Source: Acidimicrobiales bacterium
GTDB taxonomy: Bacteria; Actinomycetota; Acidimicrobiia; Acidimicrobiales; JAVJTC01
Reading direction: 5' to 3'
DNA length: 64,000 nt
Assembly: GCA_040219085.1 (NCBI GenBank)
Contig: JAVJTC010000041.1
Span: 1-64,000 of the forward strand
Shown here piece by piece: positions 1 to 64,000 of the stretch (the first letter of the stretch is position 1; each line of letters starts with the position of its first letter). The translations under genes were made by a program, and so were the position numbers. The notes under the pieces are model-generated. The model did no database searches. It worked only from the letters and a program-made list of their open reading frames with translations, and was not told where the DNA came from.

Positions 1-95
1 GGAAATTCCGCAACTACCGGATCCGAGCCCTCCTCTACGCCGGCAAGCCCAACTGGGACCTACTCGACACCCTCACCCCCGCAGGAATCCGATGA
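1..95 (+). CDS. ISL3-type transposase, C-terminal tail (partial at window start)
   Basis: The frame beginning at base 3 encodes about 30 residues and stops at 93-95. The readable peptide contains FRNYRIRALLYAGKPNW and ends in AGIR. From memory, ISL3-family DDE transposases of actinobacteria end with a very similar phrase. The rest of the gene lies outside the window, so intactness cannot be judged. Its position beside an attachment-site scar fits an insertion-prone locus. Confidence 0.55.
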   Translation, partial: KFRNYRIRALLYAGKPNWDLLDTLTPAGIR

Positions 96-121
96 GCCCG
101 AATGCCACCCCGTGCCAGATC

Positions 122-145
122 ATCCGTTAGAAGATCCGTTAGAAG
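122..145. repeat. 12-bp tandem duplication
   Basis: The unit ATCCGTTAGAAG occurs twice head to tail (122-133 and 134-145), just downstream of the transposase tail. It may be a scar of IS activity or polymerase slippage. No function is inferred. Confidence 0.8.
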
Positions 146-163
146 AATGGCCGGTGAACGACA

Positions 164-198
164 AAGCCCTGGCCGCAGCAACGCTGTGACCAGGGCTT
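164..198 (-). terminator. Hairpin terminator downstream of the tRNA-Met remnant
   Basis: The arms AAGCCCTGG (164-172) and CCAGGGCTT (190-198) pair perfectly over 9 bp. Read on the minus strand the hairpin begins four bases after the encoded CCA end of the tRNA remnant and is followed by TTTGT. This looks like the original terminator of the tRNA gene, which supports this side being the native 3' end of the locus. Confidence 0.6.
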
Positions 199-201
199 GT
201 G

Positions 202-452
<251 letters not shown>

Positions 453-463
453 CGGATACCAGT

Positions 464-514
464 GTAGTTGCTCGAGCGCAACTACTTGACTAGAGTTGCG
501 CTGACGCAACAATG
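464..514. promoter_or_regulatory. Divergent operator/promoter of the mobile element
   Basis: Two inverted repeats occupy the divergent intergenic region. One has arms GTAGTTGC (464-471) and GCAACTAC (478-485); the other has arms GTTGCG (495-500) and CGCAAC (505-510). Both contain the half-site AGTTGCGC. A plus-strand promoter can be read as TTGACT (486-491), 17 bases, ACAATG (509-514), placing the second palindrome inside the spacer. The likely reader is the AlpA-like protein. Confidence 0.5.
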
Positions 515-574
515 CGTGGCCCCGGCGGTGCGGTAACACCCCGGGGCCTGGCCGGAACCCCTGGAGGTCCCGAC

Positions 575-1491
575 GTGGATGAGCCTATGCATGCCTCGCG
601 GCGCGTGCCCGAATCGTCACTTGCGTTCGAGTTGCAGGCCGTGGCTGACGGGCTGAGGGCGTCGGGTTCTCTGTCGGTTCAGTCGTTACCACGGGTGCTG
701 GATCTGGTTGGCCGATTCGGCTCGTTCTGCCGTCGCGTGGGTCTCGGAGCGCTCGGCGAAGTCGGGCCGGCCGTTGCCGAAAGCTTCGTGCGAGCTCCGA
801 CTTCCGCAGGTGAGCCGTCTTCGGCGACTATGCATCTGCGTCGGTCGACGCTGCGGCTGTTGTTCCGCACCGCTCGCGACCTCGGGTTGGCCGAGTCGGA
901 TCCGACGTTGGACCTGGTGTTGCCGCCGCGGTCGTCGTTGAAGACGCGCTCGTTGATTGATGATGAGGTGGGGGTGTGTCGTGCGGCGGCGCATTCATCG
1001 TCGCGGCTGTCCGCGGCGTGGGCATTGGGGGAGGCGTCGCTTCGCTCCGCGGAGATCGGTCACGTGCGGGTCGCTGACGTCGATTTGCAAGGCGGTCGGG
1101 TATGGACTGTCGGCAGCGGCCGCACCGTCCCGCGCCGGGTCCATTTGTCGGAGTGGGGGGTGGTCCAACTCGCGCGGCGGCTGCAGCGGTGGGCCCGGAC
1201 CTGCAGCGCCTCGTTGTCTATGACGGAAAGCGGGGGTCGGACTATCACCGCCAGGCCGCGTCGTGCGTCGCAGTCGCCGATGTGTTTCGCCGAGCCGGCC
1301 TCGCTAGCGAGCCCGACGTGCGGCCGTTGTCGGTGGTCGCCTGGGCGGGTCAACAGGTCATGGCGGAGACGGGGCGGATCGAGGAGGTCGCGCTCCGGCT
1401 GGGGATACGCAGCTTGGACCGGGCGGCGCGGCTGATCGACTGGAACTGGACCACTGACTCTGACGGCAACGACGAGCCCGCGGGCGGCTGA
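575..1491 (+). pseudogene. Frameshifted, catalytically incomplete tyrosine-recombinase-like gene
   Basis: The start is taken as GTG 575, with CTGGAGG seven bases upstream and a promoter ending at 514; an in-frame ATG exists at 512. An N-terminal SAM-like core-binding region and the start of a catalytic domain (Arg box in EASLRSAEIGHVRV) are followed by a frame change near 1190-1200. The remaining C-terminal part continues in another frame to TGA 1489-1491. Where active integrases have H-x-x-R and the nucleophilic Tyr, this protein has PLSVVAW and RAARLIDW, so box II and Tyr are absent. It is either a decayed integrase or a non-catalytic recombinase-fold protein. The next gene starts on the very next base. 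Confidence 0.6.
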
Positions 1492-2915
1492 GTGGTGGCC
1501 GAGCGGGTCGAGGGGATCTCGTCGATCGAGAAGATAGAAGCGATTCTCGCCAACCCCGCCCTCTACGAACTCGGCGACGTCATCCCGAACTTGGATCCAA
1601 AGCGCGGCGGTCGGCCGCGTGACTACCCGGCCTGGACGTTGATCTTGTGGGAGGCGCTGTTGTCGGTGTTCGGTTCCGCTCGACGCGTCGAAGCCGAACT
1701 CGCGCACCCCCTCGTGTGGCGACTGATCCGCCGTGACGTTCGACGCCGATTCCCCGACGACGTCGAGATGTGGTTACCGGAGCGGCCAATGCGCCGCCAC
1801 CACTATCTCTATGGCCGCGACCGCTACCTCACCGCCCCCGAGGTTCTTGAAGCGCTCGCCGAGCGGCATTGCGAACTCGCCGTCAGTCAGGCCCGCGAGA
1901 TCGGCTTGCTCCGCGAGGACGGCGGCGGGTCATGGACCCATCCGGACCTGTCGCGCATGTTGTATGCGGATGGAAAGGTCGTCGCTCCGCTGTTCCGTGC
2001 CAGACCTGGCGACACCCGCGTCGACCCGACAACCGGAGAGATCACACCGCGGCGAGCCGAGCCTGACGCAGGGCGCACTGGGAAGGAACGGGCGAAGCCG
2101 CGTGGGGCACCAAGTTCGTCATGGTCGCCGCACGCACGACCGATGTGCGCGGTCGGATCATCCTCGACGTCGACTGGGTCCCCCAACCGGGCGGCGAAGC
2201 CGCCGCAGCGATGGGATGCTTCGAACGGCTCGTGCCCCTGTGCCCCGGAGCACAGGGCGTCATCTACGACACAGCGCTGCGTGGTGTCCATCACCAACGG
2301 TTGCTGCGAGACCTGGGCCTTCTCCCCGTCAACCGCGTCACCGCCAAGGTCAAAGGCGCCGACGACCCCCGCCGCGATGAGATGGATCAGCGCCAGGAGA
2401 AGCTCGTCTACGTCGAAACCAAGACCCTCACCGGACCGGACGGCACCGAGACGACCGTCGACGTCTACGCCCGTGGCGGGATGGTCGGTATCGGGCGGAT
2501 GCTCGACAACGGCGACCTCGAGTTCATCGCACTACCCCGGGTTCGCACCCACCGGCGGACCAACAGCTCGGGTCGGTTCCGTTGGTACAACGAGTACGCG
2601 TTGCCGGACTGGGCCGGCGGGGGAGCAGTCACCGTCCGACTCCACGGAAACGCCGAAGACAAACAGCGCGGGTTCAACCGCACCGAGAACGTCCGACCCA
2701 TCGCACCCGGCGACGACGACTTCGCCCGGCTCTACGCCAGACGCAACGACGCCGAATCCATCAACCGCCACCTCGACGACACCCTCTGGCTCGGTCGCGC
2801 CCACTCGGTCGGCCACGCCCGCCAACACGTCAACCTCATCGGCTTCGCCCTGAGCGTCAACAGCGTCGCCCTCCACGAACACCGACGACGACGCGAGCAA
2901 GTCACCGCCGCCTGA
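1492..2915 (+). pseudogene. Frameshifted DDE transposase-like gene
   Basis: Starts at GTG 1492, directly after the upstream stop. The first frame is coherent to about 2070 (MVAERVEGISSIEKI, then a basic region). The second frame continues coherently through AHWEGTGEAAWGTKF to TGA at 2913-2915. A single -1-type shift joins them into about 474 residues. Candidate acidic triad: Asp in LYADGKVV, Asp in GVIYDTALRG, Glu in RRNDAESINRHL, the spacing expected of an RNase H-fold DDE transposase. No slippery A-tract is visible at the junction, so programmed frameshifting is unlikely and decay or a sequencing error is more probable. No terminal inverted repeats were found. Confidence 0.55.
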
Positions 2916-3095
2916 ACCCACCCCGGCGCCCACCCGACGGCTTCAGCGCGTCTCCAACCGGCCCTAGAGGACCCCAGAGCGCCGCGCTGCGGCTGGTGCG
3001 GACCTCGGGAGCGCCCACCCGAGCCACCAGCCCACGTTCAGCTCGCCCCTAGACTCCGACCGCCGGGGTTTCGCGCCACCAATTCTCCCGGCCCC

Positions 3096-3169
3096 GCCCA
3101 CGTAGCTCAGTCGGATAGAGCGACCGCCTCCTAAGCGGTAGGCCGCAGGTTCGATTCCTGCCGTGGGCG
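3096..3169 (+). tRNA. tRNA-Arg(CCT)
   Basis: A complete cloverleaf can be folded: acceptor GCCCACG with CGTGGGC, D stem GCTC with GAGC, anticodon stem ACCGC with GCGGT around the loop CTCCTAA, and T arm GCAGG, TTCGATT, CCTGC. Anticodon CCT reads AGG codons. CCA is not encoded. It stands alone immediately right of the decayed mobile element. Confidence 0.93.
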
Positions 3170-3287
3170 CTCGGTGATGTTGCGAGACATCTGCAAGGCC
3201 CGAACGTGCCCGGGCGCCGATGTGGCGTCGCGCGTGGCGTCGAGGCCCATCGTGCGGACGATGTCCCGGCGGTCGCGCGCGGGAGCA

Positions 3288-3346
3288 GTGTCATAGCGAA
3301 TTGGTGGTCCGCCGGCCCACCGTGAGGCTGCAATTCGCTATGACAC
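3288..3346. repeat. 16-bp perfect inverted repeat
   Basis: The arms GTGTCATAGCGAATTG (3288-3303) and CAATTCGCTATGACAC (3331-3346) are exact reverse complements separated by 27 bases. The spacer itself can form a small GTGG/CCAC stem. The arms are more AT-rich than the surroundings, which suggests imported DNA, for example a miniature inverted-repeat element. Confidence 0.85.
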
Positions 3347-3562
3347 CGTCGCGATCGGGTGCCACTGGGCGGGCGCTGAACAACGTCGGCCCACCCTGGC
3401 CGCACCACGGCCTTGCAGATGTCCTGAACCACCAGCCTGCCGGTGGCGCCGAATCCGCTGCCCGGGCGATGAATCCTCAACTTTGGGGATCGGATTCTCC
3501 TCAATGGTGGCCGACCATGTGTGTGCAACGTTCCTCCCCTGGAGGAAGCGTCTGCCCCTGCC

Positions 3563-3592
3563 GGAGGCCCCCGTGTGCATACGGGGGCCTCC
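3563..3592 (+). terminator. Strong rho-independent-type terminator
   Basis: A perfect 12-bp stem, GGAGGCCCCCGT (3563-3574) with ACGGGGGCCTCC (3581-3592), a six-base loop, then CTCGTTTT. On the plus strand this is a textbook terminator, yet the nearest upstream gene on that strand is tRNA-Arg about 400 bases away. It may end an unannotated small RNA or insulate the next gene. Confidence 0.75.
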
Positions 3593-3706
3593 CTCGTTTT
3601 CCCTGAAGTGGTTTTCCGCGGATTTCACCCCCGCGCGGGTGTCGGTGCCGTGGGTGGTGTTGCTACTGTGCGGTTCTGCGGGCGGAGACCATTCGAGCGA
3701 GGTCAG

Positions 3707-5731
3707 GTGTTGAGTCGACGCGTCCGCATCTTCGGGGAGTCATCCCCGGCTGCCGCGAGCACGACCCGGGGTCACCGTTACCTCGGCGGGCTCGACGGGT
3801 TGCGCGCCCTCGCTGTCATCGCCGTCGTCGCCTATCACACCGGCGCTTCGTGGCTGCCGGGTGGATTCCTCGGTGTCGACGTCTTCTTCGTCGTCTCCGG
3901 GTACCTGATCACCGCGCTCCTGTTGCACGAACACGAGTCCTCGGGAGCCATCGACCTGCGGGGATTCTGGTTGCGGCGGGCGCGCCGACTGCTGCCGGCG
4001 GTCGCGCTCCTGGTCGCGGGGACGGTGGCCTTCATGGCGGTCGTCATGCCCTCGGACCTCGGCGGAGTCGGCGGCGAGATCGCAGCCGCGGCGACGTATG
4101 TGACCAACTGGTTCCTGATAGTCGAGGACCGCTCCTATTTCGACTCCTTCGGGCGCCCCGAGGTGTTCCAACACCTGTGGTCGCTCGCCGTGGAGGAGCA
4201 GTTCTACCTCGTCTGGCCCCTGGTTCTCGCGGGCGGCCTCCGTTTCATCGGAATGAAGCGGCTCGCGGCTGTGACCGTCGTCGGCATCGCCGCATCGACC
4301 ACCGCCATGTGGATTCTCTACGAGCCGCTGACGGACACCTCACGCATCTACTTCGGTACGGACACCCGCGCGGCGGCGCTGCTCGTGGGAGCGCTGCTCG
4401 CCTTCGCGTGGCGACCCTTCGTGATGGGCTCGGCCGCGGCCCGCTGGGCCATCGGGCCCGCGGGTCGTCGCGTCGCCGACCTCTTGGGCATGGCCGGGCT
4501 CGTCGGCCTCGCCTGGTGGGCATGGGCAACCAGCGAGTTCGACGACCACCTCTACCGCGGAGGCTTCCTCCTCGTAGCTCTCACCACGGCGGTGGTGATC
4601 GCAGCTGTGGCGGTGCCCGGCTCAGTGCTCGCCCGCCTACTGTCGGTCGAACCGCTGCGGTGGGTCGGTGTCCGTTCCTATTCGATCTACCTCTGGCACT
4701 GGCCGGTGATCGTCGTCACCCAGCCGCGTCTCGACGTCGACCTCAGCGGGTGGCGCCTCCACGCGCTGCGGATCGCGGTGACCCTCGTCCTTGCCGAGGT
4801 GTCCTACCGGTTCGTGGAGACGCCGATGCGTCGTGACGGCGTCGGAGCGACCCTGCGCCGCTGGGCCGGCTCGGTCCGGGCCCCGTCGCTGTCGCTGCGG
4901 CCCGCGATGGTCGCAGTGGTCGTGGTCGCCGCAGCGGGCGGGTTGATCGTCCCCCGTGTCGACGCGGGTGGAGGAGCGTCCGTCGAGGTGGCGGCACCGC
5001 CTCCTCCCGCCGAGGGTGGACCAGCCGGGCCCGGTGGCGTGCCGGTCGTCCCCACGCCGGAACCGACGCCTGAGCCATCCGTGGCCCCCACACCAGACCC
5101 CGCGCCAGACCCCACACCGCCGGGCGAGCCGAACCCGGGCCCGAGCATCACGCCGACGCCCGACCCGACCGAGGTGCCCACGCCGGACCCGACCGAGGTG
5201 CCGACGCCGTCGCCCACGCCGGACCCGGGACCCGCCGTTCCCGGGCGCGTCGTGGCCCTCGGCGATTCTGTGATGCTCGGTGCAGCGGGTCCGCTGGGTG
5301 CGTCCTTCCCCGAACTGGTCATCAACGCGGAGGAGGCGCGTCACTGGACGAAGACCGTCGACGCGCTGTCGGAGATGGTCGCGGCGGGCCAGGTCGGCGA
5401 CGTCGTGGTGATCCACACGGGCCACAACGGCCCCATCAACGCCGGGGCGTTCGACGCCATGATGGCGCCGCTCGCCGGCGTCGAGCGGGTGTTCGTGTTG
5501 ACCGTGCGGGTCACCCAACGATGGCAGGATGTCGTCAACGCGGAGCTATGGGCGGGCGCGGCCCGCTATGACAACGTCACGGTCCTGGACTGGTACGACT
5601 ACTCCCGGGACCAGCCCGGATGGTTCGTGGTGGATGGCACCCACATGGAGTACGTGGGCCAGCAGTGGTATGCGGCGTTCATCGCGGCGGCCGTCGGCGG
5701 CACACCACCGCCGGTGCCGCCCACCGACTGA
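3707..5731 (+). CDS. Membrane O-acyltransferase with C-terminal SGNH domain (OafA/OatA-like)
   Basis: About 674 residues from GTG 3707 (TTG 3710 also possible). The N-terminal 380 residues are an acyltransferase-3 module of roughly ten membrane helices, opening with RYLGGLDGLRALAV and FLGVDVFFVVSGYLI, both hallmarks of the family. A long Pro/Thr/Asp linker (about 430-510) follows, then an SGNH esterase-type domain: GDS at about 519-521, GHNG near 572, and DGTH at about 643-646 supplying Asp and His. Such fusions move acyl groups across the membrane onto surface glycans or peptidoglycan; the acceptor here is unknown. The preceding 62 in-frame codons overlap the terminator and look non-coding. 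It appears monocistronic. Confidence 0.85.
   Translation: MLSRRVRIFGESSPAAASTTRGHRYLGGLDGLRALAVIAVVAYHTGASWLPGGFLGVDVFFVVSGYLITALLLHEHESSGAIDLRGFWLRRARRLLPAVALLVAGTVAFMAVVMPSDLGGVGGEIAAAATYVTNWFLIVEDRSYFDSFGRPEVFQHLWSLAVEEQFYLVWPLVLAGGLRFIGMKRLAAVTVVGIAASTTAMWILYEPLTDTSRIYFGTDTRAAALLVGALLAFAWRPFVMGSAAARWAIGPAGRRVADLLGMAGLVGLAWWAWATSEFDDHLYRGGFLLVALTTAVVIAAVAVPGSVLARLLSVEPLRWVGVRSYSIYLWHWPVIVVTQPRLDVDLSGWRLHALRIAVTLVLAEVSYRFVETPMRRDGVGATLRRWAGSVRAPSLSLRPAMVAVVVVAAAGGLIVPRVDAGGGASVEVAAPPPPAEGGPAGPGGVPVVPTPEPTPEPSVAPTPDPAPDPTPPGEPNPGPSITPTPDPTEVPTPDPTEVPTPSPTPDPGPAVPGRVVALGDSVMLGAAGPLGASFPELVINAEEARHWTKTVDALSEMVAAGQVGDVVVIHTGHNGPINAGAFDAMMAPLAGVERVFVLTVRVTQRWQDVVNAELWAGAARYDNVTVLDWYDYSRDQPGWFVVDGTHMEYVGQQWYAAFIAAAVGGTPPPVPPTD
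5156..5203 (+). repeat. 24-bp in-frame tandem repeat in the acyltransferase linker
   Basis: Two adjacent 24-base units (5156-5179, 5180-5203), differing at only two positions, encode a repeated TPDPTEVP peptide in the linker between the membrane and SGNH domains. Such a tract can expand or contract and alter linker length between strains. Confidence 0.8.
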
Positions 5732-5740
5732 CCTGCGGGT

Positions 5741-6418
5741 TCAGCCTCTCGCAGCACGCTCCCGCGCTCGGACGCGGAAGCGCTCGAGGTCGGGTTCGAT
5801 CGTGCGCTCGCGCTTCAGCTCGCTGAAGTTTTCGTAGCGCGCCAGCCAGGCGACGTGCGTCCACAGCTCGGCGGCCTCCTCGTCGGACGCCGGCGGATTC
5901 GAGATGACCGGGCCGAAGATGGCGGGGCCGGTCCCGCCATCCAGGCGGATCGTCGGCACGCCGAAGCTGCGGGTCTCGTCGCACAGCTCGGTGTGCTCGC
6001 GCAGGACCGTCTCCCAGGTGGTGTGGTCCTCCAGCGCCTGTGGGCACAGGCCCGCATCGAGGCCGGCGTCGCCGAGCGCGCCCTCGATGGTCGTGACGTT
6101 GTCGGGCGAGGCCACCTCGTCCCAGATCCTGTGTCCGAGCGAGGCGTAGTAGCGGTCGAGCGCGTCGTTGCCGAAGCCGTCGCGCACCGCGACGGCCGTG
6201 CGCAGCGCAGCGACCCCACGGGCGTCGGTCGGGTCGAACTCGGGAATGGGCCCGTCCCAGTTGACGATCGACAACGAGAAGAACGCCCAGGTGACCTCTA
6301 CGAGGCCGAGTTCGCGGATCTGTCGGATCCAGCGCGACGTCTGCCAACACCACGGGCACAGGGGGTCGAAGTGGAACGAGATGGGCTCGGCAACGGCGGG
6401 TCTGTCGACGTCGGTCAC
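5741..6418 (-). CDS. DsbA-fold mycothiol-dependent nitroreductase-like protein (Rv2466c type)
   Basis: 225 residues from GTG 6418; the frame upstream of this start is not protein-like. The thioredoxin-fold active site DPLCPWCW sits at about 19-26, with the cis-proline region FGVPTIRL further on and FGPVISNPP and [11 protein letters not shown] near the C-terminus. All match the mycobacterial Rv2466c protein as I remember it, which reduces nitro compounds with mycothiol. CPWC gives both redox cysteines. No signal peptide is visible, so it is cytosolic. It is convergent with the acyltransferase gene. Confidence 0.82.
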
Positions 6419-6481
6419 GGGGGAGATTCTCCGTTTCGGCGGGGGTGAGATCGACGCTAGTGGAGTCTCGGTACGCACCGG

Positions 6482-6487
6482 TAGACT
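6482..6487 (+). promoter_or_regulatory. -10 box for a probably leaderless rpmB-rpmG transcript
   Basis: TAGACT lies nine bases before the rpmB ATG at 6497. A start about seven bases downstream of the box would give almost no leader. No good -35 and no Shine-Dalgarno is visible. No Zur-like palindrome was recognised, although zinc-independent L28/L33 copies are often Zur-controlled in actinobacteria. Confidence 0.45.
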
Positions 6488-6496
6488 CGTGGCCCT

Positions 6497-6733
6497 ATGT
6501 CCAAGATCTGCCAGGTGACCGGTCGCAAGCCAGCGTTCGGCAACAACGTCTCGCACTCACACCGTGCCACGCGTCGTCGTTGGGACCCCAACGTCCAGAA
6601 GCATCGTTTCTGGGTCCCGAGCGAGAAGCGGTGGATCACCCTCACCGTGAGCGCCAAGGGCCTCAAGACGATCAACAAGAACGGCATCGACCGCGTCCTC
6701 GCGGACATGCGGCGTCGTGGGGAGAAGGTCTGA
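6497..6733 (+). CDS. rpmB: 50S ribosomal protein L28
   Basis: 78 residues, beginning with [11 protein letters not shown] and continuing [16 protein letters not shown], the conserved L28 N-terminus; the [13 protein letters not shown] segment is also diagnostic. Length is normal. It lacks paired CxxC motifs, so it is the zinc-independent form. Its stop overlaps the rpmG start by one base (TGATG), showing translational coupling. It is a component of the large ribosomal subunit. Confidence 0.95.
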
Positions 6734-6900
6734 TGCCCGCCGGTAGCGACAAGCGACCCATCATCAAGCTCCGTTCGACAGCCGGCACCGGCTACACGTA
6801 CGTGACCACCAAGAACAAGGTGAACCAGCGCGAGCGGATCGAGCTGAAGAAGTACGACCCGGTCGCCCGCAAGCACGTCCTCTTCCGCGAAGAGAAGTAG
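6733..6900 (+). CDS. rpmG: 50S ribosomal protein L33
   Basis: 55 residues from ATG 6733, which overlaps the rpmB stop. The sequence contains [16 protein letters not shown] and [19 protein letters not shown], typical of L33. There are no cysteines, so this is the zinc-free type. The pair resembles the alternative L28/L33 operons of actinobacteria, but the S14 and S18 genes that often accompany them are absent here. Confidence 0.95.
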
Positions 6901-6948
6901 GCGTAGCCGACCAGATTCCGAAGCGGCCCGGAAGGGCTGGCCCGAGAC

Positions 6949-6975
6949 ACGCCCGCATCGTCGAGATGCGGGCGT
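6949..6975. terminator. Bidirectional terminator between rpmG and a convergent gene
   Basis: An 11-bp perfect stem, ACGCCCGCATC (6949-6959) with GATGCGGGCGT (6965-6975), and a five-base loop lie between the rpmG stop and the convergent dehydrogenase stop at 6992. Confidence 0.75.
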
Positions 6976-6991
6976 TCGTCGTTGTGGCGGC

Positions 6992-8170
6992 TCAGTCGCC
7001 CGTTGTGTCGCGTAGGTCGAAGACCACCTTGACCGCCCCGCGGGGGCCCGCCTCGGCTGCGTGGGCGACGGCCTCCACGTAGTCGTCGAGGCGGTAGTGA
7101 GCCGACACGAGTCTGCCGAGCCCGGCCCGGCGCACGAGCTCGAGCGCCAGGTCGAAGGTGTGCACGGCCGATCCGTCCGGGAGCCGCTCGGTCCCGTAGG
7201 TGTAGGCCCCGACGACTTCGGTCTCGCGGTGCCACACCGGTGCCAGGTCGACGCCGATCTTCCCCGGCATTCCGCACAACACGACACGTCCCCGGGGTCG
7301 GGTCACCGCGACCGCGTCGCCGAACGAGCCTGCGGAGCCGACGGCGTCGATCGTCACGTCGGCGCCTCCGGAGAGGACCTCGCCCGTCATCCGGCAGCCG
7401 ACCGCGCGTCGCACGGCACGGCGGATCTCGGAGGGTGCGACGACGAGATCGGCGCCCAGTTCCGCGGCGAGGCGTCGCTGGTGGGGGTACTTCGCCGTGG
7501 CGATGATCGTGGCCGCCTGCGAGCCGCTGCGCAGTGCTGCGATCGTGCACAGTCCGATCGTCCCCGCTCCGAGAACCACGACCGTGTCGCCGGGACCGAC
7601 GTCGCCGCGCAGGGCCGCATGGATGCCGCTGGCCGTGGGTTCGACCATCACGGCCGCATCGTCGTCGAGATCGTCGGGGACCTCGTGGAGTTGGGAGGCG
7701 TGGGCGACCAGTTGCGAGGACCAACCGCCCCCCGTCGAGTGGCACGAACCGGTCTGGATCCCGGCTTCGATCGGGCCCGTGACCAGGTGGCCGTAGTCCA
7801 GGCCGTCTCCGGGGGCGGCGCCCGCGTGGGGCGGCGCCTCGCCGCGGGCCGCATGACCGAGCACGGCGTCGACGACGACACGCGTGTCGTCGTCGAGGGT
7901 CCCGACGATCTCGTGGCCGGGGACGAAGGGGAGTGAGACGAGCGGCTCGAAGTAGCGCGAGGTCCGGCTGGAGAGCGTGGCGAGATCGCTGCCGCAGATG
8001 CCCGAAAGCCGGGGCGCGACCCGCAGCCAGTCGTCGCCGGGAAGCTCGGGTGGGTCGATGTCGCGGACGCTGAGCGGTCCGACGCGTGCGCCGGAGCCGG
8101 GCCGCAGCGACGAAGCGATCCTCGCTGCGGCGTAGCGCGCCTCGCGGCGCTCGAAGAGGAGTGCCTTCAC
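6992..8170 (-). CDS. Zinc-type medium-chain alcohol dehydrogenase
   Basis: 392 residues from GTG 8170 (VKALLFERREAR). The GroES-like half carries ICGSDL and PGHEIVG, which position the catalytic zinc and cofactor, and the Rossmann half has VVLGAGTIGLCTIAAL. The usual four-cysteine structural-zinc lobe is not apparent; the region between is divergent. It oxidises or reduces an alcohol/aldehyde with NAD(P); the substrate is unknown. It lies in convergent orientation to rpmG and divergent from the HD-domain gene. Confidence 0.8.
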   Translation of the reverse strand: MKALLFERREARYAAARIASSLRPGSGARVGPLSVRDIDPPELPGDDWLRVAPRLSGICGSDLATLSSRTSRYFEPLVSLPFVPGHEIVGTLDDDTRVVVDAVLGHAARGEAPPHAGAAPGDGLDYGHLVTGPIEAGIQTGSCHSTGGGWSSQLVAHASQLHEVPDDLDDDAAVMVEPTASGIHAALRGDVGPGDTVVVLGAGTIGLCTIAALRSGSQAATIIATAKYPHQRRLAAELGADLVVAPSEIRRAVRRAVGCRMTGEVLSGGADVTIDAVGSAGSFGDAVAVTRPRGRVVLCGMPGKIGVDLAPVWHRETEVVGAYTYGTERLPDGSAVHTFDLALELVRRAGLGRLVSAHYRLDDYVEAVAHAAEAGPRGAVKVVFDLRDTTGD

Positions 8171-8268
8171 CGGGCCGAGGCTAGCCCCCGTCGCGTCGCC
8201 GACCGCTTTCGGACTCGGATCGGCACGCCGCCGTGCGACGGCGCGACGCTGTCGGCACACTGAGGGTC

Positions 8269-9048
8269 ATGGATGTCGAGGCGAAGCGCGAACATCTCAC
8301 AGAGGTTCTCGTCGCCGATGACCCCACGGACGGTCTATGGGAGATGGTCGAGACGGGTCTGGCCGAGGAGATCATCCCGGAACTTCCCGCGCTCGAACTC
8401 GAACAGGACCCAATCCACCGCCACAAAGACGTTCTCGCGCACACCATCGCGGTCACCGCCAAGACACGGGCGGACCTCGTACTACGCCTGGCGGCGCTTT
8501 TCCACGACATTGGCAAGCCCCGGACGCGGTCCTTCGACCACGGTGGGGTCACGTTCCGCCATCACGAGGCCGTGGGCGCCCGGATGACTCGCAAGCGCCT
8601 GGCCGCGCTGGACTTCGACGAGGCAGTCGTCGACGACGTCTCCGAACTCGTCCGCCTCTCGGGACGTTTCAAGGGTTTCAGCGACGGCTGGAGCGACGCG
8701 GCGGTACGACGCTACGCCCGTGACGCGGGTCCACTGCTCGGCCTGCTCAACGAACTCGTCCGCAGCGACTGCACCACGAGGAACCGTCGCAAGGCACTCG
8801 ACCTGCAGCACCACGTCGACGAATTGGAGCAGCGGATCTCCGATCTGGCCGAGGCCGACCGCCGCGCCGCCGAGCGGCCGTTGCTCGACGGCAGCGCCGT
8901 CATGGACCACCTCGGGATTCCCGCGGGTCCCGAGATCGGCGAGGCGCTCGCCTTCCTCCTGGAGCTCAAGCGTCGAGAGCCGGATCTCGACGTGGAAGCG
9001 ACGAAGCTGCGTCTCGACGACTGGTGGGGTCGGCGCGGCCCCAAGTGA
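8269..9048 (+). CDS. HD-domain protein resembling the C-terminal half of CCA-adding enzymes
   Basis: 259 residues from ATG 8269. The metal-binding HD motif reads AALFHDIGKPRTR near residues 75-88, followed by FRHHEAVGARM. The tail (LLDGSAVMDHLGIPAGPEIG then a long helix) matches the part of bacterial CCA-tRNA nucleotidyltransferases that follows the HD domain. The N-terminal nucleotidyltransferase domain is absent: the upstream DNA is the divergent dehydrogenase promoter. It is thus a standalone HD phosphohydrolase with RNA-binding-like tail; substrate unknown (2',3'-cyclic phosphate or nucleotide are family precedents). Confidence 0.75.
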   Translation: MDVEAKREHLTEVLVADDPTDGLWEMVETGLAEEIIPELPALELEQDPIHRHKDVLAHTIAVTAKTRADLVLRLAALFHDIGKPRTRSFDHGGVTFRHHEAVGARMTRKRLAALDFDEAVVDDVSELVRLSGRFKGFSDGWSDAAVRRYARDAGPLLGLLNELVRSDCTTRNRRKALDLQHHVDELEQRISDLAEADRRAAERPLLDGSAVMDHLGIPAGPEIGEALAFLLELKRREPDLDVEATKLRLDDWWGRRGPK

Positions 9049-9090
9049 GAACGGGGCCCCGCTGCAGTCGGCAACGCGGCCCGTCGTCGT

Positions 9091-9852
9091 TCAGTGTCCG
9101 CGGAAAACGGGTGGGCGCTTCTCGGTGAAGGCCGCTATCCCCTCCAGGTAGTCCGCCGACGCGTAGCAACGGTCGGTGGCGGCCACGGTGGCCGCGGTCG
9201 TCCCTTCGTAGGACGCCCGTTTCAGCGCGCTCAACGTCAGTGGCGCAAGTCGGGTGATCCCCGTGGCGACGTCCACGACGTGTGCTTCGAGCTCCGGGCC
9301 CGCGACCACGGCGTTGACGAAGCCGAGACGTAGGGCTTCCGCGGCGTCGAAACGCCGGGCTGTCAACAGCAACTCGCGTGCAGCTGTCGGTCCGACGGTC
9401 TCCACCAGGGTCGTCACCGCCCGGGGGTCGTAACCGACGCCGAGGCGGGCCGGTGGCACCGCGAACACGGCGTCCTCGGACGCGTAGCGCAGGTCGGCGG
9501 CCGCGGCCATCCCGATTCCGCCGCCCATGCACGGGCCGTGGATCATCGCGATGACCGGGACGTCGACGGCTCGAAGCGCCGCCTGGGCCCGGTGCTCGAC
9601 GTCGTTGTAGTGGCGCGCCGCCGGGCCCGTCCGTTCACGCGTGAACTGAGAGATGTCCGAGCCGGCGCCGAACGCCTCGGTTCCCGCTCCCCGCACGATG
9701 ATTACGGCCACCTCTGTGTCGACGAGCTGGTCGACGGCCGCCGGCACGGCACGGTACATCGCCAGGTCCATCGCGTTGCGGCGTTGCGGGTTGTCCAGGA
9801 CGAGCCAGCCGATCCCGTCCGTGACCTCTGTGGATATCCGTCCCTCGCTCAT
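9091..9852 (-). CDS. Enoyl-CoA hydratase/isomerase family protein
   Basis: 253 residues from ATG 9852. Crotonase-fold features: IGWLVLDNPQRRNAM at the N-terminus, the oxyanion-hole segment AFGAGSDISQF, and MIHGPCMGGGIGMAAAADLR in the central region. In the second catalytic region it has ARLGVGYDPRAV, lacking the two Glu of classical hydratases, so isomerase, hydrolase or another crotonase activity is possible. It is flanked by genes on the opposite strand. Confidence 0.82.
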   Translation of the reverse strand: MSEGRISTEVTDGIGWLVLDNPQRRNAMDLAMYRAVPAAVDQLVDTEVAVIIVRGAGTEAFGAGSDISQFTRERTGPAARHYNDVEHRAQAALRAVDVPVIAMIHGPCMGGGIGMAAAADLRYASEDAVFAVPPARLGVGYDPRAVTTLVETVGPTAARELLLTARRFDAAEALRLGFVNAVVAGPELEAHVVDVATGITRLAPLTLSALKRASYEGTTAATVAATDRCYASADYLEGIAAFTEKRPPVFRGH

Positions 9853-9956
9853 GAATCGAACGGTACCGTCGCGTCGGATTCGCAGGATGGAGCCGTGGCG
9901 GGAGAAGCGCTGCGACGACTAGACAAGGGATCCCGGAGAGCGAGGGAGGTAGCGAC

Positions 9957-10280
9957 GTGGCCTACGGTGGCGGACAGCCGATCTGGCGTGTCGCCACGCG
10001 CGAGGAGGCCGCGGTGCTGATCGACCACCTGCGCCGCGCCGGTGTGGGCGCGACGGTGATGGCCGGTCGACGCGACGGTTCGGGTCCCTTCGACATCACC
10101 GTGCGCGCCGACGACGTGGACTACGCGTGCAACGTCTTGGGTATCGGCGTCGTCGAGCCGTCCGGCCTTCTCGCCGGTCGCCCCGTATGGGTCCGCCTGG
10201 CCGGCCTGTTCCTCCTCGTCGCCGTGGTCGTGGTCGCCGTGGCGCTCGTACTCGCCGTGGCGCTGAACACCTCGACGTGA
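9957..10280 (+). CDS. Small DUF2007-like protein with C-terminal membrane anchor
   Basis: 107 residues from GTG 9957. The soluble N-terminal 75 residues (WRVATREEAAVLIDHLRRAG and VRADDVDYACNVLG) resemble the putative signal-transducing DUF2007 fold, a ferredoxin-like domain. A single hydrophobic helix (about 83-103, rich in Val/Ala/Leu) ends the protein. It is 13 bases upstream of the hydrolase gene, probably one transcript. The function is unknown. Confidence 0.65.
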   Translation: MAYGGGQPIWRVATREEAAVLIDHLRRAGVGATVMAGRRDGSGPFDITVRADDVDYACNVLGIGVVEPSGLLAGRPVWVRLAGLFLLVAVVVVAVALVLAVALNTST

Positions 10281-10293
10281 CCCGACTCTCGAC

Positions 10294-11061
10294 GTGACGG
10301 GCGTCGACATCGACGACCTGCGGGTCGTCACCGCCGACGACGTCGACCTCGCGGTTCTTCACCGGCGGGTTCGGGAACCCGTTGCGACCGTCGTGGTCGT
10401 GCACGGTTTCACCGCCCACCGGTCCCACCCCGAGATCGTCGCTCTCGTCGAGGCTCTCGGCGGTGACGACGTGGACATCGTGACCTACGACGGACGCGGC
10501 CACGGCCGTTCGGGCGGTGAGTCGACGCTCGGCGACCGCGAACGCCACGACGTCGCGGCGGCGGTCTCCGTCGCCCGGACCGACACCCCGGTGGTGCTCG
10601 TCGGCGTGTCCATGGGCGGAGCGGCGGTGCTCGGCTATCTCGACGAGCGGCCCCCCGGCTCACCGGAGATCGCCGGACTGCTGCTGATTTCGAGCCCGTC
10701 GCGCTGGCAGGCGAAACCGAGCTTCGTGACCGCCTACGTGACGTTCATCACCCGGACCGCGCCGGGGCGGATGCTCGCCCGGTATCACCCGGGCGTGCGG
10801 ATCGCGAAAGGCCTGCGGCTACCTACGCCCCCGCGGGAGAGAATCAGTCGGGTGTCGGTGCCCGTGTGGATCGTGCACGGGCGCGCGGACCGGCTCCTGG
10901 ACCCCGCGGCCGCCGACGAGCTCCACGCCGCGGCGGCGGGCCCGGCCCGGCTCGATCTCGTCGACGGCATGGGTCATGCACTGCGGGAACCCGGCCTCGC
11001 CGCGGCCCGGCGCGGTCTCGACTGGATCCTCGCGGGCGCTGCTCACGACGACGGCGGATAG
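10294..11061 (+). CDS. Alpha/beta hydrolase (serine esterase/lipase-like)
   Basis: 255 residues from GTG 10294. VVVVHGFTAH supplies the oxyanion-hole HG, GVSMGGAAV carries the nucleophilic Ser near residue 106, VHGRADRLLDP the acid region, and MGHALRE the catalytic His. Size and order fit the monoacylglycerol lipase/thioesterase-type fold. There is no signal peptide. It follows a small membrane-anchored protein in the same orientation. Confidence 0.8.
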   Translation: MTGVDIDDLRVVTADDVDLAVLHRRVREPVATVVVVHGFTAHRSHPEIVALVEALGGDDVDIVTYDGRGHGRSGGESTLGDRERHDVAAAVSVARTDTPVVLVGVSMGGAAVLGYLDERPPGSPEIAGLLLISSPSRWQAKPSFVTAYVTFITRTAPGRMLARYHPGVRIAKGLRLPTPPRERISRVSVPVWIVHGRADRLLDPAAADELHAAAAGPARLDLVDGMGHALREPGLAAARRGLDWILAGAAHDDGG

Positions 11062-11114
11062 GCCTCCGTCCCCTGAGTCCACCGCGTCGCTGATCCCACG
11101 CCTCGCGCCGAACG

Positions 11115-12071
11115 TCAGTCGGTGAGGATCCGGTGGCCCTCTCGGAAGAACCCGAGGGCGCGCCCGCGCTGGTCGTCGGCATCGAGAATGTCGGCGTATC
11201 CGAGCTCGGCTCCGGTGAACGCGTTTGAATCCCAGAACGCGTCATCGGGCACCGAGGCCCACGGCGCTATGTACAGATACGGCGCGTCGTGTGCGGTGTC
11301 GCCAGGGGAGGCGCCGTAGGTGGCGCGCCGACCCGAGTCGCCGTCGCCGATCTCGATGGCGACGTCGAAGTGTCCCGGCCAGAGCTGGACCCTCGATACG
11401 TCCAGGGCGCCGCCGGTCAGCCGCATCTCTTCGAGCACCGACGTGGCGAAACCGAACCAGTCGGCGACGAAGTCCGCCCCCTCGGGGGTGATGGCCAGGG
11501 GACGATCGAGGTCGCCCTGATCGGGGCTGTCGTGTTCGGCGGCGTCGGTGCCCGGCGCCAGATCCAGATGGGCGGCCGCCGCGTTGAGCGTCGTGAGTTC
11601 CGTGGACGCCACCGCACCCGCGCTCTGGAGGACCAGGCGTCCGTCCTCGACGCGGACCTGGCGGTCGTCGTCGAAGAACGGTGTTCCGAAGCCGCCGCGG
11701 GTGAAGCGCAGGCCGAACTTGCCCGTCGAGACACGCCGCGCCTCTGCGACCAGGGAGTAGGCGACGCGGTGGAGGTCCTCGCGCGCTGCGACGAGCCCAG
11801 CCGGTGGTTCGCGTAGGGGTGCCCAGGCGCCGAGCCATCTGGCTCGGGCGAAGTGCGCGATCGCGGTGTCGGCGCGTGCCAGGTCGTCCCAGGTGGTCGT
11901 GCCTGCCGTCGTCGGCGTGACCGTCGGCCGGGTGCGGTCGACGGGAACGGCCGGATCGTCGGCGAAGTCGGGTGCGCCGACCGGCGGCGGGCTCGGCTCG
12001 AGCACGTGGGCCAGGTACCCGTCACCGAGAAGGCTCTGCGCCTCGGCCCGGGGGTCGTGGGCTTGGATCAT
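11115..12071 (-). CDS. Conserved hypothetical protein
   Basis: 318 residues from ATG 12071. I do not recognise a family. Readable features are an N-terminal Pro-rich section, a helical region around ADTAIAHFARARWLG, a beta-rich middle with VQLWPGHFDVAIEIG, and a C-terminal PYLYIAPWASVPDDAFWDS segment rich in aromatics. No signal peptide or membrane helix is seen. It stands convergent to the hydrolase gene and divergent from a small acidic gene. Codon use is like its neighbours, so it is a genuine gene. Confidence 0.7.
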   Translation of the reverse strand: MIQAHDPRAEAQSLLGDGYLAHVLEPSPPPVGAPDFADDPAVPVDRTRPTVTPTTAGTTTWDDLARADTAIAHFARARWLGAWAPLREPPAGLVAAREDLHRVAYSLVAEARRVSTGKFGLRFTRGGFGTPFFDDDRQVRVEDGRLVLQSAGAVASTELTTLNAAAAHLDLAPGTDAAEHDSPDQGDLDRPLAITPEGADFVADWFGFATSVLEEMRLTGGALDVSRVQLWPGHFDVAIEIGDGDSGRRATYGASPGDTAHDAPYLYIAPWASVPDDAFWDSNAFTGAELGYADILDADDQRGRALGFFREGHRILTD

Positions 12072-12189
12072 CGTCGTCCTCGGATCGGGGTCGCGACAGG
12101 CGTGCCGGCCACTGGGGTGTCAACGGTAGGCGACCCCGATGATCGACCGGTGCGGTCCGTCGCGCCGGGTGGTGCGGCAGACTCAGGTG

Positions 12190-12489
12190 ATGGAGGCAGA
12201 AGCCCGGTCAGACGGACACGGCGACGGGATCGACGACGACACCGCGCGGTGGGCGCCGTCCGGGCCGTCCGCCGAGGAGATCGAACTGATCGTCGACGGT
12301 GATCTGCCGACGCTCCGCGCCCGCAGGCGGGGCGGATCGGGTTCGGTCCTCGCCGCGGCGATGCTCGCCGTAGGGGAGATCATCGAACCGGAGAAGACGA
12401 CCGTCGAGGTCGAACAGGAGGCCGGGGACCCCGACGACGCACTCGACGGCATCCGCCTCGACTTCGGCGACCTCCCACCTCTGAACTGA
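12190..12489 (+). CDS. Small acidic hypothetical protein
   Basis: 99 residues from ATG 12190; an earlier in-frame start at 12139 would add an Arg-rich stretch that looks non-coding. The protein is acidic with one hydrophobic patch (GSVLAAAMLAVGEIIEPEKT). No family is recognised. It is divergent from the hypothetical gene ending at 11115 and 62 bases upstream of the dehydrogenase gene. Confidence 0.5.
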   Translation: MEAEARSDGHGDGIDDDTARWAPSGPSAEEIELIVDGDLPTLRARRRGGSGSVLAAAMLAVGEIIEPEKTTVEVEQEAGDPDDALDGIRLDFGDLPPLN

Positions 12490-12551
12490 GAGTCTGCGCC
12501 CCGGGTCCGGTTGCGTCGTTGGCCCGCTGCCGGAGACGGCACACTGTGGCC

Positions 12552-13535
12552 ATGACACATCCCCGCAGGGCGCTGGTCACGGCGCCACTTCGTGGTGAAG
12601 CGCTCGACGCGCTCCGCCGACTCGCCGAGGTCGAGCTCGACCCGTGGATCGATCACACACCGATAAAGCTGCACGGCCCCGACGACCTCGCCGAGCGCCT
12701 CGACCGCTGTGGTGCGACGCTGCTCGTGTGCGAAGCGGACTTCGTGTCCGGGCCGGTATTCGAAAGGCCGCTCGAGGTCGTGGCGGCCACCCGTGGTGTG
12801 CCATCCAACGTGGACCTCGCCGGTGCCACCGCGGCGGGGGTGCCGGTGGTGTGCGCGCCGGGTCGCAACGCGGACGCCGTGGCGGAGTTGACGATCGGCC
12901 TGCTGATCGCGCTCACGCGACGCATTCTCCCAGCCGATCGCGATGTGCGGACAGGCAACGTGTTCGGTGAGACCCTGCCGTACCAGCGCTACCGGGCGTG
13001 GGAGATCGCCGGTCGCACGGTTGGCATCGTCGGCTACGGCGCGGTCGGCCGCGCTCTCGCCTGGCGTCTCGAAGGTCTGGGGATGAAGGTGATCACGAGC
13101 GACCCGTTCGCCCCCGACGCCTCCCACGAGCTCGACGACCTGCTCGCGGAGTCCGACGTGGTGTCGGTCCACGCCGCCGTGACCCCTGAAACGATCGGGA
13201 TGTTCGACGCCGCCAGGTTCGCGGCGATGAAGCCCGGTGCCGTGTTCATCAACGCGTCGCGTGCGGCCCTGCACGACCTCGACGCGCTCGTCGCGACGCT
13301 CGAGGGCGGTCACCTCGGTGGCGCCGCCCTCGACCACTTCGACGGCGAGCAGCTCCCCGAGGGCCACCCCCTCACCCTGCGCGACGACGTGGTGCTCACC
13401 CCCCACATCGGGGGAGCCACCTACGACACCGAGACCCGCCACTCAGCGATGGTCGTGGCCGACATCGAGCGGGTGCTCTCGGGTGTCCGGCCCGAGCGTC
13501 TCGCCAACCCGGAGGTCTGGAATGTCCGCACCTGA
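12552..13535 (+). CDS. D-isomer-specific 2-hydroxyacid dehydrogenase
   Basis: 327 residues from ATG 12552. The Rossmann motif GIVGYGAVGRALAW lies near 158-171, and the catalytic His region is LTPHIGGAT. The active-site Arg expected after INASR is present, and the middle residues around LHDLDALV fit. It is most like phosphoglycerate- or glyoxylate-reductase-type enzymes using NAD(P)H. It overlaps the class II aldolase by 14 bases, so the pair very likely acts in one sugar-acid pathway, oxidising or reducing a 2-hydroxyacid next to an aldol cleavage or decarboxylation. Confidence 0.85.
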   Translation: MTHPRRALVTAPLRGEALDALRRLAEVELDPWIDHTPIKLHGPDDLAERLDRCGATLLVCEADFVSGPVFERPLEVVAATRGVPSNVDLAGATAAGVPVVCAPGRNADAVAELTIGLLIALTRRILPADRDVRTGNVFGETLPYQRYRAWEIAGRTVGIVGYGAVGRALAWRLEGLGMKVITSDPFAPDASHELDDLLAESDVVSVHAAVTPETIGMFDAARFAAMKPGAVFINASRAALHDLDALVATLEGGHLGGAALDHFDGEQLPEGHPLTLRDDVVLTPHIGGATYDTETRHSAMVVADIERVLSGVRPERLANPEVWNVRT

Positions 13536-14217
13536 GGCCCTTTCGACGCGTGACGGTCACCTCCCGGAGCTCGAGGAGGTCGCGCGCGTCGCGCGCGAGA
13601 TGCACCGCATCGGGCTGGTCGTCGGGACCGCCGGGAACGTCTCGGCACGGCTCGACGACGGGACGTTCGCCCTCACGGCGTCGTCGGTGCCGTATCCCTC
13701 CATGGACAGCGACGACGTCGTGCGTGTCGACGCGGCGGGCGAGATGGTCGACGGTCGGGGATCGCCCTCGTCGGAGAAGTCGCTCCATCTGGCGTGCTAC
13801 TCCCGCCACCCGGAGGTGGGCGGCGTGGTCCACTGCCACCCGGCGTATGCGTCGATGTTCGCGATCGCCCACAGGGCGATCCCGGCGGTCATCGAGGAGG
13901 TCATCGTCTACATCGGTGGCGAGGTCGCCGTGTGCGACTACCGACGCACCGGTAGCGAGGAACTGGCCGACGTCGTGTCCGAGGCCCTCGGCGATCGCAG
14001 CGCGACGCTCATGGCGAACCACGGTCTGGTGTGTGTCGGGCGCGATCCCGCGGACGCGTTGCACGCCGCCGAGGTGGTCGAGCGCACCGCTCAGATCGTG
14101 TGGGGGGCGACGGCGCTCGGTGGAGCGAAGGAGTTCGACGAGGGTGTCGTCTCGGATTTCGCCGGCGTCTACGCGTTCATCCGCTCGGAGATGTGGGGAG
14201 CGGCGGAGGCGCTCTGA
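13522..14217 (+). CDS. Class II aldolase/adducin-family protein
   Basis: 231 residues from ATG 13522, inside the end of the dehydrogenase gene. Zinc ligands are visible as HCHP (about 104-107) and the later ANHGLV histidine (near 167); the GTAGNVSARL phosphate-binding loop and SSEKSLHL follow the L-fuculose-phosphate aldolase plan. Substrates in the family are short sugar phosphates or tetronate phosphates; the exact one cannot be told. The tight overlap argues for shared function with the 2-hydroxyacid dehydrogenase. Confidence 0.83.
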   Translation: MSAPEALSTRDGHLPELEEVARVAREMHRIGLVVGTAGNVSARLDDGTFALTASSVPYPSMDSDDVVRVDAAGEMVDGRGSPSSEKSLHLACYSRHPEVGGVVHCHPAYASMFAIAHRAIPAVIEEVIVYIGGEVAVCDYRRTGSEELADVVSEALGDRSATLMANHGLVCVGRDPADALHAAEVVERTAQIVWGATALGGAKEFDEGVVSDFAGVYAFIRSEMWGAAEAL

Positions 14218-14558
14218 GCTCCGACCCCAGGGGCGGCGACGGCGAGCGCCCGCACCACCGCCTGAAAACTGCGAAGGCGGCGGACCCGGTGGTGGCGCCG
14301 AGCCCGCCGCCTGGGCGGTGATGGTGATTATCAAGTTACTGGACGAACGGGGCGCGCGTATCGCGGCCAGCAGGAGTGTTGCAAGACTGCAATGTTTCGG
14401 GGAACGACCGCGGCACGTGCAACGACGACTCCTCGGGCGACTGTCGCAGCCCGATGCCTTCATGTGAACGCCGCGTCACGTCGACGTCAGACGCCGATCA
14501 CCCGACCGTGGCCGAGCCTAGAATCATCGGGGACAGCAGTCTCCATGGAAGGTGGGTC
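14218..14558. other. Non-coding interval before msrA
   Basis: About 340 bases without a believable gene. It contains a terminator-like hairpin (14275-14312), a short palindrome TGATTATCA (14325-14333) in an AT-richer patch, and a possible -10 box TAGAAT (14519-14524) for msrA without a clear -35. Confidence 0.5.
14275..14312 (+). terminator. GC-rich hairpin after the aldolase gene
   Basis: The arms AGGCGGCGG (14275-14283) and CCGCCGCCT (14304-14312) form a perfect 9-bp stem 58 bases after the aldolase stop. There is no T-tract, as often in high-GC genomes. Confidence 0.5.
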
Positions 14559-15215
<657 letters not shown>

Positions 15216-15238
15216 GCCGAGCCACCGCCCACCTCCGG

Positions 15239-15484
15239 TCAGGCCGCGTCGTCGAAGTGGCGCTGCGCGGCGAGCGCCGCGACGTCGAGAGCCCGGAATC
15301 GCAGGTTCCCTCCGAGGTCGTAGGCGGCCAGGCGCCCTTCCTCCACGAGCTCGCACAACTCGTGGCGGCTCACGCCGAGCGTGGCCATCACGGCCCGGTC
15401 ATCGACGAGGTCGATGGGACGGGGCGCGAGCCGGATCGGGTCGCTCGGGCGGGTCGGCGACGTCGGTGTGGTGTCGGCATTCAT
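15239..15484 (-). CDS. Small MerR/excisionase-type HTH protein
   Basis: 81 residues from ATG 15484. The C-terminal half (DRAVMATLGVSRHELCELVEEGRLAAYDLGGNLRF is conserved as a whole) has the helix-turn-helix plus wing seen in BldC and excisionase-like proteins, ending in a LDVAALAAQ helix. It is divergent from the CopG-like gene, with an inverted repeat in between, which suggests reciprocal or autoregulatory control. Confidence 0.6.
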   Translation of the reverse strand: MNADTTPTSPTRPSDPIRLAPRPIDLVDDRAVMATLGVSRHELCELVEEGRLAAYDLGGNLRFRALDVAALAAQRHFDDAA

Positions 15485-15566
15485 GGCTTCTCCTCGTGGT
15501 GGCCTCGGGGCGCTCCCGCCCCGCCCGATCACCGTGGAGGTCGCCGGTCCCGCAGGAGATCGCGCT

Positions 15567-15587
15567 CGTATGAAGTTTCGTCATACG
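15567..15587. promoter_or_regulatory. Palindromic operator between divergent small regulators
   Basis: The perfect 7-bp arms CGTATGA (15567-15573) and TCATACG (15581-15587) surround seven bases. The site lies 28 bases before the CopG-like GTG at 15615 and contains an alternative ATG (15570). Autoregulation by the ribbon-helix-helix protein or control by the HTH protein is plausible. Confidence 0.6.
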
Positions 15588-15614
15588 TCGCTGGGTGGGC
15601 GCTACCGTGACGGT

Positions 15615-15896
15615 GTGCGCCGCAGGCTGACGATCTCGATCGATGCCGACCTGCACGACGAACTGCGTCGGCGGGTGGATAGCGGATCCATGTCCGCGTG
15701 GTTCGAGGACGCGGCCCGCCGGCGACTCGACGCCGAGGCCGACGACGAGCTGCGCAGCTGCGCGGCCCGGATCGGTCCGGACGACGACCTGGGTGACCTC
15801 CGTGCCCTGCGGTTCGCGTCGACGGGACGCGACGACCCGCCCCGCCTTCCGTGGGCGGCGTTGCGCCGCGGCGAACCGGGGGAGTCATCGCCGTGA
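15615..15896 (+). CDS. CopG-like ribbon-helix-helix protein, probable antitoxin
   Basis: 93 residues from GTG 15615 (ATG 15570 would start inside the operator). The N-terminus RRRLTISIDADLHDELRRRV is a typical ribbon-helix-helix strand-helix, followed by an acidic, Arg-containing tail that could wrap a partner. The stop overlaps the next start by four bases (GTGA), as in toxin-antitoxin pairs. DNA-binding autoregulator and antitoxin are inferred. Confidence 0.6.
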   Translation: MRRRLTISIDADLHDELRRRVDSGSMSAWFEDAARRRLDAEADDELRSCAARIGPDDDLGDLRALRFASTGRDDPPRLPWAALRRGEPGESSP

Positions 15897-16261
15897 TCGA
15901 CGAGCCCGCGGGCCTCGACGTCGCCCGCCGCGGTGACGTGTGGGTGACGAACGGGGGCACCCTCCTGGTCGTGTTGCAGGTCGACGCGCTCGGGCCCCTC
16001 ACCACGGTCGTCGGGGCGGTGGTCGTGACGGAACCATCCGGTGTCGGCGAGCCGCTCCGGGTGCCCGTCGGTGCGGGCGAGCCGGCCGCCTGGGTCAAGA
16101 CGAACGTGATCGTGACCGTCGAGCGCGCCGAACTGGTCCGGCGCATCGCCCGCCTCGGCGGCGACACCCTCGAGCGGGTCGGCTCCGCCGTGGCGCGGGT
16201 GCTCGGTGTCGATCGGCGGGCAGCCGTCCCCGGCCCCGCCGCTGTGTCCGGTCGGGCCTGA
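15893..16261 (+). CDS. MazF/PemK-like protein, possible toxin
   Basis: 122 residues from GTG 15893. The N-terminal RRGDVWVTN resembles the RGDVW strand of MazF-type endoribonucleases, followed by strands around LLVVLQVDALG and TTVVGAVVVT and the segment WVKTNVIVTVERAELV. The highly conserved MazF residues that follow (for example a Ser/Thr in the second catalytic strand) are not clearly present, so activity is uncertain. The coupling to a CopG-like gene supports a toxin-antitoxin unit. Confidence 0.5.
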   Translation: MIDEPAGLDVARRGDVWVTNGGTLLVVLQVDALGPLTTVVGAVVVTEPSGVGEPLRVPVGAGEPAAWVKTNVIVTVERAELVRRIARLGGDTLERVGSAVARVLGVDRRAAVPGPAAVSGRA

Positions 16262-16283
16262 CCCCGCGGGTAGCGTGACCGCG

Positions 16284-17624
16284 ATGAGCTCAGGTTCCGG
16301 GACGGTCGCACGCGCCCGCCGCATCTGTTCTGTGGTGATCCTCGCCGTCGCGTGCGCGGTCGCCGTCGCTGCGCCGGCCGCGGGTCAGGATCTGGACGAC
16401 CGCGCCGATGTCGCAGTCGCCCTGGACGTCGATGGCTACGTGGTGACGTCGGACTCACGGGCGGACATCAACGACGTCGAGGCCCTGGCGGCCGCCGTCG
16501 ACCCGGCCACGGTCCCCTGGTATCTCGTCTTCTCGGGACCGGTCGACGAGAGCCCCTCGGTCATCGCAGAGGACCTCAGGGCGCGTCTGGCTCCAGCGTC
16601 GGTCGTGGTGATGGCGGAGCTCGTGGACGACTCCACGGCGTCATTCGACGTCGGAGTCGCGAGTGACGCCTACGACGATGCCGCCATCGACGCCATTCTC
16701 GACGGCGCCGCCAACCGTCTCGGTGACGATTCGACGCCCGTCGAGGTGGCTGCGGCCATCCTCGCATCGGCGGAGTCGGTCCCTGCATCTGTGCCGTCGT
16801 CGGGAGGCGCCGCGTCCGGGGAGAACCCCGCGGGTGGTTCGGGCGGTGGTTCGGGGGTCGTGGTTCTGGTCGTGCTCGTCGTGATCGCCGCTGCGGCGGT
16901 CGTCGGCGTCGTCGTCATGCGTCGGCGGATCCGCTCTCGTGAGACGCGTGACGTCGAAAACGCGCGCGCCGAGATCGCCGAGCAGCTCGCGGTGGTCGCC
17001 AACGAGATCCTCGACAACGCGGACCGGGTGAAGCTGTCCGGCGACGAGCGCGCCATCGACGCCTACCGGCTGGCGAGCACCGCATACAGCGAGGTGGCCG
17101 ACGCGATCGACACGACGACGGACCTCATCGAACTGGGCGTCCTCAACGACCGCATCGACGAGGCCCGGTGGCGCATCGAGGTGGCCGAGGCGATCGTGGA
17201 GGGACGTGAACCACCTCCCGAGCCTGTCGACGAGCATGACCGGGCGGCGTGTTTCTTCGATCCGACCCACCGTGCGGGCACACACAGCGCGGTCATCGAC
17301 GAGGGCGGCCGGGAGCGCACGGTGCGGGTCTGCTCGGCATGTCGCGACCGGCTCGACCGCGGGGAGAAGCCCGAACCGCGCCTCGTGACGGTCGGTAAGG
17401 CCTCGGTCCCCGCGGCGCGTGCCCCGAGAAGCCACGGAGGCCTCGGCCTGGGCGGACTCGACGTGTTCGATGTGATCGGCGCCGGCACCCGGATGCCCCA
17501 CACCTGGGGACAGCCGTCGAGACGTCGGTCTCCAGCGAGTCGCAGCGGGGGCGGCCGCCCCGCGGGTTCCGGCCGCCGCAGGATGGGGGGCGGATCGGCG
17601 GGACGGGGTCGACGACGCTTCTGA
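16284..17624 (+). CDS. Membrane protein with signal peptide, coiled coil and Cys-rich tail, PspA neighbour
   Basis: 446 residues from ATG 16284. A signal peptide (about 1-35) precedes an extracytoplasmic alpha/beta domain; a Gly/Ser linker leads to one membrane helix (about 192-212). The cytoplasmic part has an RSRETRDVENARAEIAEQL helix, then a possible zinc site (CFFDPTH and CSAC), and ends in an Arg/Gly-rich tail. I recognise no exact family. The gene is 101 bases upstream of pspA in the same direction, the place where mycobacteria have the membrane partner of PspA. A role in envelope-stress sensing is an inference from this neighbourhood. Confidence 0.6.
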   Translation: MSSGSGTVARARRICSVVILAVACAVAVAAPAAGQDLDDRADVAVALDVDGYVVTSDSRADINDVEALAAAVDPATVPWYLVFSGPVDESPSVIAEDLRARLAPASVVVMAELVDDSTASFDVGVASDAYDDAAIDAILDGAANRLGDDSTPVEVAAAILASAESVPASVPSSGGAASGENPAGGSGGGSGVVVLVVLVVIAAAAVVGVVVMRRRIRSRETRDVENARAEIAEQLAVVANEILDNADRVKLSGDERAIDAYRLASTAYSEVADAIDTTTDLIELGVLNDRIDEARWRIEVAEAIVEGREPPPEPVDEHDRAACFFDPTHRAGTHSAVIDEGGRERTVRVCSACRDRLDRGEKPEPRLVTVGKASVPAARAPRSHGGLGLGGLDVFDVIGAGTRMPHTWGQPSRRRSPASRSGGGRPAGSGRRRMGGGSAGRGRRRF

Positions 17625-17725
17625 TCCCGGTCCCGAAGGCGGCTCCGCAACGACGACTTCAGCCCTGGTGACCGTGGGCCGATAGCGTCAGGGGCGCCAG
17701 TCACGCGGATCGAGGAGCAAGCGAC

Positions 17726-18469
17726 ATGTTCAAGCGCATCTGGGGCTACCTGCGGACCCTCTTCAAGATGAAGGCCGAAGCCGCGATGGACCCCGAGGTC
17801 GAACTCGAGCAGGCCATCGCGGAGGCGAGGACCCAGGACCAGACGCTGCGCAACCAGGCCGCCAAGGTCATCGCCCACCGCGAGCGCCTCGAGTCCAAGA
17901 TCGAGGACATGGCCGACGAGGTCGCCCAGGCACGCGAGATGGCCAAGCAGGCACTTGTGAGGGCCGACAAGGCGAAGACGGCGGGCGACACCACCGAACT
18001 CGACAAGTGGACGAACGCCGCATCGAGCCTCGCCATGAAGCTGCAGGCTTCGGAGAACAACCTCGACGGCCTCAAGGAGCAGTACGAGATCGCCCTCGAC
18101 CAGGCCGAGGACGCGAAGCGTGCCGTGCAACAGAACGCAATGCGCGTCCAGGAACTCGCGGCGAAGCGGATGGAGCTGCTCGGTCAGATCCAGCAGGCGA
18201 AGATGCAGGAGACGGTGAACTCGGCCGTCCAGTCCATGTCGGCGACCCTCGAGACGGACGCCCCGAGCCTCGGGCGCGTGGAGGACAAGATCTCCCAGCG
18301 CCTCGCGGAGGCGAAGGGGAAGGCGGAGCTGCACTCGGTGACGCCCGAGGGTGCCGAGGTCGAGCTGCGTGAGGCGGTCTCGCTCGCCCGTGCCGACGAC
18401 AAGTTGGCGGAACTGCGTGCCGAGCTCGGCCTCGACAAACCCGCCGGGGAGCTCGGTAGCGCGAACTGA
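17726..18469 (+). CDS. pspA: PspA/IM30-family envelope stress protein
   Basis: 247 residues from ATG 17726 with GAGGAGCAAG upstream. It starts MFKRIWGYLRTLFK, the amphipathic helix that binds membranes, and is then almost entirely helical coiled coil with Ala/Glu/Lys/Gln heptads, as in PspA and Vipp1 (ESCRT-III fold). Length is close to the family norm. It supports the cytoplasmic membrane under stress. Partner candidates are the adjacent upstream membrane protein and perhaps the downstream metallopeptidase. Confidence 0.9.
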   Translation: MFKRIWGYLRTLFKMKAEAAMDPEVELEQAIAEARTQDQTLRNQAAKVIAHRERLESKIEDMADEVAQAREMAKQALVRADKAKTAGDTTELDKWTNAASSLAMKLQASENNLDGLKEQYEIALDQAEDAKRAVQQNAMRVQELAAKRMELLGQIQQAKMQETVNSAVQSMSATLETDAPSLGRVEDKISQRLAEAKGKAELHSVTPEGAEVELREAVSLARADDKLAELRAELGLDKPAGELGSAN

Positions 18470-18505
18470 CGGGCGCGTCCCGCCCGCGTCGCGCCACCTC
18501 AGGCC

Positions 18506-19894
18506 ATGGTCGCCGCCACCCGTCACCCTCGGAGGGTGACGTCGCGGGGGGTGGTGGCGGGTGTGGTCGTCGCGCTCCTCGCCGGCGCCTGCACGGTCAC
18601 CGTCGACGGACTCGACAGTGCCGCCGACACCGGCATGCTCGGGGTCGAGGCCGGTTCGGACGTCGACGCCGTCACGAGCGTCGTGGTGGCCGACGTCGAG
18701 GCCTACTGGACCAGGGTGCTGCCCGAGGTCTGGGGTCGTGACTTCGTTCCCGTGGCCGCGATCGCCCCGTACGACTCGGTCACCGGCCCGGTCGAATCCC
18801 TGCCCGAGTGTGGCGGCGAGAGGGTCCCCCGTGAGGAGTCGGCCAACGCCTTCTACTGCGGGGCCACCGACACGATCTACTGGGACCGCGAGGTCCTGTT
18901 CGCCGACCTGCTCGACGTGATCGGTGACCTCGCGGTCGCGACCGTCGTGGCTCACGAGTACGCCCACGCGATCCAACTCCGCACCGGGGCCTACGACGAC
19001 GTGGGCGACGACGCCGACGAGGCGATCGTCCTCGAGCTCCAGGCCGACTGTTACGCCGGGGCGTGGCTCGGGGACCTGGCCGGGCGACGCGATGCCCGCG
19101 ACGACGGTGAGTTGGACGAGGCGGCTGCGGGTCTGCTGGCTGTGCGCGACCCGGTCGGCACGGGGGCGGCTGCCGAATCGGCCCACGGCAACGCCTTCGA
19201 TCGGCTGTCGGCGCTGACCGAGGGGTTCGAGGACGGCGCAGCCGCGTGTGCCACCTACCCGGCCGTGCTCCCGCTCGTCACCGCCCGGACGTTCGCCCGC
19301 TCCGAGCTGGCGACCGGCGGCAACCTCCCCTTCAGCGACCTCGCTCCGCTACTCACCGCGGGCCTCGACGAGGCATGGGCGGCGTTCACCGGAGAAGGCG
19401 GAACCGTCGCCGGTGACGGTCGGCTCCGTCCGGAGTCACCGCCGGTGATCGAGATCGTCGACGGTCGCCTGGCCGCCCGATCCTGTGACGACGCCGATCT
19501 GGCTCCCGGGGACCTGAGGGGTCTGGCCGTGGCCTGTCCCGCGGACGGACTCGTCCTGGTCGACGACGAGGACCTCGTCGGGGCCCTGATGGCTCTGGGG
19601 GACTTCGCCGCGACCTACCCGATCGTGCACGCCTGGGGTCAGTTCTTCTTTCCGGGTGATCCCGACCCGGTCGCAGTCGGAGACTGCGTGGCGGGGGCGT
19701 GGAGCCGGGCGGTCTTCGACGGGGACCTCCCGCTCACGCTCTCGCCGGGCGACCTCGACGAGGCCGTCGCGTCGTTCTCGGTCTACGCGCCACCCGAGCC
19801 GGCATCGACGGTGCGGGTATTGGACTCGACATTCGCGCGCTTCGGCGACCTGCGGCGTGGATTCGTCTCGGGTGTCGCCGCGTGCGGCTCCTGA
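18506..19894 (+). CDS. Lipoprotein neutral zinc metallopeptidase (YpfJ-like)
   Basis: 462 residues from ATG 18506; an in-frame GTG at 18536 would give a shorter signal sequence. A lipobox LLAGAC places the lipidated Cys at about 29. The zinc motif HEYAH (HExxH) is near 150-154, with a downstream helix ELQADCYAGAW supplying a third ligand, matching COG2321-type peptidases. The C-terminal half is a repeated all-helical domain with further Cys pairs. It likely acts on the outer face of the membrane, degrading envelope proteins. It lies 36 bases after pspA and is probably co-regulated. Confidence 0.8.
   Translation: MVAATRHPRRVTSRGVVAGVVVALLAGACTVTVDGLDSAADTGMLGVEAGSDVDAVTSVVVADVEAYWTRVLPEVWGRDFVPVAAIAPYDSVTGPVESLPECGGERVPREESANAFYCGATDTIYWDREVLFADLLDVIGDLAVATVVAHEYAHAIQLRTGAYDDVGDDADEAIVLELQADCYAGAWLGDLAGRRDARDDGELDEAAAGLLAVRDPVGTGAAAESAHGNAFDRLSALTEGFEDGAAACATYPAVLPLVTARTFARSELATGGNLPFSDLAPLLTAGLDEAWAAFTGEGGTVAGDGRLRPESPPVIEIVDGRLAARSCDDADLAPGDLRGLAVACPADGLVLVDDEDLVGALMALGDFAATYPIVHAWGQFFFPGDPDPVAVGDCVAGAWSRAVFDGDLPLTLSPGDLDEAVASFSVYAPPEPASTVRVLDSTFARFGDLRRGFVSGVAACGS
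18522..18540. repeat. 19-bp palindrome in the 5' end of the metallopeptidase gene
   Basis: GTCACCCTC (18522-18530) and GAGGGTGAC (18532-18540) are perfect arms around one base, extended by outer CCGCCACC and GGTGGCGG. It lies 53 bases after pspA and over the first codons of the next gene, so it could be a pspA terminator or an operator. If the real start is GTG 18536, it straddles the initiation site. Confidence 0.7.
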
Positions 19895-19896
19895 CG

Positions 19897-19972
19897 TCAG
19901 CCCCCGGCTTCGGCTCGCACCTCACTGATCGCGTTCAGCCCCCGAGTTCGGCTCGCACTTCACTCATCGCCT
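19897..19972. repeat. 38-bp imperfect tandem duplication of a gene end
   Basis: Bases 19897-19934 and 19935-19972 are near-identical copies with about six differences. The second copy is the last 12 codons and stop of the oxidoreductase gene on the minus strand; the first copy repeats it just beyond the stop. The outer copy still reads as a peptide ending in VRAEAGG and a stop. Confidence 0.8.
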
Positions 19973-20849
19973 CGATCGTTTCGACCGCGACCTCCGAAGG
20001 GACCGACATGACCCTCACGACGATGTCGCTGAAGCCGATCTCCGCGTAGGTGGCGAAGGATTCGGCCACCTGGGCCGGCGAGCCGTACGCGGGAGCGGCC
20101 GGGTCGAAGCCGCGGTACCCGCGCTCGACGAGGTCGTCGCCGAGTTCGCGGGCACGGGCGCCGTCGGCGGTGATGATCACATCGCGTCGCAGGATCGCCC
20201 GTCCCGGTTCCCGCCCGTGTCGCTCGCAGGCCTGTGCCCACAGGGCGTACTGATCGGTTGCGGTGCGGGGCGTCAGCTCGGGCCCTGCGTACCAGGCCGC
20301 GTCGAAGCGGGCGGCCCGGTCGATCCCCGGTCTGGACGCCGCGGCGATCCACCACTCGACGCCTCCGGGCGGTGCCGGTTCGATCCGCGCCCCGCTGATC
20401 CCGAGGCGTGGGAGGTCGACGGTCCCGCCGGCGAGCAGGTCGCGCACGGCGGCGAGGTTCTCGTCGGCGACGCTGCCCCGGGTCGACTCCTGTGCGCCCA
20501 TGGCGGCGAACTGCTCCGCTCCTCCACCGATGGCCGCCTGGACGATGAACGGCTCGCCGGCGAGCGCCGCGAGGGTCCCGATCTGTTCGGCCATGAGGAC
20601 CGGGTTCCACAACGGGACGAGGAACAGGCACCCCGCCGGGCGGTCGTCGCCCCACTCGGCGAGCAGGCGACCGAGCATGGGGACGTTCTGGAGGTAGGTG
20701 ATCGGCGTTGCGTGATGATCGCCGAGCGTGAGGCTGTCGAGGCCGGCCGTCTTTGCGGCCTGCACACGGGCGATCACCGTCTTCACGGCGGAACGGGCGT
20801 CGAGCCCGGGGTGCGCGCTCGCCACAGAGATCCCCAGTCCGAGTGTCAC
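19935..20849 (-). CDS. Luciferase-like (LLM) flavin/F420-dependent oxidoreductase
   Basis: 304 residues from GTG 20849, whose first bases overlap the upstream epoxide hydrolase stop (GTGA). The TIM-barrel family pattern is clear: VTLGLGISVASAH, SLTLGDHH, and later RRDVIITADGARARELG with VERGYRGFDP. The bacterial luciferase family uses FMN or F420; the sequence resembles the F420 branch, but the cofactor is inferred. It shares an operon with an epoxide hydrolase and possibly the MaoC gene, suggesting oxidation of a lipid-like substrate. Confidence 0.8.
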   Translation of the reverse strand: MTLGLGISVASAHPGLDARSAVKTVIARVQAAKTAGLDSLTLGDHHATPITYLQNVPMLGRLLAEWGDDRPAGCLFLVPLWNPVLMAEQIGTLAALAGEPFIVQAAIGGGAEQFAAMGAQESTRGSVADENLAAVRDLLAGGTVDLPRLGISGARIEPAPPGGVEWWIAAASRPGIDRAARFDAAWYAGPELTPRTATDQYALWAQACERHGREPGRAILRRDVIITADGARARELGDDLVERGYRGFDPAAPAYGSPAQVAESFATYAEIGFSDIVVRVMSVPSEVAVETIEAMSEVRAELGG

Positions 20850-21991
20850 CAGACGATCCCCGCCCATGTGCGGACATCGTCGACGAACGCGTCGGGCTGT
20901 TCGGCCGCGGCGAAGTGCCCGCCGGAGGGCTGTGTGGTCCAGTGGACGATGTTCTCGAAATACTGCTCGGCCCAGCGCCGCGAGACGCGGAAGACCTCCT
21001 TCGGGAAGATGGTGGCGCCCATCGGCACGGTCACCGGTTCGGTCGTGAAGATCTCGTCGAAGCTCTCCCAGTAGAGGCGACCCGACGATCCGCCGGTGGC
21101 GGTCACCCAGTAGATGGTGGCGTTGTCGAGTAACTCGGTGCGGGTGAACACGGTCTCGGGGTGGCCGTCGCAGTCGGTCCATGCCCAGAACTTCTCGATG
21201 TTCCATGCGAGCTGGCCGACGGGTGAGTCGGTGAGGCCGTAAGCCAGCGTCTGTGGGCGGGTCGCCTGCTGCTTGGAATACCCGGACTCGTGGTCCTCAT
21301 AGTTCTTCATACCGGCGATGCCGCTCTGCTCGGCCTCGGTGAGGTCGTCCATCGTCGCCGGGTCCGGCAGGACCAGCGGGGCGAGGAGGTGGATCCCCGC
21401 GCAGTGGTCCGGGTCCACCTGGGCGAGGCGCGTGGTCACGATCGTCCCCCAGTCGCCGCCCTGGGCCAGGTAGCGCGGGTATCCGAGCCGGTCCATCAGC
21501 GTGGCCCACGCACGCGCGATGCGGTCCTTGCCCCAGCCGGTCTCGCGGGGGCGATCCGAGAAGCCGTAGCCGGGCAGCGACGGGATGACGAGATGAAAGG
21601 CGTCGCCGGGGTCGCCTCCGTCGAGGGTCGGGTCGACGAGGCGGTCGATCACCTTCTGGAAGTCGGCGAAGGACCCGGGCCAGCCGTGCGACATGATCAT
21701 CGGGCGGGCCTCGCGATGCGGCGAGGTGACGTGCAGGAAGTGGATCCCGATGCCGTCGACCGTGGTGCGGAACTGGGGCCAGCCGTTGAAGAGCCGCTCG
21801 CGCTCGCGCCAGTCGTAGTCGTGGAGCCAGGTGTCGCACAGGTCGCGCACGTAGGCCAGGGGGATTCCCTGCCCCCAGCCGATGTCGTCGATCTCGTCGG
21901 GCCAGCGTGTCCTGACGAGTCGTTCGGTGAGGTCGTCGAGAACCTCGTCGGCAATGGAGATCTCGTAGGGATGGACGGCGTCGTCACTCAT
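20846..21991 (-). CDS. Epoxide hydrolase (EHN-type alpha/beta hydrolase)
   Basis: 381 residues from ATG 21991. The N-terminal EHN region (YEISIADEVLDDLTERLVRTRWP) is diagnostic, followed by MSHGWPGSF (oxyanion hole), GGDWGTIVT with the nucleophilic Asp, and a C-terminal SGGHFAA His. It opens epoxides by water attack through an Asp ester. Four-base coupling to the LLM oxidoreductase suggests one pathway that forms and removes an epoxide or handles a xenobiotic. Confidence 0.87.
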   Translation of the reverse strand: MSDDAVHPYEISIADEVLDDLTERLVRTRWPDEIDDIGWGQGIPLAYVRDLCDTWLHDYDWRERERLFNGWPQFRTTVDGIGIHFLHVTSPHREARPMIMSHGWPGSFADFQKVIDRLVDPTLDGGDPGDAFHLVIPSLPGYGFSDRPRETGWGKDRIARAWATLMDRLGYPRYLAQGGDWGTIVTTRLAQVDPDHCAGIHLLAPLVLPDPATMDDLTEAEQSGIAGMKNYEDHESGYSKQQATRPQTLAYGLTDSPVGQLAWNIEKFWAWTDCDGHPETVFTRTELLDNATIYWVTATGGSSGRLYWESFDEIFTTEPVTVPMGATIFPKEVFRVSRRWAEQYFENIVHWTTQPSGGHFAAAEQPDAFVDDVRTWAGIVW

Positions 21992-22055
21992 CGCGCCATG
22001 GTGGCACGTCGTCGGCGTGCGAGACCGACGGTGTGGGCGTCGGCTGTCGCCGTGG

Positions 22056-22919
22056 TCAGCCGAAGGTGAAGTACCCGCCGTCGACCACGACGGTGTCGCC
22101 GACCGCCGTGGCGAACCAGGCCTGACCACCGTCACGCCAGATGCTCACGTCGAGCGTGTCGCCGGGCATGACGGGTGCGGAGAATCGGGCCGCCATCGTC
22201 CTGAAGGCGTCGGGGTCCGAGTCGCACAGCGTGTGCAGCAGTGCCCGGCCGGTGAAGCCGTAGGAGCACAGGCCGTGCAGGATCGGCCGGTCGAATCCGG
22301 CCAGCGCTGCAAACGCGGGATCCGCGTGCAGCGGGTTGCGGTCGCCGCTGAGACGGTAGATCAGGGCCTGGTCGGTCCGAGTCGCATAGGTCACGACATG
22401 GTCCGGGTCCCGCTCCGGGCGCGGCGGAGGACCTTCTTTCGCCGGGCCGCGCTCGCCGCCCCAGCCACCCTCACCGCGGATGAACATCGAGCTCTCGAGG
22501 CTGAACGCCGGGGAGCCGTCCGCTGCGTCGACGGCCTCACTGGCCAGCACGACGAGAGCCGCCTTGCCCTTGTCGTAGATCCCGGTGACCGTGGCCGTGA
22601 TCTCGAAGTCGCCCGCGGTCGGCAACGGCTTGTGCAGAGTCAGAGACTGCTCGCCGTGCACGAGCAGCGCCCAGTTGAAGTCCCCGATGTCGCCGATCGG
22701 GTTGGGTCCACCGACACCGGGCCCCTTCGTGACGCACATCGTCGGCAGCGCCCGCTGGGTCACGCCGTCGGAGTTCTCGGTGGTGAACTCGAGCTCTGAG
22801 CCGGTCGGGTCACTCGCTCCCGCTCCGACCCCGAGCGCGTAGAGGATGCAGTCGGTGGAGTTCCAGCTGACGGGTGTCGCCGGGGTCGCCGCGCCGACGG
22901 CGTCGGGGTTGATGGCCAT
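22056..22919 (-). CDS. MaoC-like enoyl-CoA hydratase 2
   Basis: 287 residues from ATG 22919 (MAINPDAVGAATPATP), preceded by AGGAGCC. It has a double hot-dog layout; the C-terminal half carries YRLSGDRNPLHADPAFA and FDRPILHGLCSYGF, the R-specific hydratase 2 motif with catalytic Asp and His. It hydrates 2-enoyl-CoA to the (R)-3-hydroxyacyl-CoA in fatty acid or sterol side-chain breakdown. It is separated by 64 bases from the epoxide hydrolase and is divergent from lacI. Confidence 0.85.
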   Translation of the reverse strand: MAINPDAVGAATPATPVSWNSTDCILYALGVGAGASDPTGSELEFTTENSDGVTQRALPTMCVTKGPGVGGPNPIGDIGDFNWALLVHGEQSLTLHKPLPTAGDFEITATVTGIYDKGKAALVVLASEAVDAADGSPAFSLESSMFIRGEGGWGGERGPAKEGPPPRPERDPDHVVTYATRTDQALIYRLSGDRNPLHADPAFAALAGFDRPILHGLCSYGFTGRALLHTLCDSDPDAFRTMAARFSAPVMPGDTLDVSIWRDGGQAWFATAVGDTVVVDGGYFTFG

Positions 22920-23064
22920 GGGAGGCTCCTCAGGTCGCGATGTCACGATGCGGCGCGCACCGTAGTCCCAGCCGGCGCCTGCCGGAAATCCCGCCGTCAT
23001 CCGTAGGGTGTGGCAGCGCGCCAGAGCCCCTTGGGCCGCATTTTCGCCGGCGCCGGCAGTTGGC

Positions 23065-23094
23065 TACAGTCGACGGCGTTGTAAGCGCTTTCAA
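23065..23094 (+). promoter_or_regulatory. -10 box and LacI-type operator before the regulator gene
   Basis: TACAGT (23065-23070) is a plausible -10 with a weak TTTCGC -35 17 bases upstream. The palindrome TTGTAAGCGCTTTCAA (23079-23094) lies just after the predicted start. Its core TGTAAGCGCTTTCA fits LacI-family operators (central CG inside AAGCGCTT), so autorepression is likely. Confidence 0.75.
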
Positions 23095-23117
23095 CGCGGA
23101 GAGCGATAGGGGACGGG

Positions 23118-24239
23118 TTGCAGTCAGGTGAAGAACGCGCCGAAGCGGGCGCCGAGCCGGCCGACGCCGGGGAGCACGCCGCAACGGGTGGCGGTGGCCC
23201 AGCCGGTGTCCCCGGCACCCGGCGTGCCCGGATCGACGACGTCGCCCGGCTCGCCGGCGTGTCCGTCGCGACGGTCTCCAGGGCGCTACGGGACCTCCCC
23301 AACGTCGCCGCCGGAACACGCCACCGCGTGCACGAGGCGGCGTCCGCCCTCGGGTACAAGGCCGATCCCAACGCCTCGCGCCTCGCCTCGGGTCGGACCC
23401 GCACGGTCGGTCTGGTCGCCCCGCTGTTCGACCGGTGGTACGCGAGCACCCTCGTCGCAGGCATCGAGCGGGTGCTGTCCGCGGCGGACTACGACCTGTT
23501 GATCCTGTCGGTCGAAGACCCGTCGTGCCGGCACGACTTCTTCGAGCGGTCGGATGCGTTCCAGTCCCGTGTCGACGGGCTCGTCCTGGTCGACTTCTTC
23601 GTCGAGCCCGGATACCGACGGATGCTCGAGCGTCTCCGTGTGCCGGTGGTGACGATCGGGGAGCGCATCGATCCCCACCCGGGGCTCTCGGTGGACAACC
23701 ACCTCGGTGCGCGCCTCGCCGCCGAGCACCTGATCCAGCTCGGACACACCCGGATCGGGGTGATCTCGGGCCACGTGGTGGCGGGGCACGAGTCACCGGT
23801 CCCCGGAGCACGGATGGCGGGTTTCCGCGAGGCGATGGGCGCCGCGGGGCTGGCGTTCTCCGACGAGCTCGTGGCCGACGGCGAGTTCACCATGCAGGGC
23901 GGGGAGCTCGCCATGGCGTCACTGCTCGCGATGGGCGACCCGCCCACCGCCGTGTTCTGTTTCTCCGACGAAATGGCCGCCGGGGCGCTCGAGGCTGCGC
24001 GGTCGCTCGGTGTCGCAGTGCCGGGGGACGTGTCGATCGTCGGCTTCGACGACCACGACTTCGCCGCCGCGGTCGGTCTCACGACCGTGCGTCAACAGGT
24101 CCGGATTCTCGGGGAGCGCGGCGCGGGTCGTCTGCTCGCGGAGATGGCCGAACCCGGTGCGGGGGGACCTCACGAGGTGTGCGACGTGGAGCTCGTCGTG
24201 CGCCGCACGAGCGGAGCTGTGCCGGTGCGCGTGAGGTGA
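23118..24239 (+). CDS. LacI-family transcriptional regulator of the sulfosugar-like cluster
   Basis: 373 residues from TTG 23118. A 37-residue variable N-terminus precedes the LacI helix-turn-helix IDDVARLAGVSVATVSRALRD (about 38-58), then the hinge helix ending in NASRLASGRT, and a periplasmic-binding-protein-like effector domain (VGLVAPLF, VDGLVLVD, CFSDEMAAGALEAARSLG, DVSIVGFDDHDFA). It probably represses its own gene, the ABC importer operon and the ATPase gene through three near-identical palindromes, and is released by a sugar or sugar derivative. The start is uncertain because of the variable leader. Confidence 0.87.
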   Translation: MQSGEERAEAGAEPADAGEHAATGGGGPAGVPGTRRARIDDVARLAGVSVATVSRALRDLPNVAAGTRHRVHEAASALGYKADPNASRLASGRTRTVGLVAPLFDRWYASTLVAGIERVLSAADYDLLILSVEDPSCRHDFFERSDAFQSRVDGLVLVDFFVEPGYRRMLERLRVPVVTIGERIDPHPGLSVDNHLGARLAAEHLIQLGHTRIGVISGHVVAGHESPVPGARMAGFREAMGAAGLAFSDELVADGEFTMQGGELAMASLLAMGDPPTAVFCFSDEMAAGALEAARSLGVAVPGDVSIVGFDDHDFAAAVGLTTVRQQVRILGERGAGRLLAEMAEPGAGGPHEVCDVELVVRRTSGAVPVRVR

Positions 24240-24279
24240 CGACCGGCGCGGACCGTCGGGCCGTGGGTGCCCGCACGCG

Positions 24280-24321
24280 TTGATCGAACCGTGTGGCTGG
24301 GTTATGGTGCAAGCGCTTACA
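24280..24321 (+). promoter_or_regulatory. Promoter with overlapping LacI operator before the ABC importer
   Basis: TTGATC (24280-24285), 17 bases and TATGGT (24303-24308) form a good sigma-70-type promoter. The palindrome TGCAAGCGCTTACA (24308-24321) begins in the -10 box and covers the start site, a layout for repression. The ATG of the binding protein follows at 24418. Confidence 0.8.
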
Positions 24322-24417
24322 GTCCTGACGAACAGCCGGGGCGACAAGGTTGTCGACCAACCGTGTCATGGGGAACGGCGGGCGGCATCAACAGTCACAA
24401 GAGGGGAAGTTCACCGC

Positions 24418-25812
24418 ATGAAGCGATCAGCTCTTTGGAAACTCATCGCCGTATTTCTCGCGCTGGCGCTCGTCGCCGCCGCCTGCGGCGATGACGATGA
24501 CGACACCGCATCGGGCGACGACGGCACTGCCGCCGATGACGGCGGAGACGAGGAACCGGCGCCGGCGGTCCCCGCGACCCCGATCGACCAGCGGTTCGTC
24601 GACATGGACTTCTCGGGTCTCACGCTCAACGTGCTGACGCCGGAGACCGCGTCCGAGGCCAGTGGCTTCTTCCAGGGCCTCCTGCCCTTCATCGAAGCCA
24701 CCGGTGTCGGCATCAACCTGAACTCGACGCGCGATGCCACGACCGTGTTGAACCTCGCACTCGAGGGTGGCGATCCGCCTGACATCGTGGCGATCCCCCA
24801 GCCGGGCCGTCTCATCGAGTTCTGCACCAACGGCGACGCCATCGCGATTCCCGACGACGTGCTCGCACGTCTCCAGCCGCAGTTCACCGACGCTTGGTGG
24901 GCACTGGGCGCCTCCGAGGACGGGTCCACCTTCTGTGGCATTCCCGAGAAGGCCGACACGAAGAGCCTCGTCTGGTACAACACCGCACTGTTCGCCGACA
25001 ACGGCTGGGAGGTCCCGACGACCTGGGCCGAGATGGAGACCCTCATCGAGGACGTCACGGCCGAGGGGATCGCTCCCTTCTGCATCGGCATCGAGTCCTC
25101 CGACGCCACCGGCTGGCCCTTCACCGACTGGATGGAGGACTTCATGTTGCGCCTCCACGGACCCGAGGTCTACGACCAGTGGGTCAGCCACGAGATCCCG
25201 TTCAACGACCCCAGGGTGCTCGAGGTTGCCGAGTTCATCGGCGACATCTGGTTCACCGAGGGCAACGTCTTCGGCGGCCGGGCCAACATCGCCACCACGA
25301 ACTTCCGTGATGTCGCCGTGCCGCACATCAACGGCGAATGCGCGATGCACCGCCAGGCGAGCTTCGCCGGGGCGTTCTACACCGAGAACGGTGCGACGAT
25401 CGGCCCCGACGGCGATGTCAGCGTCTTCTACCTGCCGCCGGTCGGTGACGAGTACGGGACCCCGGTGCTGTCCGCGGGCGTGCTGTTCGCCGCATTCAAC
25501 GACAAGCCCGAGACGGTCGCGATGCTCGAGTTCCTGGGAACGACGACGCACCAGGAGGCCAGGTTCATCGCGCAGGGCGGTGGTTACTTCTCGCCGAACC
25601 TCGAGTTCAACAACGCCTTGTTGGCTCCCATCGAGATTGAGATCCTCGACATCTTGTTCGGTGGAAGCGCGGTCCGCTTCGACGGCTCGGACAACATGCC
25701 CGGTGAGGTCGGGTCAGGTTCGTTCTGGCGTGAGGGCACCGACTACGTGTCCGGTGTGATCACCGCCCAGGAGTTCGTCGACAACGTCGAGGACTCCTGG
25801 CCGAGCCAGTAG
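24418..25812 (+). CDS. Sugar ABC transporter substrate-binding lipoprotein
   Basis: 464 residues from ATG 24418 with GAGGGGAAG upstream. The lipobox VAAACG gives a lipidated Cys near 23, then a very acidic Asp-rich linker. The body shows the extracellular solute-binding family 1 pattern: PPDIVAIPQPGRLIEFC, KSLVWYNTALFADNG, PTTWAEMETLIEDV and SFWREGTDYVSG. It delivers a carbohydrate to the two permeases downstream. Ligand is not readable from sequence; an alpha-glucoside-type or sulfoquinovose glycoside is suggested by context. Confidence 0.87.
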   Translation: MKRSALWKLIAVFLALALVAAACGDDDDDTASGDDGTAADDGGDEEPAPAVPATPIDQRFVDMDFSGLTLNVLTPETASEASGFFQGLLPFIEATGVGINLNSTRDATTVLNLALEGGDPPDIVAIPQPGRLIEFCTNGDAIAIPDDVLARLQPQFTDAWWALGASEDGSTFCGIPEKADTKSLVWYNTALFADNGWEVPTTWAEMETLIEDVTAEGIAPFCIGIESSDATGWPFTDWMEDFMLRLHGPEVYDQWVSHEIPFNDPRVLEVAEFIGDIWFTEGNVFGGRANIATTNFRDVAVPHINGECAMHRQASFAGAFYTENGATIGPDGDVSVFYLPPVGDEYGTPVLSAGVLFAAFNDKPETVAMLEFLGTTTHQEARFIAQGGGYFSPNLEFNNALLAPIEIEILDILFGGSAVRFDGSDNMPGEVGSGSFWREGTDYVSGVITAQEFVDNVEDSWPSQ

Positions 25813-25828
25813 GCCCGCAGCGTTGTAT

Positions 25829-25865
25829 CTCAGGGTGGGCCGGGCAGCGCCCGGCCCACCCTGAG
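25829..25865 (+). terminator. 17-bp perfect hairpin between binding-protein and permease genes
   Basis: The arms CTCAGGGTGGGCCGGGC (25829-25845) and GCCCGGCCCACCCTGAG (25849-25865) with a 3-base loop start 17 bases after the binding-protein stop. There is no T-tract. As in other importer operons, such a hairpin can protect the upstream mRNA and reduce read-through so that binding protein exceeds permease. Confidence 0.85.
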
Positions 25866-26012
25866 TAGTCTCATGAGGTTCCCGCCGGCGCGGATCGCTG
25901 CGGTGGGAACCTGAAGCATCACATCGATTCTCGGAGTACCGGGGGGTGCCGAGGTGGGGATGATCAGTAGTTCGCTCCGTTGTGACGACGGCCCGAGCGG
26001 GGGGACGCACCG

Positions 26013-27743
26013 ATGACGGCCACTGCGGTGCCGGAGGCGCCACCGTCGAGGCCGACGAAGGACCGGGAGCCGCTGGCTTTCGCGACTGTCGCCAAGTGGT
26101 TCGGTTGGGTGGTCACCGCCGCCGTCGTCATCTTGTTGATCATCGGAGCGTTCACCTCCGACCCCATCCGCAAGATGTGGTATTCGATCGTGATCGGCGT
26201 CGGCGCGGCCGCCGCCCTGTTCATCGGGTACAACAAGATTCTCGACCAGAGCCGGGCACGGTGGCCCCTGATCCCCGCCGGCCTGGGGGCGATGGTCGGC
26301 CTCGTCGTCGGCGCGGCGCTCCAGCACAACGGCTGGTTCCCGCCCGACGCTCTCGGCATCCTGTTGGGGGGTCTCGTCGGGTTCGTCGTCGGCTACGGCC
26401 TGGGTATGGCCCTGACGCCCGACCTGGCCGGTCGTGTCAGGTGGGAGCAGCGACTGCGACCGATCGGGTTCGTCGGTCCGGCGGTCATGTTCGTGCTCGT
26501 CTTCCTCATCATCCCGAGCTTCCGGACCATCGTGCTCTCCTTCAAGGGCGGACGGCGCGGTGAGGGTTCGCTCACCCTCGACCAGTACCGCAACGTCCTC
26601 GGTGACGACACCTTCTTCAGCGTCGACGGCTTCACGAACATCTTCACGAGTCGACTGTTCATCGTGGGCGTCTTCGCCCTGGTCTTCGCGGTCGTCGCAG
26701 CGTGGGCGAGCACCCAGAAGTTCCTCGGGACCGACCAGGCCCGCAATGCGACCAACATCATGCGGGTCCTCGGCGGCGCGGTCGTCGTGATGGTCGCTCT
26801 GGCGATCATCGGCTTCTTCGAGGCGGTCTTCCGTGAGCCGAACGAGTCAGACATCGTCGATGTACTGACCAAGGTGGTGTCGAGCACGGCGTCGTTGATC
26901 GTCGTGCTCGTCGCTGCGGCTCTGGTGCTCGCACTGTTCATCCTCGGCCGGTCGCGCGGTAGCACCGCAGACCTGGACTGGGGTACACCCAGCTCGTCGC
27001 TCGTCGCGATCCTCGGTGTGATCCTGTTGCTCTTCGCGGTTCTCTCGACGATGCAGGCGGTCATCTGGAACAACCTCTGGTGGGTCGTCACGGTTGCGGG
27101 ACTGTCGACTGTGCTCGGGCTGCTGCTCGCGATCCTCGCCGACCGGTCGTCGTCGGAGAAGTGGGCCAAGACGATGATCTTCATGCCCATGGCCATCTCC
27201 ATGGTCGGAGCAGCCGTGATCTGGGACTTCATGTACACGCGTTCGCCCGGCGATGACCAGCTCGGTCTGCTCAATGCCATCATCCAGGGCCTGGGGTTCT
27301 CGCCGGCGGGGTTCTTCAACGACGGGCTCCAGGCGCCGTGGAACAACATCTGGATCATGATCATCATGATCTGGATCCAGGCGGGCTTCGCGATGGTGGT
27401 CCTGTCGGCGGCCATCAAGTCGGTGCCCGACGACCTCCTCGAGGCCGCCCGCGTCGACGGGGCGACCGAGATCCAGGTGTTCTGGCGGATCGTCATCCCC
27501 CAGATCCGCCCGACGATCCTCGTCGTGCTCACCACCCTGATCATCATCGTCATGAAGGTGTACGACCTCGTGAAGGCCACGACGAACGGCCGGGCCGGCA
27601 CGGAGGTCTTCGCCAACGCGATGTTCAACGAGCTGCGAAATCCGAACTTCCCGAAGTCGGCGGTGTTCGCGGTCACCATCTTCGTGTTGACGCTGCCCGT
27701 GATGGTCTACAACATCCGCCGGACCCAGAAGGAGGTCGCCTGA
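26013..27743 (+). CDS. ABC sugar permease with unusual extra membrane segments (AglF-like)
   Basis: 576 residues from ATG 26013, nearly twice the usual 290-330. The C-terminal third is a normal binding-protein-dependent permease with the EAA loop EAARVDGATEIQVFWRI near 477. In addition it has about four extra hydrophobic helices before the canonical first helix (about 25-135) and three or four more inserted between that helix and the transport core. I count about 14 in total. The gene follows the binding protein after the hairpin and abuts the second permease by one base. Alpha-glucoside AglF is the nearest remembered relative. Confidence 0.83.
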   Translation: MTATAVPEAPPSRPTKDREPLAFATVAKWFGWVVTAAVVILLIIGAFTSDPIRKMWYSIVIGVGAAAALFIGYNKILDQSRARWPLIPAGLGAMVGLVVGAALQHNGWFPPDALGILLGGLVGFVVGYGLGMALTPDLAGRVRWEQRLRPIGFVGPAVMFVLVFLIIPSFRTIVLSFKGGRRGEGSLTLDQYRNVLGDDTFFSVDGFTNIFTSRLFIVGVFALVFAVVAAWASTQKFLGTDQARNATNIMRVLGGAVVVMVALAIIGFFEAVFREPNESDIVDVLTKVVSSTASLIVVLVAAALVLALFILGRSRGSTADLDWGTPSSSLVAILGVILLLFAVLSTMQAVIWNNLWWVVTVAGLSTVLGLLLAILADRSSSEKWAKTMIFMPMAISMVGAAVIWDFMYTRSPGDDQLGLLNAIIQGLGFSPAGFFNDGLQAPWNNIWIMIIMIWIQAGFAMVVLSAAIKSVPDDLLEAARVDGATEIQVFWRIVIPQIRPTILVVLTTLIIIVMKVYDLVKATTNGRAGTEVFANAMFNELRNPNFPKSAVFAVTIFVLTLPVMVYNIRRTQKEVA

Positions 27744-27744
27744 C

Positions 27745-28719
27745 ATGGCCGCTCCGACCGTAAAAGCGCCCCCGGGTTCCGTGTCCAGCCCGCTGGGCGA
27801 CCCCCGTCAACCAGTCGGTCTGCGGATGCGGCGACTCATGGGTTCGTTGCCCAACTGGGTCCTGTGGACGATCGTCGTGCTCTGGACGATCCCGACGTTC
27901 GGCCTGTTCGTCTCGTCGTTCCGCCAGGTGGAGGACATCAACACGAGTGGCTGGTGGGAGGCGCTCAACCCCGCCCAGTGGACGGACTTCACGATCCAGA
28001 ACTACCGCGACGTGTTCGAGGACCGTGCCGGCGTCAGCTCCCTCAGCGACAGCTTCCTGAACTCGGTTGCGATCGTGATTCCGGCGACGATCATCCCGAT
28101 CGCCGTCGCGGCGTTCGCCGCCTACGGGTTCGCCTGGATCGACTTCAAGGGACGGAACTGGTTCTTCATCTTCATCGTGTCGATGCTGGCACTGCCCAAC
28201 CAGATGACCTTCATCCCGCTGATCCAGTTCTTCCAGAACGGTGCGCACCTCACCCTCTTCGACCAGACCTTCACCCTGTTCCCCGAGACCGGGCTCGCGA
28301 ACACGGCTGCATCGGTGTGGCTGACCCACACCGCATTCGGCCTCCCGCTGGCTCTGTTCCTCTTGCACAACTACATCTCACAGTTGCCCAAGGACATCTT
28401 CGAAGCGGCGAGAATCGACGGCGCCGACCACTTCACCATCTTCTGGAGACTCGTCCTGCCGCTCTCGCGCCCGGCGCTTGCGGCCTTCGCCGTGTTCCAG
28501 TTCCTTTGGACCTGGAACGATCTGCTCGTCGCCCAGGTGTTCCTCAACACGAACGAACCGCTGACGGTGACCCTGGTCAACCTGACCGGTCAGTTCGGTG
28601 ACGACTTCCAGTTGCTGTTCCCGGCGGCCTTCATCATCACGATCGTGCCACTGATCGTGTTCTTCTCGATGCAGAAGCACTTCGTGCGTGGCCTGCTGGC
28701 CGGCTCGGTGAAGGGCTGA
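27745..28719 (+). CDS. ABC sugar permease, second subunit (AglG-like)
   Basis: 324 residues from ATG 27745, one base after the previous stop. Six membrane helices of the MalG/AglG type and the EAA loop EAARIDGADHFTIFWRL near 221 are visible, with the C-terminal VRGLLAGSVKG tail typical of the family. It pairs with the longer permease to form the channel. The ATPase is encoded separately at 31976-33187. Confidence 0.9.
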   Translation: MAAPTVKAPPGSVSSPLGDPRQPVGLRMRRLMGSLPNWVLWTIVVLWTIPTFGLFVSSFRQVEDINTSGWWEALNPAQWTDFTIQNYRDVFEDRAGVSSLSDSFLNSVAIVIPATIIPIAVAAFAAYGFAWIDFKGRNWFFIFIVSMLALPNQMTFIPLIQFFQNGAHLTLFDQTFTLFPETGLANTAASVWLTHTAFGLPLALFLLHNYISQLPKDIFEAARIDGADHFTIFWRLVLPLSRPALAAFAVFQFLWTWNDLLVAQVFLNTNEPLTVTLVNLTGQFGDDFQLLFPAAFIITIVPLIVFFSMQKHFVRGLLAGSVKG

Positions 28720-28757
28720 GCACCCGACGCGTCGAAGATCGCGATGCGATGTGGCCA

Positions 28758-28787
28758 GGGGACGGTGGCGTGAGCGTCACCGTCCCC
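28758..28787. terminator. Terminator between the permease operon and a convergent gene
   Basis: GGGGACGGTG (28758-28767) pairs with CACCGTCCCC (28778-28787); further inner pairs give a 13-bp stem with a four-base loop. It lies between two converging stop codons and can serve both strands. Confidence 0.75.
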
Positions 28788-28799
28788 CTGCGCGTACCG

Positions 28800-29918
28800 T
28801 TACCCGTCGAGGACCTCGGCCAGGGTCACGGGGCGTCCCTGTTCGATGGAGCGGTGCGCAGCTTCCCCCATGGCCACGGACCACAGGCCATCGGCCAGCG
28901 TGACCTCGGGCCGCGCGCCCGAGCGGACCGCGTCGGCGAATCCCTCGAGCTCTCTGGGGCCGCCCTCGAGGATCGCGGTCGTGAAGCGGGCGAGCTCGAG
29001 GAAGCTCGAACCGTGATGGTCCCCGGCGACCTTGACGGTCTCGTCGGTGACGGTGAACTCCTCGACCTCGCCTATCCAGTGTTCGCCCCGCCTTCCGATA
29101 CGGACGGTGGACTCGGGGATGAGGGCCTCGACCTTGCCCTTGTCGCCGACGACGACGACCTCCTCCTGGTTCTTGGTGGCGTCCGCGAACATGCACAGGT
29201 CGAGCATCGCCCGCACGCCGCCCTCGAAGTCCACGATGACGAAGGCGTTGTCCAACATGTCGGAGGCGGGCCCGGTCTCGTCGCTCACGAGATGGTTCAC
29301 GTCGTGACCGCCCGAGGCGTAGACGCTCACGGGGTCGGTGCCGATGATCACGCGCATGAGGTCGAAGAAGTGACAGCACTTCTCGACGAGTGTTCCGCCG
29401 GTGTTGGCCGTCGACCGGTTCCAGTCACCGATCTTCGACAGGAAGGGGAAGCGGTGCTCGCGGATGGCCACCATGCGTGTCTCGCCGACAGTTCCGGCCC
29501 GTACCTCCTCGATGAGGCGGGCGACAGGGGGCATGTAGCGGTACTCGAGGCCGACCCAGACCATCCCGGGGGCATCCTCGGCTGCAGCCATCACCGTCCG
29601 GCAGCCTTCAACCGTCGTGCACAACGGCTTCTCGACCAGCACGGGAAGCCCGCTCGCGACCACGTCGACCATGACGTCGGCGTGGGTGTGGTTCGGTGTG
29701 GCGACGACGACGGCGTCGCACAGCCCCGACGACAACAGTTCGCGGTGGTCCTCGAAGGTGGTGAGCGGGCCGGCCCAGGCCTCGGTAGCGCTGCTGCGCG
29801 AGGGTCCGTGAGGGTCAGACACCGCGGTGACCGTGGCCCCGTCGAGACCCGCGATGTTGTGGAGGTGTTCGATCCCCATCATCCCGACGCCGATGATTCC
29901 GAACCTGATGTCGCTCAA
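28800..29918 (-). CDS. Gfo/Idh/MocA-fold oxidoreductase, possible NAD-dependent glycosidase
   Basis: 372 residues from TTG 29918. The N-terminal Rossmann motif FGIIGVGMMGIEHL and the EKPLCTT loop identify the family, followed by GDWNRSTANTGGTLVEKCCHFFDLM in the C-terminal sheet domain. Family members oxidise sugars or use a transient oxidation at C3 to cleave glycosides. In clusters with a sulfoquinovose monooxygenase but no GH31 sulfoquinovosidase, a Gfo/Idh-fold NAD-dependent sulfoquinovosidase (GH188) is known; that role here is an inference. A plain sugar dehydrogenase is the alternative. It is divergent from the aldo/keto reductase with 46 bases between them. Confidence 0.72.
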   Translation of the reverse strand: MSDIRFGIIGVGMMGIEHLHNIAGLDGATVTAVSDPHGPSRSSATEAWAGPLTTFEDHRELLSSGLCDAVVVATPNHTHADVMVDVVASGLPVLVEKPLCTTVEGCRTVMAAAEDAPGMVWVGLEYRYMPPVARLIEEVRAGTVGETRMVAIREHRFPFLSKIGDWNRSTANTGGTLVEKCCHFFDLMRVIIGTDPVSVYASGGHDVNHLVSDETGPASDMLDNAFVIVDFEGGVRAMLDLCMFADATKNQEEVVVVGDKGKVEALIPESTVRIGRRGEHWIGEVEEFTVTDETVKVAGDHHGSSFLELARFTTAILEGGPRELEGFADAVRSGARPEVTLADGLWSVAMGEAAHRSIEQGRPVTLAEVLDG

Positions 29919-29964
29919 CGGTCCCCCCGGACTCGCTCAAATGACCCTGGGGTAGGTTACGTCC

Positions 29965-30867
29965 ATGGGTGACTCTCTCGTAACAGCAGACCCGCGAATG
30001 ATCGGTGATCTCTCCATCGGCCCCCTCGCATTCGGTTGTTGGCGCTTCACCGATCCCGACGTCGCCACGGCGCGTCACCTCGTCGAGACGGCACTCGAGG
30101 CGGGGATGAACCTCGTCGACACCGCCGATGTGTACGGCCTCGACTACGGAGGGGAAGGGTTCGGCCACAGCGAGTCGATCCTCGGTGAGGTGCTCGCCGA
30201 CGCCCCGCACCTGCGTGACCGGATGGTCCTCGCCACGAAGGGGGGGATAGCGCCGCCCGTGCCCTACGACTCGTCCGCCTCGTACCTGACCGAGGCGTGC
30301 GACGCGTCACTACGCCGGCTCGGAGTCGACGTGATCGATCTCTATCAGATCCACCGGCCGGACCTGTTCACGCATCCGTCCGAGGTTGCCGGCGCCCTCG
30401 CCGCGCTGCGCGACGCGGGCAAGATCCGCCACGTCGGCGTCTCCAACTTCACGCCCTACCAGTACGACGCCCTGCGCGCCCACCTGCCGTTCCCGCTCGT
30501 CACGACCCAGCCCGAGATGTCGGCGCTGCACCTGGACCCGATCCGGGACGGAACCCTCGACGCGGCGATGCGCGACGGTGTCACGCCGCTCGCATGGAGC
30601 GCCCTGGGCGGTGGTCGACTCGCCACAGGCGAGGGCGTTCGTGTCGAGCTGCTCACCGTGCTGGACCGGCTCGCGGCGCGTGAGGGAGTCGACAGGGCGG
30701 CCATCGCGACGGCGTTCGTGCTCGCGCATCCGTCGAAGCCCGTCGTGATCGTCGGATCCCAGACCCCGGCCCGCATCAGCGCCGCCGGTGCGGCACTCGG
30801 TGTGGGCCTCGACCGCAACGACGTCTACGCCGTCATCGAAGCCTCCGAGGGGGTACCACTGCCATGA
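29965..30867 (+). CDS. Aldo/keto reductase, SmoB-like candidate
   Basis: 300 residues from ATG 29965; a -10-like TAGGTT at 29953-29958 suggests a leaderless mRNA. Catalytic residues are visible: Asp in LVDTADVYG, the Tyr of that same motif, Lys in ATKGG, and His in LYQIHRPD. Other signs are VGVSNFTPYQYDAL and VVIVGSQTPARI. The gene overlaps the sulfonate monooxygenase gene by four bases. In the sulfo-SMO pathway an aldo/keto reductase reduces 6-oxo-glucose to glucose with NADPH; this gene fills that position. Confidence 0.78.
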   Translation: MGDSLVTADPRMIGDLSIGPLAFGCWRFTDPDVATARHLVETALEAGMNLVDTADVYGLDYGGEGFGHSESILGEVLADAPHLRDRMVLATKGGIAPPVPYDSSASYLTEACDASLRRLGVDVIDLYQIHRPDLFTHPSEVAGALAALRDAGKIRHVGVSNFTPYQYDALRAHLPFPLVTTQPEMSALHLDPIRDGTLDAAMRDGVTPLAWSALGGGRLATGEGVRVELLTVLDRLAAREGVDRAAIATAFVLAHPSKPVVIVGSQTPARISAAGAALGVGLDRNDVYAVIEASEGVPLP

Positions 30868-31931
30868 GCGGACCTGTCGAGATCGCCTGGTTCTCGGCGC
30901 TCTGCGACGACGACTACGAGTTCCTCGGTGTGCCGGACCCCGCATTGCGGTCGTCGTGGCCGCACTGCCGTGACATCGTCGCCACCGCCGACCGCAACGG
31001 ACTCGACAACGTCCTGTTGCCCTCGGGCTACACGCTCGGTATCGACTCGACGGCCTTCGCCGCCGCGATCGCGACCCACACCGACCAGATCAATCTCCTG
31101 CTCGCCGTGCGGATGGGCGAGATGTGGCTTCCCCAGCTGGCCCGCCAGCTCGCGACCATCGACCAGATGGCCGGTGGACGCCTCACGATCAACATCATCT
31201 CGAGCGACATCCCCGGTGAGACCCTCGACTCCGAGCCGCGCTACCAGCGCACGCGCGAGTGGATGCAGGTCCTACGGATGCTCCTCGACGGTGAGTCCGT
31301 CGACTTCCACGGCCAGTTCGTCGACCTGACCCTGGATCCGCCCGGTGCCCGCACGGTGTCAGGGAAGTGCCCGCCTTTCTACTTCGGAGGATTCTCCGAG
31401 CCGGCCAAGGAGACCGCCGCCGCGGCCTGCGACGTCTTCCTGACGTGGCCGGACCGTGTGGTCGCCGTGGGAGAGACCGTGAAGGACATGCGCGCACGCG
31501 CCGAGCGTCATGGTCGGACACTGCGGTACGGGCTGCGGAGCCACGTGATCGTGCGTGAGACCGAAACGGAGGCCCGGGCGGCCGCGGACCGCCTGATGAG
31601 CCGGCTCGACCTCGACGAGGGCGAAAAGATCCGCCAGCGCTCGTTGGATACGGCCTCGGCGGGCGTCCAGCGGCAGGTGGCGTTGCGCGCGGACGCAGAC
31701 GACGCCGGTTACGCCGAGGAAAATCTCTGGACCGGCATCGGCAAGGCCCGCAGCGGCGCGGGTGCGGCGATCGTCGGCGATCCGGATCAGGTGGTGGCCA
31801 AGCTCGAGGCGTACCGCGACGTCGGGATCGACGCGTTCGTCCTGTCGGGGTACCCCCACATCGACGAGTGCGAGCTGTTCGCCCGCCACGTCCTTCCCCG
31901 CATCGACCACGCGCGGATCCACGGCGCCTGA
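30864..31931 (+). CDS. SsuD-type FMNH2-dependent sulfonate monooxygenase (SmoC-like)
   Basis: 355 residues from ATG 30864, coupled to the reductase gene by ATGA. It tracks the alkanesulfonate monooxygenase SsuD along its length: ARQLATIDQMAGGRLTINI, YFGGFSEPAKE, FLTWPDRV, RYGLRSHVIVRET, and ENLWTGIGKARSGAGAAIVG with VLSGYPHIDE. It cleaves C-S bonds to give sulfite plus an aldehyde and needs a separate flavin reductase, none of which is in the window. Paired with a sugar ABC importer and an aldo/keto reductase, the likely substrate is sulfoquinovose rather than a simple alkanesulfonate. Confidence 0.85.
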   Translation: MSGPVEIAWFSALCDDDYEFLGVPDPALRSSWPHCRDIVATADRNGLDNVLLPSGYTLGIDSTAFAAAIATHTDQINLLLAVRMGEMWLPQLARQLATIDQMAGGRLTINIISSDIPGETLDSEPRYQRTREWMQVLRMLLDGESVDFHGQFVDLTLDPPGARTVSGKCPPFYFGGFSEPAKETAAAACDVFLTWPDRVVAVGETVKDMRARAERHGRTLRYGLRSHVIVRETETEARAAADRLMSRLDLDEGEKIRQRSLDTASAGVQRQVALRADADDAGYAEENLWTGIGKARSGAGAAIVGDPDQVVAKLEAYRDVGIDAFVLSGYPHIDECELFARHVLPRIDHARIHGA

Positions 31932-31975
31932 ACCCCGGCGCCGGGGCGGTCGAGCGGCGCTGTGGGTCGATCCGT

Positions 31976-33187
31976 TCAGTCGCGGATGGCGAGTCCCGTC
32001 TCGGGGTCGAAGAAGTGGGCGTGCTCGACGAACACGGCGACCTCGATGTCGTCGCCCACCTTGGCCTTCGTCTCGGGGTCGAAACGTGCGGCCACCCGAC
32101 TGGGGTGGTGGGTCTTGACGTCGGCGTAGCCGCCGAGTTCCGAGCTGATCATGTCCTCGGGGAGGTCGAGCGCCTCGGCCTCGATGATCGGGGTGGCGTC
32201 GAGCTCGAAGTGCATGATGACTTCGAATCCGAGGGCTTCACGGTTGGTGATCGTCGAACGGAACCGGCGGTCCGGCGGCGTGTCCGGGTACAGCGCGGCA
32301 TCGTTGAGATCCTTGGGGCGCAGCCCCACCGCGACGGGCTTGCCGAGGTACTCACGCAGCCGTGGCCGCTTGGCCAGGGTCTCGCGGGGGATCGACAGCG
32401 TGTGGGAGCCGAGGCCGAGGCGAAGGTCGTCGTCGCCCTCGTCGACGAGGACGCCCTGCATCAGGTTCATGGAGGGGGAGCCGATGAACGCGGCGACGAA
32501 GAGATTGTCGGGCTCGTCGAAGAGCTTCTGGGGTGGGTCGACCTGCTGGAGCACGCCGGCCTTGATGACCGCGACGCGATCGGCCATCGTCATCGCCTCG
32601 ACCTGGTCGTGGGTGACGTAGAAGGTCGTCACGCCGAGCTCGGCCTGGATTCGGGTCACCTCGGCGCGCATCTGGACGCGCAGCTTGGCATCGAGGTTGG
32701 AGAGAGGCTCGTCGAGGAGGAACACCTCCGGTGAGCGCACGATGGCGCGTCCCATCGCGACGCGCTGGCGTTGACCGCCCGATAGCTGTGCAGGCTTGCG
32801 GTCCAGCAGCGGATCCAGCTCGAGGGTGCGCGCCGCGGCCATCACCCGGTCGTCGATCTCGGCCTTGGGCACCTTGGCGAGCTTGAGCGCGAACGCGACG
32901 TTGTCGTAGACGGTCATGTGGGGGTACAGCGCGTAGTTCTGGAAGACCATGGCGATGTCACGGTCCTTGGGCTGGAGCTCGTTGACGACCCGGTCACCGA
33001 TGGTGAGCGTTCCGCCGGTGATCTCCTCGAGGCCGGCGATCATCCGCAACGTGGTGGACTTGCCACAGCCCGACGGGCCGACCATGACGAGGAACTCGCC
33101 GTCGGTGATCTCAAGGTTGAGATCCGTGACGGCCTTGAAGCCGTTCGGGTACTGCTTCTCGACGCCCTCGAGCAGGACCTGTCCCAT
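31976..33187 (-). CDS. Sugar ABC transporter ATPase (UgpC/MsmK/AglK type)
   Basis: 403 residues from ATG 33187. Walker A is [14 protein letters not shown], then the Q-loop [11 protein letters not shown], the signature [14 protein letters not shown], Walker [17 protein letters not shown], and the H-loop VTHDQVEAM. The C-terminal regulatory MOI/TOBE part follows ([11 protein letters not shown]). It powers the two permeases encoded 3-5 kb away on the other strand. Its promoter region holds the third LacI operator. Confidence 0.93.
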
Positions 33188-33253
33188 TGAAACCCCCCGG
33201 TTCCTCCGTCGCTGCCGCGACGATCTCGGTTTCTCCGACGCCGGGCGCCGGAT

Positions 33254-33269
33254 TGCAAGCGCTTACACT
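33254..33269 (-). promoter_or_regulatory. LacI-type operator upstream of the ABC ATPase gene
   Basis: TGCAAGCGCTTACA (33254-33267) is identical to the site at 24308. On the minus strand it sits directly next to a possible -10 box (TAGTGT, read from 33269 down to 33264), 67 bases before the ATPase ATG. The divergent dehydrogenase has its own possible promoter (TTGCCA 33313-33318, GATAGT 33335-33340). Confidence 0.8.
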
Positions 33270-33407
33270 AGCCGTTCGTCGGACCCGATGGCGAGGTCGG
33301 GCCGTCGCCAGCTTGCCATTTTCAGTGCCCGGTCGATAGTCCCGATCGACTTCGCAGGCGCCGACGCTGCGATACCGTCCGCACGTGGACGAGATGGAGA
33401 CTGTGAC

Positions 33408-34358
33408 GTGAAGGCCGTCAGGTCGCGCGAAGGCGAGATCGTGACCGTGGAGACCGACCGTCCCCACGGCGACGGCGTGCGGGTACGAATGGCCTCCGCC
33501 GGCGTGTGCGGATCCGATCTGCACATGCACGACCTGGGCCTTCTCCCGCCAGACGTGACGATCGGCCATGAGGTCGCCGGCTTCCTCGCCGACGGCCGCG
33601 CCGTCGCCGTCGAACCGATCACCGGCTGCGGCGTGTGTCCCCAATGCCTCGAGGGTCGTCACAACATCTGCAAGTCGGCGGGAGCGGGAGTCCTCGGATT
33701 CGGTCGCAACGGGGGTATGGCCGAAGAGGTCCTCGTCGATGCGAGCCAGATCGTCCCGTTGGCCTCGGGCCTCGACGTCACCACGGCTTCGCTGGTGGAA
33801 CCTCTCGGCGTCGCGGTCCACGCCCTGCGGATGGTCGACGCACGCCCACCACAGCGGATCCTCGTCATCGGAGCCGGGCCGATCGGCCTGTGCGCGCTCG
33901 CCGTCGCGCGTCACGTCGGTCTGGAGTGTGCGATCGTCACCCGCCACGACGCGCAGCAGCGCGCCGCGGAGATGCTGGGTGCGTCGCCGGCCACCGACGA
34001 GCCCTATGACCTGGTCATCGAGGCCGCCGGCTCCAAGAGCGCACTCGCCGACGCGGTGGCCCGGTGCCGGCGGGGCGGCACCGTCGTGCTCCTCGGGATG
34101 TACTGGGGGACCATCGAAGCGCCCGGCATCGCCGTGTGCCTGCGTGAGATCAGCATCGTCCCGGCCGCCATGTACGGCGTCGGACCGACGGGTCGCGACA
34201 TCGACGCCGCCGCCGCGGTCCTCGCCACCCACCCCGTGATCGCCGATGCACTGATCACCCACAGGTTCCCGCTCGATGCATCGGCGGAGGCCTTCGCGGC
34301 CGCCGCCGACCGCGTCGGCGGGGCGATCAAGGTCGTCTTCTCAGCGGAGGCGACGTGA
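33408..34358 (+). CDS. Zinc-dependent sugar/polyol dehydrogenase (MDR family)
   Basis: 316 residues from GTG 33408. The ligand motif AGVCGSDLHMHD and GHEVAGF give the catalytic zinc site, GCGVCPQCLEGRHNIC the four-Cys structural zinc, and VIGAGPIGLCALAVARH the nucleotide-binding fold. It is shorter than usual at the N-terminus. Substrate probably a sugar alcohol or aldehyde; it may process the product of the neighbouring cluster, or be unrelated. It is divergent from the ATPase gene. Confidence 0.8.
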   Translation: MKAVRSREGEIVTVETDRPHGDGVRVRMASAGVCGSDLHMHDLGLLPPDVTIGHEVAGFLADGRAVAVEPITGCGVCPQCLEGRHNICKSAGAGVLGFGRNGGMAEEVLVDASQIVPLASGLDVTTASLVEPLGVAVHALRMVDARPPQRILVIGAGPIGLCALAVARHVGLECAIVTRHDAQQRAAEMLGASPATDEPYDLVIEAAGSKSALADAVARCRRGGTVVLLGMYWGTIEAPGIAVCLREISIVPAAMYGVGPTGRDIDAAAAVLATHPVIADALITHRFPLDASAEAFAAAADRVGGAIKVVFSAEAT

Positions 34359-34377
34359 CCCGCGCCACGGAGGCACG

Positions 34378-34806
34378 ATGAAATCGATCACAGCCGACCT
34401 CACCGACGGCTACCGCGTCGAGATCCGCGGCGAGGGCCACACCTGGCTCGCCGACGAACCGCTCGACGCGGGGGGTTCCGATACGGGGCCGACCCCCTAT
34501 GAGATGTTGCTCGGCTCCCTCGCCGCATGTACCTGCATCACGCTGTCGATGTACGCGCGCCGCAAGGGTTGGGCACTCGCCTCCATCTCGGTGCGCTACG
34601 AGTACGAGAAGATCCACGCCAACGACTGCGAGTTCTGCGACGAGGACGAGGATGGCTTCATCGACACCGTCTCGAGCCAGATCTTCATCGAAGGGGACTT
34701 CGACGAGGAGGCGCGTGCCCGTCTCGCCGAGGTCGCGGTCCGGTGCCCGGTGCACAAGACGCTCGAAGCGGGTATCCACTTCGACGACGAGGTCATCGTC
34801 GGGTGA
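34378..34806 (+). CDS. OsmC-family protein
   Basis: 142 residues from ATG 34378. The family elements are GPTPYEMLLGSLAACTCITL, carrying the first reactive Cys, and VAVRCPVHKTLEAGI, carrying the second. It has the short length typical of OsmC-like proteins that reduce organic or lipid hydroperoxides with thiol electrons. It is 19 bases after the dehydrogenase gene. Confidence 0.85.
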   Translation: MKSITADLTDGYRVEIRGEGHTWLADEPLDAGGSDTGPTPYEMLLGSLAACTCITLSMYARRKGWALASISVRYEYEKIHANDCEFCDEDEDGFIDTVSSQIFIEGDFDEEARARLAEVAVRCPVHKTLEAGIHFDDEVIVG

Positions 34807-34812
34807 GTGTCC

Positions 34813-34854
34813 GATGAGCATTGCCGGTCCGATGAGCATTGCCGGTCCGATGAG
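34813..34854. repeat. 18-bp tandem repeat, two copies plus six bases
   Basis: GATGAGCATTGCCGGTCC stands at 34813-34830 and 34831-34848, then six bases of a third copy. If translation started at GTG 34807 it would encode SDEHCR repeated, not conserved in phosphatases, so the repeat is more likely 5' non-coding. Confidence 0.85.
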
Positions 34855-34884
34855 TACGGCCCCGTCGGCCAGGGTGGGGCGGGC

Positions 34885-35367
34885 GTGATCAGGATCTGTT
34901 TCGTCTGCCTCGGCAACATCTGCCGCTCGCCGACGGCGGAGGCGGTGATGGCCGCACTCGTCGACGCCGAGGGACTCGACGATCGGATCGCCGTCGACTC
35001 GGCCGGGACGAGCGGCTGGCACGTCGGCGAACCGCCGGATCCCAGGTCGACCGCCGAAGCCGCACGACGCGGTGTCACGATGCGCAGCACCGCCCGCACC
35101 TTTCAGGCATGGGACTTCGACGATTTCGACCTGGTCGTCGCGATGGACGGACGCAACAGGGCCGACCTCGTCGACCTCGCACCCGACGAGGCTTCGGTCG
35201 CCAAGATCCACATGCTGCGCGACTTCGATCCCGACCACGACCCGGGCGCACCCACCCCCGACGTCCCCGACCCCTACCAGGGCGGACCGGACGGCTTCAC
35301 CGCCGTCTTCGACATGGTCGACGCCGCCTGCCGGGGACTGCTCGCCGAGCTGCGCCCCCGGCTGTGA
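34885..35367 (+). CDS. Low-molecular-weight protein tyrosine phosphatase
   Basis: 160 residues from GTG 34885 (VIRICFVCLGNICRS). The catalytic CX5R loop is CLGNICR (8-14), followed by Ser; the general-acid region reads PDPYQGG near the C-terminus. Length is normal. Choosing 34885 avoids a repeat-encoded leader. Its stop overlaps the next start by four bases (GTGA), so it is coupled to the fructosamine kinase gene. Confidence 0.9.
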   Translation: MIRICFVCLGNICRSPTAEAVMAALVDAEGLDDRIAVDSAGTSGWHVGEPPDPRSTAEAARRGVTMRSTARTFQAWDFDDFDLVVAMDGRNRADLVDLAPDEASVAKIHMLRDFDPDHDPGAPTPDVPDPYQGGPDGFTAVFDMVDAACRGLLAELRPRL

Positions 35368-36236
35368 CCGTCGACGACCGCGGGGAACTGGTGGCCGCCG
35401 TCGAAGCCGAGTTGGGCGTCGAGGTGCGCGCCGCCGGCCCGGTCACCGGCGGCGACATCAACGATGCTTGGCGGTTCGAGACGACCGCGCACGGCGCCCT
35501 GTTCGTGAAGACGCGCAGTGACGCTCCCCATGGGTTCTATGCCGCCGAGGCGGCAGGGTTGGAATGGCTCGGCGAAGCCGACGCGCTCACCGTCCCCGAC
35601 GTGGTCGGCGTCGGTGACGGTGAGGTGAGGTTCCTCGCGCTGTCATGGGTGGACAGCGCCCTGCCGGCGGTGGATCACGACGAGGTCCTCGGCCGTGGTC
35701 TCGCCCGACTCCACCTCGCGGGGGCCGACTCGTTCGGATTGCGCGGCGGCGGATTCGCCGGCTCACTGCAGCTGCCGAACACCCCGTGCGACACCTGGTC
35801 GGAGTTCTATGCCACCTGCCGGCTGGAGCCGTTGGTGGCGTTGTGCGCCGACGCCGGGGTCCTCCCCGCCTCGACGGTGGCCCGCGTCGAGGCCGTCATC
35901 GGACGTCTCGATGCCCTCGTGGGTCCCTTCGAACGGCCGGCACGTCTGCACGGTGACCTGTGGGCGGGCAACGTGATGACCGGTGCGGGCGGTCACCCCG
36001 TGCTCGTGGACCCGGCCGCCTACGGCGGCCACCGTGAGGTCGATCTCGCGATGATGCGACTCTTCGGCGGCTTCTCCCCGGCGGTGTTCGATGCCTACGA
36101 CGAGGCCTGGCCGCTCGCGGCCGACGCCCGCCGACGGGTCCCCCTGTGGCAACTCGCACCGCTGCTGGTGCACGCCCGGCTCTTCAGCGGCGGTTACGGC
36201 GCGTCCGTCGATGCGGCTGCGCGTGCCTGTCTGTGA
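35364..36236 (+). CDS. Fructosamine kinase family protein
   Basis: 290 residues from GTG 35364. The kinase fold is readable: GGDINDAWRFE at the N-terminal lobe, FVKTR with the ATP-binding Lys, LHGDLWAGNV for the catalytic loop and LVDPAAYGG for the metal-binding Asp. The family phosphorylates ketoamines to reverse protein glycation. Coupling with a low-molecular-weight phosphatase is a known arrangement in bacteria. Confidence 0.87.
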   Translation: MTVDDRGELVAAVEAELGVEVRAAGPVTGGDINDAWRFETTAHGALFVKTRSDAPHGFYAAEAAGLEWLGEADALTVPDVVGVGDGEVRFLALSWVDSALPAVDHDEVLGRGLARLHLAGADSFGLRGGGFAGSLQLPNTPCDTWSEFYATCRLEPLVALCADAGVLPASTVARVEAVIGRLDALVGPFERPARLHGDLWAGNVMTGAGGHPVLVDPAAYGGHREVDLAMMRLFGGFSPAVFDAYDEAWPLAADARRRVPLWQLAPLLVHARLFSGGYGASVDAAARACL

Positions 36237-36302
36237 TCTGAGCGTCCCGGTCACCACTGCGGGATTGGCGCCCGGGCGGTCGGCTCCGTAGGTTCGTCTG
36301 CC

Positions 36303-37193
36303 GTGTCCGATGCCACCAGATCCGCCATGCCGACCGCCGAGGTTCACGACACCGAACCGGGGCTGGCCCTTCACGGCCACGTCGGCCTCGTCATGCGACG
36401 CGAGGGGAACGGACAGATCTCCGCGTGGATCCCGGTGCGGCCGGACCTGGCGCCTGGCGGCCGCATGCCGCTCGGAACGATCGGGTTCGTGTGCGACGTG
36501 GTGGGTGGCCACGTGGCAGGGCTCGCGGTCGTCCCGAAGTGGGTGGTCACGACCGATCTCGACGTCCGGCGCGTCGGTGGCGCTCATGTCACCGGTCCGC
36601 TGTGGATCTCGGGTTCGGTCGTCCGGGCGGGCCGCACGAGCGTGGTCGCGGCGATGGAGGTCCGCGATGTGGGCGCCGGTGGGCGCCTGGTGGCTGTCGC
36701 TTCGGTTGCTTCGACACCTCTCGACGCGAACTTCGAACCGTTCGCTGCGCAGCAGGCCGACGGCGTCGCGCTCGGCAACGGTCCGGAGCCCGACTCGCCA
36801 CCGCCCTTCCAGGAGTTCCTCGGTCTGGTCGCCCATGGTGACTCGCTCGTTTTCGACATGCCCCCTCTGGCGCGCAACCCGTGGGGGGTGATGCACGGTG
36901 GTGCCGTCGTGGAGGCCATCGCTGCGGTCGGGGCATCAGCGGCGAGGCGTGGGTTGGGTGACGAGGCCGTTCTCACGGCCCTTCACACGCGCTTCGTCAA
37001 CGGGGCCCGTGTCGGTCCTTTCGAGGTGAATGCGCATGCGGCCGGTCCGGTGGTGGCGTCCACCTCGGGTCCCGTGCGCGTCGAGGTGACCGACCGCGGA
37101 GCGGATCGCACCGTCGCGACGGGCGTGGTCGAGGCCAGGGCACCCGTTCGTGGTGTGGATGATGTGGCCCATGAGGAAGTCACAGACGGTTGA
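36303..37193 (+). CDS. PaaI-type thioesterase-like protein with two hot-dog domains
   Basis: 296 residues from GTG 36303. The second half has the hot-dog acyl-CoA thioesterase helix ARNPWGVMHGGAVVEAIAAV with the catalytic HGG, while the first half (MPLGTIGFVCDVVGGH) is a degenerate copy. Substrate unknown, presumably an acyl-CoA. It stands 66 bases after the kinase gene. Confidence 0.75.
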   Translation: MSDATRSAMPTAEVHDTEPGLALHGHVGLVMRREGNGQISAWIPVRPDLAPGGRMPLGTIGFVCDVVGGHVAGLAVVPKWVVTTDLDVRRVGGAHVTGPLWISGSVVRAGRTSVVAAMEVRDVGAGGRLVAVASVASTPLDANFEPFAAQQADGVALGNGPEPDSPPPFQEFLGLVAHGDSLVFDMPPLARNPWGVMHGGAVVEAIAAVGASAARRGLGDEAVLTALHTRFVNGARVGPFEVNAHAAGPVVASTSGPVRVEVTDRGADRTVATGVVEARAPVRGVDDVAHEEVTDG

Positions 37194-37250
37194 GTCTCCG
37201 TTAGGACCGATCTCACCGACGCGCCACATGGGCGTGGTCGCGTCGCCTTC

Positions 37251-37775
37251 GTGACAGCGACGATCGTCTCGGCCCCTCCCGGACGGCGACAGCGCTTCGA
37301 GGACCGCTGGCGGCGGAAGCCGCTGGTCGTCCCACTCACCGTCCTCACCGCCGCCTCCATGGCGGCGTTTCCTCTTTTTCCCCTCCTCAGGCACATCCCG
37401 GTCGTCTTGATCGCCATCAACCCGAATGCCGTGCTGCTCGTGTGGTCCGCGCCACGGCTCGCTCTGCCGATCTTCGTGCTCGTCGCGACGGTGCGCCTGT
37501 GCGTCGCGGACCCGTGGAACTACGCACTCGGTCTCCGCTACGGGTGCCGTGCCCGTGACAGGGTCGAGTCCACGCGGTGGGGGCCGTGGCTCGTGCGGGT
37601 CATCGGTGTGGAGCGGGTCGCCTGCGCGATCGCCGTGTTCGTCAGGCCGAGCCGGACCCCGCTCGCGTGGGCCGGGTCGCTGAAGATGAGCCCCAGGGTG
37701 GTCGGCCTCCTCGATGTGGCCGGGACCGTCGTCTACGTCGTCCTGTTGCACCGCGGGATGAGTCTGTTCTCCTAG
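37251..37775 (+). CDS. Small integral membrane protein
   Basis: 174 residues from GTG 37251. Four or so hydrophobic helices (about 27-48, 50-70, 72-90, 150-170) with an Arg-rich amphipathic stretch around residue 100. The C-terminal part faintly resembles DedA/SNARE-associated proteins but lacks their acidic residues, so no family is assigned. It converges on the thioesterase at 37809. Confidence 0.6.
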   Translation: MTATIVSAPPGRRQRFEDRWRRKPLVVPLTVLTAASMAAFPLFPLLRHIPVVLIAINPNAVLLVWSAPRLALPIFVLVATVRLCVADPWNYALGLRYGCRARDRVESTRWGPWLVRVIGVERVACAIAVFVRPSRTPLAWAGSLKMSPRVVGLLDVAGTVVYVVLLHRGMSLFS

Positions 37776-37808
37776 GCGGAGGCCGCCCGTGAACCACAAT
37801 CAGCGGCG

Positions 37809-38468
37809 CTACTCGGCGTAGCCGATGAGGTGGGGTGAGGCCCCGAGGTCGATGAACAGGCCCTCGGCCTCGGCACACAACGTCTCACCCGCTCGCAACG
37901 ACCCGACCGTGGTGACCTTGCGACCGTCGACGGAGCGAACCGTCGCCTCCAGGGTGACCTCGGTGTCGAGCGGGGTGGGAGCCCGGTAGGTGATGTCCAA
38001 TCGGGCGGTCGGCGCCGGGTGGCCGAGCGTCATGATGTTGGCCACCGTCAGCACGGCGTCGAAGGTCGCGGCGACCATCCCACCGTGCAGCACGCCCGGA
38101 GGTCCCTCCCACGGGTTCGCGAACACGGCGGTCGCGAAGACGAACGGGTCCTCCCACCGACACCTGACAGGTGGGGCCGTCGGGTTGTAGGTGCCGACGA
38201 CCGCGTCGTACTGGAACAGGTCGGCGGGATCGTCCACGTCGAAGGTCTCGAAGCGACGCCGGGTTCCCGTCGCCGGCGTCGCGTCCTCGAGTCGGTCCGC
38301 GAGGGCGTGGGCGTCGCGCGCGATCACCGCGGTGATGTCTGCGTCGGCGGTGTTGCGACACGTCAGGTCCACCAGGCGGCGCACCGCTGACGTCAGGTCC
38401 GCGAGTTCGGCCTCCCGGCCGGCGATGTCGGGATGGGGACTGGGTCGGGGACCCGGCGGTGCGCTCAC
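37809..38468 (-). CDS. PaaI-like thioesterase (hot-dog)
   Basis: 219 residues from ATG 38468, four-base overlap with the upstream dehydrogenase stop. About 90 N-terminal residues are helical and variable; the hot-dog core contains PPGVLHGGMVAATFDAVLTVA with the HGG catalytic loop and ITYRAPTPLDTEV. Likely cleaves an acyl-CoA. It is the last gene of the prmA operon. Confidence 0.8.
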   Translation of the reverse strand: MSAPPGPRPSPHPDIAGREAELADLTSAVRRLVDLTCRNTADADITAVIARDAHALADRLEDATPATGTRRRFETFDVDDPADLFQYDAVVGTYNPTAPPVRCRWEDPFVFATAVFANPWEGPPGVLHGGMVAATFDAVLTVANIMTLGHPAPTARLDITYRAPTPLDTEVTLEATVRSVDGRKVTTVGSLRAGETLCAEAEGLFIDLGASPHLIGYAE

Positions 38469-39895
38469 GTCGAGCCCGACGGGTCCCAGGCTCTGCGGTC
38501 GGCCACGACCGCTCCCGGGTTGAGTATCCCGTCCGGGTCTAGAGCGGCCTTGATCCGCGCCATGGTGTCGACCGCCACCGCATCGCCGCGCCGTTGGAGT
38601 TCACCGACGCGTAGGCGACCGATGCCGTGTTCCGCGCTGAACGACCCACCGAGGTCGGCGGCAACGTCGAAGACGACGCCCGTCAGCTCGCCTTCGCGCG
38701 CGCTCGGGGGGCCGGTGCGGGTCGCCGAGAGCAGGTTGACGTGGAGGTTCCCATCGCCGAGGTGACCGAACGCCGAGATGGCGACGTCCGCGTCGGTGGC
38801 GGCGAGTGCCTCGCCGCACCGTGCGACGAAGGGCGCGATCGCGGACACCGGCACGCTCACGTCGTGCTTGAGGGCACCGCCGGCGTGCTTCTCGGCCTCG
38901 GGAACCGCCTCCCGTGCCGCCCACATCTCGTTCCTCGCCGCCTCGTCGGGAGCGACCACCGCGTCGGTGATCTCGCCCGCCTCGGCCGCCTCGGCGAGCA
39001 CTGCCATCAACAGATCGGTGAGCGACTGGAGGGGTCCGCGCGAATCGACCTCGATGAGCACGGCGTCGCTGCCGGCGAACGGCACGCGGGTGTCGGGCAG
39101 CTCTTCTGCGACGAGGAGCGAGGACACAGCCGACACCCACTCGAACGCGCTGAGCCGCCCGTCGGTCGCCGCGCGCAGCCTGGTGTGGAGCGCGACGGCG
39201 GCGGCGACGTCGGGGACCGCCGCGACGGCGGTGACGACGGCGGTCGGCCGGGGGAACAGAGCGACGGTCGCCGCGGTGATGATGCCGAGGGTCCCCTCGC
39301 TGCCGACGAACAGCTCGCTCAGCGCGTAGCCGGTGTTGTCCTTGCGCAGCCCACGGAGGTCATCGAGGACGCGGCCGTCTGCCAGGACCACCTCCACACC
39401 GCGCGTGAGGTCTCTCGCCATGCCGTACCGCAGGACGTTCGTCCCTCCCGCGTTCGTCGCGAGGGCGCCGCCGAGCGTCGCCGTCGCGTCGGCGCCGAAG
39501 CGCAGCGGGAAGAGCCTGTCGTGGCGTGCGGCGATGTCGCCCACCTCCGCGACCGACAGCCCACACTCGACGGTGAGAGTGTCGTCTGCGGTGTCCACCT
39601 TGCGGACGGTCCGCATCCGGCCAATGTCGACCACGACGGTGTCCGCCGACTGGGGGGTGGCACCCCCGCACAGGCCCGTGTTGCCGCCCTGGGCCACCAC
39701 CGGCACGCCCCTCCTGGCGCACGCCGCGACCACCGCGGCCACCTCGGCCGTCGAGCCTGGTCGCACGAGGCAGCGGGCGCTCCCCTGGTAGCGGCGGCGC
39801 TCGTCGACGAGGCGCGGCGCCAGTTCCGCCTCGTCGGTCACGACCCGGCTGGCGCCGACGATGTCGCGGATGTCGTCGAGGAAGTCGCCAGTCAC
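38465..39895 (-). CDS. FAD-linked 2-hydroxyacid dehydrogenase (GlcD/LDHD type)
   Basis: 476 residues from GTG 39895, overlapping prmA by four bases. The FAD-binding PCMH segment has VRPGSTAEVAAVVAAC, QGGNTGLCGGATP, and FVGSEGTLGIITAATV. The C-terminal oxidase domain has SVPVSAIAPF, FGHLGDGNLHVN and the final EHGIGR with DPDGILNPG. It oxidises a D-2-hydroxyacid such as D-lactate, glycolate or D-2-hydroxyglutarate, passing electrons to a carrier. Confidence 0.88.
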   Translation of the reverse strand: MTGDFLDDIRDIVGASRVVTDEAELAPRLVDERRRYQGSARCLVRPGSTAEVAAVVAACARRGVPVVAQGGNTGLCGGATPQSADTVVVDIGRMRTVRKVDTADDTLTVECGLSVAEVGDIAARHDRLFPLRFGADATATLGGALATNAGGTNVLRYGMARDLTRGVEVVLADGRVLDDLRGLRKDNTGYALSELFVGSEGTLGIITAATVALFPRPTAVVTAVAAVPDVAAAVALHTRLRAATDGRLSAFEWVSAVSSLLVAEELPDTRVPFAGSDAVLIEVDSRGPLQSLTDLLMAVLAEAAEAGEITDAVVAPDEAARNEMWAAREAVPEAEKHAGGALKHDVSVPVSAIAPFVARCGEALAATDADVAISAFGHLGDGNLHVNLLSATRTGPPSAREGELTGVVFDVAADLGGSFSAEHGIGRLRVGELQRRGDAVAVDTMARIKAALDPDGILNPGAVVADRRAWDPSGST

Positions 39896-40701
39896 GGCCG
39901 ATGATCGTAGACGAGGCCCACCCAGTCGCCGGCAGCGAGCCGATGCCTCTCGGTGAGTCCGAGCGCGTCCTGTACCTGTGGGGCCTGGTTCTCGAGGACG
40001 CCCGTGATGACGAGGACGCCTCCATGACGCGTCGCCGCGGCGAGGTTCGCCGCACACGCCGTGATCGCGGGGACCAACATGTTCGCAACGACGACGTCGA
40101 AATCACCGCGGACCGCCGTCACCGTTCCCAGCACGCAGTCCACACGTCTGGCAACGCCGTTGCGGGCCGCGTTGGCCCTGGTCGCCGCCACGGCCTCGGG
40201 GTCGACGTCGAGAGCGGTGCACCGGGCGCCGCCAACCGCGGCCGCCACGGCGAGGACGCCGCTGCCGCATCCGACGTCGAGGAGTCTGACGCCGGGTCCG
40301 ACGAGCGGGCCCAGCGCTTCGAGTGCGAGCCGGGTCGTCGGGTGATGCCCGCTCCCGAACGCCCGGGCGGGGTCGATCGCGACCGCCCCGTCGACGGTGA
40401 CGTCGAGTTCGGGACGATGGATCGTCCAGGGGCCGATCCGGACAGGTGGCAGGCCTTCGAGCCATGAGCCCGACGCGGCCTCGTCCGTGTCGATGGGGGT
40501 TCGCCGCCATCCGAGTGGCGTGGGTCCCGGCGGGGCGACATCGGTCGTGAGGCGGACCGTCGACCCGCGCTCCTCGATCACGACGGCCGTCGCTCCCGCC
40601 CGCCAGAGCTGATCTGCGGCGTCATCGGCGTCGTCGGCGGGCACGACCAGCGACCAGAGTCGAGCACCGTGTCCGGGCGGCGGGGCGTTCACGACCTCCA
40701 T
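39892..40701 (-). CDS. prmA: Ribosomal protein L11 methyltransferase
   Basis: 269 residues from ATG 40701. The signature AFGSGHHPTTRL is followed by the methyltransferase SAM site LLDVGCGSGVLAVAAA and VVANMLVPAI, as in PrmA. It trimethylates L11. It leads an operon of three genes joined by four-base overlaps with the FAD dehydrogenase and thioesterase. Confidence 0.9.
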   Translation of the reverse strand: MEVVNAPPPGHGARLWSLVVPADDADDAADQLWRAGATAVVIEERGSTVRLTTDVAPPGPTPLGWRRTPIDTDEAASGSWLEGLPPVRIGPWTIHRPELDVTVDGAVAIDPARAFGSGHHPTTRLALEALGPLVGPGVRLLDVGCGSGVLAVAAAVGGARCTALDVDPEAVAATRANAARNGVARRVDCVLGTVTAVRGDFDVVVANMLVPAITACAANLAAATRHGGVLVITGVLENQAPQVQDALGLTERHRLAAGDWVGLVYDHRP

Positions 40702-40857
40702 CGTCGCGGCTCGCGGTGGGTGCGCACCCGCGCCCGTCAGCCGTGCGACCCGCCGAGGTCGTCACGTCGCGGTGGAGAGGTACGTTCGGGTCATGTCAGC
40801 CGTCACGAACCCGGGCACGTTGCGTGGTGCGTGCTGCCGCCGTTCGGGCGCGTACCG

Positions 40858-42204
40858 GTGACCTCGCCGACGGAGCCGGCGCGCTGTCCGGTGTGTGACC
40901 ATCCGGTCGGGTCGGTCGACCGGTTCTGCGCACGCTGCGGCCACGACCTTTCCGCCGGCTTCGTCCCGCTCGTCGGCGAGGAGACGGGATCCGATGAGTT
41001 GGCCACGGCCGAAGCCTCGGTCGGCCCCCCGAGGCCGCTCGTCGTGGGCGTCGCCGCCGCCGTCGTCCTCGTCGTGGTCCTCGTCGCCGTCACCTGGCTG
41101 ACCGGAACAGACGATCCGATGCCCGAGCAGGCCGAGCCCGCGCCTGCCCCGACGGGGGGTGTGGACACGGGGGACGCAGCGACGGAACCGGGTGTCGCGC
41201 AGGAGGGGCCGCGCCGCACCGAGATCCGGCCGGGACCCACGCCGGAGCCGCCGATGCTCGGCGAGGAGTCCGGGCTGATGGTCGTGATACGGGCCGAGGA
41301 GGGGATCCTCGTCGTCGACCTCGACACGGGCGAGCGGGTGGTGATCGACGAGCCTGACATCACCCGGGACGAACCGACGGTGCTGTCGACCATGGCGCTC
41401 TTCGAGTCGGAACTGTGGACGACCACGGCCGACGGCCTCAGGGCCTTCGATCTCCGCGACGACGTCGTCGAGGTCGTCCAGGGATCCAGCGCAGGTCCCC
41501 TCGACGGCCCCGCCGCGGACGACGTCGTGGGCTTCGGTGTCCCGACCCCTTCGGCGGGCCCCGGCGTCGTTGTCGCCCTGGCCGACGGTTCGTTTCTCGT
41601 GGACCTGGTTCCGGGTGGGGAGCCCGTTCCCTTCCTGGCGCCCGTCGGCTTCGAGGTTTTCGGCGCCCATCGCGCAGGAGTGGTCCTCACGCACCCCGAG
41701 ATCGGTGGTGCGTGGCTGCTCGGGGCCGCCGAGCAGCCACGCAGGATCACGACTGCATTGCCGCTGGCCGTCTCCGCCGGTGGGGTACTCGTGCTCGACT
41801 GCGACGACGACCTGATCTGCTCCTTCGACGTGGTCGACGTCGAGTCGGGGGAGACGGTCCGGTCCGTGGGGGCGGAGACGACGCCGACACTTCCCGAGGT
41901 CGGTACGGCCTCGCTGCTCGCACCCGACGGATCCGCCTGGCTACTCACCGGTCAGGGCACCACCGAGCAGGTCGTCGACCTCGACACCGGACAGACCATC
42001 CCCGGTCTCGTGACCGGGGTCGTCACGGCGGCGGCGTTCTCCCCCGACTCGCGCTGGCTCTTCCTCGCCGGCGACGGCGCGGACCGGGCCCTGCTCACGG
42101 CTCTGCCGGTGGACTTCAGTCTTCCTCAGCGCACGATCGCCACCGAGGTCGCCCTCGGCGCGGCGACCGAGATCCTGGTCTTCGAACGGCCCGACTTGGC
42201 CTAG
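40858..42204 (+). CDS. Zinc-ribbon membrane protein with extracytoplasmic beta-propeller-like domain
   Basis: 448 residues from GTG 40858; longer upstream starts give Arg-rich, non-protein-like leader. An N-terminal zinc ribbon (CPVCDHPVGSVDRFCARCG) is followed by one membrane helix (about 64-85), a Pro/Asp-rich linker, then repeated beta units (VVIRAEEGILVVDLDTGERV, LLTGQGTTEQVVDLDTGQ) that look like a propeller. No known family is recognised. A sensor or envelope assembly role is conceivable. Confidence 0.65.
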   Translation: MTSPTEPARCPVCDHPVGSVDRFCARCGHDLSAGFVPLVGEETGSDELATAEASVGPPRPLVVGVAAAVVLVVVLVAVTWLTGTDDPMPEQAEPAPAPTGGVDTGDAATEPGVAQEGPRRTEIRPGPTPEPPMLGEESGLMVVIRAEEGILVVDLDTGERVVIDEPDITRDEPTVLSTMALFESELWTTTADGLRAFDLRDDVVEVVQGSSAGPLDGPAADDVVGFGVPTPSAGPGVVVALADGSFLVDLVPGGEPVPFLAPVGFEVFGAHRAGVVLTHPEIGGAWLLGAAEQPRRITTALPLAVSAGGVLVLDCDDDLICSFDVVDVESGETVRSVGAETTPTLPEVGTASLLAPDGSAWLLTGQGTTEQVVDLDTGQTIPGLVTGVVTAAAFSPDSRWLFLAGDGADRALLTALPVDFSLPQRTIATEVALGAATEILVFERPDLA

Positions 42205-42213
42205 GGTGCGCCC

Positions 42214-42936
42214 ATGCTCGAACCCTTCCCGACCGACTGGGCCCGTGCGATCGCCGTGGTCGCCCACCCCGACGACCTCGAGTACGGCGCGGCATCCGCC
42301 ATCGCCCGCTGGGTCTCGGAGGGTCGCGACATCCGTTACGTCCTGGTGACCTCCGGCGAGGCCGGGATCAGCGGGCGCCATCCCGACGAGGTGGGACCGC
42401 TCCGTGAAGAGGAGGAGCGCCGGTCGGCGGCTGTCGTCGGGGTCGATGTCGTGGACTTCCTCGGCTTTCCCGACGGGCGGGTCGAGGCGGACCTGGCCCT
42501 GCGACGCTCCCTCGCGCTGGCCATCCGCCGTCATCGGCCCGACGTGGCCATCTCGATCAACCGGCGCGAGTCGTGGGGCGGTCCGAGCTGGAACCACCCC
42601 GACCACCGGGCCACGGGGCTCGCGCTCCTGGACGCCGCCCGGGACGCCGCCAACCCGTGGGCCTTTCCCGATCTGGACGGACCGGGCATTCCCGGGCCGT
42701 GGGACGGCCTGAAGGTGGTGGCCTTCAACGCCTCGCCAGAGGCCAGCCACTACGTCGACGTGACGGACCACATCGACGCAGGCGTGGCCTCCCTTCGTGA
42801 GCACCACCTCTATCTGGAGGCTCTTGGCGACGCGGCTCCCGATCCGGACGAGTTCCTCCGGGGAAACGCCGAGCGCGTCGGGAAGGAAGCCGGATGTGAG
42901 CTGGCCGTCTCGTTCGAGGTGGTCTTCGTCGGCTGA
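42214..42936 (+). CDS. PIG-L/LmbE-family deacetylase
   Basis: 240 residues from ATG 42214, nine bases after the previous gene. The metal site AHPDDLEYG and the later HPDH (in WNHPDHRA) are the two family motifs. Relatives deacetylate GlcNAc-inositol (MshB) or cleave mycothiol conjugates (Mca). It lacks sequence that would distinguish these two, so the substrate is left open. The mutAB operon starts 15 bases downstream. Confidence 0.85.
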   Translation: MLEPFPTDWARAIAVVAHPDDLEYGAASAIARWVSEGRDIRYVLVTSGEAGISGRHPDEVGPLREEEERRSAAVVGVDVVDFLGFPDGRVEADLALRRSLALAIRRHRPDVAISINRRESWGGPSWNHPDHRATGLALLDAARDAANPWAFPDLDGPGIPGPWDGLKVVAFNASPEASHYVDVTDHIDAGVASLREHHLYLEALGDAAPDPDEFLRGNAERVGKEAGCELAVSFEVVFVG

Positions 42937-42951
42937 CCTACGATCGGGGTC

Positions 42952-44829
42952 GTGAGTACCGCAGACGACCTCTTCGACATCGACGTCGACGTCCCCGACC
43001 GCGAGCAGTGGCTCGCCGAGGTCGGGTCCGCCGTGAAGGGCAGGCCCTACAGGTCCCTCGTCACGACGCTGCCCGACGGGATCGACGTCGCACCGCTCTA
43101 CACCGGGGCAGATTCACCCGACCCCTCGGCCGCTGGGCTGCCGGGGGCGGCGCCGTTCGTACGCGGCGCGACGGCGACGGGAGCTCTGGTGGCCGGCTTC
43201 GACCTCCGCCAGGGCCACGTACTCGACGACCCGGCCGTGACGAACGCGGAGATCCTCGACGATCTCGAAGGTGGGGCGACGAGCATCTCGCTGCGCCTGC
43301 TGCGCCCGCCCACCGTGGACGATCTCGACGACGCGCTGGCCGGTGTCCTGCTCGATCTGGCGCCCGTGGCGCTCGAACCGGGACCGTGGTTCGCCGAGGC
43401 CGGTCGTGCCCTCGCGGATCTGCTCGGGCGTCGGGGGCTGGACCCGGCCGTGACGACGGGTGCTCTCGGCGCCGACCCTGTCGGCGCGCTCGCCCGCCAT
43501 GGTGCACTGTCAGCCGATCTCGACGACTCCATTGCCGCGCTGGCTGCGCTGGCCGACGTCGCCGGGGAATGGCCGGGAGTGTCCGTTGCCGTCGCCGACG
43601 GCTCGGTCTGGGCCGACGCCGGCGCGACGCCCGCGACCGAGGTGGCTCTCACCCTCGCCACCGCCGCCGCCTACCTGCGGGCACTGGAATCGGCCGGCGT
43701 CGAGCCGGGCCGGGCCGGTCGCCTGATCGCCGTCACGCTGACGGCCGACGTCGACCAGTTCACGACGATCGCCAAGCTCCGCTCCGCCCGGTACTGCTGG
43801 GCTCGGATGCTGACGGCGAGTGGGGTGCCCACGGCTGACATCGAGCCCGTCGTCGGCGCCGTGACGGCTGCCGCAATGGTGACCCGGGTGGATCCGTGGG
43901 TGAACCTGCTGCGCACCACGGTCGCCACCTTCGCTGCCATGGCAGGGGGAGCCACGTCTGTCACGGTGCGCCCATTCGACGCCGCGATCGGCCGGCCGTC
44001 CGAACTCGGTCGGCGGCTCGCCCGCAACATCGCCCACCTGCTCTCCGAGGAGTCCGGGCTGACCCACGTCGTCGATCCCGCCGGAGGGTCCTGGTACGTC
44101 GAGTCGCTCACCACCGAACTGGCCGCCGCGGCATGGGAACGACTGGGTGAGATCGACTCATCGGGTGGCGTCGCCGCTGCGCTCACGTCGGGCCGTGTCG
44201 CCGCTCTGCTCGACGAACAGTGGCAGTCCACACTGGCCACTCTCGCCACCCGGCGACGTCCGCTGACGGGGGTGTCGGAGTTCCCTCTCGTCGACGAGGA
44301 ACAACTCGAGCGTGAACCCTTCGCCGTCGCCGAGGTCCCTTCCGGTGGTGCCACGGTCGACCCGCTTGCGGTCCACCGCCTCGCCGAACCGTTCGAGGCC
44401 CTGCGGGTGGCTTCCGACCACCACCTCGACAGCACCGGCGCCCGACCGTCGGTCTTCCTGGCCAACTTGGGACCGCTCGCCGAGCACACCACCCGCTCGA
44501 CGTTCGCGACCAACACTTTCGGCGTCGCAGGCATCGCAACCATCGACGCCGGTGGTCACGACGACGACGCATCACTCGTCGCCGCGTGGCGTGCCAGCGG
44601 CACGGCCGGAGCGGTGATCTGCTCCTCCGACGACGTGTACGCGCAGCGGGCGCAGAGCGCCGCGAGCGCGCTGCACGAGGCCGGATGCGCCGCAATCTGG
44701 CTGGCCGGCAAGCCCGGCGACGACGCCGCTGCGCTGAGAGAGGCCGGCGTGGTCGGCTTCGTGCACCTCGGGGTGGACCTGCTCGCCGTACTGGGTGACG
44801 CCCTCGACCGACTGGGAGTGCAGCGATGA
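42952..44829 (+). CDS. mutA: Methylmalonyl-CoA mutase small subunit
   Basis: 625 residues from GTG 42952. A TIM-barrel domain ([28 protein letters not shown]) is followed by a flavodoxin-like C-terminal domain lacking the cobalamin-ligating DxHxxG. Such subunits are structural partners of MutB. The stop overlaps the mutB start by four bases. Together they convert methylmalonyl-CoA to succinyl-CoA in propionate and branched-chain catabolism. Confidence 0.92.
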
Positions 44830-47015
44830 CGGTCCCCGCAGACTTCTCGACAGTCCCCCTCACCGACGGCCCGGCCCCTGCCGGCGACATCGATGCCTGG
44901 CGCCGCGATGTGGTCGCATCGCTCGGCAAGGACCCTGAGACCCTCGGTCACGAGACGCCCGAGGGCATCGTCGTCGATCCCCTCTACGGCCCCGACGACA
45001 CGGCGGGCCTCACCTTCCCCCAGACCTGGCCCGGCCTCGCCCCGTTCGTCCGTGGCCCCTACGCCACGATGTACCGCACCCGCCCCTGGACGATCCGTCA
45101 GTACGCCGGATTCTCCACTGCCGAGGAGTCCAACGCGTTCTACCGACGCAACCTCGCGGCGGGCCAACGTGGCCTGTCGGTCGCCTTCGACCTGGCCACC
45201 CACCGCGGCTACGACTCGGACCATCCCCGCGTTGCCGGCGACGTCGGCATGGCCGGCGTGGCGATCGACTCGATCTACGACATGCGGACGCTCTTCGACG
45301 GCATCCCGCTGGACGAGATGAGCGTCTCGATGACCATGAATGGCGCCGTACTGCCCGTCCTGGCGCTCTACATCGTCGCAGCCGAGGAACAGGGTGTGTC
45401 GGCGGAGAAGCTGACCGGGACCATCCAGAACGACATCCTCAAGGAGTTCATGGTCCGCAACACCTACATCTACCCGCCCGACCCCTCCATGCGGATCGTG
45501 TCGGACATCTTCGCGTTCACCTCCACCGAGATGCCCCGCTTCAACTCGATCTCGATCTCCGGCTACCACATGCAGGAGGCCGGTGCGACGGCGGACCTCG
45601 AGCTCGGCTACACGCTGGCTGACGGCGTCGAGTACATCCGCTGCGGCATCGAGGCCGGCCTCGACATCGACGCCTTCGCCCCGCGGCTCAGCTTCTTCTG
45701 GGGCGTCGGGATGAACTTCTTCATGGAGGTCGCCAAGCTGCGCGCGGCCAGGCTGCTGTGGGCACAGCTGGTGGCGCAGTTCGATCCGCAGAACCCGAAA
45801 TCGCAGTCGCTGCGTACCCACTGCCAGACGTCGGGGTGGAGCCTGACCGCTCAGGACGCGTTCAACAACGCCGCCCGGACCTGCATCGAGGCGATGGCCG
45901 CGACCCAGGGCCACACGCAGTCGCTGCACACGAACTCCTTCGACGAGGCACTCGCCCTCCCCACCGACTTCAGCGCACGCATCTCACGCAACACCCAGCT
46001 GATGCTCCAACACGAGGCCGGGACCACGCGGGTCATCGACCCGTGGGGCGGAAGCTGGTACGTCGAGAAGCTCACCTCGCAGCTCGCGGCCGCCGCCATG
46101 GTCCACATCCGCGAGATCGAGGAGGCCGGAGGGATGGCCTCGGCCATCTCCGCGGGCATCCCGAAGCTCCGTATCGAGGAGGCGGCCGCCCGTACCCAGG
46201 CCCGTATCGACTCCGGCCGCCAGGCCGTCATCGGCGTGAACACGTTCCGCCCCGACGGTGGTGACGACTTCGACGTCCGGGCGGTGGACAACGCGGGTGT
46301 GCGTGCCGAGCAGATCGCGAAACTCGAGCGGCTGCGGGCCGAGCGTGACACCGACCGTGTGCGTGGGGCGCTGGCTGCGCTGACGAAGGTGGCCGAGACG
46401 GGGGAGGGGAACCTCCTCGCGGCATCGGTCGAGGCCGCGCGGGCGTACGCGACCGTGGGAGAGATCAGTGACGCGCTCGAGGCCGTCTGGGGGCGTCACG
46501 TCGCGGAGATCCGTACCATCTCGGGCGTGTACTCCAGTGAGGTGGGTGACGACGCGACGGTCCACGACGTGCGCGAGCGGGTCGCGGCCTTCGCCGCGGA
46601 CCACGGACGACGCCCGCGGATCCTCGTCGCCAAGATGGGCCAGGACGGCCACGACCGGGGCCAGAAGGTCATCGCCACAGCGTTCGCCGACCTCGGTTTC
46701 GACGTCGACATCGGTCCGCTGTTCCAGACACCCGCGGAGGCGGCGCGCCAGGCCGTGGAGAACGACGTGCATGTCGTGGGTGCCTCCTCGCTCGCGGCGG
46801 GGCACCTGACCCTCGTCCCCGAGCTGCGGGCCGAACTCGACGCCCTGGGCCGTTCCGACATCGCGATCGTCGTCGGTGGGGTCATCCCGCCGGCCGATCA
46901 CGAGCCCCTGCTCGCTGCGGGAGCCGCTGCGATCTTCCCGCCCGGGACGGTCATCGCCACCGCGGCCGCCGAGCTGCTCGACACGCTCGACGGGGCGGGA
47001 ACCTCCGCGGGGTGA
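44826..47015 (+). CDS. mutB: Methylmalonyl-CoA mutase large subunit
   Basis: 729 residues from ATG 44826. The substrate barrel contains [18 protein letters not shown] and [12 protein letters not shown]; the C-terminal B12-binding domain has [14 protein letters not shown], with the base-off His near 609. Full length for the family. Adenosylcobalamin-dependent radical isomerase. It overlaps both mutA and the GTPase gene (GTGA), so production of the three is coupled. Confidence 0.95.
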
Positions 47016-48034
47016 CCACCGCCGCCGACTACGTCGACGGCGTCCTCGCCGGGGACCGGACCTGGATCGGCCGGGCGATCACGCTGGTCGAGAGCACCCG
47101 GGCCGATCACCGTCAGCTCGCGTCGGAGGTGTTGGCCGGTCTGGTCACCCACTCCGGTGACGCCCACCGGGTGGGGATCACCGGCGTGCCCGGTGTCGGC
47201 AAGAGCACGTTCATCGACGCCCTCGGTTCGCAGCTGACCGGGGCGGGTCACCGGGTCGCGGTGCTCGCCGTGGACCCGTCGAGCACGGTCAGCGGCGGTT
47301 CGATCCTCGGCGACAAGACCCGCATGGCCCGACTGTCCGTCGACCCGGCTGCGTTCATCCGGCCGTCACCTGCAGCGGGAACGCTCGGCGGGGTCACCCG
47401 GACCACCCGCGAGACGATGGTCGTGCTCGAGGCGGCGGGTCACGACGTGGTTCTGGTGGAGACCGTGGGCGTCGGCCAGTCCGAGACCGTCGTAGCGTCG
47501 ATGGTCGACATGTTCTGCGTGCTCGCACTACCCGGGGCCGGTGACGAGTTGCAGGGGATCAAGAAGGGCGTGCTCGAGCTCGCGGACATGATCGCGGTCA
47601 ACAAGGCCGACGGTCCCGGTGTCACAGCCGCTCGTCAGGCGGTGCGGGACTACCGTGCCGCCCTGCGCCTGCTGCGCCCCACCTCACCCTCGTGGGACCC
47701 GCCCGTACTGGCGTGTTCGGCGCTGACCGGTGACGGCCTCGACGACTTCTGGGAGACCGTCGAACGCCACCGTGAGACTCTGACCGGGACAGGGGAGTTC
47801 GACGAGCGCCGCCGGCGTCAGCAGCTCCAGTGGATGTGGTCGATGGTGGAGGACCGCCTCGTCGAGCGCCTCCGTGCGGACCCGGCGGTCGCAGCGGTCG
47901 TCGCCCGGGTCGAGCCCGGGGTCATGGAGGGGACGAAGGCCGCATCGGTTGCAGCCGAGGAGATTCTCTCCGCCTTTGCCGGTGACGGCGCCGGGGGTGG
48001 CGTTACCGGCCACGGCGCGGCCCCCGGGGGCTAG
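47012..48034 (+). CDS. meaB: MeaB/ArgK-type GTPase, mutase chaperone
   Basis: 340 residues from GTG 47012, overlapping mutB by four bases. P-loop GVPGVGKST (about 60-68), the Walker-B-like [12 protein letters not shown], and NKADGPG for guanine recognition. G3E-type GTPase that guards and reactivates methylmalonyl-CoA mutase and gates cofactor loading. Placement in the mut operon confirms the role. Confidence 0.92.
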
Positions 48035-48076
48035 CGCCGGGAGCGGCCATCTGAACGGCCCGGGTGCCCGGCTACG

Positions 48077-49594
48077 GTGCCGGACGTGTCGACATGGCTG
48101 ATCGTCGTGGTCGTGATCGTGGCCCCGCTGGTGGCGCTGGCGGCCTACGACCTCGTCCAGACACGCCATGCGATTCTGCGGAACTTCCCGCTGGTCGGCC
48201 ATCTCCGGTATCTGCTCGAACGCGTCGGTCCCGAACTACGCCAGTACATCGTCACCGACAACGACGAGGAACGTCCGTTCAGTCGCGACCAGCGGCGCTA
48301 CGTCTACGCCTCGTCGAAGCTCGAGAACAGCTACTTCGGGTTCGGCACCGACAATCGTCTCGAGGAGGCGTCCGGGTACGTCGTGATCCGCCAGTCGGCG
48401 CTTCCCCACGCTGGTCACAGCGAGGGCCTCCACGACCTGCCGTGCGCCAAGGTTCTGGGGGAGGCGAACGGGCGCCCCGGAGCGTTCCGTCCCGGCTCCG
48501 TCGTCAACGTGTCGGCGATGAGCTTCGGCTCGCTCAGCGGTGCCGCCGTGGAGGCCCTCAACCGCGGTGCAGCGATCGGGGGGTTTCTCCACAACACCGG
48601 CGAGGGCGGCATCGCCGAGCACCACCTTCACGGTGGGGACCTCGTCTACCAGCTCGGCACCGGGTACTTCGGGTCTCGCGGTCCCGACGGCGCTTTCGAG
48701 ATGGACCGCCTGCTCGAGACCATCGAGGGGCGTCCCGTCAGGGCGATAGAGATCAAGCTCAGCCAGGGCGCCAAGCCCGGTCTCGGAGGTGTGTTGCCGG
48801 CGGCGAAGGTGACCGACGAGATCGCACGATGCCGGGGAGTCCCCGCCGGGGTGACGGTCGTGAGCCCCAACGCGCACACCGCGTTCGGCGACGTGGGTGG
48901 GCTGGTCGACTTCGTCGAGGGCATCGCCGCGGCCACGGGTCTGCCCGTCGGCATCAAGTCCGCCGTCGGTGAGCGGGATTTCTGGATCGAACTGGCCGAC
49001 ACGATGGCCACACGCCGGGCGGGGCCGGACTTCGTCACGATCGACGGCGGGGAGGGCGGAACCGGTGCCGCCCCGCTGGTCTTCGCGGATCACGTGGCGC
49101 TCCCTCTGCGGCTCGGGCTGGCCGAGGTCTTCGGTGTCTTCGCCGCGCGGGATCTGACCGAGCGGGTGGTCTTCGTCGCATCGGGCAAGCTCGGATTCGC
49201 CCAGGAGGCGCTGGTTGCGATGGCTCTCGGCGCGGACTGCATCAACGTCGCCCGAGAGGCCATGCTCGCAATCGGCTGCATCCAGGCACAGCGCTGCCAC
49301 ACCGGGCACTGCCCCACCGGCGTGGCGACGCAGGGACGCTGGCTGTCACGGGGGCTCGACCCGACGTCGAAGGCCGATCGGGTAGCCAACTACGTCGCAG
49401 CGTTGCGCCACGACATGTTGCGTCTGGCATGGGCGTGCGGGGTGAGCCATCCCGCTCTCGTCGATCCGGACCGCATCGAGTTGCTGGACGGACTCGACCG
49501 GACGACCCCGCTCCTGGAGCGTTACCGCCACGAAGGCGCCTGGCACGCCGTCGATTCCGACACCCGACGCCGCATCGACGACCTCATGGCCTGA
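48077..49594 (+). CDS. FMN-binding glutamate synthase family protein
   Basis: 505 residues from GTG 48077 (GTG 48089 also possible). An N-terminal membrane helix (about 5-25) precedes the GltB-like barrel: NVSAMSFGSLSGAAVEAL, KLSQGAKPGLGG, DGGEGGTGAAPLVF, and the Cys cluster CHTGHCPTGVATQ that binds an iron-sulfur centre. The amidotransferase domain is absent. Physiological reaction unknown; family members include stand-alone archaeal-type glutamate synthases. Confidence 0.85.
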   Translation: MPDVSTWLIVVVVIVAPLVALAAYDLVQTRHAILRNFPLVGHLRYLLERVGPELRQYIVTDNDEERPFSRDQRRYVYASSKLENSYFGFGTDNRLEEASGYVVIRQSALPHAGHSEGLHDLPCAKVLGEANGRPGAFRPGSVVNVSAMSFGSLSGAAVEALNRGAAIGGFLHNTGEGGIAEHHLHGGDLVYQLGTGYFGSRGPDGAFEMDRLLETIEGRPVRAIEIKLSQGAKPGLGGVLPAAKVTDEIARCRGVPAGVTVVSPNAHTAFGDVGGLVDFVEGIAAATGLPVGIKSAVGERDFWIELADTMATRRAGPDFVTIDGGEGGTGAAPLVFADHVALPLRLGLAEVFGVFAARDLTERVVFVASGKLGFAQEALVAMALGADCINVAREAMLAIGCIQAQRCHTGHCPTGVATQGRWLSRGLDPTSKADRVANYVAALRHDMLRLAWACGVSHPALVDPDRIELLDGLDRTTPLLERYRHEGAWHAVDSDTRRRIDDLMA

Positions 49595-49693
49595 GGCATG
49601 GCCTGAGGCGAAGGCCGCACGTCGTGAGGTGAAGGCTGCCCTCGGCACGAGTTCCGTCATGAAGTGTCTCGATGAGACAGCTAGGCTCCGCGC

Positions 49694-50680
49694 GTGACGC
49701 TCCCGCCCGAGGTCGACTCGTCGAAGCCACGTCGTCGCGCCGAACCACCGAAGGTCGGGCCCTCGGCCGCTCTCGATCCCGACGGGGACGAACGGGCGGT
49801 TTCGCCCCTCAGCGTCACCGCAGCCGCCGCTGGCGTCGCGCTCTTCTCCATCAGCCCGGCGCTGATAGCGGGCGCCGAGATCAACGGACTGGCTGTCGGT
49901 TTCTGGCGGGTCTGGTTCGCCTGTGCCGGGATGGCGGTCATCGCCGCGGTCCGTGGGCAGCTGCGGCCGGGTGTGATCGGGGTGACGATGCTTCCCGGGC
50001 TGGCCTTCGGAGCGAGTACGGCCCTGTTCTTCACCGCGGTGCAGATGACGAGCGTGGCCAACGCCACGCTGATCGGGGTTCTCCAGCCGTTGCCGCTGCT
50101 GATCGCGGGGCGCCTGTTCTTCAGGGAGAGGGCCAGTCTCCGGGACGCCTCGTGGATCGCGGTGGCGATCGCGGGGGCGGGCGTCATGGTCCTGTCCGCA
50201 CGATCGGCCGAGACCGGCGACATCGTCGGCGATCTGCTCGCCGCAGCGTCTCTCGTGACGATGGCCGTCTACTTCTCATCGGCGAAGAAGGCCCGCACCA
50301 CGACGGGCACGCTCGCCTTCATGGTCGGCCTGTGGGCCTGGGCGGGCGTGGCGATGACGCCGATCCTGTTCATCTCGGGTGAACAGATCCTGCCCGACGC
50401 CGGTTCGGACTGGACGCGGATCGCGCTCATCGCCGCCATTCCCGGGGCCGGCCACGCCCTCACCAACTACTCACACGAGGGCGTGCCGCTCGCACTGGTC
50501 GGTGTCCTGCAGCTGTTCACGCCCGTCGGGTCCTCGCTGCTCGCCTGGTGGCTCCTCGACCAGTCGGTGACGATCTGGCAGGTCGTCGGCATCGTGGTCG
50601 TGGTTGTCGCACTCAGTCTCTACACGCTTCAGCGCTCAGCCGAGCCGAAGAAGGCTCCAGCGGAACCGGAGGGAGGCTGA
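49694..50680 (+). CDS. EamA/DMT-family transporter
   Basis: 328 residues from GTG 49694. About ten hydrophobic helices in two repeats of five, with SVANATLIGVLQPLPLLIAG in the first and LVGVLQLFTPVGSSLLAWWLL in the second, typical of drug/metabolite exporters. The charged N-terminal 40 residues are variable. Likely a small-molecule exporter; the substrate is unknown. Confidence 0.85.
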   Translation: MTLPPEVDSSKPRRRAEPPKVGPSAALDPDGDERAVSPLSVTAAAAGVALFSISPALIAGAEINGLAVGFWRVWFACAGMAVIAAVRGQLRPGVIGVTMLPGLAFGASTALFFTAVQMTSVANATLIGVLQPLPLLIAGRLFFRERASLRDASWIAVAIAGAGVMVLSARSAETGDIVGDLLAAASLVTMAVYFSSAKKARTTTGTLAFMVGLWAWAGVAMTPILFISGEQILPDAGSDWTRIALIAAIPGAGHALTNYSHEGVPLALVGVLQLFTPVGSSLLAWWLLDQSVTIWQVVGIVVVVVALSLYTLQRSAEPKKAPAEPEGG

Positions 50681-50708
50681 GCGCCGCGGCTGGTCCCCGT
50701 CGGTCGGT

Positions 50709-51158
50709 TCAGCCCTTCTCCGCGTGGGCCTTGACGTTCGCCAGGGTCTGATCCATGGCCGCCTGGGCCCGCTTGCCGAGGAAGAGCGGCCACATCGCCA
50801 TGTTGAGTGGGCGGGCGAACCACTTCGGGGTCAGCACAAGGGTCTGGGTGAGTCGGGTGCCTCCGTCCACGGGCGCCAGATCCGTCGTCAGTTCGAAGTT
50901 CATGGCGGCGTCGGTGCCGGTGTGGACCTGGCGGGTCATCGGCTCGAATGTGGTGACCGTCCAGGTGCTCTCGCCTTTGAACGGCTTGATCCCGCCGTAC
51001 TCGCGGTAGGTCGAGCCGAGTCCGAACTCGCCATCGGGGACCTCGATCATCCGATCGGTGACGACGACGTGGTCCGGGTAGCCGGCGGGATCACCCAGCA
51101 TCTCCCAGATTCGTTCCGGACCGGTTCCGATGACGATCGACGACGTGACTGTCGGCAT
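50709..51158 (-). CDS. SRPBCC-fold protein (polyketide cyclase/START-like)
   Basis: 149 residues from ATG 51158. The helix-grip pattern begins VTSSIVIGTGPERIWEMLGDPAGYP and ends with a long helix LGKRAQAAMDQTLANVKAHAEKG. These proteins bind hydrophobic ligands; no catalytic residues can be named. It is divergent from the 3-hydroxybutyrate dehydrogenase gene. Confidence 0.75.
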   Translation of the reverse strand: MPTVTSSIVIGTGPERIWEMLGDPAGYPDHVVVTDRMIEVPDGEFGLGSTYREYGGIKPFKGESTWTVTTFEPMTRQVHTGTDAAMNFELTTDLAPVDGGTRLTQTLVLTPKWFARPLNMAMWPLFLGKRAQAAMDQTLANVKAHAEKG

Positions 51159-51309
51159 GGTTGCCGTCCCCTCGGTTGTGAACGCGTGTCCTCATCATCG
51201 CCGATCAGTGGCGGCCGTGTGCTGGAAACGGTCCGGTCTGGCGGCGACGCCCGCCCTCCGGTGCGCCGTCGATAGGGTCGGCGCGTCCGAGCGGCGAATG
51301 GGAGGCCTG

Positions 51310-52092
51310 ATGGGACTCAGCGGAAAGACTGCACTGGTCACGGGCTCGACGAGTGGTATCGGGCTGGGGATGGCCCGGGCGCTCGCAGCCGAAGGTGCGA
51401 ACGTGGTGATCAACGGCCTCGGCGATCAGGCCGAGATCGACGGGATCGTCGAGGAGATCCGGGCAGGTGGTGTGGCGGTCAGCTACGACGGCGCCGACCT
51501 TCGTGACCCGGCCCAGATAGAGGCGATGATGGCCCGCGCAGCCGGTGAGTTCGGCCGCGTCGACATCCTCGTCAACAACGCCGGGATCCAGCACGTCTCG
51601 CCGATCGAGGACTTCCCGCCCGAGAAGTGGGACGCGGTCATGGCCATCAACCTGTCCTCGGCCTTCCACACCATCCGCTGCGCCCTTCCGGCCATGAAGG
51701 CCGCGGGGTGGGGCCGCATCGTCAACCTGGCGTCGGCGCACGGCCTCGTCGCCTCAGCCGGCAAGGCCGCCTATGTGGCCGCGAAGCATGGGATGGTCGG
51801 GCTGACGAAGGTCGTCGGGCTCGAGACGGCCCGGACCGCCGTCACCTGCAACGCCATCTGCCCGGGCTGGGTGCTGACGCCGCTCGTGCGGGCCCAGATC
51901 GAGGCCCGCGCCGAGGCGGAGGGCAGGACGTTCGAGGAGGCGACCGAGGCGCTGTTGGGTGAGAAGCAACCCAGCGCGGCCTTCGTCACGCCCGAGCAAC
52001 TCGGCGACGTTCTCGTGTTCTTGTGCTCCGACGCCGCTAGCCAGGTGCGGGGAGCGGCGTGGACGGTCGACGGGGGCTGGTGCGCCCAGTAG
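51310..52092 (+). CDS. 3-hydroxybutyrate dehydrogenase (SDR family)
   Basis: 260 residues from ATG 51310. The cofactor motif TGSTSGIGLGMA, NNAGIQHVSPIEDF, and the catalytic YxxxK in AAYVAAKHGMVG are visible. The IQHV and GWVLTPLVRAQIE segments match 3-hydroxybutyrate dehydrogenases, which oxidise D-3-hydroxybutyrate to acetoacetate. The gene converges on and overlaps the PHB depolymerase gene by 56 bases, which supports the substrate. Confidence 0.87.
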   Translation: MGLSGKTALVTGSTSGIGLGMARALAAEGANVVINGLGDQAEIDGIVEEIRAGGVAVSYDGADLRDPAQIEAMMARAAGEFGRVDILVNNAGIQHVSPIEDFPPEKWDAVMAINLSSAFHTIRCALPAMKAAGWGRIVNLASAHGLVASAGKAAYVAAKHGMVGLTKVVGLETARTAVTCNAICPGWVLTPLVRAQIEARAEAEGRTFEEATEALLGEKQPSAAFVTPEQLGDVLVFLCSDAASQVRGAAWTVDGGWCAQ

Positions 52093-53296
52093 TCACCATG
52101 TCGTTGGCTGCGATGAACGAGCGGACGACGGGGTAGATCTGGTTCTTCCACCGGCGGCCACTGAACACGCCGTAGTGGCCCACCCCCGCCTGGAGGTGGT
52201 GGGCCCGGCGGGTGGAGGGGACGGCGGTGCACAGGTCGTGCGCGGCGGCGGTCTGGCCGATGGCGCATATGTCGTCGCGCTCGCCCTCGATCGTCAACAG
52301 AGCGGTGCGGCCGATGGCGCCGGGGTCGACCGGTTCGCCGTGGTGGGTCATCTCGCCCCGCGCGAGGTCGTGGGTCTGGAAGACCCGGCTCACCGTCTCG
52401 AGGTAGAACTCGGCCGTCATGTCGAGCACCGCGAAGTACTCGGCGTAGAACTCCTGCACCGAGGAGGCTGCGTCCTCGTCGCCCTCGACGAGGCGGTGGT
52501 AGAGGTCGATGTGGGACTCGAGGTGGCGGCGCGGGTTCATGGCCAGGAATCCGGCGACCTGCATGAAGCCGGGGTACACGCGTCGGTTGGCGCCATCGTG
52601 TCCCCACGGCACCCGGGCGATCAGGTTGCGCTCGAACCACCTCAGGGAGCGTGATGTCGCCAGCTCGTTCACGGAGGTCGGGTTGATCCGCGTGTCCACC
52701 GGGCCCGCCATCAGCGTCAGCGACGGTGGCGTGGCCGGGTCACCGTCGGCTGCGAGGACGGCGTTCGCCACCAGAGCCGGGACACAGGACTGACAGACCG
52801 CGTGCAGGTGCGTGCCCGGTCCGATGTGGCGGAGGAATCCGATCACATGGTCGGTGTACTCGTCGAGGCCGAAGCGGCCGTCGCCGACGGGGACCTCGCG
52901 GGCATTGCGCCAGTCGGTGACGTAGACGTCGTGGTCGCCGGACATGACCTCGACCGTGTTGCGGATGAGCGTGGCGAAGTGGCCCGACAGGGGAGCGAGG
53001 ACCAGAACGGACGGGCGGGGGACGTCGCCAGCGGACTGTTCCGGCACGAAGCGGACCAGGTCGGCGAACGGGGTCGAAGCCACGACGTCCTCGCGTAGAC
53101 CGGCGATCGCGAAAGGGGGACGACGGTGGGTCAGGCGTAGGCCCGACAGCGTCTGGTGACCCGCGGCGAAGCGGCGCATCGGGGGATAGCTCCCGTAGAC
53201 CCGGCCGGGGAGTCCCAGCCGGGCGAACGGCTCGAGGGCCGAGAGGTTGAATCTGGTCAGTCCCGCAACCGACTCGAAGGTCTGATACGCAAGCAC
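52037..53296 (-). CDS. phaZ: Intracellular polyhydroxyalkanoate (PHB) depolymerase
   Basis: 419 residues from ATG 53296. The layout is that of intracellular PHB depolymerases: an N-terminal region, LVLAPLSGHFATL, VYVTDWRNARE, and the nucleophile segment HAVCQSCVPALVAN in which a Cys replaces the usual lipase Ser. A C-terminal GVGHYGVFSGRRW holds the catalytic His. It degrades stored PHB to 3-hydroxybutyrate, which the convergent dehydrogenase oxidises. Its last 18 codons are antisense to that gene. Confidence 0.88.
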   Translation of the reverse strand: MLAYQTFESVAGLTRFNLSALEPFARLGLPGRVYGSYPPMRRFAAGHQTLSGLRLTHRRPPFAIAGLREDVVASTPFADLVRFVPEQSAGDVPRPSVLVLAPLSGHFATLIRNTVEVMSGDHDVYVTDWRNAREVPVGDGRFGLDEYTDHVIGFLRHIGPGTHLHAVCQSCVPALVANAVLAADGDPATPPSLTLMAGPVDTRINPTSVNELATSRSLRWFERNLIARVPWGHDGANRRVYPGFMQVAGFLAMNPRRHLESHIDLYHRLVEGDEDAASSVQEFYAEYFAVLDMTAEFYLETVSRVFQTHDLARGEMTHHGEPVDPGAIGRTALLTIEGERDDICAIGQTAAAHDLCTAVPSTRRAHHLQAGVGHYGVFSGRRWKNQIYPVVRSFIAANDMVTTGRTSPRRPSTPLPAPG

Positions 53297-53358
53297 GAAC
53301 CTGCGACATTACCCACCTCAGGTGTCAGGTCACGAACCCTCGTGTGGTGAAATGTGGC

Positions 53359-54015
53359 ATGCCCCCCGCGGTCCTGACCATCAACAGTGCGAACTACGGA
53401 GCCTGGTCGTTGCGTGGCTGGCTGCTGTGCAGGTTCGCCGGCCTCGACGTCGAGGTCGAGCACGTGCCCGGCGACGACGAGGATTCCCGCGCGGAGCTGA
53501 CGATGCTGTCGCCTTCGTTCCTGGTGCCGCGGCTCGACCACGACGGCGCGCGGGTGTGGGGGGTGCTCGCAATGGCGGAGTACATCAACGAGGTGTGCGT
53601 CGGGTCCCCGCTCCTGCCCGAGGACCGCATCGCCCGGGCCCACTGCCGCTCCGTATGCAGCGAACTCGTCTCGGGTTTCACGGACCTCGTGACCGCCCTG
53701 CCCATGAACGTCCGGGCACGCCACACGGCATTTCCTCTCTGGAAGGGCGCCCGGGCCGACATCGACCGGATCACCGAGATCTGGACGAGCTGCCTCGAGA
53801 CCTATGGCGGTCCGTTCCTCTTCGGCACGAGCCCGACCATGGCCGACGCGATCTTCGCCCCGGAGTGCACCCGCCTGGCCACCTACGACGTGAGCGTCGC
53901 GCCTGAGTGCGCCGGCTACATCTCGACCGTTCTCGGGACAGCGGAGATGGATGAGTGGGTGGCGATGGCCAGAGACGAGCCCGTCGAGTTCGACGAACTC
54001 GAGGTCGAGTTCTGA
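53359..54015 (+). CDS. Glutathione S-transferase-fold protein
   Basis: 218 residues from ATG 53359; GTG 53344 would add five residues. The thioredoxin-like first half (LTINSANYGAWSLRGWLL and FLVPRLDHDGARVW) and the all-helical second half with FLFGTSPTMADAIFAP follow the GST plan. It lacks a clear Tyr/Ser/Cys catalytic residue I can assign. Actinobacteria use mycothiol, so the thiol partner is uncertain. Confidence 0.75.
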   Translation: MPPAVLTINSANYGAWSLRGWLLCRFAGLDVEVEHVPGDDEDSRAELTMLSPSFLVPRLDHDGARVWGVLAMAEYINEVCVGSPLLPEDRIARAHCRSVCSELVSGFTDLVTALPMNVRARHTAFPLWKGARADIDRITEIWTSCLETYGGPFLFGTSPTMADAIFAPECTRLATYDVSVAPECAGYISTVLGTAEMDEWVAMARDEPVEFDELEVEF

Positions 54016-54043
54016 GGTGACATCGCCGGCCCGGCCCGGCTGT

Positions 54044-55225
54044 TCAGGCCGGTCCGGTGTAGCGGACCACCGGACGGAATCGCAGCGGCTCCTCGGTCAG
54101 CTCCTCGAGCATGTGGGCGATCCAGCCGGCGCTGCGCGCCAGCGCGAACACGGCGCCGGGAGCGTCGGGTCGCCATTCGAACAACTCTGCGGTCACCGCG
54201 AGGGCCACGTCGACGTTGGGATGTGTCGCCGAGAGGTCCCGGAGGGCGGCGTACACGGCCGCCACGACCTGCGACCGTTCATCGTCGGGGGCCGCTGCCA
54301 GAGCCGCGTCCGCGAGAAGGGCGACCCGCGGGTCACCTTCGGGATAGAGCCGGTGACCGAGGCCCCGCCCGTCGCGTACGAGTGCCCCCGCCGTGACCGC
54401 GGGCGACGACGCGTCGGCACCGACGAACGCACCACGGACCTCACGTGCTGCGGACCCGTGCAGGGTTCCCCCCATCGGGCCGAGTCCGGCGAGTACGCAC
54501 GAGTACGGGTCCGCACGCGTCGATGCCGCCACGCGGACGGCGAGGGTGGATGCGGCGAGCTCGTGGTCGGCGAGTAGGACGAGGGCGCGATCGAGTACAG
54601 CGACGGTCGGTCCCGACGGGGCCCGGTCGGTAAGCGTCGGCCACAGCGCCGCGGCGATCGACGGTGCGGTCATGTCGCCACCGAGCCCCCGGACCATCGC
54701 GGCGATCAGTGCCCGTGCACGCCCGATGACGGCGTCGGGTGTCGGGTCGTGGCGCATCGGGTCGGTGGCGGAGGCTGCCACCACGACGGCCCGGAGCCTG
54801 TCGAGCAGCGTCGCCGTGTCGGCGAGCTCGAACGCGGTGACCGCCCGGAGGATCTCCTGGGGGGCCACCCATACGGGTGCGGATCCGGGCAGTTGTCCGG
54901 TCCACAGGAGTTCCGCGGTGGCCTCGAATCCGACGCCGTCGGTCAACAGCGTCGCCACGTCCAGGCCGCGGTAACGGAGGCGGTGGTCGTCGGTGGCGGT
55001 GATCGCCGTGGAGATGGGCACCTCGAGGCGGCCCGCCCGGTCGCCGCGCCCGTGTGAACTGCGCAGGGAGTCGAGTTCCGCCGCATCGAACATCGAGTGG
55101 CGTCCGTCGGGCTTCGTCGGATGCAGCAGCCCTCGGCTCACGTAGGCGTAGAGCGTCTCGACTTTCACGCCGAGGCGGGCGGCGGCGGTCCGGGCGTCCA
55201 GGTGGGCGCCGGGCTTCTCGTCCAT
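54044..55225 (-). CDS. Citrate synthase family protein with N-terminal MerR-like HTH
   Basis: 393 residues from ATG 55225. Residues 1-60 form a helix-turn-helix: HLDARTAAARLGVKVETLY, VSRGLLHPTKPDGR and FDAAELDSLR, as in MerR-type regulators. From about 70 onward it is a citrate-synthase fold, with MGGTLHGSAARE and GLGHRLYPEGDPR carrying the two His and Asp-region residues. Such HTH-citrate synthase fusions exist but are rare. It may bind its own divergent promoter and thus be both enzyme and regulator. The enzyme half may or may not be active. Confidence 0.8.
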   Translation of the reverse strand: MDEKPGAHLDARTAAARLGVKVETLYAYVSRGLLHPTKPDGRHSMFDAAELDSLRSSHGRGDRAGRLEVPISTAITATDDHRLRYRGLDVATLLTDGVGFEATAELLWTGQLPGSAPVWVAPQEILRAVTAFELADTATLLDRLRAVVVAASATDPMRHDPTPDAVIGRARALIAAMVRGLGGDMTAPSIAAALWPTLTDRAPSGPTVAVLDRALVLLADHELAASTLAVRVAASTRADPYSCVLAGLGPMGGTLHGSAAREVRGAFVGADASSPAVTAGALVRDGRGLGHRLYPEGDPRVALLADAALAAAPDDERSQVVAAVYAALRDLSATHPNVDVALAVTAELFEWRPDAPGAVFALARSAGWIAHMLEELTEEPLRFRPVVRYTGPA

Positions 55226-55291
55226 GTTGACCCGATCATCCTTGAGTTGATCAATGTTGTCAATGTGAGATGGTCCGAGGACGATGGACCC
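55226..55291. promoter_or_regulatory. Divergent promoter/operator between the two citrate synthase genes
   Basis: The minus strand has TTGACA (from 55263), 17 bases, then GATGAT, giving a nearly leaderless message for the HTH fusion. The plus strand has TTGATC (55247-55252), 16 bases, then GATGGT (55269-55274). TTGATCAATG (55247-55256) and TTGTCAATG (55257-55265) form a direct repeat inside both promoters, and TTGATCAA is a palindrome. It is the natural target of the HTH-citrate synthase. Confidence 0.6.
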
Positions 55292-56491
55292 ATGACGACG
55301 ACGACGGAACCCATCCGGCCAGACACCCCCGCAGCCGACGCCGCCACGACCGGCGCGGTGATCGCCCCGCCCGGGCTGAAGGGCCTCGTCGTGGCCGACA
55401 CGACCATCGGCGAGGTTCGCGGCGCAGAGGGCTTCTACCACTACCGGGGACGATCGGTGCCCGACCTCGCGCGAAGCGCCGATCTGGAGAGCGTCTGGTC
55501 CCTCCTCGTGGACGGCGAGTGGCCCGCCGGTGCCGAACGGGCGGCCTTCGCCGCGGAGGTTGCTGCGCTCCGGAGCGTGCCACGCGCGGCCATCGAGGCC
55601 GTGGTGACGCTGGCGCAGGCCCCGGCTCTGACCGCGTTGCGGGCGGGACTGATCACCCTCGGGGCCGACGCCCGACCCGTGATCGACTGCGACCGCGCCG
55701 GACGGCGCCACGATGCGCTACGGGTGGCCGCGGCGGTCCCCACCCTGGTCGCCGCCCATCACCGCGCCGGTCTGGGCCTCGAGCCGGTCGCGCCCGACTC
55801 GACGCTTCCTGCAGTGGCTGACTACCTGCGCATGCTCACTGGCGAGGAGGCCCCCGATGAGGCGGTCGCCGCCGTCCAGACGTACCTCATCGCGACGTTG
55901 GACCACGGATTCAATGCGTCCACGTTCACTGCGAGGGTGGTGACGTCGACCGGGGCCGATGTGCCCTCCGCGGTCGTGGCGGCGATCGGTGCCCTGTCGG
56001 GCCCGCTGCACGGCGGTGCGCCCAGCCGGGTACTCGACATGCTCGACGACATCGTCGATCCCGGACGGGCTGCGGGCTGGGTCCGGGCGGCCCTCGCGCA
56101 GGATCGCCGGATCATGGGGTTCGGCCACGCCGTGTATCGCGACACCGACCCGCGATCCCGCTTGCTGCGGGAGGTCGCCGAGGGACTCGGCGGTGACAGG
56201 ATCGCTGCAGCGGTGCCGATCGAGAGGGTCATCCTGGAGACGCTGGCCGAAGCCAAGGAGGGTCGGCGGTTCGCGACCAACGTGGAGTACTACGCCGCCG
56301 TCGCACTGGAGGCGGCAGGGATCCCCCGTGACCTGTTCACACCCACCTTCGTGGCCAGCCGGGTCATCGGTTGGATCGCCCACATCCTCGAGCAGTCCGG
56401 GGATCGGCGGATCATCCGCCCTTCGAGTCGCTACGTCGGCCCGTCGCCGACGTCACGACCGGTCGGCGCAGCGTCAGACCACGCGGCGTAG
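55292..56491 (+). CDS. Citrate synthase
   Basis: 399 residues from ATG 55292. Catalytic elements are [11 protein letters not shown] (His), [13 protein letters not shown] (His), and [14 protein letters not shown] with the Asp/Glu region. Type II-like length. It condenses acetyl-CoA (or propionyl-CoA) with oxaloacetate. Methylcitrate synthase is possible given the mut operon 8 kb away. The last 18 bases overlap the convergent phoH gene. Confidence 0.85.
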
Positions 56492-57805
56492 TTCACGGTC
56501 GCCGAAGGCGTCCGTTCCGGCACCGAGTTCGGTGTCGAGCATCTCCGTGACGAGCGACGCGATCGCACTGCGCTCTGCACGCTCGAGCGTGATGTGGGCG
56601 AACAGAGGGTGGCCCCGCAGCGCGTCGATCACCGAGACGATCCCGTCGTGGCGTCCGACCCGCAGGTTGTCGCGCTGCGCGACGTCGTGGGTGAGGACCA
56701 CCCGGCTGTTCGAGCCGAGGCGACTCAGCGCGGTGAGCAGCACGCCCCGCTCGAGGTTCTGGGCCTCGTCGATGATGACGAACGTGTCGGTCAGGCTGCG
56801 CCCACGGATGTGCGTCAGCGGTAGCACCTCGAGGATTCCCCGGTTGGTGATCTCGTCGATCACGTGATCGCTGCACATCGCCTCGAGGGCGTCGTTGACG
56901 GCCGCCGCCCACGGCGACATCTTCTCGGCCTCGTCGCCGGGCAGGAAGCCGAGGTCCTGTCCGCCGACGGCGAACAGGGGCCGGAACACCAGTACCTTGC
57001 GGTGGGTCTCCTGCTCCAGGACGGCTTCTATGCCCGCGGCGAGCGCGAGCACGCTCTTGCCGGTTCCGGCGCGTCCACCCAGACTGACGATGCCGATGTC
57101 GGGATCGGACAGCACGTCCGCGGCGAAGCGCTGCTCCGCATTGCGCCCCCTGATTCCGAACAGGTTGTGGTCGCCGTCCACCGGCCGCACGAGCCCGTCG
57201 GGATGGAGTCGCCCCAGCGCCGACTGCGATCCGGCCTTCAAGGTGAGACCCGTGTGGCACGGGAGTCCGTCGAGGTCGGCGATCTCAACGGCCCGGTCGG
57301 TATAGAGGCGGTCGATCGTCTCGGAGGACACCTGTCGTTCGACCGAGCCCGTCCAGCCCGGGTCGAGCGCGAGTTCGGAGCGGTACTCGTCGGCCGGCAC
57401 CTCGACCACCGCCGCCTTCAGGCGCAGCGGCAGGTCCTTCGTGACGAGGACCGTCTCGCGGCCCTCGGAGCGCAGCGACTTGGCGACCGACAGGATCCGC
57501 TGGTCGTTCGACCCGTCGAGGAGAGCCTTCGGCATCCCGGGCGCATCGACATGGTTCAGCTCGACCCTGACCGTTCCGCCGTGGGGATTGACCGGTACGG
57601 GGTTGTGGATCGTGCCGTGGCGGACCCTCAACTCCTCGAGGTGACGCAGGGTCTGGCGTGCCGCCCAGCCCAGCTCCGGATGATGGCGCTTCGCCTCGAG
57701 CTCGGTCAGGACGACCAGGGGGAGCACGACATGGTTCTCCTCGAACCGGAAGAGCGCCCCGGGGTCGGCCAACAGAACCGAAGTGTCGAGAACGTACGTG
57801 ATCAC
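56474..57805 (-). CDS. PhoH-like protein with N-terminal PIN domain
   Basis: 443 residues from ATG 57805. A PIN nuclease domain ([19 protein letters not shown] with the first Asp, and the later Glu/Asp positions) covers roughly 1-140. The C-terminal PhoH ATPase has [15 protein letters not shown] and [12 protein letters not shown]. This PIN-PhoH fusion acts on RNA. It is common in actinobacteria. It converges on the citrate synthase gene with an 18-base overlap. Confidence 0.9.
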
Positions 57806-57918
57806 GGTGTCTCGGTCGATGTCGTCAAACTACGTCAGCGCTCCACGCGGACTGTGGATACCACGGTGAACGAACGGTGAAATCTCGTGGTCGCCCGGTT
57901 GGCCATGGCCGAAGAGCG

Positions 57919-57955
57919 ACGGGCCCGGCGCCGCCGGAAGCGACACCGGGCCCGT
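57919..57955 (-). terminator. Hairpin after nrdB
   Basis: ACGGGCCCGG (57919-57928) and CCGGGCCCGT (57946-57955) form a perfect 10-bp stem with a 17-base loop, about 73 bases beyond the nrdB stop on the minus strand and before the phoH start. It is probably the nrdAB terminator. Confidence 0.6.
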
Positions 57956-58027
57956 GGGCTGGGTAGGCGTGCCGCCGGCCGGGGCCGGACGGCTCTCACG
58001 GCTGTGGGCCGGAGATCTGATGGTGGG

Positions 58028-59113
58028 TCAGAACTCGTCGTCGAAGGTGACGTCGCCGGAGATCCCGACCTGATAGGCCGAGACGGTCCGCTCGAAGAAG
58101 TTCGACAGCTCCTGGACGTCCTGGAGCTCCATGAAGTCGAAGGGGTTCTTCGAGCCGTAACGGGGCTCGAGCCCGAGCTGGGAGAGCCGCTGGTCCGCGA
58201 TGAACTCGAGGTACTGGCGTGTGTCGGCGACCGTCATCCCGGGGACTCCTTCGCCGAGGATGTCGCGGGCGAAGGTGGTCTCACACTCGATCGCTTCGTG
58301 GATCATCGTGTGGATGTCGTCCGCGAGGGAATCGTCGAAGAGGTCGGGTTCCTCGTTGCGCACCGTGTCCACCACCTCGAGGGCGAAGTTCATGTGGCAG
58401 CTCTCGTCGCGGAAAACCCAGTTGGTGCCGGCTGCGAGGCCGTTCAGCAGTCCCTTGGACCGTAGGAAGTAGACGTACGCGAAGGCCGCGAAGAAGAACA
58501 GGCCCTCGATGCACGTGGCGAAACAGATGAGGTTCAGCAGGAACCGGCGGCGGTCGTCACGGGTCTCGAGGCTGTCGACCGCGTGGATCGAGTCGATCCA
58601 GCGGAAGCAGAACTCGGCCTTCTGGCGGATCGACGGGATGTTCTCGATCGCCGCGAACGCCGCCTGGCGCTCGTCGATGTCGGGGATGTAGTTGTCGAGC
58701 AACGTCAGGTAGAACTGGACGTGCAGCGCCTCCTCGTAGAGTTGGCGCGACAGGTACATTCTGGCCTCCGGCGCGTTGATGTGCCGGTAGAGGTTGAGAA
58801 CCAGGTTGTTCGAGACGATGGAATCGCCGGTGGCGAAGAACGCCACCAGACGGTTGACCAGGTGGCGTTCGGCCGGTAGCAGCTTGCGCTTCAGGTCCAC
58901 CAGGTCATCGGAGAAGTCGATCTCGTCGACGGTCCAGGTGTTCTTGATGGCGTCGCGGTACATGTCGTAGAAGGCCGGGTAGCGCATCGGTCGCAATGTC
59001 AGCGCGAAGCCGGGATCCAATAGCGATCGAGGCTGATTGGACGGGTCGGGGGCGATCTCGCTGACCTCGGTCAGCGGTACCTCGACGAACGGGGTCGGTT
59101 CGGTGAGGGCCAT
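58028..59113 (-). CDS. nrdB: Ribonucleoside-diphosphate reductase small subunit
   Basis: 361 residues from ATG 59113, overlapping the nrdA stop by one base (TGATG). The ferritin-like helices carry the metal ligands in PAERHLVNRLVAF, YEEALHVQFY and ESCHMNFALEVV, with a C-terminal tail ending in DDEF. Class I radical-generating subunit. Whether it is Fe- or Mn-loaded is not readable. It reduces ribonucleotides with NrdA for DNA synthesis. Confidence 0.92.
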   Translation of the reverse strand: MALTEPTPFVEVPLTEVSEIAPDPSNQPRSLLDPGFALTLRPMRYPAFYDMYRDAIKNTWTVDEIDFSDDLVDLKRKLLPAERHLVNRLVAFFATGDSIVSNNLVLNLYRHINAPEARMYLSRQLYEEALHVQFYLTLLDNYIPDIDERQAAFAAIENIPSIRQKAEFCFRWIDSIHAVDSLETRDDRRRFLLNLICFATCIEGLFFFAAFAYVYFLRSKGLLNGLAAGTNWVFRDESCHMNFALEVVDTVRNEEPDLFDDSLADDIHTMIHEAIECETTFARDILGEGVPGMTVADTRQYLEFIADQRLSQLGLEPRYGSKNPFDFMELQDVQELSNFFERTVSAYQVGISGDVTFDDEF

Positions 59114-61605
59114 CAGTCACACGCCTCGCAGGTCTCGGGGTTTTCGAGCGAACAGGCCACGGCTTCTGCGTCGGTGAAGGCCCGTGTGCCGGCGGGGACG
59201 GCCTCACCGCCGCCCGGTCCGCCGCCCGGTCCGCCGTCGCCGCCGGTGGTCGGCGCCGACGAGCCCGCCGACGTCTGGTTGATGCGGGTGGCGGGCCGGG
59301 ACCGTAGGTAGTAGGTGGTCTTGAGGCCGGCCTTCCACGCGTGCAGGTACATCGACGAGAGCTTGCCGATGGTGGGGGTCTCCATGAAGAGGTTGAGCGA
59401 CTGGCTCTGGTCGATGAAGGCCCCACGCTCGGCCGCCATGTCGATGAGCGACCGCATCGGGATCTCCCAGGCCGTGCGGTACAGCGCCCGCAGGTCCTCG
59501 GGGATCTCCGCGATCTCCTGGATGGAACCGTTGGCACGCTTGACGGCCGAGGCCATCTCCGCTGACCACAGGCCCCGCTCCTGGAGGTCACGCACCAGGT
59601 ACTGGTTGATCTGGATGAACTCGCCCGACAGCGTCTCGCGCTTGAAGAGGTTGGAGACCTGGGGTTCGATGCACTCGAAACAGCCGGCGATGGAGGCGAT
59701 CGTCGCCGTCGGTGCGATGGCGATCATCAGCGAGTTGCGCACGCCGTGTTCCCGGATGCGGGCCCGCAGGCCGTCCCAACGCTCGGGGTCGGTGGGCTCG
59801 ACCCCCCACAGGTCGAACTGGAGCTGACCCTTCGAGATGCGGGTCTCGGCGTAGTTCGGGTGGGGGCCCGAACGGGCGGCGAGCTCACAGCTCGTGGACA
59901 GCGCCCAGAAGTAGATCTCTTCGGAGATGCGCTGTGACAGGGCCCGTGCCTCGTCGGAGTCGAACGGCAGGCGTAGCTTGAAGAAGACGTCCTGGAGTCC
60001 CATGATCCCGAGGCCCACCGGGCGCCACGCCGCGTTGGAGGTGGCGGCCGCGTCCGTGGGGTAGAAGTTGATGTCGATCACACGGTCGAGGAACGGGACG
60101 GCGGTGCGGACGACCTCGCCCAGGCGGTCGAAGTCGAATTCGCCGTCACGTACGAGGCGACCGAGGTTGATCGAGCCGAGGTTGCAGACAGCGGTCTCGT
60201 CGTTGTTGGTGACCTCGAGGATCTCGGTGCAGAGGTTGGACAGGTGCACGACGCGGTCGTCGCTCCCGGTCTGGTTGCACTTCGTGTTGGAGGCGTCCTT
60301 GAAGGTGATCCAGCCGTTGCCCGTCTGGGCGAGCGTGCGCATCATCCTGCTGTAGAGGTGCCGGGCCGAGACCTGCTTCTCGTAGAGGCCGGCCTTCTCG
60401 GCCTCGAGGTACGCCCGCTCGAACTCCTCGCCGTAGAGGTCCACGAAGTGCGGGACCGTGCGGGGATCGAACAGCGACCACTGCCAGTCCTTCTCCACCC
60501 GTTCCATGAAGAGGTCGGGGACCCAGTTGGCGAGGTTGATGTTGTGGGTACGCCGGGCCTCGTCACCGGTGTTGTCCTTGAGTTCGAGGAACTCCTCGAT
60601 GTCGGCGTGCCACGTCTCCAGGTAGACGCAGGCGGCGCCCTTGCGGCGTCCACCCTGGTTGACGGCGGCCACCGAACTGTCGAGCGTCTTGAGGAAGGGG
60701 ACGATCCCGTTGGAGAGGCCGTTGGTGCCCCGGATCAACGAACCGCGGCTGCGCACGCGGCTGTAGGCGAGGCCGATACCGCCGGCGTGCTTGGAGAGTT
60801 TGGCGATGTCGGTGTAGCGGCCGTAGATGGCCTCGAGGTCATCCGCGGGGGAGTCCAGCAGGTAGCACGACGACATCTGGGGGTGGGTGGTTCCCGAGTT
60901 GAACAGAGTGGGGCTCGAGGCGAGGTACTCGAGTGAGGAGAGCAGCCGGTAGAACTCGATGGCCTCGTCGGCGGAGGTGGACAGGCCACACGCCACCCGC
61001 AACATGAAGTACTGCGGTGTCTCGACTGCCTTGCGGGTGTCGGGATGCTTGAGGAGGTAGCGGTCATAGACCGTGCGCAGGCCGAAGAACTCGAAGAGCT
61101 TGTCGCCGGCGGTGTCGACGGCGTCGTTGAGGGCCCGGGCGTTGGACTCCACGAACTCCGCGCACTCGTCGCCCACCAGCCCGAGCAGGCGGCCGGCGGC
61201 GATCGACTGGCTGAACGAGTGGATGTTCTGCGCCTCGACCTCCTCGTCGATGTAGGTGGCGAGCAGGCGCGCGGCGAGCTTGGAGTAGTTCGGCTCCTCG
61301 ACGATCAGCGCGGAGGCCGTGCGGATGGCGAGTTCGTCGAGTTCGGCCGTGGTGGCGCCGTCGCACAGGCCCGAGATGGTCCTCGTGGCGACCCGCATCG
61401 GATCCACGCCGGTGAGACCCTCGGCGCAGCGCTCGACGCGGCCGACGATCTTGGTGACGTCGACGGGGACCAGGCTCCCGTCACGTTTGCGGACACGCAT
61501 CCGGGTCTGGAAGGCCTCGTCGTCGAGACGGATCTCCTCGCCCTCGACACCGCCGGAGGCGGATCCTGTCCCGATCGTGCTGACCGACTCGTGCGTGAGT
61601 GCCAC
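59113..61605 (-). CDS. nrdA: Ribonucleoside-diphosphate reductase large subunit
   Basis: 830 residues from GTG 61605 with AGGGGAGA upstream; an earlier in-frame start would add a non-conserved leader. An ATP-cone (KRDGSLVPVDVTKIVGRV) begins near residue 32 and signals allosteric activity control. The catalytic barrel follows, with TMSSCYLLDSP-like region SSCYLLDSP and FECIEPQVSN. The final residues CEACD provide the thioredoxin-accepting Cys pair. It is class I and coupled to nrdB. Confidence 0.95.
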   Translation of the reverse strand: MALTHESVSTIGTGSASGGVEGEEIRLDDEAFQTRMRVRKRDGSLVPVDVTKIVGRVERCAEGLTGVDPMRVATRTISGLCDGATTAELDELAIRTASALIVEEPNYSKLAARLLATYIDEEVEAQNIHSFSQSIAAGRLLGLVGDECAEFVESNARALNDAVDTAGDKLFEFFGLRTVYDRYLLKHPDTRKAVETPQYFMLRVACGLSTSADEAIEFYRLLSSLEYLASSPTLFNSGTTHPQMSSCYLLDSPADDLEAIYGRYTDIAKLSKHAGGIGLAYSRVRSRGSLIRGTNGLSNGIVPFLKTLDSSVAAVNQGGRRKGAACVYLETWHADIEEFLELKDNTGDEARRTHNINLANWVPDLFMERVEKDWQWSLFDPRTVPHFVDLYGEEFERAYLEAEKAGLYEKQVSARHLYSRMMRTLAQTGNGWITFKDASNTKCNQTGSDDRVVHLSNLCTEILEVTNNDETAVCNLGSINLGRLVRDGEFDFDRLGEVVRTAVPFLDRVIDINFYPTDAAATSNAAWRPVGLGIMGLQDVFFKLRLPFDSDEARALSQRISEEIYFWALSTSCELAARSGPHPNYAETRISKGQLQFDLWGVEPTDPERWDGLRARIREHGVRNSLMIAIAPTATIASIAGCFECIEPQVSNLFKRETLSGEFIQINQYLVRDLQERGLWSAEMASAVKRANGSIQEIAEIPEDLRALYRTAWEIPMRSLIDMAAERGAFIDQSQSLNLFMETPTIGKLSSMYLHAWKAGLKTTYYLRSRPATRINQTSAGSSAPTTGGDGGPGGGPGGGEAVPAGTRAFTDAEAVACSLENPETCEACD

Positions 61606-61924
61606 GGCGGTCTCCCCTCTGCTCGTACCCGATACCCGGTCGCGAATGACCGGGGTCGCCGGAAGTGGCCGATGTCCATCACGCCACGCCCGGCGAACGT
61701 CGACCGTTCGCCCATCGGGCTCGGCGTCCGCCGGGCGGCCCTCCCGCTGTGGAGAGCGGCTCTGGTGACCATCACCGGTCATTCATCGAGCCCTTCTGGA
61801 CTCACAGATTACAGCCGCGTAATTACACCCGTGTCAAGGGGTTCGCGCCGGGGCCTCCGCATCCCCTGTACTTGCGACCATCGGCCCTTCTCGTGCGGCG
61901 CTGGCGCGCGTACCGTCGCGCGAG
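61606..61924. other. Intergenic leader region of nrdAB and the PfkB gene
   Basis: About 320 bases with no gene. It holds the nrdA promoter at 61808-61837 and hence a leader of about 195 bases, a possible ACACCCGTGT palindrome (61825-61834), and the upstream region of the PfkB kinase. No B12 or NrdR site could be recognised with confidence. Confidence 0.55.
61808..61837 (-). promoter_or_regulatory. Sigma-70-type promoter for nrdAB
   Basis: On the minus strand TTGACA (61837-61832), 18 bases, TGTAAT (61813-61808), a close match to consensus and the best promoter in the window. It predicts a start near 61801 and a leader of about 195 bases before nrdA. Confidence 0.75.
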
Positions 61925-62893
61925 ATGGAGGTCACAGGCGTTCGTGTCGTCACCCTCACGGTCAACCCGGCACTCGACGTGGCGGTCACGGTCGAGGCGA
62001 TGGTTCCCGAGCACAAGATGCACGCCGTGGCGTCGCGGCGGGACCCCGGCGGGGGCGGCGTCAACGTCTCGCGTGCGCTGAGGCGCCTCGGTGTAGCCAG
62101 CGAGGCGCTCATCGTGGCGGGAGGCCCCATCGGCGACGAACTCGTCGCGCTCGTCGAGGCGGAGGGCGTGGCGGTCTCACGCATCGCCAACCCACACATG
62201 ACGCGGGAGTCGATCGCCGTGCGCGATGCGAGCCGTGGCACCCAGTACCGCGTCGTCGTGGACGGCCCGCCGGTCGCCGACGTCGACGCCCTCCTGGACG
62301 CCGTGGTCACAGCCGCGCGCGGGGCATCGGTCCTCGTCGTCTCGGGAAATCTGTCGCCGACCACCCCGCCACGGCTCTACCGGGACCTCCTCGCTGCCGT
62401 CGACGCGGACTCGCCCGGCATGACGACGGTCGTCGACTGTGCGGGCCAGGCCCTCGCCGAGGCAGTGCGGTCCGCGGCGACGATCGTCAAGCCGAGCCGA
62501 CGTGAGCTCGCGTCGCTCGTCGACTGGACGCCCGCGACCTCCGGGGAACTCGTCGTGGCCGCCCGCGAGGTCCTCGGACGCGGCGCCGTCGAAGCGCTGG
62601 CGGTCTCCCTCGGGGCGCGCGGCGCGGTCCTGGTGGAACGGGACGGTCCCGCGACATGGTTCGCTCCACCGGCCGTGGACGTGGTGAGCACCGTCGGCTC
62701 CGGCGACACGATGGTGGCGGCACTCGTGGCGGCACTGTTGGACGGAAGTGACCTCGTCGACGCCGTGCGCCGCGGTGTCGCCGCCGGCACGGCTGCGTGC
62801 CTCACCGACGGGACCGACCTGTGCCATGTCGCCGATGTGGAGCGACTCCTCCCGCTCGTGAGGATGGAGACCGACACCGGGCGGATCCGATGA
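61925..62893 (+). CDS. PfkB-family hexose kinase (1-phosphofructokinase-like)
   Basis: 322 residues from ATG 61925. The first motif VTLTVNPALDVAV and PGGGGVNVSRALRRLG are the 1-phosphofructokinase/tagatose-6-phosphate kinase type, and VSTVGSGDTMVAALVAA the C-terminal anion-hole and catalytic Asp. It phosphorylates a ketose or ketose phosphate. Its stop overlaps the start of the fucose-isomerase-like gene by four bases (ATGA), so they act on the same sugar. Confidence 0.85.
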   Translation: MEVTGVRVVTLTVNPALDVAVTVEAMVPEHKMHAVASRRDPGGGGVNVSRALRRLGVASEALIVAGGPIGDELVALVEAEGVAVSRIANPHMTRESIAVRDASRGTQYRVVVDGPPVADVDALLDAVVTAARGASVLVVSGNLSPTTPPRLYRDLLAAVDADSPGMTTVVDCAGQALAEAVRSAATIVKPSRRELASLVDWTPATSGELVVAAREVLGRGAVEALAVSLGARGAVLVERDGPATWFAPPAVDVVSTVGSGDTMVAALVAALLDGSDLVDAVRRGVAAGTAACLTDGTDLCHVADVERLLPLVRMETDTGRIR

Positions 62894-64000
62894 CGGCGTC
62901 GAGCGTCGGGTTCATCGCCATCGGCCGCCCGACCTTCGACGTCGCTGCCGGTCGGCGCTACGCCCGAATGGCCCTCGGTCGGTTGCGCGACGCCGTCGAC
63001 GGGTGCGTCGGTACCGACACGGTGTTCACCGAACCCGCCGAGGTGTCCGCCGTCGTCGGGGAGTGGCCCGACCGCCTCGACGCCGTCGTCGTGGCACACG
63101 CCACGTTCAGCGACTCCTCGCTGGTGGCGGCCGTGCGGGAGCAGGTCACGGCTCAACTCGTACTGTGGGCCTTCCCGGAGCGACGTACCGGTGACCGCCT
63201 CAGGTTGAACTCGCTGTGCGGCCTCAATCTCGCCGCCTACCTGCTGGGACGTCTCGATCCGCTGGGACCGGCGCCGGCCCGACTGTTCGTCGATCCCTCC
63301 TCCCCCGGAGCCACCGAGCGACTCGCCGTCGCGTTGGCGCGCCCGACGCGGGTACGCCCCGCGATCTCGGCACCCCCGGACCCGGCGGCTCCGGACCCCG
63401 CCGCGCTCCTACGCGCCGACGCGCTGCGTGCGCGCCTCGCCCGGGCCCGCATCGGCGTCATCGGCGAGCCTCCGGTCGGCTTCGAACCCTGTGCCGTGGA
63501 GCCCGCCGTGGTCGCGTCGAACATCGGGACCACGATCCGAACCGTGGCCCTCGAAGACCTGTTCGTGCGGGCCGAGGCCGCCACCGGCTCACAGGTCGGT
63601 GAACTGGTCGAGCGCGTCTCGCGGAGGATGGCGGGAGTGGACCGTCTCGACCCCGAGGGGGTGCGGCGTAGCCTGCGCCTCCACGTCGCGCTCACCGATC
63701 TGGCGGCGGACAACGGCTGGGACGGCGTGGCGCCACGCTGTTGGCCGGAGTGCTTCACCGACAACGGCGGAGCATGCTGCACCCCGCTGGCGCTCGCGAT
63801 TGGTGACGGTCTGGCCGGTGCCTGTGAGGCCGATGCGCTCGGCGCCGTGATCACGCTCGCGCTGGGAGACCTCGCCGGTGGCGACGCGTTCGTCGCGGAC
63901 CTGGTCGACGTGGCCCACGAGGGCGACGGTGAGACGGCTGTGCTGTGGCACTGTGGCGCGGCACCGTTGTCGATGGCCGCCACGGAGCGCCCGGCCGCCG
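62890..64000 (+). CDS. L-fucose isomerase-like protein (partial, cut by window end)
   Basis: At least 370 residues from ATG 62890, running off the end. No signal peptide. The C-terminal section seen includes CWPECFTDNGGACCTPLAL, CEADALGAVITLAL and VLWHCGAAPLSMA, which resemble L-fucose/L-arabinose isomerase-family proteins with Cys and Glu/Asp metal ligands. Such proteins interconvert aldose and ketose. Coupling with a PfkB kinase suggests isomerisation followed by phosphorylation. The missing end prevents a finer call. Confidence 0.7.
   Translation, partial: MTASSVGFIAIGRPTFDVAAGRRYARMALGRLRDAVDGCVGTDTVFTEPAEVSAVVGEWPDRLDAVVVAHATFSDSSLVAAVREQVTAQLVLWAFPERRTGDRLRLNSLCGLNLAAYLLGRLDPLGPAPARLFVDPSSPGATERLAVALARPTRVRPAISAPPDPAAPDPAALLRADALRARLARARIGVIGEPPVGFEPCAVEPAVVASNIGTTIRTVALEDLFVRAEAATGSQVGELVERVSRRMAGVDRLDPEGVRRSLRLHVALTDLAADNGWDGVAPRCWPECFTDNGGACCTPLALAIGDGLAGACEADALGAVITLALGDLAGGDAFVADLVDVAHEGDGETAVLWHCGAAPLSMAATERPAA

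Follow-up and report, generated by a model that had tools for sequence, protein, structure and literature searches.

A probable GH188-type sulfoquinovosidase in a sulfo-SMO-type gene cluster from Acidimicrobiia

The gene at positions 28800-29918 very probably encodes a GH188 sulfoquinovosidase (SqgA) within a sulfo-SMO-type cluster, a reading to which we assign a probability of about 0.93. Such an NAD-using enzyme would release sulfoquinovose, a plant sulfo-sugar, from glycosides. Glycosidase activity is predicted because the protein is homologous to characterised GH188 enzymes. The window, i.e., the whole stretch of 64,000 nucleotides that was analysed, contains the gene and its cluster; their coordinates are collected in Table 1.

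Table 1. Coordinates of the cluster genes, protein elements and operators in the window
Feature	Position	Strand	Remarks
LacI-type operator TGTAAGCGCTTTCA	23080..23093		before regulator gene
LacI-family regulator	23118..24239	+	profile matches
LacI-type operator TGCAAGCGCTTACA	24308..24321		before binding-protein gene
Sugar ABC transporter substrate-binding lipoprotein	24412..25812 (frame; start near 24418)	+	
ABC sugar permease A	26013..27743	+	576 aa
ABC sugar permease B	27745..28719	+	
Predicted GH188-type NAD+-dependent sulfoquinovosidase (SqgA homologue)	28800..29918	-	372 aa, TTG start; homology, Pfam, model
Insertion of ~15 residues, within residues 314-334	28917..28979	-	alignment; low pLDDT at 321-334
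Putative sulfonate-binding motif EHRFPFLSK, residues 154-162	29433..29459	-	alignment to ArSqgA R166, L170, K172
Aldo/keto reductase, SmoB-like	29965..30867	+	best PDB match 7bby/7bbz, E 6e-46
FMNH2-dependent luciferase-fold monooxygenase, SmoC-like	30864..31931	+	7oh2, E 1e-108
UgpC/MalK-type ABC transporter ATPase	31976..33187	-	NF008653, 450.7 bits (cut-off 432)
LacI-type operator TGCAAGCGCTTACA	33254..33267		between ATPase and zinc dehydrogenase genes
Zinc alcohol/sugar dehydrogenase	33432..34358 (as tested; true start may be slightly upstream)	+	

Family assignment and predicted active site

The open frame comprises 372 codons and begins at 29918, with a Shine-Dalgarno-like GGGGGGA close upstream of the TTG. 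An earlier note on this DNA had attributed a Gfo/Idh fold to the product and placed the gene between the permeases and the reductase/monooxygenase pair; both statements held, as the two Gfo/Idh/MocA Pfam domains were matched (PF01408, E 3e-25; PF02894, E 4e-29) and the flanking genes lie as described. In its own genome, the gene product has no other homologue at E<=1e-40. The three best sequence matches in the PDB, all taken as sulfoquinovosidases from their entry titles, were 8qc3 (ArSqgA; E 9.7e-101, 340.7 bits), 8qc2 (FlSqgA; E 2.5e-97, 329.5 bits) and 8zn9 (E 3.9e-91), with identities of 50.6%, 49.6% and 47%, respectively. The PDB title of 8zn9 is "A vast marine sulfonate-based carbon cycle fueled by novel sulfoquinovosidases". 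The next match was a Thermotoga dehydrogenase (E 1.5e-27, 99.9 bits).

An AlphaFold2 model built from a 43-sequence alignment (pLDDT 90.2, pTM 0.90) displays the two-domain GH188 fold, which combines a Rossmann domain with an alpha/beta dimerisation domain. The GH188 and 8zn9 chains occupied the top Foldseek ranks for this model. Using VIA-align, the model superposed on 8qc2 with a Z of 47.6 (1.7 A over 348 residues); Z was at least 46 for each sulfoquinovosidase entry and at most 38.7 for the other entries listed, GH109 scoring 35.5. In the predicted structure, the gap between GH188 and the other entries is clear, although the fold is common to all of them. The comparison with GH188 structures that the earlier note had called for therefore places these as the best superposing ones.

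In the ternary complex of enzyme, NAD and sulfoquinovose described in PMC10755693, His321 contacts the C1-OH, Tyr136 the C2-OH, His193 and Lys107 the C3-OH, and Glu189 the C4-OH, while the sulfonate is held by Arg166, Lys172 and the backbone of Leu170. Based on an alignment of 112 sequences, rather than on side-chain positions in the model, the sugar contacts correspond to H301, Y126, H183, K97 and E179, all present in the 372-aa protein. The sulfonate triad is likewise complete (R156, K162 and, through its backbone, L160), so that the Arg and Lys residues that the earlier note proposed to look for were found. All mapped contact residues except the Leu are invariant among the 112 sequences, and so is E154, two residues ahead of R156; PMC10755693 names the Glu at this position Glu163, which is one off its own Arg166 by the numbering derived here.

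The loop equivalent to ArSqgA P278-T293, whose His283 packs near Leu170, is shorter in our protein and its relatives according to the alignment. The same shortening has been reported for GH188 variants with a Tyr at the Leu position (PMC11465081). Unlike these variants, the protein described here keeps the Leu, and its gene neighbours are of the sulfo-SMO type and not sulfo-EMP-like. Among the relatives, this position is occupied by Phe in L005 and L006 and by His or Gln in L043, L048, L053 and L055, substitutions that go beyond the reported Tyr variants. The insertion of about 15 residues is absent from ArSqgA, FlSqgA, 8zn9 and the nearest relatives; it resembles a second copy of an F-x-x-A-[IV]-x-x-G-x-x-P element located near the C-terminus.

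Gene neighbourhood and proposed pathway

The genes are arranged in the order LacI regulator, binding lipoprotein, permease A and permease B (all on the plus strand), GH188 (minus), reductase and monooxygenase (plus), ATPase (minus) and zinc dehydrogenase (plus). The best PDB matches of the monooxygenase were 7oh2 (366 bits) and 7olf (E 4e-106), which we take to be SmoC, the sulfo-SMO monooxygenase; SsuD-type entries scored 215-230 bits. The reductase best matched 7bby/7bbz, presumably SmoB, the 6-oxo-glucose reductase of sulfo-SMO. By homology, SmoC-type and SmoB-type enzymes are hence encoded together, in genes that overlap by 4 bases. No flavin reductase (SmoA) was found among the cluster genes, and three Flavin_Reduct genes lie elsewhere in the genome; genomes are scored as sulfo-SMO-positive on SmoB plus SmoC in PMC13372026. 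A GH31 enzyme encoded elsewhere was considered as the sulfoquinovosidase and dropped, since Glyco_hydro_31 had no match in the genome (completeness 96.4%) or in the cluster. A TAGGTT element lies about 6 bases ahead of the start of the reductase gene (29953-29967), so that the message of this gene may be leaderless.

Three near-identical operator-like sites (TGNAAGCGCTTNCA) occur in the window, compared with 0.04 expected. A looser form of this motif occurred 16 times in 1.2 Mb from relatives, and 12 of these occurrences were near the starts of cluster genes: 5 before the binding protein, 2 before the ATPase and 5 in the divergent GH188/reductase spacer. Because the relatives' motifs precede cluster genes and fall in that spacer, the GH188 gene is probably part of the same LacI regulon; the window's own 46-bp GH188/reductase spacer contains no clear operator. 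The zinc dehydrogenase gene shares its operator region with the ATPase gene and is not found beside GH188 in the relatives.

From published work we infer which substrate is used, by what chemistry, and in which direction the pathway runs. Hydrolysis of sulfoquinovosides that depends on NAD+ but on no metal, with incorporation of deuterium at C2, is a hallmark of GH188. The ABC transporter would import sulfoquinovosyl glycerol or similar glycosides, and the NAD+ bound to the GH188 enzyme would transiently oxidise C3 of the glycoside. The aglycone would then depart by elimination across C1-C2, followed by the addition of water and the reduction of the 3-ketone, so that sulfoquinovose would be set free without any net formation of NADH. 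From sulfoquinovose, the SmoC-like monooxygenase would release sulfite and leave 6-oxo-glucose, which the SmoB-like reductase would turn into glucose. The cluster is presumably controlled by the LacI-type regulator.

Distribution in Acidimicrobiia and alternative readings

Named records place the relatives in the class Acidimicrobiia. The GH188 gene was present in 83 of 296 genomes of the class and the monooxygenase in 54, 52 of which also carried GH188 (naive hypergeometric probability 2e-33, uncorrected for shared ancestry). The two exceptions (G184 and G185) have weak monooxygenase matches, with 49% identity. Among 48 fetched loci, each with 2.5 kb of flanking sequence on either side, the monooxygenase was found in 25, and monooxygenase and reductase together in 19. 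The arrangement of the window, with permeases, an opposed GH188 gene, reductase and monooxygenase, recurs in L012, L080, L081, L085, L088 and L102. In L078, a locus of the complete genome of Actinobacteria bacterium IMCC26256, the GH188 and monooxygenase genes are adjacent.

At a threshold of E<=1e-90, 31 of the 83 GH188-positive genomes lack the monooxygenase (among them G082, G137, G144, G189, G213, G268, G274 and G292), and in loci L051, L066, L070, L072, L075, L076, L095 and L096 the GH188 gene is located among genes with no recognisable link to sulfoquinovose. In L051, it is followed by a metallo-beta-lactamase-fold gene (10103-12022) that is alkyl sulfatase-like by eye and has only weak SoxH-related NCBIfam matches. 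Within 9 kb of the monooxygenase-less GH188 loci, the recurrent neighbours belong to families found in at most 5 loci, and on inspection none of these families could be linked to a route for sulfoquinovose; the idea of a hidden new pathway around these loci was therefore dropped. It is unlikely that the Acidimicrobiia enzymes form a loop-shortened branch with a specificity unlike that of ArSqgA, some members of which, with no known pathway nearby, would serve an undescribed sulfo-sugar route.

An ordinary Gfo/Idh/MocA dehydrogenase that acts on a sugar or on sulfoquinovose and makes NADH, be it of the inositol or glucose type or as in sulfo-ED, would share its fold with the protein described here, as many dehydrogenases do, and the best NCBIfam model is indeed inositol 2-dehydrogenase; however, that model scores 140.6 bits, under its cut-off of 355, and all GH188 structures exceed 300 bits, compared with about 100 for the best dehydrogenase. 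The complete sulfonate triad also speaks against such an enzyme, as does the monooxygenase route, which requires free sulfoquinovose and not the lactone. Additionally, according to PMC12133307, the known sulfoquinovose dehydrogenase belongs to another family, the SDR superfamily. On scores and residues, the dehydrogenase was rejected as very improbable. The earlier note's preference for a glycosidase is borne out by the roughly 50% identity to GH188, by the full retention of the contact residues and by a model whose nearest structures are those of GH188.

The same NAD-dependent glycosidase chemistry might act on a shifted substrate, for instance another 6-sulfonated or acidic glycoside. The shortening of the loop beside the sulfonate site and the private insertion are in line with this, as are the several relatives whose GH188 gene has no recognisable sulfoquinovose pathway nearby. 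We nevertheless regard it as extremely improbable for the protein of the window, given that the sulfonate and hydroxyl contacts are fully conserved and the gene sits among SmoC and SmoB homologues.

Relation to known systems and significance

The protein resembles ArSqgA and FlSqgA (8qc2, 8qc3, 8qc5, 8qc6 and 8qc8; PMC10755693) in its fold, its contact residues and its location in a sulfoquinovose cluster devoid of GH31, as well as in its identity of about 50%, just under the 53% at which clusters were drawn in that GH188 founding paper. It differs from them in the shortened loop, the 15-residue insertion and the Acidimicrobiia host, and its neighbours are of the sulfo-SMO type, whereas those in Arthrobacter are of the sulfo-EMP type (PMC10755693). 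With 8zn9 it shares the fold and the contact residues, but the two are only 47% identical and differ in the loop close to the sulfonate site.

GH188 genes in sulfo-SMO (sulfo-ASMO) clusters without GH31 were described in Roseobacter and others in 2023 (PMC10755693). For Actinomycetota, sulfo-SMO clusters were reported in 2026 (PMC13372026). The cluster of the window is like these in that SqgA is accompanied by transporter genes and by genes of the SmoC and SmoB types, and unlike them in having a LacI regulator and a UgpC-type ATPase and no SmoA. A 2026 review still gives sulfo-SMO as proteobacterial (PMC12890257). In the literature searched, we found no paper linking sulfoquinovose catabolism to Acidimicrobiia; one unrelated soil paper contains both words. 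The chemistry and the cluster type are already known, and the new part is a modest widening of the host range.

The picture of GH188 chemistry is unchanged. The annotation "Gfo/Idh/MocA oxidoreductase" would hide a predicted glycosidase in about one in four of the genomes sampled from the class, and Acidimicrobiia, which records place in many environmental metagenomes, join the bacteria that probably achieve a complete mineralisation of plant and algal sulfolipid to glucose and sulfite.
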